Source of the DNA: Gemmatimonadota bacterium
GTDB lineage: Bacteria > Latescibacterota > UBA2968 > UBA8231
Assembly (NCBI GenBank): GCA_002712305.1
Contig: PATE01000058.1
Span: 1 to 18,657, forward strand
Direction of reading: 5' to 3'
Length of the DNA: 18,657 nucleotides
In this document: positions 1-18,657 of the stretch, one piece after another
How the letters are laid out: each line of letters starts with the position of its first letter
How positions within the stretch are numbered: position 1 is the first letter of the stretch
Position numbers and translations under genes: made by a program
The notes under the pieces: model-generated
What the model was told of the DNA's origin: nothing
The model's input: the letters and a program-made list of their open reading frames with translations, nothing else
Databases searched by the model: none

Positions 1-664
1 ATGGGCTACTTCCCCGATCATGCCCGTTACGAGCCGGGGCCGAACGCATATCTCACGCACATCGAGCACCTGAAGGAGGCCGTCGACATCCCCATCATCG
101 GCAGTCTGAATGGATCCACACCCGGTGACTGGACGGAACACGCCCGTCAGATTGAGACAGCCGGTGCTGATGCGCTGGAGCTGAATTTCTATCATCTGCC
201 GGTTGCCGTCAAACTCGGCCCCTACTTCAGTGCCATGGCCAACATAGCCCACCGCCTCGACCAGGCCGGTGTCGATGGGCTGGTGTTGTTCAACTGTTTC
301 TACCAGCCCGATATCGACCTGGATCGGCTCGAGCCATACCCCGCACGTCGTGCTTTCCACGCCCTTCGACCTGCGCCTGCCTCTGCGCTGGATCGCCATT
401 CTGCACGGTCGCGTCAAAGCCCATCTGGCCCATACGGGAGGGGTCCAATCACGAGGCGGTCATCAAGCGCTCATGGTCGGCGCCCAGGTCACCATGATGG
501 CCTCTGCTCTGATGGAGCGCGGCATCGACCATGCCCACCAAGTGCTGTGGCAGATGGAACAGTGGTTTGAGGAACACGACATCGAGAGTGTGAACCACCT
601 CCGGGGTCGCCTGAGCGACGAGGGATTCGCCTTGAGTCAGCCCCCTTACGTACTGAGTTCGTAG
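1..664 (+). pseudogene. Dihydroorotate dehydrogenase-like FMN TIM-barrel protein, decayed, 5' end outside window
   Basis: The translated pieces match the bacterial DHOD-like family with a TIM-barrel FMN fold. Frame 1 (1 to about 338) carries [36 protein letters not shown] and [20 protein letters not shown]. The homology then jumps to frame 2 ([21 protein letters not shown], then [12 protein letters not shown] and the end at TAG 662-664). The family segment EAVIK appears only in frame 3 at 453-467, so there are further shifts near 450-453 and 465-467. In addition, about 30 residues usually found between ELN and PVAVKL are missing; this length is from memory of the family. The first codon of the window is ATG, but the family normally has about 100 more residues before this point, so the gene begins upstream. 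Its 3' end overlaps the convergent dehydrogenase by 19 bases. Neighbouring genes read cleanly, so real decay is more likely than sequencing error, though reads would be needed to prove it. Confidence 0.8.
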
Positions 665-1668
665 CGACGCCGGTCCATGACGAACTGTAGCGGTTCCCCC
701 TTCAGATGACGTCGCAGATTATCGATACAGATGTGATGCATTGGCTCAAACGCATCTGCCGCCTCATAGGCCTTCGGAAAAGGTTGCGACAGACTGTGTC
801 CGGTGAGGATGAGATTCGGCCATCCTCGAGCCGGGTGATCTGGCGCCAGCTTCTCAGGTGGTTTCAGCACATCGAGCCCGGCCCGGATCCGCCCTGATTC
901 CAGTTCAGCGAAGAGCGCCTCCTGGTCGACGATGGCCCCGCGTCCCGTGTTGATGAGGATGCCTCCATCCGGCAATCGGGCCAGCAGTCTTGCCGTAACA
1001 GACCCTTCCGTTTCTGATGACAGGCCCGCGTGAATGGCGACGGTGTGACTCCGGTCAAAGAGGGTGTCGAGGTCTGCAACCCGCTCGCAGCCGTCGGGCA
1101 CATCTGCTACGTAAGGGTCGAACACATGCAGATTGGGGCCCATGGGTCGAACCATGTCGATGAAGCAGCGACCGATGAAACCGCACCCATAGATCCCCAG
1201 ATCGAGCTGATTCATCATGCCTGAACGAAACTCGTCCGGTAAACGCCAGTCGCCGGCCGCGATGCGTTCGATGCGAAAGCGCAGCCCTTTCAGGCAGGCC
1301 AGCAGAAGGGTCACCGCACCCTCGGCGACGGAACGCGCCTGGGCATCCCCCCAATTGGTGACGGCGATCGGCGCATCGATCAACTCGAGGGGAATCGTCG
1401 TTCTCATGCCCCCGGTGAGATGACAGATGTAGCGAAGATCGCCGGGCTCGGTGGCCAGCGAGGTGGGCACCGCCCGGGCTCCCCAACTGGTAACGAGGAT
1501 GTCACAGTCCTGAATTCGGATGCTCGCCTCAGTATCCGACAGGAGTTCCCCCTCTTCGACGACGGTCAGATCGCCGATCTGGGCGATGGCAGTACGAAAT
1601 GCGGCTGTCCAGGCACGGGGATCGGCCTTGTTGTGCGCCAGATGTAGAATGCGTGGGCGTGGAGACAT
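646..1668 (-). CDS. D-isomer-specific 2-hydroxyacid dehydrogenase, NAD(P)-dependent (340 aa)
   Basis: This family interconverts 2-hydroxyacids and 2-oxoacids in the cytoplasm using NAD(P)H. The Rossmann motif GCGFIG lies at residues 161-166, with a coenzyme-binding Asp in VFDPY (D184), which suggests NAD preference. Candidate catalytic residues are R243 in NTGRGAIVD, E272 in KPPEKLAPDHP and H291 in LTGHSLSQP. The frame is open further upstream, but family similarity starts at MSPRPRILHLAH, so I chose the ATG at 1668. This lies one base past the TGA of the upstream PhyH gene, which implies translational coupling. The substrate is unknown. The pairing with a PhyH hydroxylase fits a short pathway in which a hydroxylated acid is then oxidised or reduced, but that is inference. 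The 3' end overlaps the end of the convergent DHOD-like remnant. Membership of the family is secure; calling it serA or a glyoxylate reductase is not justified. Confidence 0.9.
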   Translation of the reverse strand: MSPRPRILHLAHNKADPRAWTAAFRTAIAQIGDLTVVEEGELLSDTEASIRIQDCDILVTSWGARAVPTSLATEPGDLRYICHLTGGMRTTIPLELIDAPIAVTNWGDAQARSVAEGAVTLLLACLKGLRFRIERIAAGDWRLPDEFRSGMMNQLDLGIYGCGFIGRCFIDMVRPMGPNLHVFDPYVADVPDGCERVADLDTLFDRSHTVAIHAGLSSETEGSVTARLLARLPDGGILINTGRGAIVDQEALFAELESGRIRAGLDVLKPPEKLAPDHPARGWPNLILTGHSLSQPFPKAYEAADAFEPMHHICIDNLRRHLKGEPLQFVMDRRRYELST

Positions 1669-1669
1669 G

Positions 1670-2500
1670 TCAGGACTTGGTGGGGATCGTCTCGCCATCG
1701 GGTCGAGGCGTGTGCGGCCAGTGACCGGAGGGATCACTGCCACGACACGTGATGGCCCGTTGATTCCAGCCATTATGGGCATACACGTCAGGCGGGACGA
1801 AACGCATCGTGAGGCCACAGCGTCGCCGCTCGGACAGATTTGGCTCTGAGCCGTGAAGAAGCAGATCCGTGTGCAGGGAGATCTGACCCGCTCGCATCGT
1901 CAACGCCACCGGTTCGTCGCCGTGTTCGCGGGCGTCGTTGACGGTCTGATTCAGCACGTTGTGCTCGGTCGTATCGCTGTCGTCAAAGTCGATCTGCCCG
2001 TGCACATGTGAACCGGGAATGCGGGTCAGGGCGCCTTTTTCGAAGTCGGCATCGTCGATGGCGAGCCACACCGTCACCGTCTTGCTCGGTGTCAGGGGCC
2101 AGTAGGATGCGTCCTGATGCCAGCTGACGCGTCGTTCGTCTCCCGGCATTTTGCAGAAAAAGTGAGCTCCCCAGCAGATCAGGTCCTGGCCGAGCAGATC
2201 CTGCACGTAGTCGAGAATCCGTGGCTCGATGATCATGTCGTACATGCCGGCACAGTGTGATTGCCAGCCATTGATGGAATACGCATCCCACCCTGCCGAG
2301 GCCGCCCTGGCCATCAGGTCGTCGAAATAGACGCGATTCGCCTCGACCTCGTGTGCGTCATATACGTCGAGGGGAAAGATGTATCCACGGTCGTTGTATT
2401 GCTGGATTTGGGCAGCCGACAGGTGCTCAGGAGAGTCGATGACGCTGGGCACAAATCGCAGATCGCGTCCAAGTTCGGGATGAGCATCGCGTGGAGTCAT
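1670..2500 (-). CDS. Phytanoyl-CoA dioxygenase (PhyH) family non-haem iron oxygenase (276 aa)
   Basis: PhyH enzymes use Fe(II), 2-oxoglutarate and oxygen to hydroxylate an organic substrate. The facial triad is visible as H128-x-D130 in SWHQDASYWPL and the distal H216 in LLLHGSEPN. An arginine in ERRRCGL (about R227) is placed to bind 2-oxoglutarate. The motifs WGAHFFCKMPG and GALTRIPGSH are typical of bacterial PhyH proteins. The frame stays open to 2680, but that stretch has no family similarity and crosses the start of the divergent gene. The ATG at 2500 (MTPRDAHPEL) gives a normal length. The gene is followed one base later by a 2-hydroxyacid dehydrogenase. It is divergent from a second, unrelated 2OG oxygenase across a 149-base gap. 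No substrate can be named: the family acts on fatty acyl chains, small acids and natural products. Soluble; no signal peptide is seen. Confidence 0.92.
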   Translation of the reverse strand: MTPRDAHPELGRDLRFVPSVIDSPEHLSAAQIQQYNDRGYIFPLDVYDAHEVEANRVYFDDLMARAASAGWDAYSINGWQSHCAGMYDMIIEPRILDYVQDLLGQDLICWGAHFFCKMPGDERRVSWHQDASYWPLTPSKTVTVWLAIDDADFEKGALTRIPGSHVHGQIDFDDSDTTEHNVLNQTVNDAREHGDEPVALTMRAGQISLHTDLLLHGSEPNLSERRRCGLTMRFVPPDVYAHNGWNQRAITCRGSDPSGHWPHTPRPDGETIPTKS

Positions 2501-2649
2501 GGAGCAGAATAACAGCTGCGTACCCCTTCGCGACAACTGCCTTGGTGGGGAACCACTTGTTCGGCGTTGCCCCGCAGGACAGATTTGCTGTTCAGATCTG
2601 CCCGGGCCAGTTGTGACTTGTGCCTGAATCAAATACCGGATGAAACGTG
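2501..2649. promoter_or_regulatory. Divergent promoter region between PhyH and 2OG oxygenase genes, with a candidate operator
   Basis: Both flanking oxygenase genes must start transcription in these 149 bases. An imperfect inverted repeat has arms GGACAGAT (2577-2584) and ATCTGCCC (2596-2603), pairing at 7 of 8 positions around an 11-base spacer. It contains the palindromes CAGATCTG and, just beyond, CCCGGG. This could be a regulator site serving both genes. I could not identify convincing -35/-10 boxes, and no regulator gene lies nearby, so this is only a candidate. Confidence 0.3.
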
Positions 2650-3477
2650 ATGAGCTGGGATCCCATCGAAGCAAGCACAATCGACGAAATCCGCGAACGG
2701 GATGTGGATCCCCTGCAGGCGCTCGCTGCCGGTGAAACCCCCGCCATCATCCTGCGACGTGCGTACACAGCGAACGACTGCGCTGAGCTTGTCGGGCGAT
2801 TCCTCGAGCGCCAGCTCATGCGTGACCCGGCCCTGCCCATGAAGGAAGGCGATCGTCGTCGCATCGATATCGGCACCAGCCTGGGGAATCGGGGCGCCGA
2901 CCAGGAGGCCTTTCTGGCGCACGCGGAGACGACGCGGGAACTGTTCAGCGATCTATTCGAGGGATTCCCGAACCCCGTCGACGTCGTCTACGAAGCACTG
3001 CAACAGGTGGCCGGAGATCGGCGACAAGTGCAGACCGCCTTTGAACCAGACGGACGGGCCTATGGGCCGGCGATCTTCCGCATTCACTATGACGGACACG
3101 CCTACCCGCCCCATATCGACCACGTCACCTTGAGAGAAAAGCGCTTCAACTACGCCGTGAGTCGTTTTGAGCACCAGTTTGCGGGGATTCTCTGTGTGCA
3201 GAATGCGGCGAGCGATTCTACAACGCAGGGCGTCCTCCACCAGTGCCTGTGGACGGAACAGGTCCAACCCCACATTCGGGGTCATACCTTCCACGACTAC
3301 GCCACGCAACAGAACATCGGCCATTGTCAGGTAGATCTGCAGCCCGGAGACCTTTATTTCTTCAATACCCGCAACATCCATGAGGTCCCGGCCGTGGAAG
3401 GCGATGATCCGCGCATCGTACTGGCTGTTTTCATCGGATTCAACGAACACGAGCGCGATATCTACGTCTGGGCATGA
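2650..3477 (+). CDS. 2-oxoglutarate/Fe(II)-dependent oxygenase (prolyl-hydroxylase-like fold), substrate unknown (275 aa)
   Basis: The protein has the double-stranded beta-helix iron-site pattern. H155-x-D157 lies in YPPHIDHVTL, the distal H244 in FNTRNIHEVPAV, and a 2OG-binding arginine (R255) in DDPRIVLAVFIGF. The preceding LQPGDLYFFNTR is the usual strand before the distal histidine. It is not a PhyH protein by motif, so the window holds two distinct 2OG oxygenases back to back. ATG 2650 is preceded directly by an in-frame GTG (2647), and either could be used. There is no signal peptide, so it is probably cytoplasmic. The residues ERDIYVWA at the extreme C-terminus are intact and nothing suggests truncation. 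The reaction is presumably hydroxylation or a related oxidation of a small molecule or amino-acid side chain. The sequence alone does not show which. Confidence 0.85.
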   Translation: MSWDPIEASTIDEIRERDVDPLQALAAGETPAIILRRAYTANDCAELVGRFLERQLMRDPALPMKEGDRRRIDIGTSLGNRGADQEAFLAHAETTRELFSDLFEGFPNPVDVVYEALQQVAGDRRQVQTAFEPDGRAYGPAIFRIHYDGHAYPPHIDHVTLREKRFNYAVSRFEHQFAGILCVQNAASDSTTQGVLHQCLWTEQVQPHIRGHTFHDYATQQNIGHCQVDLQPGDLYFFNTRNIHEVPAVEGDDPRIVLAVFIGFNEHERDIYVWA

Positions 3478-3607
3478 TGGCACCGGCTGTGACCCTCGGC
3501 TGTCGCGGGGTTGCCAGTCTGGGAGATGGCTCCTACTTTAGGTGATTGTGCAAGATCTTTGAAGCAGCTGAATCGCGCCCATTGAGGCGCCCGGGAGCCT
3601 ACGATCC
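3478..3607 (+). promoter_or_regulatory. rpsU leader region with a small hairpin before the ribosome binding site
   Basis: This 130-base gap must hold the rpsU promoter. A 5-bp hairpin (GCGCC 3575-3579 with GGCGC 3586-3590, 6-base loop) sits just before the probable Shine-Dalgarno GGGAG at 3593-3597, about 10 bases ahead of the ATG. It could modulate translation, but the stem is short. Earlier in the gap, TGGCA 3478-3482 and TGCCA 3512-3516 could pair loosely. No U-run follows them, so I do not call a terminator for the upstream oxygenase gene. Confidence 0.3.
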
Positions 3608-3850
3608 ATGCCGAATTTCAGTGTCGTCATCAGTGACGACGAGCCTTTTGAGCGAGCCCTCCGTCGTTTCTCTTCCAAGACCAAGCGCAATGGTCTTCTG
3701 AGAGACCTGAAGCGGAAGCGTTTCTACACCAAGCCGTCGGTACAGAAGAAGCTCGACCTGCAGAAGAGCATTCGCCGCCGCAAGAAGGCGGAGCGTATCG
3801 CCCGGTTGGCCGAGATGGGTCTCGATCGGCGCGGGCGCAAGCGTCGCTAG
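3608..3850 (+). CDS. rpsU: 30S ribosomal protein bS21
   Basis: This is a small basic protein of 80 residues matching bS21, a late-assembling small-subunit protein near the anti-Shine-Dalgarno region that assists initiation. The diagnostic stretch is FERALRRFSSKTKRNGLLRDLKRKRFY, given here only as positions 14-40, followed by KPSVQKKL and a strongly basic arginine/lysine-rich C-terminus ending in RRGRKRR. The N-terminus MPNFSVVISDDEPFERAL is typical. It is a lone gene: the upstream oxygenase is 130 bases away and the downstream gene is convergent. A strong intrinsic terminator follows about 50 bases after the stop, so it is probably transcribed alone. Its presence argues against an actinobacterial host. 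The start ATG 3608 fits the family exactly. Confidence 0.97.
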   Translation: MPNFSVVISDDEPFERALRRFSSKTKRNGLLRDLKRKRFYTKPSVQKKLDLQKSIRRRKKAERIARLAEMGLDRRGRKRR

Positions 3851-3902
3851 CAGTCGACCCGGCGCAGAATTTTCGACGGCACGACAGACCAGAAATAGAC
3901 GA

Positions 3903-3940
3903 GGCGGTGTCAGGACCCAGTCCTGGCACCGCCTTTTTTT
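3903..3940 (+). terminator. Strong intrinsic terminator of rpsU
   Basis: A long hairpin pairs GGCGGTG (3903-3909) with CACCGCC (3927-3933) and CAGGAC (3911-3916) with GTCCTG (3920-3925). A T-G pair joins the two helices and the loop is CCA. It is followed at once by seven T's (3934-3940). On the opposite strand the bases beyond the stem are not T-rich, so it works in the rpsU direction only. The convergent RNase D gene ends at 3957, just beyond. Confidence 0.95.
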
Positions 3941-3956
3941 GTCCCGACGCCGCGTC

Positions 3957-5093
3957 TCAGCTGGTGGCGTTGTCCGAGGCGAATCGATGGAGCAGGTCGT
4001 TGCCGATCAGCTGCCGACGCCAGCCGCCGGCAAGTCGATTTCCATTCACGTCGGTCACCTCCCCGTCACAGGTTTCGCGCAACAGCTGTTTGACCTCGGC
4101 TCGTGTCGCCACCAGGGCGGGATCGATGCCCTCGGCCTCGCTGCGCTCTCGCAGGTAGCCCATCGCTTCCTTCACACCGTCCTCGAAGGCTCGATCGTGT
4201 CGTTCCCTCGGCGGGCCTGTAGGCCATTCGTCTTCGGGGAGAGTCTGTCCCGTGTCGACAGCGGCCAGGATCGCCTCTCCGTACAGATCGATTTCCTTCC
4301 GTCGGAAGGATCGAACCTCGCCCAGTTCTTCGCGCTGCGTCGGTTGTCGCTGCGCCAGGAACAGCAGCAGCTTGTCCGAGGCGATGCGGCCCCGGGATCG
4401 ATCGAAGGTTCGCGCAGCTTCCTCGCGCCACACGGTCAGTTCACGCAGCACGGACAACTCGCGACCCCTCAGCTTCCCATATCCCTTCACACGACGAAAT
4501 TCCTCTCGGGGATCGCGCTCCTGGTAGATCTCAGGCTCGTCCAGACCGGCCATCTCTTCTTCCAGCCAGGCGAGGTATCCGGCCGCTTCGGCCCGTCGTC
4601 GAAGCTCGTCTCGCGCCTCGACCAGGTAGCGGACATCGTCTTCCGCATATCCGATCTGCTTGTCTGCCAGAGGGCGTTGCAGCCAGTCGGTGCGGGTCTC
4701 GGTCTTGTCGAGTTCGATGTCGAACAGCTCGACGAGCAGATCTCGCAGGGAGATCGTCGACGCCAGTCCAGCGAAACCTGAAGCGGCTCGAGTATCGAAG
4801 ACATTGCTCGGCGAAGCGCCGGTGGCACGTTTGAGAATGGAGAGATCCTGTGTCGCATCGTGCAAGATCTTCTGCGTCTGTCCATCGGCCAGCAATTGGC
4901 CGAGGTCACCGAGTTGGCCCTCGAGCGCGACCGTGTCCACGAGGGTGCATCGGCCCCGATCGAGTCCGAGTTGAACCACGCCGAGGGCGGGGAAGAACGT
5001 GCGCTCCCAGACCATCTCCGTATCGACGGCAACCTGGCCCGCCGCCCAGGCAGCCTCAATCTGTTCGCGAAGCGCGTCTTGATCGACGATCAA
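3957..5093 (-). CDS. rnd: Ribonuclease D (DEDDy 3'-5' exonuclease with HRDC domain, 378 aa)
   Basis: RNase D trims the 3' ends of tRNA precursors and other stable RNAs. The exonuclease domain shows D24 and E26 (VAVDTEM), D83 in LHDATQDLSIL, and Y149 and D153 in GYAEDDVRYL, which makes a complete DEDDy set binding two metal ions. An HRDC domain follows (about residues 208-275), seen in the segment GRELSVLRELTVWREE and the block ending DKLLLFLAQRQP. A C-terminal helical region makes up the remainder. The start is TTG at 5093: the next in-frame Met (residue 27) would remove the catalytic DTE, and the family begins only a short distance before it. The TTG overlaps the TGA of the upstream carbamoylase gene in TTGA, so the two are translationally coupled. 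Function is confident; why it is coupled to a carbamoylase is not clear. Confidence 0.95.
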   Translation of the reverse strand: MIVDQDALREQIEAAWAAGQVAVDTEMVWERTFFPALGVVQLGLDRGRCTLVDTVALEGQLGDLGQLLADGQTQKILHDATQDLSILKRATGASPSNVFDTRAASGFAGLASTISLRDLLVELFDIELDKTETRTDWLQRPLADKQIGYAEDDVRYLVEARDELRRRAEAAGYLAWLEEEMAGLDEPEIYQERDPREEFRRVKGYGKLRGRELSVLRELTVWREEAARTFDRSRGRIASDKLLLFLAQRQPTQREELGEVRSFRRKEIDLYGEAILAAVDTGQTLPEDEWPTGPPRERHDRAFEDGVKEAMGYLRERSEAEGIDPALVATRAEVKQLLRETCDGEVTDVNGNRLAGGWRRQLIGNDLLHRFASDNATS

Positions 5094-6040
5094 TCCTCGT
5101 CCCCTCCCTCCGGGGTCCCGAAGCCGGTTCGGCGCGAGATCAGATCGTAGTGCTCGATACGTCGATGGGCGGCGAAGTTCAGGGTCGCTCGCCGCAGCCG
5201 CTGTGTGAGATCGAGATCACAGCGCGCGATGACGAGTTCATCCTCCAACGTCGTTGCCTGGGCCACGATCTGCCCCGTGGGCGCCACGACGCAGGTGCCA
5301 CCAATCTGTTCGACCCCCTCTTCGACCCCTGCCTTGGCAACAGCCACAACCCAGACGGCATTCTGATAGGCCCCGGCCTGCAGGCTCAGATGGTTGTGAA
5401 AACCAGCCAGGTGGCCGGAGGCCGGATTGGCCGGGTTATGTACGGGTGTGTTGTACCCCATTACGATCAACTCCGCGCCCCGCAGGGCCAGCATGCGATA
5501 ACTCTCCGGCCAACGCCGGTCATTGCAGATCATCATTCCCACGGTCCCACCGAAAGCCCGCCAGGTGGGAAAACCGAGATCCCCCACACGAAAGTACAGC
5601 TTCTCCAGATTCTGGAAGGGCTGTCCTGGCTGATAGCGATCGTAGCCGGGCAGGTGAATCTTCCGGTATTTGCCGATGATCCGACCATCGGCACCAACAA
5701 GGACACTGCTGTTATATCGGCGAATCTCGCCTTCTTCTGCGGTTAGTTCCGCAAAACCGAGGTGAAAACCGACACCGAGTCGGGCCGCCTCGTCGAACAG
5801 GGGCTGCGTTTCGGGACTGGGCATCTCGTGCTCGAAGTACGCATCGATCTGCGATTCATCGGTCATGTGCCAGTGCGGAAAGAAGGGCACCAACGCGACT
5901 TCGGTGAACACGATCAGGTCACACCCCGCTTCGGCGCCCTGTCGCATCAGATCGATCAAACGCTCGATCACCGCCGATCGCGGCATGTCACCGGCAACCG
6001 GCCCTTGCTGGGCGGCGCCGATCGTAAGCAGTCGACTCAT
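5090..6040 (-). CDS. N-carbamoyl-D-amino-acid hydrolase-like carbon-nitrogen hydrolase (316 aa)
   Basis: This nitrilase-superfamily member matches D-carbamoylase closely. The enzyme hydrolyses N-carbamoyl-D-amino acids to D-amino acid, CO2 and ammonia. Counting from ATG 6040, the catalytic residues fall at E47 (FTEVAL), K127 (KYRKIHLPG) and C172 (MICNDRRWPES), with E146 also present. These are the same numbers as the well-studied Agrobacterium enzyme. The arginines R175 and R176 that bind the substrate carboxylate there are kept. Position 144, His in Agrobacterium, is Asn here. FFPHWH, GYNTPVHNP and the segment beginning SLQAGAYQNAVWVVAVAK are family hallmarks. The longer reading frame to 6088 adds unrelated residues, so I start at MSRLLTIGAAQQGP. 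The stop overlaps the RNase D start by 4 bases. No hydantoinase or racemase lies in the window, so substrate and pathway remain open; a related ureido-acid hydrolase is the main alternative. Confidence 0.88.
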   Translation of the reverse strand: MSRLLTIGAAQQGPVAGDMPRSAVIERLIDLMRQGAEAGCDLIVFTEVALVPFFPHWHMTDESQIDAYFEHEMPSPETQPLFDEAARLGVGFHLGFAELTAEEGEIRRYNSSVLVGADGRIIGKYRKIHLPGYDRYQPGQPFQNLEKLYFRVGDLGFPTWRAFGGTVGMMICNDRRWPESYRMLALRGAELIVMGYNTPVHNPANPASGHLAGFHNHLSLQAGAYQNAVWVVAVAKAGVEEGVEQIGGTCVVAPTGQIVAQATTLEDELVIARCDLDLTQRLRRATLNFAAHRRIEHYDLISRRTGFGTPEGGDED

Positions 6041-6242
6041 GGGGTCAGAATCGGCGTGGCGTACGGTGAGCGTAGTTCGAGCATGCAATGGTCAATCGGC
6101 CGCGGACGGGCAACCGCCGTCGTACGGCGAGGCGGAAGGCCTTCCGATCTTCTTCGGCGGCTTCGGCGGGGAGAACGACGGAAGGCAGTGTTGCGTGCCG
6201 GAAAGAATAGCCACGTCGGTCCCCGGTCGCCAGCGACGCACC
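6041..6242. other. Longest gene-free gap (about 200 bases), with a weak candidate promoter for the carbamoylase-rnd pair
   Basis: No convincing ORF or RNA gene is visible here. On the minus strand TTGACC (6095-6090) and TACGCT (6074-6069) form a -35/-10 pair with a 15-base spacer, short of the optimum, placing a start about 20 bases before the carbamoylase ATG. A small perfect hairpin CGCCGT/ACGGCG (6114-6128) lies upstream. The sequence near 6150-6180 is rich in CGG/TTC repeats. The gap separates carbamoylase-rnd from the cytochrome gene and probably ends one transcript and begins another, but I see no U-tract terminator. Confidence 0.3.
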
Positions 6243-6977
6243 CTAGTCGTCGCCCTTGGCCCGTCGCAGCTGTTGGCGCGCCCAGCGATTGCGCGGATCC
6301 AACTCGATCGCCTTCTCCAGGGCTGCAATCCCTCCATCCTTGTCGCCACTCTGGATCAGCAGATTGCCGAGCTGCACGTAGGTGTCGGAAGACTCTGGGT
6401 AGTATTCGAGATTCATGCGCAACATACGCAGGCCTACATCTGTTTCGACATCCGTCGCCATCAACATCAGGGTCTTCTCACCAAAATCGTAGGCCGCACG
6501 GCCATAGTACTCCTGCCTCAAGTCGCCATACTTGGCCGCCATCGCCTCGACGCCTCCCTCTTCCAGGGCTTTGGTCAGTAGCTGGGGCAGTGTGTGAGGG
6601 GCCTTCACACCACGGTGGCAAGTGACACACGCCACCCTCATCCCCCCCGGCCGATTCAGGAAGTCCTCGTTGATCTGCTGCGTCATGCGCATCATCGTCC
6701 GCGCGATCTCTTTGTGACTGTTCTCGTCGGAGGCGAAGTCCGTTCGTTGCCCTTCGCGCACATGACAATAGTCACAGCGAACACCAAGTCCCTGCGAAAT
6801 CGCCTTCATCATCGCCTGCAGTGTATCGGGTTCGATGTCGGCAGGAACGACCGTGAGGTTTTTGAATTCCTGTGGGAACCAGCCCTGACCTTCGGTGGGC
6901 ACGACGGTGGTCAGAGCACCGATCAGGGCTAGCAACGGAACGAAACGCAGGGACGAGTGATGGCGTGTCAGATACAT
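6243..6977 (-). CDS. Exported diheme c-type cytochrome, reaction-centre cytochrome-subunit-like, with C-terminal TPR (244 aa)
   Basis: An N-terminal export signal (basic MYLTRHHSSLR, then a hydrophobic run to about residue 27) is followed by FKNLTVVPADI and two haem-binding sites, CDYCH at 68-72 and CVTCH at 117-121. The helix before each site carries methionines (M56/M57 and M95/M96/M98) that could be axial ligands, as in the photosynthetic reaction-centre cytochrome family (CytoC_RC). Residues 197-240 form a tetratricopeptide-type repeat (YVQLGNLLIQSGD, then a second helix with IAALEKAIELDPRN). No photosynthesis gene is present. Members in Acidobacteriota and related groups are non-photosynthetic periplasmic electron carriers, which I take to be the role here. 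ATG 6977 gives the normal signal peptide; a GAGGA lies three bases before it, closer than usual. It is 29 bases downstream of the desaturase stop and probably co-transcribed. Confidence 0.9.
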   Translation of the reverse strand: MYLTRHHSSLRFVPLLALIGALTTVVPTEGQGWFPQEFKNLTVVPADIEPDTLQAMMKAISQGLGVRCDYCHVREGQRTDFASDENSHKEIARTMMRMTQQINEDFLNRPGGMRVACVTCHRGVKAPHTLPQLLTKALEEGGVEAMAAKYGDLRQEYYGRAAYDFGEKTLMLMATDVETDVGLRMLRMNLEYYPESSDTYVQLGNLLIQSGDKDGGIAALEKAIELDPRNRWARQQLRRAKGDD

Positions 6978-7006
6978 GAGTCCTCGGTGCCTGGAGAGTC
7001 GTGGGG

Positions 7007-8044
7007 TTACGTGGAAGCGCTCGGCGGCGTTCCGGCAGGATCCGGCAGAGCTGCCCGCCACTGGTAGTCGGGTTCCGTCTTCTGCCTTTTCAGGATATCG
7101 ATGATTTCGCGCCAGGTGGCGATCAAACCGTTCGAGATTGGGGGCAGTTCGTGGGCAATCGCTTTGTGCAGTTTCCCCAGACGATAACAGGGCACGGCCG
7201 CATACATGTGGTGTTCGATGTGAAAGTTCATGTGCCAGTAGAGAAATCGGACGATCGGGTTCAGGTAGATCGTGCGACTGTTGAGGCGAAAGTCGGGTAC
7301 GTTGTCCGTGAGTCCCACATGTTGAGAACTATTGCACAGCAGGAACAGCCACCCCCCGTAGAAAGAGCCGAAGGTGACCAGCATGATCAGCTGCCACCAG
7401 CCCATGTGCAGGGCACCCGCCACCAGTAGCAGGTGTCCCCCCGTCATGATGCGGTCCCAGATGAACAGCCGGCGCCGGTCCTCCACCTTCTCCGGTGGAA
7501 ACAGGATCTGATCCCACCCCGGATTCAGATGACCGAAAAAACCTCGGCGAATCGTGCCTCGAATACGACGGTAGGCGCCAAGGGGATCGAAGATGGCACC
7601 GCGTAGATACCCCCGCAGCGTCATGTACACGGGGAGCACGACTTCACCATCTTCCGGCGGGTAGAGGGTGTACTTGTGATGCTCAGAGTGACTTGCCCAG
7701 AAATGGGTCGGATTGTACCAGCCGAGAAAACTGAATACGTAGAGAAAGAAGACGTTCAGCTTCTGCGTGCGAAACACCGAGCTGTGCACCAACTCGTGGA
7801 AACCATTGATCATGAAGGCATAACACATGCCGTGCAGGAAAAAGGCAGGAATCCACCAATACCACGCGGCATGGAGCGTCGTCCACCAGGCAAAGGCACC
7901 GGTTGAGGTCAGGGTGCCCAGATAGCCGAGGGTTTGGATCGCGCCCAGCACGTCGCTGCGCCGGTTGAGGTCGGCCAAAACCTGCCGGTCCAGTTTCGTC
8001 CGGTGCCAGCCGATGCGTCGCTTGGGAGTGGTCTCTTCCGCCAT
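7007..8044 (-). CDS. Membrane fatty-acid desaturase-family protein (345 aa)
   Basis: Integral-membrane di-iron desaturases insert double bonds or hydroxylate acyl or hydrocarbon chains. The histidine boxes are intact: HELVH at 83-87, HSEHH at 119-123 and HIEHH at 275-279, with additional H242 (SSQHVGL) and H271. Hydrophobic stretches around residues 37-75, 96-110 and 203-238 would make the membrane hairpins. The first box lies at the end of the first pair, as in the family. ATG 8044 is a normal start. The product could be an acyl-lipid or free-acid desaturase, or a hydroxylase/carotenoid-type relative; the boxes alone do not separate these. The diheme cytochrome is encoded directly downstream, but whether it feeds electrons here is doubtful: desaturase active sites face the cytoplasm while this cytochrome is exported. 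The gene is divergent from a flavin oxidoreductase. Confidence 0.9.
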   Translation of the reverse strand: MAEETTPKRRIGWHRTKLDRQVLADLNRRSDVLGAIQTLGYLGTLTSTGAFAWWTTLHAAWYWWIPAFFLHGMCYAFMINGFHELVHSSVFRTQKLNVFFLYVFSFLGWYNPTHFWASHSEHHKYTLYPPEDGEVVLPVYMTLRGYLRGAIFDPLGAYRRIRGTIRRGFFGHLNPGWDQILFPPEKVEDRRRLFIWDRIMTGGHLLLVAGALHMGWWQLIMLVTFGSFYGGWLFLLCNSSQHVGLTDNVPDFRLNSRTIYLNPIVRFLYWHMNFHIEHHMYAAVPCYRLGKLHKAIAHELPPISNGLIATWREIIDILKRQKTEPDYQWRAALPDPAGTPPSAST

Positions 8045-8141
8045 GGCGAAACAGAGTAACGGACACGACGCGCATGGGTCAAGATCTTCCAGCAGATCAC
8101 GCCGTTTGCTCGCACCGTGCGGGACCGTCTACTTATGGCGC
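8045..8141. promoter_or_regulatory. Divergent promoter region between desaturase and flavin oxidoreductase genes
   Basis: These 97 bases must serve both directions. A TACTTAT close to 8130-8136 resembles a -10 box, only a few bases before the oxidoreductase ATG at 8142. No Shine-Dalgarno is visible there, so a leaderless transcript is possible. I found no clear operator. Confidence 0.25.
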
Positions 8142-9260
8142 ATGCATGTTCTCATCTGCGGTGGCGGCGTGATCGGTGCGTGCACCGCCTACTATCTCGC
8201 CCATAAGGGCGTTGACGTCACCGTCATCGAACGCTCAGGCGTCGCCAACGCGGCCTCGGGAAAGTCCGGTGGCTTTCTGGCCCTGGACTGGTGTGACGGT
8301 TCCGAAATGGAACTGCTCGCACGTCACAGTTTCGCCCTGCACCAGGAATTGGCCACGGAATTGGGTCGGGAGTTGCAGCTTGACTGGGGATATCGTCAGG
8401 TGGAAACGCTCAGCGTCGTGGCCAGTCAGCAGCGTGATCTTCAGTCGCTGGCACGGCAATCTGCCCTCGATTGGCTGGGCCCTGCCGCCCACGTCCACGA
8501 CCGCATCGGTTCGCCCGCCACGACAGCGCAACTCGACCCCGAACGCTTCACCAAGGGCATGATGGACGCTGCCCGCCAAAAGGGCGCGCAGGTCCAGGTG
8601 GGCACGGTGGAGGGCATCGAATTGTCAGAGGATGGCCAGCTCGCGACGGCGGCCATCGTCGATGGGGAGTCTCGACCCGCCGACGCGCTGGTCATCGCCA
8701 TGGGACCGTGGTCGATTCTCGCCTGTGCCTGGCTCCCGCTCCCCGGCATCTTCGGTATCAAGGGCCACAGCATCATCTATCGCTTCGAACCTTCCTCGAA
8801 TCAGACGTTGTTTCTGGAGATCGAGACGACAGAAGGTCAGATCGAAAACCCTGAGGTCGTGCCCCGGGCCGATGGCACCACCTACATCTGCGGCCTGTCG
8901 AGTCAGGCACTGATGCCTGTGGACCCTGCAAGTGTTGAAAGTGACGAGGGTGCCATCGAACGCTTGCGGGAGCTGACGGCAGCCTTCTCACCTCAGATGG
9001 CCACGTCACAGGTGCTGGCCTCTCAGGCGTGCCACCGCCCGGTCACCGAAGACGGTCTACCATTGATCGGTGCCGTTCCCGAGGTGGGTGGGGCCTATGT
9101 CGCGACGGGACACGGTGTCTGGGGTATGTTGAATGGCCCCGCTACAGGTCAGGCCATGGCAGATCTGATCGTGGATGGTTCGACGCCTCACGTCGATCTG
9201 GCGCCCTTCAACCCGGGAAGACTCGCCCGATTCGATCCGGATCGACTCAATCTGCGCTGA
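8142..9260 (+). CDS. FAD-dependent oxidoreductase, DAO family (Tda3-like, 372 aa)
   Basis: The dinucleotide-binding motif GGGVIG (residues 7-12) and the ribose-binding E30 (VTVIER) mark an FAD-binding D-amino-acid-oxidase-type fold. ASGKSGGFLALDWCDGS (residues 38-54) is characteristic of a widespread subgroup that includes yeast Tda3 and plant homologues. The C-terminal flavin contacts are seen in RPVTEDGLPLIGAVPEV and YVATGHGVWGMLNGPATG. The longer open frame beginning at 7965 runs through the divergent desaturase start and is unrelated; ATG 8142 starts directly on the Rossmann strand (MHVLICGGG). DAO enzymes oxidise amines or amino acids to imines, passing electrons to oxygen or a carrier. 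The substrate of this subgroup is not known to me. It is followed by a small ABM-like gene 106 bases downstream on the same strand. Confidence 0.9.
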   Translation: MHVLICGGGVIGACTAYYLAHKGVDVTVIERSGVANAASGKSGGFLALDWCDGSEMELLARHSFALHQELATELGRELQLDWGYRQVETLSVVASQQRDLQSLARQSALDWLGPAAHVHDRIGSPATTAQLDPERFTKGMMDAARQKGAQVQVGTVEGIELSEDGQLATAAIVDGESRPADALVIAMGPWSILACAWLPLPGIFGIKGHSIIYRFEPSSNQTLFLEIETTEGQIENPEVVPRADGTTYICGLSSQALMPVDPASVESDEGAIERLRELTAAFSPQMATSQVLASQACHRPVTEDGLPLIGAVPEVGGAYVATGHGVWGMLNGPATGQAMADLIVDGSTPHVDLAPFNPGRLARFDPDRLNLR

Positions 9261-9366
9261 CAGATCTGCCTTGCGACCGTTCTGGCTTGCGAGGGATCTG
9301 GCCGACCATTATCTACGACCCAAGAGCCACGATCGGTGCCCACCCGAGGAAGCCTCAAGGATCGCG

Positions 9367-9675
9367 ATGAAACGGATCAGGGTGACGTACAAAGCGAAGG
9401 CCGACCAGGCACAGGAAAACCAGCGTCTCGTGGAAGCCGTGTTTGCCGAACTGGCGGCCAAGAACCCCGGCGGCTTGCGGTATGCGTCGTTCAAGCAGGA
9501 AGACGGCGTGAGTTTCGTTCACGTCGTGTCCATCGAGACGGCCGATGGATCCAATCCCCTGGAACAGATCGATGCCTTCGACGCGTTCACCGACCAGATT
9601 GGCGATCGCTGCGACATTCCACCACAGGTCATGCCACTGACCGACGTGGGCACCTATCACTTCTTCGGAGACTGA
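9367..9675 (+). CDS. Conserved small protein, probable ABM/dimeric alpha-beta barrel fold (102 aa)
   Basis: This is a small soluble protein of a type widespread in bacteria with no assigned function. MKRIRVTYKAK at the N-terminus, the helix AQENQRLVEAVFAEL, then LRYASFKQEDGVSFVHVVSIE and a final GTYHFF strand give the beta-alpha-beta-beta order of antibiotic-biosynthesis-monooxygenase-like ferredoxin folds, which usually dimerise. ATG 9367 is chosen because the frame upstream of it (open from 9175) overlaps the oxidoreductase gene and shows no similarity. An AAGGA at about 9357-9361 is a plausible ribosome binding site. It may be co-transcribed with the flavin oxidoreductase. Enzyme activity cannot be claimed: such folds include monooxygenases, haem-binding proteins and non-catalytic proteins. 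Confidence 0.8.
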   Translation: MKRIRVTYKAKADQAQENQRLVEAVFAELAAKNPGGLRYASFKQEDGVSFVHVVSIETADGSNPLEQIDAFDAFTDQIGDRCDIPPQVMPLTDVGTYHFFGD

Positions 9676-9720
9676 TGCCTGCGGTAATCATACTTCAGCC
9701 GCTCTCGAAACCGAGTGTTG

Positions 9721-10743
9721 TCACCGCTTGCTGAACGACGTGTCCGGTGTGCCACGGAAACACCCCATCACCCATGGATATCCGTCGGTGACGAAATACG
9801 AGTAAACGTCATCGATCACCATCCCGTTGCATTCATCCAGATCGCCTGAGCCAGCGACGTACTCATAGTCGTCGACGAAGGTGCCATCGTAGGTTCCCCC
9901 TGGATTGACTCCACCGGAAGCCGAGCGCGTGCCATTCTTCAGCTGATAACTGGAGGTGACTTTGCGGACCTGCCCGTCGATCCGGGCGTAGGACCCGTAA
10001 ATGGGAAACCCGTCGGCCACAAAACCGATCACCGGCGACGGCGCCGAGTCATCGTCGGCAAACATGGCCATGGGATTGCCATGGTAGTGATATGTTCCAT
10101 CCGGTTGGGTGTGGGCGTTGTGACTGTCGGTACCAAAATCGGCCGATGCCGCCATCGGATCGTAGCGGAAGGGTGTCCCCATCTGGAAGCACCCGATCTT
10201 GCCGTCACCCACTCCGAAGCAGCCAGCGGCGAGCAGGTCGAGCTTCACGCCATTGAAGAAGACCGCATTGTCGATCTCCAGACTCAATGAGGTCGCTGAG
10301 CCCGCCACCCGTGGCGAGCGTGGTACACGATAGGTCGAAGTCTGGGCGCGAGCCGTGTTCACAAATGTCCGGTCCCCGTCATTGAAGTCGTGGTTGGGGA
10401 TGGCATTCGAGCTGAACACACAGTGGTCGTCCGTCACGGTGACCGATAGTTCACCCGTGAAGTTCATGCTTCGATTGACGTCTCTCACCATCGACTCATA
10501 GGCCGCAGCGTAGTCGGCGCAGTCACCATTTAAACCTGTCAGGATCGCATTCGTGATGTCCTGGACCGTAACGGCAGGACCCGTGACGTCGGTGGGCCCT
10601 GATGTGTCCGCCGGGCCGGTTGCATCCGAAGGTCCGGCATCGATGTCGCCGTCAGCATGGCTGCCTGAGTCCGAACCGCAGGCAAGCAGGACCAACGCCA
10701 TCAGGATTGTGAGAATCTGAAGCAGCAAGCGAGGAATCTTCAT
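9721..10743 (-). CDS. YHYH domain lipoprotein (340 aa)
   Basis: The N-terminus is a lipoprotein signal: basic MKIPR, a hydrophobic run, then the lipobox LLAC with the modified cysteine at C22, followed by GSDSGS. A spacer of four six-residue GP repeats (residues 37-60) separates the membrane anchor from the globular domain. The domain is identified by TQPDGTYHYHGNP (YHYH at 218-221), with FVADGFPIYG (241-250), DECNGM and a C-terminal YSYFVTDGYPWVMGCFRG, all hallmarks of the YHYH family. The histidine- and aspartate-rich motif suggests metal binding, but the biochemical role of the family is not established to my knowledge. Paired cysteines (C75/C108, C175/C185, C305/C328) may form disulfides outside the cytoplasm. 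ATG 10743 fits the signal peptide. It is divergent from the SelA-like gene. Confidence 0.92.
   Translation of the reverse strand: MKIPRLLLQILTILMALVLLACGSDSGSHADGDIDAGPSDATGPADTSGPTDVTGPAVTVQDITNAILTGLNGDCADYAAAYESMVRDVNRSMNFTGELSVTVTDDHCVFSSNAIPNHDFNDGDRTFVNTARAQTSTYRVPRSPRVAGSATSLSLEIDNAVFFNGVKLDLLAAGCFGVGDGKIGCFQMGTPFRYDPMAASADFGTDSHNAHTQPDGTYHYHGNPMAMFADDDSAPSPVIGFVADGFPIYGSYARIDGQVRKVTSSYQLKNGTRSASGGVNPGGTYDGTFVDDYEYVAGSGDLDECNGMVIDDVYSYFVTDGYPWVMGCFRGTPDTSFSKR
10564..10635 (-). repeat. Four tandem 18-base units encoding GP-rich hexapeptides in the lipoprotein spacer
   Basis: Residues 37-60 of the YHYH lipoprotein read as GPSDAT, GPADTS, GPTDVT and GPAVTV: a six-residue, 18-base period with invariant GP. 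This is a flexible linker just after the lipid anchor. Such repeats can vary in copy number between strains. Confidence 0.8.
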
Positions 10744-10866
10744 ATCGGAGTCGGTCTCTTTTTTTCTGATTCGCGTTGAGTCGTCGTTTCGTACAGGTTA
10801 CTGCGTTCCGTTTCCAACAGCCAGTTTGATGTCGGCACGCCACAAACCGCTTAAAGGAGCTTCATC
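10744..10866. promoter_or_regulatory. Divergent promoter region; strong Shine-Dalgarno for the SelA-like gene
   Basis: These 123 bases lie between the YHYH lipoprotein and the SelA-like gene. AAAGGAG at 10853-10859, seven bases before GTG 10867, fixes that start codon. A run of seven T's at 10759-10765 lies in the 5' leader of the lipoprotein. I could not assign -35/-10 boxes with confidence. Confidence 0.6.
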
Positions 10867-11970
10867 GTGAGCACAAGCCCGCGCACCGCGAGTTACCAGG
10901 AGTTGGGGGTGCGCCCCCTCATCAACTGTGTCGGCACAGTGACTCGATTCAGCGGTTCCCTCGCGTTGCCAGAAGTCCGTCAGGCCATGACCCAAGCCTC
11001 TTTGCAGTACGTGATGATCGAAGAACTCATGGAGGCTGTCGGGGCGCGCCTTGCTCAACTGATGCAGTGCGATTGGGGTCTGGTCACCAATGGATGCGCT
11101 GCCGCTCTCGCGCAGGTAACTGCCGCCTGTGTTGCTGGCACCGACCCCGAGAAGATGGGTCGCCTACCCTACACGGACGGCATGAAGAACGAAGTCATAG
11201 TGCAGAAATCTCATCGCATGGGGTACGACCGGGCGATTTCGGCTGTCGGCACACGCCTCGTCGAGGTGACCACCGTCGACGAACTAGAAGCGGCATACTC
11301 AGAAAAAACAGCGATGATCTTCCTCTTCGGTGACGCGTCGGAGCGAGGCGAGATCAGCGTGAAACAGATGGCCGACAGCGGTCGCGCTCACGGCGTACCC
11401 ACCTTCGTCGATGCCGCAGCAGAGCGACCGGATGTGCCCAACGAGTATCTGTCGCAGGGCATCGATGTCGTCGCCTATTCGGGCGGCAAATGCCTGCGTG
11501 GGCCCCAGGCATCTGGCATGGTGTTGGGTCGGAAGGATCTGCTCCAGGCCGCCTTTGCCAATGGGTGTCCGAATGCCTACATCGGTCGCCCCATGAAGGC
11601 GGGCAAAGAGGAGATCATGGGACTGCTCGCCGCGGTGGAGCAGTGGGTCGTTCGTGATCACCAAGCGGAATGGAAGGAATGGGAACGCCGCCTGCAGATC
11701 ATCACCGACGCGGTGAACGCCTTCAAGTCCGTGACGACGTCCGTGCGCACGCCACGACCCTCCAATGTGGCGCCCCACTTGACCATCTCGTGGGACGCCG
11801 AAAAACTGGGCGTCTCGCCGCCCCAGGTTCGGCAGCAGTTGTCCAAGTCAGATCCTCGTATCGAAATGTCGGGCGGCGCCGACGGCGTGACCATCAATCC
11901 CTACATGATGGAAGATGGAGAAGAGTTGATCGTCGCCAAACGCCTGACCCAGGCGATGTCGACCCACTAG
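10867..11970 (+). CDS. SelA/DgaE-like PLP-dependent enzyme (367 aa)
   Basis: This is a fold-type I PLP protein of the SelA-like superfamily, which covers L-seryl-tRNA(Sec) selenium transferase and sugar-acid ammonia-lyases such as DgaE. The PLP lysine is K208 in VVAYSGGKCLRGPQASG, and the Asp that contacts the pyridine nitrogen is D182 in TFVDAAAE. LINCVGTVTRFSG near the N-terminus (residues 18-30) and VTNGCAAALAQVTAACVAGTD (73-93) are typical of the group. At 367 residues it is about 90 shorter than true SelA and close to DgaE. No selB, selC or selD is present, so a lyase or other PLP reaction on an amino-acid- or sugar-acid-like substrate is more likely than selenocysteine synthesis. The GTG start is fixed by an ideal Shine-Dalgarno (10853-10859). 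No partner gene follows on this strand; the next gene is convergent. Confidence 0.85.
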   Translation: MSTSPRTASYQELGVRPLINCVGTVTRFSGSLALPEVRQAMTQASLQYVMIEELMEAVGARLAQLMQCDWGLVTNGCAAALAQVTAACVAGTDPEKMGRLPYTDGMKNEVIVQKSHRMGYDRAISAVGTRLVEVTTVDELEAAYSEKTAMIFLFGDASERGEISVKQMADSGRAHGVPTFVDAAAERPDVPNEYLSQGIDVVAYSGGKCLRGPQASGMVLGRKDLLQAAFANGCPNAYIGRPMKAGKEEIMGLLAAVEQWVVRDHQAEWKEWERRLQIITDAVNAFKSVTTSVRTPRPSNVAPHLTISWDAEKLGVSPPQVRQQLSKSDPRIEMSGGADGVTINPYMMEDGEELIVAKRLTQAMSTH

Positions 11971-12006
11971 ACCTGACGATGCCCTGGTCGTGGCGGATGG
12001 TGTGGG

Positions 12007-12492
12007 TTAGTGGTGATGACCACCCGGGCCATGAGCATGCCCGTGCTGCAGTTCTTCCTGCGTGGCGGCTCTCACCTCTTCGACGGTGACATCGAAGTGC
12101 AGTGTTTCACCCGCGAGAGGATGGTTGCCATCGACGGTGACCTCTTTCTCGGTCACCTCTGTGACGACGATCAGCTGTGTCTCACCATCTTCATCGGCCG
12201 CTTCGAAACGCATGCCGGGCTCGATCTCGTCGACACCCTGGAACGCATCGCGCGACACGGTCTGGATGAGTTCTTCGTTGATCACACCGTATCCGTCTTC
12301 CGGCTGGATCGTGACATTGAGCGAAGAACCGACAACCTTGCCCATCAGTTCATTCTCGAGACCGGGGATGATGTTGCTGGCACCATGCAGGTAGACGAGG
12401 GGCTCGGCCCCTTCCGACGAATCGAGGGTTTCCCCTGCGTCGTTCGTCAGTTTGTAGTGGATGGATACGACACACTCTCCAGCGATCTGCAA
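12007..12492 (-). CDS. slyD: FKBP-type peptidyl-prolyl isomerase, SlyD-like, with His-rich metal-binding tail (161 aa)
   Basis: The cytoplasmic prolyl isomerase and chaperone SlyD has an FKBP domain with an inserted IF chaperone domain, and often a histidine-rich tail that binds nickel. Here VVSIHYKLTNDAGETLDSS and LVYLHGASNIIPGLENEL mark the FKBP core (residues 8-65). The inserted domain covers about 70-120, and NHPLAGETLHFDVTVEEV (124-141) completes the FKBP sheet. The C-terminus HGHAHGPGGHHH supplies seven histidines. The frame is open to 12576, but the family begins at M-QIA-type residues. I therefore choose the TTG at 12492, which has an AAGGA seven bases upstream; no ATG occurs nearby. 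It is convergent with the SelA-like gene and divergent from the beta-helix remnant. No nickel-enzyme genes lie in the window, so a metal-storage role is inference. Confidence 0.92.
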   Translation of the reverse strand: MQIAGECVVSIHYKLTNDAGETLDSSEGAEPLVYLHGASNIIPGLENELMGKVVGSSLNVTIQPEDGYGVINEELIQTVSRDAFQGVDEIEPGMRFEAADEDGETQLIVVTEVTEKEVTVDGNHPLAGETLHFDVTVEEVRAATQEELQHGHAHGPGGHHH

Positions 12493-12499
12493 GACGTTT

Positions 12500-12509
12500 T
12501 CCTTTTTTT
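12500..12509 (-). promoter_or_regulatory. Ribosome binding site that fixes the TTG start of the FKBP isomerase
   Basis: On the minus strand a run of A's leads into AAGGA (12504-12500), seven bases before TTG 12492. The spacing and the family alignment together support TTG over the distant upstream ATG at 12576. Confidence 0.75.
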
Positions 12510-12568
12510 GGGGAATTGGAGTAGGATGAACGAGTGTAGCCGATTGCAGGCCAATCCCGCAACTAAAG

Positions 12569-12901
12569 ATGACCATGCGCGAACGCCTCGAGCGGATGCC
12601 GGTCGCGAGTCCGATCTGGGCGCAGCGCTACCCTGAACTGCTGACGATCTGGGAAGAAGAGGCCGCAGCGCCGAAAGGCAACATCATTCGGCGGAACGTG
12701 TGTCAGGGCGGAGTCTGGGACGGACTCAGAGAAGATGCACGAAGCTACGTCGAGTTGAGCGCCAATCTCGTCGCCGACGACGTGGGCCTCGAAGGGACGG
12801 CACCACGATTCGGCCTGCGTGCGGACTCACTCGCCCACTCTATCGGTTTCCAACAGATTCCGTTGGAGCAGGTAGGACCCCGAGACCCGTCTACTCGATG
12901 A
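12569..12901 (+). pseudogene. C-terminal remnant of a right-handed parallel beta-helix protein (110 codons)
   Basis: The frame reads like the last hundred or so residues of bacterial beta-helix proteins. RERLERMPVASPIWAQRYPEL is the usual lead-in (residues 4-24), NIIRRNVCQGG is a beta-helix rung, and the end has the typical NLVADDVGL, then FGLRADSLAHSIGFQQIP. A full protein of this kind would have several hundred residues of repeats in front, but upstream DNA is the start region of the FKBP gene on the other strand. The homology begins about two codons after the first ATG, so the break lies near 12569-12577. No Shine-Dalgarno is visible. The 3' end is intact and overlaps the convergent RidA gene by 11 bases. 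I read it as a deletion remnant. A short expressed protein is possible but could not fold as a beta-helix alone. Confidence 0.7.
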
Positions 12902-14114
12902 CGGCAAAGGCGTCGATGGCCACCTCGAGGTCGGGACGCCACAGTGCCTCCACGACCAATCCCGTCGAAGCGGGATTCACACCGGACAGGTGTCTGCCGA
13001 AGACGGGATAGACGTCCAATCGAGCTGCCTGATCGATGACGAAGGTCGTGACCTTGCAGATGTCCTCCATCCGGCCCCCCATTTCCTCGAGCAAGGTCCG
13101 CACGTTCTCCATCGCCTGTTCGGCCTGCGCCGTCACATCGCCAGCCCCCGTCAGTCCGCTGCCGTCCAGCCGCAGACCGCTCTGCCCCTGAAGAAACAGG
13201 AATCTTCCGGCCCGCACGGCGTGGCTCTGTGGCCACGCAGAATGGCCATCGACCTGCGGTACCTGGAAACGCTGATGTTCGCTGCCCTCCGATGAGGGTA
13301 TGGCGAATACATCAATCTCAAAGTCGAGTTCGGGTCGAGCGAGGTCATTCACATGGATGCTGGTGACCACAGGGCGAACACCCTCAAAGTGGTCTGCCAA
13401 CACCGCGTCGATCTGCTGACGATGGGCGGGATCGGTGAGATAGGTCGTGACCTTGCAGACATCGTCGATCGTGGCACCCGCATCGGCGAGCAGCGTTTTC
13501 ACGTTCTGCATAGCCACCTCCACCTGACGCGCCGGATCGCCCGCCCCGTCGAAATCACGGCCATCCAGACTCAGGCCGGTCTGGCCCTGAAGGAAGATGT
13601 GGTCGTTCGCACGAATCACGCGGGCATTCGGATAGTCGAGGGTCGGCATGAGAAAACCGCCCTTGGCATTGGTCAGACGGAATCGTTCGTGCCCCCTCTC
13701 CCGATCGCGAGGCAGCACCGCCCAGGCGTCGATCTCGAAATCGATATAGGGTTGAGCGAAATCCTTCACCACGAGTCCCGTGGACACGGGATTGACCGCG
13801 TGCAGGTGACGGGCGATGACGGGATAGACCAACGCTCGATCGGCATGTCGTTTGGTGTAGTTGTTCACGAGACAGATGTCTTCGAGCCCGCCGCCAGCCT
13901 CCTCCAGCAGGATGCGGAGATTCTCCATGGCCTGCTCCGCTTGGGCAGCGGGATCCCCTTCGCCGACGAAACCGGTGTTATCGAGTGTGAGCCCCGTGGC
14001 CCCGACGAGGAAGACCTGATCTGCTGCGACGACCGCTTTGCTGGCGCCGAAGTCCCATTCGCGAGCGTGATAACTGTCTCGCGTGTTAACGACACGGATC
14101 CGTCGATGCGACAT
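12891..14114 (-). CDS. Triple-domain RidA (YjgF/YER057c/UK114) protein (407 aa)
   Basis: Three RidA-like domains lie in one chain, at about residues 14-134, 158-273 and 291-407. Each repeats the same order: VFLVGATGLTLD / IFLQGQTGLSLDG / LFLQGQSGLRLDG; then GDPAAQAEQAMENLRILLEE / GDPARQVEVAMQNVKTLL / GDVTAQAEQAMENVRTLLEE; then a CKVTTY-like strand and a closing DFEIDAWAV / DFEIDVFAI / EVAIDAFAV. RidA proteins are normally about 130-residue homotrimers that hydrolyse reactive enamines/imines. The arginine that binds the substrate carboxylate (R105 in E. coli) is replaced by S111, V250 and S383. The family Glu is kept in domains 1 and 2 (FEID) but is Ala in domain 3 (VAID). ATG 14114 is preceded by in-frame GTG 14117 and by AGGA/GAGG at 14124-14132. 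It is the last gene of the htpG operon, 33 bases after the dehydrogenase. Confidence 0.92.
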   Translation of the reverse strand: MSHRRIRVVNTRDSYHAREWDFGASKAVVAADQVFLVGATGLTLDNTGFVGEGDPAAQAEQAMENLRILLEEAGGGLEDICLVNNYTKRHADRALVYPVIARHLHAVNPVSTGLVVKDFAQPYIDFEIDAWAVLPRDRERGHERFRLTNAKGGFLMPTLDYPNARVIRANDHIFLQGQTGLSLDGRDFDGAGDPARQVEVAMQNVKTLLADAGATIDDVCKVTTYLTDPAHRQQIDAVLADHFEGVRPVVTSIHVNDLARPELDFEIDVFAIPSSEGSEHQRFQVPQVDGHSAWPQSHAVRAGRFLFLQGQSGLRLDGSGLTGAGDVTAQAEQAMENVRTLLEEMGGRMEDICKVTTFVIDQAARLDVYPVFGRHLSGVNPASTGLVVEALWRPDLEVAIDAFAVIE

Positions 14115-14147
14115 CACCCCACCCCTCTTCCTGGCGCTTGGGTCCGC

Positions 14148-15137
14148 CTAGTGCGACCAGAGTCGCTTGTATTTGTCGTCACCTTCGAACTCCAGCATTT
14201 GGTCATACACCGCCTGCAGGGGTTCCAGCGCAGCGACCCCATCTTCGGCGCTACAGTTGGCAGGTCGTGACGCCCGAACAGAGGCGAAGAATTCCTGGTT
14301 CTGCACCAGGACGCCGGTCTCGTCTGCGTTCGCCGTCGTTTCGAAAACCGTGTCCCCAGCGAAACGAATTGTGCGACCGGCGATCTCGAGGACGCCGTTC
14401 TCACAGAGGAATCGATGTCCACCTGCGCCTTGCGGAGCGTTGTAGGACAGGCTGATCGTCGCCATCGCCTCGTTCTCGTAGCGAATCAGCAGACTCACAT
14501 CCATGGAGGTGTCGTTGATCGGGTGTTTCGGCGCCAGCTCTCCCCGCACGCGCCGCACCGGTGAATCGATCGTCCACAGAGAATAGTCGACCAGATGGCA
14601 GCCATGGTGAAAGACGACGTCGTCGACCCAACTCCGTTGGTAGCCGGTCCAGCCCACATTCTCGTGACGGAAGGAGAAACTGAAGACCTGGTGCTGATAG
14701 ATCTGCCCGGCCTTGCCCGAAGAGAGGAAGTCTTTGACGAACAGACCCGTGTCGGTGAATCGTTCCGTGTGGGCCACCATCACATTCCTGCCCACCTCCG
14801 CCGCTTTCTCAGCAATGCGCTGTGAACCGGCCAGCGACAGAGCGAGGGGAATCTCGACGAGGACATGTTTGCCTGCTTCGAGGCAAGCCATGGTTTGTTC
14901 GTAGTGAACCTGTGAGGGAGAGGCGATGATGACGGCATCCAACTCGTCATCGGCCAGGGCCTCTTGCAGAGAATCCGTGGCGCGCTCGAAGCCATGTCGC
15001 GTGGCGAATTCCTTGGCGGGCTCGAGTCGACGTCCCATCAGCGTGTACAGACGAACACCTTCTATCTGCTTGCAGGCCCCCGCGTGAAACTCGGCGATGC
15101 CACCGTAGCCGACGATACAGCAGGAGAGGGAATCCAT
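14148..15137 (-). CDS. Gfo/Idh/MocA-family dehydrogenase with EIP in place of EKP (329 aa)
   Basis: NAD(P)-dependent dehydrogenases of this family oxidise sugars, inositols and some aromatic semialdehydes. The N-terminal Rossmann motif is IVGYGGIAEFHAG (residues 8-20), and the second domain begins after IIASPSQVHYEQT (70-82). The motif usually read EKP, whose lysine takes part in catalysis in sugar-type members, is here E95-I96-P97 in HVLVEIPLALSL. The motif around RSWVDDVVFHHGCHLVDYSLW (split here: RSWVDDVV, then HHGCHLVDYSLW) carries the other expected catalytic His and Asp. From memory, LigC-type 4-carboxy-2-hydroxymuconate-6-semialdehyde dehydrogenases share both the EIP and the RSW...HH...H pattern, so a semialdehyde or hemiacetal substrate is possible. 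ATG 15137 is the natural start. The gene lies 13 bases downstream of the ferredoxin and 33 upstream of the RidA gene. Substrate unknown. Confidence 0.88.
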   Translation of the reverse strand: MDSLSCCIVGYGGIAEFHAGACKQIEGVRLYTLMGRRLEPAKEFATRHGFERATDSLQEALADDELDAVIIASPSQVHYEQTMACLEAGKHVLVEIPLALSLAGSQRIAEKAAEVGRNVMVAHTERFTDTGLFVKDFLSSGKAGQIYQHQVFSFSFRHENVGWTGYQRSWVDDVVFHHGCHLVDYSLWTIDSPVRRVRGELAPKHPINDTSMDVSLLIRYENEAMATISLSYNAPQGAGGHRFLCENGVLEIAGRTIRFAGDTVFETTANADETGVLVQNQEFFASVRASRPANCSAEDGVAALEPLQAVYDQMLEFEGDDKYKRLWSH

Positions 15138-15150
15138 GGGGCGCTGTGAG

Positions 15151-15498
15151 CTAACCCTCTCGTTCGATCTGTCGGAAAGGCTCCGGATTCACGAACTCTG
15201 TCACCACCTGACCGCCGATGAGATGTTCGGTGATGATGCGTTCCATCTTCTCAACCGTCAGTTGGTGATACCAGGTCTGGTCGGGCCAGACCATCGCCGT
15301 TGGCCCCTTCTCACAGACACGAAGGCAGTCTGCTTTGGTGCGATGAACCCCCGAGCGGGGATCACCGTATCCGAGTTCTCGCAGTCTCTTCTTGAGATAG
15401 TCCCAGATTTCGGCGCCCGAACCGTCGGTGTGGCACTTCGCTTTGGTCGGCGTCGCACACAGGAAGATGTGCCGCTCGATCGTGTCATCCGTCTGCAT
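15151..15498 (-). CDS. Thioredoxin-like [2Fe-2S] ferredoxin (115 aa)
   Basis: This small protein of the thioredoxin-fold [2Fe-2S] ferredoxin family resembles the ferredoxin domains of NuoE and formate dehydrogenases. HIFLCATPTKAKC gives C14 and C22, and KADCLRVCEKGPTAMVWPD gives C58 and C62, a C-x7-C ... C-x3-C pattern able to bind one cluster. WYHQLTVEKMERIITEHLIGG near the end is diagnostic (split: WYHQLTVEKM, ERIITEHLIGG). It carries single electrons to or from an unidentified partner. The open frame extends 12 codons further to 15534 and into proA, but the ATG at 15498 has AGAGAG a few bases upstream and leaves a normal 17-base gap after proA. The adjacent dehydrogenase is pyridine-nucleotide type and would not itself need a ferredoxin, so linkage by operon does not prove partnership. 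Confidence 0.9.
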   Translation of the reverse strand: MQTDDTIERHIFLCATPTKAKCHTDGSGAEIWDYLKKRLRELGYGDPRSGVHRTKADCLRVCEKGPTAMVWPDQTWYHQLTVEKMERIITEHLIGGQVVTEFVNPEPFRQIEREG

Positions 15499-15515
15499 CG
15501 ACTCTCTTTGTGTCG

Positions 15516-16883
15516 TCACGAGGCGCGCGTCCAATCCTTGTCGAGGGACCGATGCGTATACGGTTTGGCGGTCTCGCCGGAGTAGTCGTCGACGATCTGG
15601 CCGTCTCCCTCCAACAGATACTTGTAGGTCGTCAGACCTTCGAGACCGACCGGCCCCCGGCTGTGGAGACGACCGGTGCTGATGCCAATTTCGGCGCCCA
15701 GTCCGTAGCGATAGCCGTCGGCGAAACGTGTTGAGGCGTTGACGAAAACCGATGCCGAGTCGACGCCCTGCAGGAACCGGGTTGCAGCCGCCTTGTCCTC
15801 GGTCACGATTGAATCCGTATGGGCGGAGCCAAAACGATTGATGTGGTCGATCGCCTCTTCGAGGCTGTCCACGATCTTCACCGAGAGCACGTAGTCGAGA
15901 TACTCGGCACTCCAGTCCTTTTCCGTCGCCGCTTCCACCTGGCCATTCACGCCGGGCAGCGCCCGCACCCGATCATCGCCACGGATCAGGACCTTCGCCT
16001 CTCCGAGATCCTTGATGGCGCGCTGCAGGAACGACTCGGCCATGTCGGCGTGCACCAGCAAGGTCTCTTCCGTGCAACAGGTGGAGACGTCCTGAATCTT
16101 GGAGTCCACAGCAACTCGCAGGGCCTTGTCGAAATCGGCGGCTGCATCAACGTAAACGTGACAGACGCCATCGGTGTGACCGGTGACGGGGATCTTCGTA
16201 TTCGCCATCACGTAGGCGGCAAAGTCTTTTGACCCGCGCGGGATGATGAGATCGATCGCATCATCCATGCCGAGGATCTCGGTCACATCACCACGCGTTT
16301 CAAGCAGGGTCAGCCAACCGGCAGGAATCCCCTCCACCGCTTCGGTGGCACGTGTGATCACGTCGGCAAGAATTCGATTGGAATTTGCCGCTTCGGATCC
16401 ACCCTTGAGCAGCACGGCGTTGCCCGACTTCAGGCACAGCGCCGCAATCTGGACCAGCGCGTCGGGGCGAGACTCGAAGATGACCCCAACGACACCGATG
16501 GGAACGGTGACTCGGAACAACTCCAGGCCCTGGTCGAGTTCCGTAGCCCGCTGTGTCTGCCAAAGCGGATCGGGTTGGCCCGCCACGGAACGCACCATGT
16601 CGAGGGCGGTCTCAAACTTGCCTTTGCGCAGGTCGAGACGTGCCACCAGGGGCTCACCAATCTCGCCCTTGACCGCCAGCGTCGTCGCCGCATCACAGTC
16701 GAGGGTATTGGCCGCCATGATGGCGTCACGCTCGGACACCATCGCCGCTGCAATCGCCTCTAACGCCGCATCGCGCACCGACGGGTCGGTGGCTGCCAGT
16801 TTTCGCGCTGCGTCGCGGGCACCCAGCGCCCGACTGCGCAGAACACTGTCGGATGCGGTCGTCTCGGTTTTTGCCGTCGTCAT
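15516..16883 (-). CDS. proA: Gamma-glutamyl phosphate reductase (glutamate-5-semialdehyde dehydrogenase, 455 aa)
   Basis: ProA reduces L-glutamyl 5-phosphate with NADPH to glutamate-5-semialdehyde, which cyclises to pyrroline-5-carboxylate on the way to proline. The aldehyde-dehydrogenase-type fold is seen in VPIGVVGVIFESRPD (residues 127-141), GNAVLLKGGSEAANSN (154-169) and IIPRGSK (213-219). The active-site cysteine aligns with C269 in DVSTCCTEETLLVH; C270 next to it is unusual. The C-terminal block GAEIGISTGRLHSRGPVGLEG is diagnostic (listed from about residue 403). The protein is somewhat longer than the common 415-420 residues because of extra residues at both ends. ATG 16883 sits 19 bases after htpG and the gene is followed 17 bases later by the ferredoxin. 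proB and proC are not in the window, so proline synthesis genes are dispersed in this genome. Confidence 0.96.
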   Translation of the reverse strand: MTTAKTETTASDSVLRSRALGARDAARKLAATDPSVRDAALEAIAAAMVSERDAIMAANTLDCDAATTLAVKGEIGEPLVARLDLRKGKFETALDMVRSVAGQPDPLWQTQRATELDQGLELFRVTVPIGVVGVIFESRPDALVQIAALCLKSGNAVLLKGGSEAANSNRILADVITRATEAVEGIPAGWLTLLETRGDVTEILGMDDAIDLIIPRGSKDFAAYVMANTKIPVTGHTDGVCHVYVDAAADFDKALRVAVDSKIQDVSTCCTEETLLVHADMAESFLQRAIKDLGEAKVLIRGDDRVRALPGVNGQVEAATEKDWSAEYLDYVLSVKIVDSLEEAIDHINRFGSAHTDSIVTEDKAAATRFLQGVDSASVFVNASTRFADGYRYGLGAEIGISTGRLHSRGPVGLEGLTTYKYLLEGDGQIVDDYSGETAKPYTHRSLDKDWTRAS

Positions 16884-16902
16884 CTCTGCTTTGCCATTCC
16901 GC

Positions 16903-18657
16903 CTACGTTGAGCGGGCCTTCAAGGCCGCTTCGCTGGCAAGGGACATCATGCGCTGCACCTGACTCATCACGCGCTGGGGCTCTTCGACCTTGCCCTCTG
17001 CCAGAAGTACATAGTCGACGAGAAAGTGCGCCCAGTCCTTCAATTCCGCCGACGCCCGGTCGGCCTTCAGCAACTCACCCATGTTGACAATCGCGGGATG
17101 TGTTGGATTTACCTCAAGGGTTCGCTTCGTCAAAGGAAACGATTCATCCGACATCCGCATGAGTCGTTCCATCTGCTGACTGACACCGCCTTTGGGTACC
17201 ACGAGTGCGCAGGGACTGTCGGTGAGTCGATTCGACTCCTTCACTTCGCCCACTCGATCGGCCAGTTCCGTCTTCAGATAGCTGACCAGCTCGATCGTCC
17301 GCTCTTTGTCTTCCGCCGGTTCGTCGACGCCTTCGAGTTTGACCTCTTCTGGCAACTCCAGATCCTCTGCATCGATGGCGACGAAGTCTTTTCCATCGAA
17401 CTTCTGCAGCGAATTGACGACCCACTCGTCAACGGGATCGGTGAGATACAGGACTTCGAGATCGCGCTTGCGGAAGGCCTCCATGAGCGGACTCTGTTCG
17501 ACCTGCTGCCGATTCTCACCGGACAGATAGTAGATCGCCTCCTGATCGGATGTGGCCCGATCGATGTAGTCCTGCAGCGACACCAACCCTTCTGTATCGG
17601 GCGTGCGAGCCGGTCTGTCATCGGCCTCGTCCCCCTCGGCAACATCGTCGCTGCCCTCTTCGCTGCTCGTCTCAGCAGGTGCCACATCGGCGGCAAGCTT
17701 GGCAGAGAAACTGGAGTGGAAGCGCAGCAACTGGCTCACCTTCTCCTGATTCTCCACATCGCGAGCGACGCCTTCCTTCAACACGATGCCGAAAGACTCC
17801 CAGAAGGTCAGATACGCGGCCGGATCATTCTTCGACAACTCCTCGATCTTGTTGAGGATCCGTCGGGTGAGGGTCTGCCGGATCTTGGCAATCACGGGAT
17901 TATTCTGTAACGATTCGCGCGCCACATTCAGCGGCAGGTCATCACAGTCGACGACGCCCCGGACGAACCGTAGATACAGAGGTAGAATGTCGTTGCAGTC
18001 ATCCTGAATGAAGACACGCTTCACGTGCAGATGGATGGAGACCTTCGGCTCTGGGGCGAAGAGCAATTCCATCGGCGACTGGCGAGGGATATAGACCACC
18101 GCGAAGAACTGAATGGGCACATCCACCGCCGTGTGCTCCCAGGCCAGGGGTTCCTGATGGTCACCCGACAGATGTTGATAGAACTCCTTGTAGTTCTCTT
18201 CGGTGATCTCGTTTCGAGGGCGCGTCCACAGGGCAGAAGCAGCGTTGGCCTGCTTGCCGGCGACCTTGATCGGATAAGACACGTAGTCGGAGTGGCGACG
18301 AACGACCGACTCCAGTCGATGCGCGTCGAGGTATTCCTCGCAGTCGGAACGAACGAAGACCTTGATCTCCGTTCCCCGATCTGTCTTGTCCTTCGTCGAG
18401 GCGATCGTGTAGGCCCCATCGCCGGTGGACTCCCAGATCACCGCTTCTTCGTCTTTGTCGGCCGACTTCGTCGTGACCACCACGCGTTCGGCGATCATGA
18501 AGACGGAGTAGAAACCGACGCCGAATTGGCCGATCAGCTTCAGTTTGCTCTCTTCGTCGTCTTCATCGTTGAGACGTTCGATGAACTCGCGCGATCCGGA
18601 GCGGGCGATCGTTCCGATGTTGGCATTGACCTCATCTCGTGACATGCCAATGCCCGT
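16903..18657 (-). CDS. htpG: Chaperone protein HtpG (bacterial Hsp90), N-terminus beyond window
   Basis: This is the ATP-driven dimeric cytosolic chaperone Hsp90. The window begins inside the ATPase domain at TGIGMSRDEV (18657-18628). About 80-85 N-terminal residues lie outside. GQFGVGFYSVFM is the ATP-lid glycine motif. The middle domain has RGVVDCDDLPLNVARESLQ, whose Arg contacts the ATP gamma-phosphate, and SPLMEAFRKRDLEVLYLTDPVDEW (split: SPLMEAFRKRD, LEVLYLTDPVDEW). The C-terminal dimerisation domain ends in MSQVQRMMSLASEAALKARST (split: MSQVQRMMSL, ASEAALKARST). A roughly 40-residue acidic insertion not found in E. coli HtpG lies in the middle domain. It is the first visible gene of a closely spaced operon with proA 19 bases downstream. 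Any heat-shock promoter would be beyond the window edge. Confidence 0.97.
   Translation of the reverse strand, partial: TGIGMSRDEVNANIGTIARSGSREFIERLNDEDDEESKLKLIGQFGVGFYSVFMIAERVVVTTKSADKDEEAVIWESTGDGAYTIASTKDKTDRGTEIKVFVRSDCEEYLDAHRLESVVRRHSDYVSYPIKVAGKQANAASALWTRPRNEITEENYKEFYQHLSGDHQEPLAWEHTAVDVPIQFFAVVYIPRQSPMELLFAPEPKVSIHLHVKRVFIQDDCNDILPLYLRFVRGVVDCDDLPLNVARESLQNNPVIAKIRQTLTRRILNKIEELSKNDPAAYLTFWESFGIVLKEGVARDVENQEKVSQLLRFHSSFSAKLAADVAPAETSSEEGSDDVAEGDEADDRPARTPDTEGLVSLQDYIDRATSDQEAIYYLSGENRQQVEQSPLMEAFRKRDLEVLYLTDPVDEWVVNSLQKFDGKDFVAIDAEDLELPEEVKLEGVDEPAEDKERTIELVSYLKTELADRVGEVKESNRLTDSPCALVVPKGGVSQQMERLMRMSDESFPLTKRTLEVNPTHPAIVNMGELLKADRASAELKDWAHFLVDYVLLAEGKVEEPQRVMSQVQRMMSLASEAALKARST
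17587..17709 (-). other. Segment encoding an acidic insertion in the HtpG middle domain
   Basis: Between LLRFHSS and LVSLQDYIDR, where ordinary HtpG has only a short loop, about 40 extra residues appear. They include AETSSEEGSDDVAEGDEADD, rich in Asp, Glu and Ser, and then Pro/Arg. The position differs from the charged linker of eukaryotic Hsp90, which joins the N and middle domains. It is probably disordered and surface exposed. The frame and codon use continue smoothly, so it is part of the protein and not an assembly fault. Confidence 0.75.

Follow-up and report, generated by a model that had tools for sequence, protein, structure and literature searches.

A three-domain Rid protein without the catalytic arginine is predicted to form a single-chain pseudo-trimer in a Latescibacterota bacterium

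The 3x-Rid locus

We analysed a stretch of 18,657 nucleotides (the window) on contig PATE01000058.1 of GenBank assembly GCA_002712305.1, deposited as a Gemmatimonadota bacterium and placed by GTDB in the Latescibacterota. The host is a marine bacterium. On the minus strand, codons at 12894-14114 and a stop at 12891-12893 define a protein of 407 residues, and a purine-rich tract lies immediately 5' of its ATG. This gene, here called the 3x-Rid gene, its domains and its upstream neighbours are as follows:

12891..14114, minus strand: 3x-Rid gene (407 amino acids plus stop), recognised by PF01042 matches and orthologues
13701..14114, minus strand: domain 1 (residues 1-138), PF01042 score 51.8 bits, slowest-evolving relative to the congeneric copy
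13290..13700, minus strand: domain 2 (residues 139-275), PF01042 score 68.9 bits
12894..13289, minus strand: domain 3 (residues 276-407), PF01042 score 64.1 bits, fastest evolving, with a shortened N-terminal hairpin
14148..15137, minus strand: Gfo/Idh/MocA oxidoreductase gene, 33 bases upstream of the 3x-Rid gene
15151-15534, minus strand: small cysteine-containing open reading frame, farther upstream
15516-16883, minus strand: aldehyde-dehydrogenase-family gene, farther upstream

The Gfo/Idh/MocA gene and the 3x-Rid gene are likely co-transcribed. From a reading of its sequence, we take the aldehyde-dehydrogenase-family gene to be ProA-like, and a Pfam search at 1e-8 matched the small open reading frame to no family. 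The order of the Gfo/Idh/MocA gene, the small frame and the ProA-like gene beside the 3x-Rid gene is kept only in a congener (locus L020), and therefore no pathway can be assigned to the three-domain gene. When the neighbours of three-domain genes were clustered by BLAST, only lineage-specific pairs had genes in common beyond this congener, such as L021/L022, L025/L028 and L031/L035; the neighbourhoods of L025 and L028 share an argJ-family gene and an amino-acid-kinase gene.

A SelA/DgaE-related PLP enzyme, which scores below the DgaE cut-offs and is a possible ammonia lyase, is encoded on the plus strand at 10867-11970. A functional tie between this enzyme and the 3x-Rid gene was considered and left as weak, as the two genes lie on opposite strands and an FKBP-type gene intervenes.

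Three Rid domains in one chain

The Pfam family PF01042 (RidA/YjgF) matches the 3x-Rid protein in three stretches, with an E-value of 1.6e-52 and 177 bits in total, and TIGR00004 also matches three stretches. In a six-frame search of the genome, each domain alone exceeds the PF01042 cut-off of 27.3 bits within a single open frame, which places all three in the Rid (YjgF/YER057c/UK114) superfamily as defined by this curated cut-off. Seven more PF01042 matches are found elsewhere in the same genome. The initial annotation described three complete RidA-like repeats; their number is confirmed, but domain 3 is less than complete, as its N-terminal hairpin is shortened and poorly modelled (residues ~280-295).

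A subset of RidA proteins with three fused domains was termed '3x-RidA' in 2015 and described as 'presumably covalently linked trimer units' (PMC4433059), and therefore both the architecture and the idea of a fused trimer are already on record. The window protein fits this class by its three tandem fused RidA-type domains. Its named member EF_0115 from Enterococcus faecalis is likewise a tandem three-domain fusion, a likeness taken from the published description only. The main text of that study reports no structure or activity for any 3x-RidA and is silent on the residue of EF_0115 that corresponds to Arg105 (see below).

Active-site residues

In TdcF, the invariant pocket residues are Tyr17, Gly31, Asn56, Asn88, Arg105, Pro114 and Glu120 (PMC1884159), and the Arg and Glu of one site are contributed by neighbouring subunits (PMC4960622). 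Residue equivalences to TdcF were taken from sequence alignment, and the key positions, all on the minus strand, are as follows:

13782..13784, minus strand: Ser111, at the place of catalytic Arg105, domain 1 (alignment)
13365..13367, minus strand: Val250, at the place of Arg105, domain 2 (alignment)
12966..12968, minus strand: Ser383, at the place of Arg105, domain 3 (alignment)
13734..13736, minus strand: Glu127, Glu120 equivalent of domain 1 (15/15 homologues)
13317..13319, minus strand: Glu266, Glu120 equivalent of domain 2 (14/15 homologues)
12918..12920, minus strand: Ala399, at the place of Glu120 in domain 3 (Glu in 11/15, lost in the window lineage)
13836..13838, minus strand: Arg93, two residues past the Asn88 position, domain 1 (14/15 domain 1 copies)
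13419..13421, minus strand: Arg232, same position, domain 2 (12/15 domain 2 copies)
13020..13022, minus strand: Arg365, same position, domain 3 (15/15 domain 3 copies)

Arg105, which binds the substrate carboxylate in imine-hydrolysing RidA and Rid1-3 proteins, is found in none of the three domains, and it is also missing in the aligned three-domain homologues. The Asn88 position is Ala in domains 1, 2 and 3. Every domain retains the pocket Gly (residues 38, 177 and 310), the Asn56 equivalent (residues 65, 204 and 337) and the Pro. Tyr17 corresponds to Tyr15 in domain 1 and Phe154 in domain 2, and the alignment gives no clear counterpart in domain 3. The window protein therefore resembles RidA, TdcF and RutC in its fold, in the pocket Gly, Asn56 and Pro of each domain and in Glu120 of two of the three, but it differs from them in having neither Arg105 nor Asn88 in any domain and in being one chain, not three. 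We also considered the conserved Asp129, Asp268 and Asp401 as Glu120 equivalents and rejected them, because the alignment puts the equivalent two positions earlier.

The proposal that the three interface sites have diverged from one another is borne out at the Arg105 place (Ser, Val, Ser), at the Glu120 place (Glu, Glu, Ala) and by the unclear Tyr17 counterpart of domain 3. Besides differing among themselves, all three aligned sites are unlike those of RidA. The loss of Arg105 from all three domains of one protein is not described in PMC4433059, and it is this loss, together with the asymmetric decay of domain 3, that distinguishes the window protein. About 10% of RidA proteins carry Ser in place of this Arg (PMC4433059), a group that may include the Arg-less clade discussed below. 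All 63 single-domain relatives carry the Arg that follows the Asn88 position by two residues, and Arg93, Arg232 and Arg365 are candidate replacement substrate anchors.

Conservation and origin of the fusion

When 60 relatives' genomes were searched, full-length homologues were found in six genomes besides the window's own, with 41-83% identity. A scan of genome contigs gave intact three-domain frames at 14 other loci (L020-L029, L031-L033 and L035), several of which the 60-genome search had already found. At L030, L034 and L036, the three-domain frame is interrupted by contig ends or breaks, and the relatives from L037 onward are single-domain proteins. The record titles of the three-domain loci name Gemmatimonadetes, Candidatus Latescibacterota, SAR202/Chloroflexi and Gammaproteobacteria. 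When the complete protein was searched against plasmids (419 records), the hits among the matches listed were single-domain genes, each matched three times.

Compared with the congeneric copy, domain 1 has a dN/dS (Nei-Gojobori) of ~0.02, domain 2 of ~0.06 and domain 3 of ~0.19. The values are approximate because synonymous change is close to saturated, but they point to purifying selection on every domain, loosest in domain 3. With dN far below dS and intact homologues at 14 loci, we ruled out that the three-domain frame arose by chance, frameshift or assembly artefact.

In a tree of individual domains, domains 1, 2 and 3 of the window group form mostly position-specific sets across phyla, and therefore the triplication is old. 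The proteins from L031-L033 and L035 (Gammaproteobacteria and Gemmatimonad records) form three sets of their own, and the nearest single-domain relatives, from Chloroflexi, branch within the fusion clade. A single clade of all three-domain proteins was rejected by the AU test (p 0.009). When the domain sets were tested one at a time, domain 1 was rejected (p 0.0035), domain 3 marginally rejected (p 0.036) and domain 2 not rejected (p 0.17), values to be read with the few columns, the long branches and the naming of groups after the tree had been seen in mind. The rejection of one clade makes at least two independent triplications likely, and these probably started from Arg-less single-domain ancestors. 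L028 may represent a third triplication.

Predicted structure

RidA normally builds its three-fold barrel from three separate chains. An AlphaFold2 model of the window protein, predicted from an alignment of 14 three-domain proteins, has a mean pLDDT of 92.5 and a pTM of 0.91, and its sole weakly modelled part is the shortened start of domain 3 (residues ~280-295). The model shows the YjgF-type fold, overlaying solved RidA chains at ~1.5-2 Å, mostly through domain 3; predicted domain 1 overlays the RidA-type chains 3kjj and 3kjk at ~1.5-2 Å. Chorismatases rank at the top in Foldseek, with 368-373 aligned columns. In VIA-align, the model matches a chorismatase with Z 27.6 and 2.9 Å over 288 residues (model residues 31-405), the FIST domain of FBXO22 with Z 16.7, and cyanuric acid hydrolase with Z 10.9 and an rmsd of 4.9 Å. 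These three proteins have YjgF-like folds with pseudo-three-fold symmetry in one chain, and such single-chain pseudo-trimers could derive from the trimeric YjgF fold (PMC3758960; PMC11185555).

The chorismatases (FkbO, 4bps; 5ag3, 5a3k) share with the window model a single-chain YjgF-like pseudo-trimer as the fold of the whole chain, but they have 16-18% identity to the window protein, give no significant sequence match and carry out different chemistry. The cyanuric acid hydrolase AtzD ('Toblerone' fold) is also one chain, thought to be concatenated from three YjgF-type monomers (PMC3758960), with a central barrel, three Ser-Lys dyads and a metal. Its overlay on the window model is weaker than that of chorismatase, and searches for cyanuric acid hydrolase or barbiturase gave no family model or sequence match to the window protein.

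Ring closure was read from the pTM and from superposition on other pseudo-trimers. Because the whole chain overlays single-chain pseudo-trimers, the ring is predicted to close, and the window protein is very likely to have a YjgF fold and to form a single-chain pseudo-trimer. The pseudo-trimer proposed in the initial annotation is thus supported by the structure prediction that it called for, with confident domain placement and overlay on solved pseudo-trimers of the same fold. We consider it very improbable that the ring fails to close within one chain and that chains instead form trimers via a single domain of each, or by domain swapping. Closure is a property of a predicted structure, which leaves some room for such an arrangement, but the pTM of 0.91 and the full-length overlay on single chains of chorismatase and cyanuric acid hydrolase argue against it. 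The outcome repeats for L033, a relative belonging to the second fusion group (pTM 0.92, chorismatase Z 27.7); its model is not fully independent, since the alignment included the window protein and its relatives.

Single-domain relatives without the arginine

The three-domain family belongs to an Arg-less Rid clade, whose single-domain part comprises 63 loci (L037-L099), plus L103 in the window's own genome. These single-domain members share ~37-57% identity with the window protein over the best segment, as well as the motifs P-x-S-T-G (replacing P-A-R), D-P-A-x-Q-A and E-I-D. They differ from it in having one domain, in carrying Arg in 57/63 where the window protein has Val37, Gln176 and Gln309, and in often lying in oxygenase, M20 and DUF1028 clusters. 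A gene family represented by DUF1028 is found within 4.5 kb at 27/63 single-domain loci, M20-type hydrolases at 20 loci and HpaB-type monooxygenases at 16 loci; the Pfam identities of these neighbour families were checked on one representative apiece. No such DUF1028/M20 neighbourhood was found around the three-domain gene. Our literature search on the Rid-DUF1028 pairing, which recurs in many genomes, found nothing. The neighbours of the single-domain relatives, flavin monooxygenases or a Rieske oxygenase among them, suggest that the clade may serve catabolic pathways in which an oxygenase yields a reactive nitrogen-containing intermediate.

In the window's own genome, L103 is flanked on one side by an M20 hydrolase and an acyl-CoA-dehydrogenase-like gene, and on the other by Rieske oxygenase, DUF1028 and MttB-family genes. 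The cluster (contig C88, 2203-9564) includes M20, acyl-CoA-dehydrogenase-like, Rid, Rieske oxygenase, DUF1028, PhyH-like and MttB-family genes, and it looks like one for the catabolism of methylated or quaternary amines; a literature search for homarine genes found nothing. At 5651-6921 of contig C64, a second DUF1028 gene neighbours a further PF01042 gene encoded on the other strand; this DUF1028 gene consists of two adjoining matches in different frames, possibly owing to a frameshift.

Possible function

RidA and RutC are inactive once the Arg is lost (PMC4433059, PMC8113886). As the Arg for the substrate carboxylate is missing at all three clefts, the published mutants imply that the window protein is likely not a classical RidA 2-iminoacid deaminase. 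An ordinary RidA-type imine or enamine deaminase made as a single chain would agree with the best curated model, TIGR00004 'Rid family detoxifying hydrolase' (147 bits, above cut-off), with RidA-family proteins being the closest solved domains by sequence, and with the PLP-dependent ammonia-lyase-like gene close by (10867-11970). We nevertheless regard it as quite improbable, since an activity-essential Arg is absent at three sites here and in the aligned three-domain homologues, Rid proteins with this Arg exchanged show no activity (PMC8113886, PMC4433059), and the TIGR00004 match mirrors the fold family, not the activity. A hydrolase or lyase of the chorismatase kind, whose substrate would be chorismate or a related enolpyruvyl compound, draws on the top whole-chain structural match and on the sole sequence match to FkbO, which is not significant (family profile, residues 185-268 against FkbO 250-340, E 0.22). 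We give this reading very little credence: identity is 16-18%, no chorismatase family model is matched, no shikimate-pathway neighbours were seen, and single RidA domains are far better sequence matches.

The protein might also be a scaffold instead of an enzyme, as pocket residues are eroded in all clefts, most of all in domain 3, and the model overlays FBXO22 (Z 16.7), a protein without an obvious ligand pocket (PMC11185555). This seems unlikely to us, because the pocket Gly, the Pro and two Glu are retained under purifying selection, and the single-domain relatives resemble pathway enzymes by their neighbourhood. We lean moderately towards a specialised enzyme; the functional inference from single-domain relatives to the three-domain protein is indirect.

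With moderate confidence, we favour a single-chain pseudo-trimer with unequal clefts, a non-classical enzyme derived from an Arg-less Rid ancestor. Three fused Rid domains would close into the RidA-type three-fold barrel of the model, and fusion would have allowed the three inter-domain clefts to become unequal, as their residues are. An oxidoreductase or monooxygenase may have supplied the ancestral Arg-less Rid enzyme with its substrate, an unsaturated or nitrogen-containing intermediate. Catalysis would proceed via the pocket residues Glu127 and Glu266 of domains 1 and 2, with Arg93, Arg232 or Arg365 perhaps as the new substrate anchor, and the cleft edged by the Glu-less domain 3 strand may have shifted towards structure or binding. 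A broader idea, which we put forward tentatively and consider doubtful, is that Rid pseudo-trimers of one chain arose recurrently from Arg-less single-domain enzymes, through at least two independent threefold fusions (Latescibacterota/Chloroflexi and Gammaproteobacteria). Fusion would have left each cleft free to specialise, yielding an asymmetric enzyme whose new chemistry relies on a relocated Arg, and such proteins would represent a natural intermediate on the way to folds like those of chorismatase and cyanuric acid hydrolase.

As three-in-one versions of a homotrimer, the window protein and its kin exist beside still-recognisable single-domain relatives. They offer a test case for asking how symmetric active sites can grow apart once fused, a course that has been supposed for cyanuric acid hydrolase. 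For the Arg-less Rid clade tied to DUF1028/oxygenase clusters, the annotation 'RidA / imine deaminase' is probably wrong on function.

Other genes in the window

A divergent pair encodes a WelO5-like halogenase homologue (2647-3477, plus strand; PF22814, E 6e-21) and a PhyH-family protein (1670-2620, minus strand), the latter also matched by a chlorinating-enzyme model below its cut-off. The minus-strand gene at 9721-10743 encodes a YHYH-domain protein (PF14240) whose N-terminus suggests that it is secreted or a lipoprotein. At 6243-7061, also on the minus strand, a CxxCH haem-binding motif followed by apparent TPR repeats was recognised by eye.
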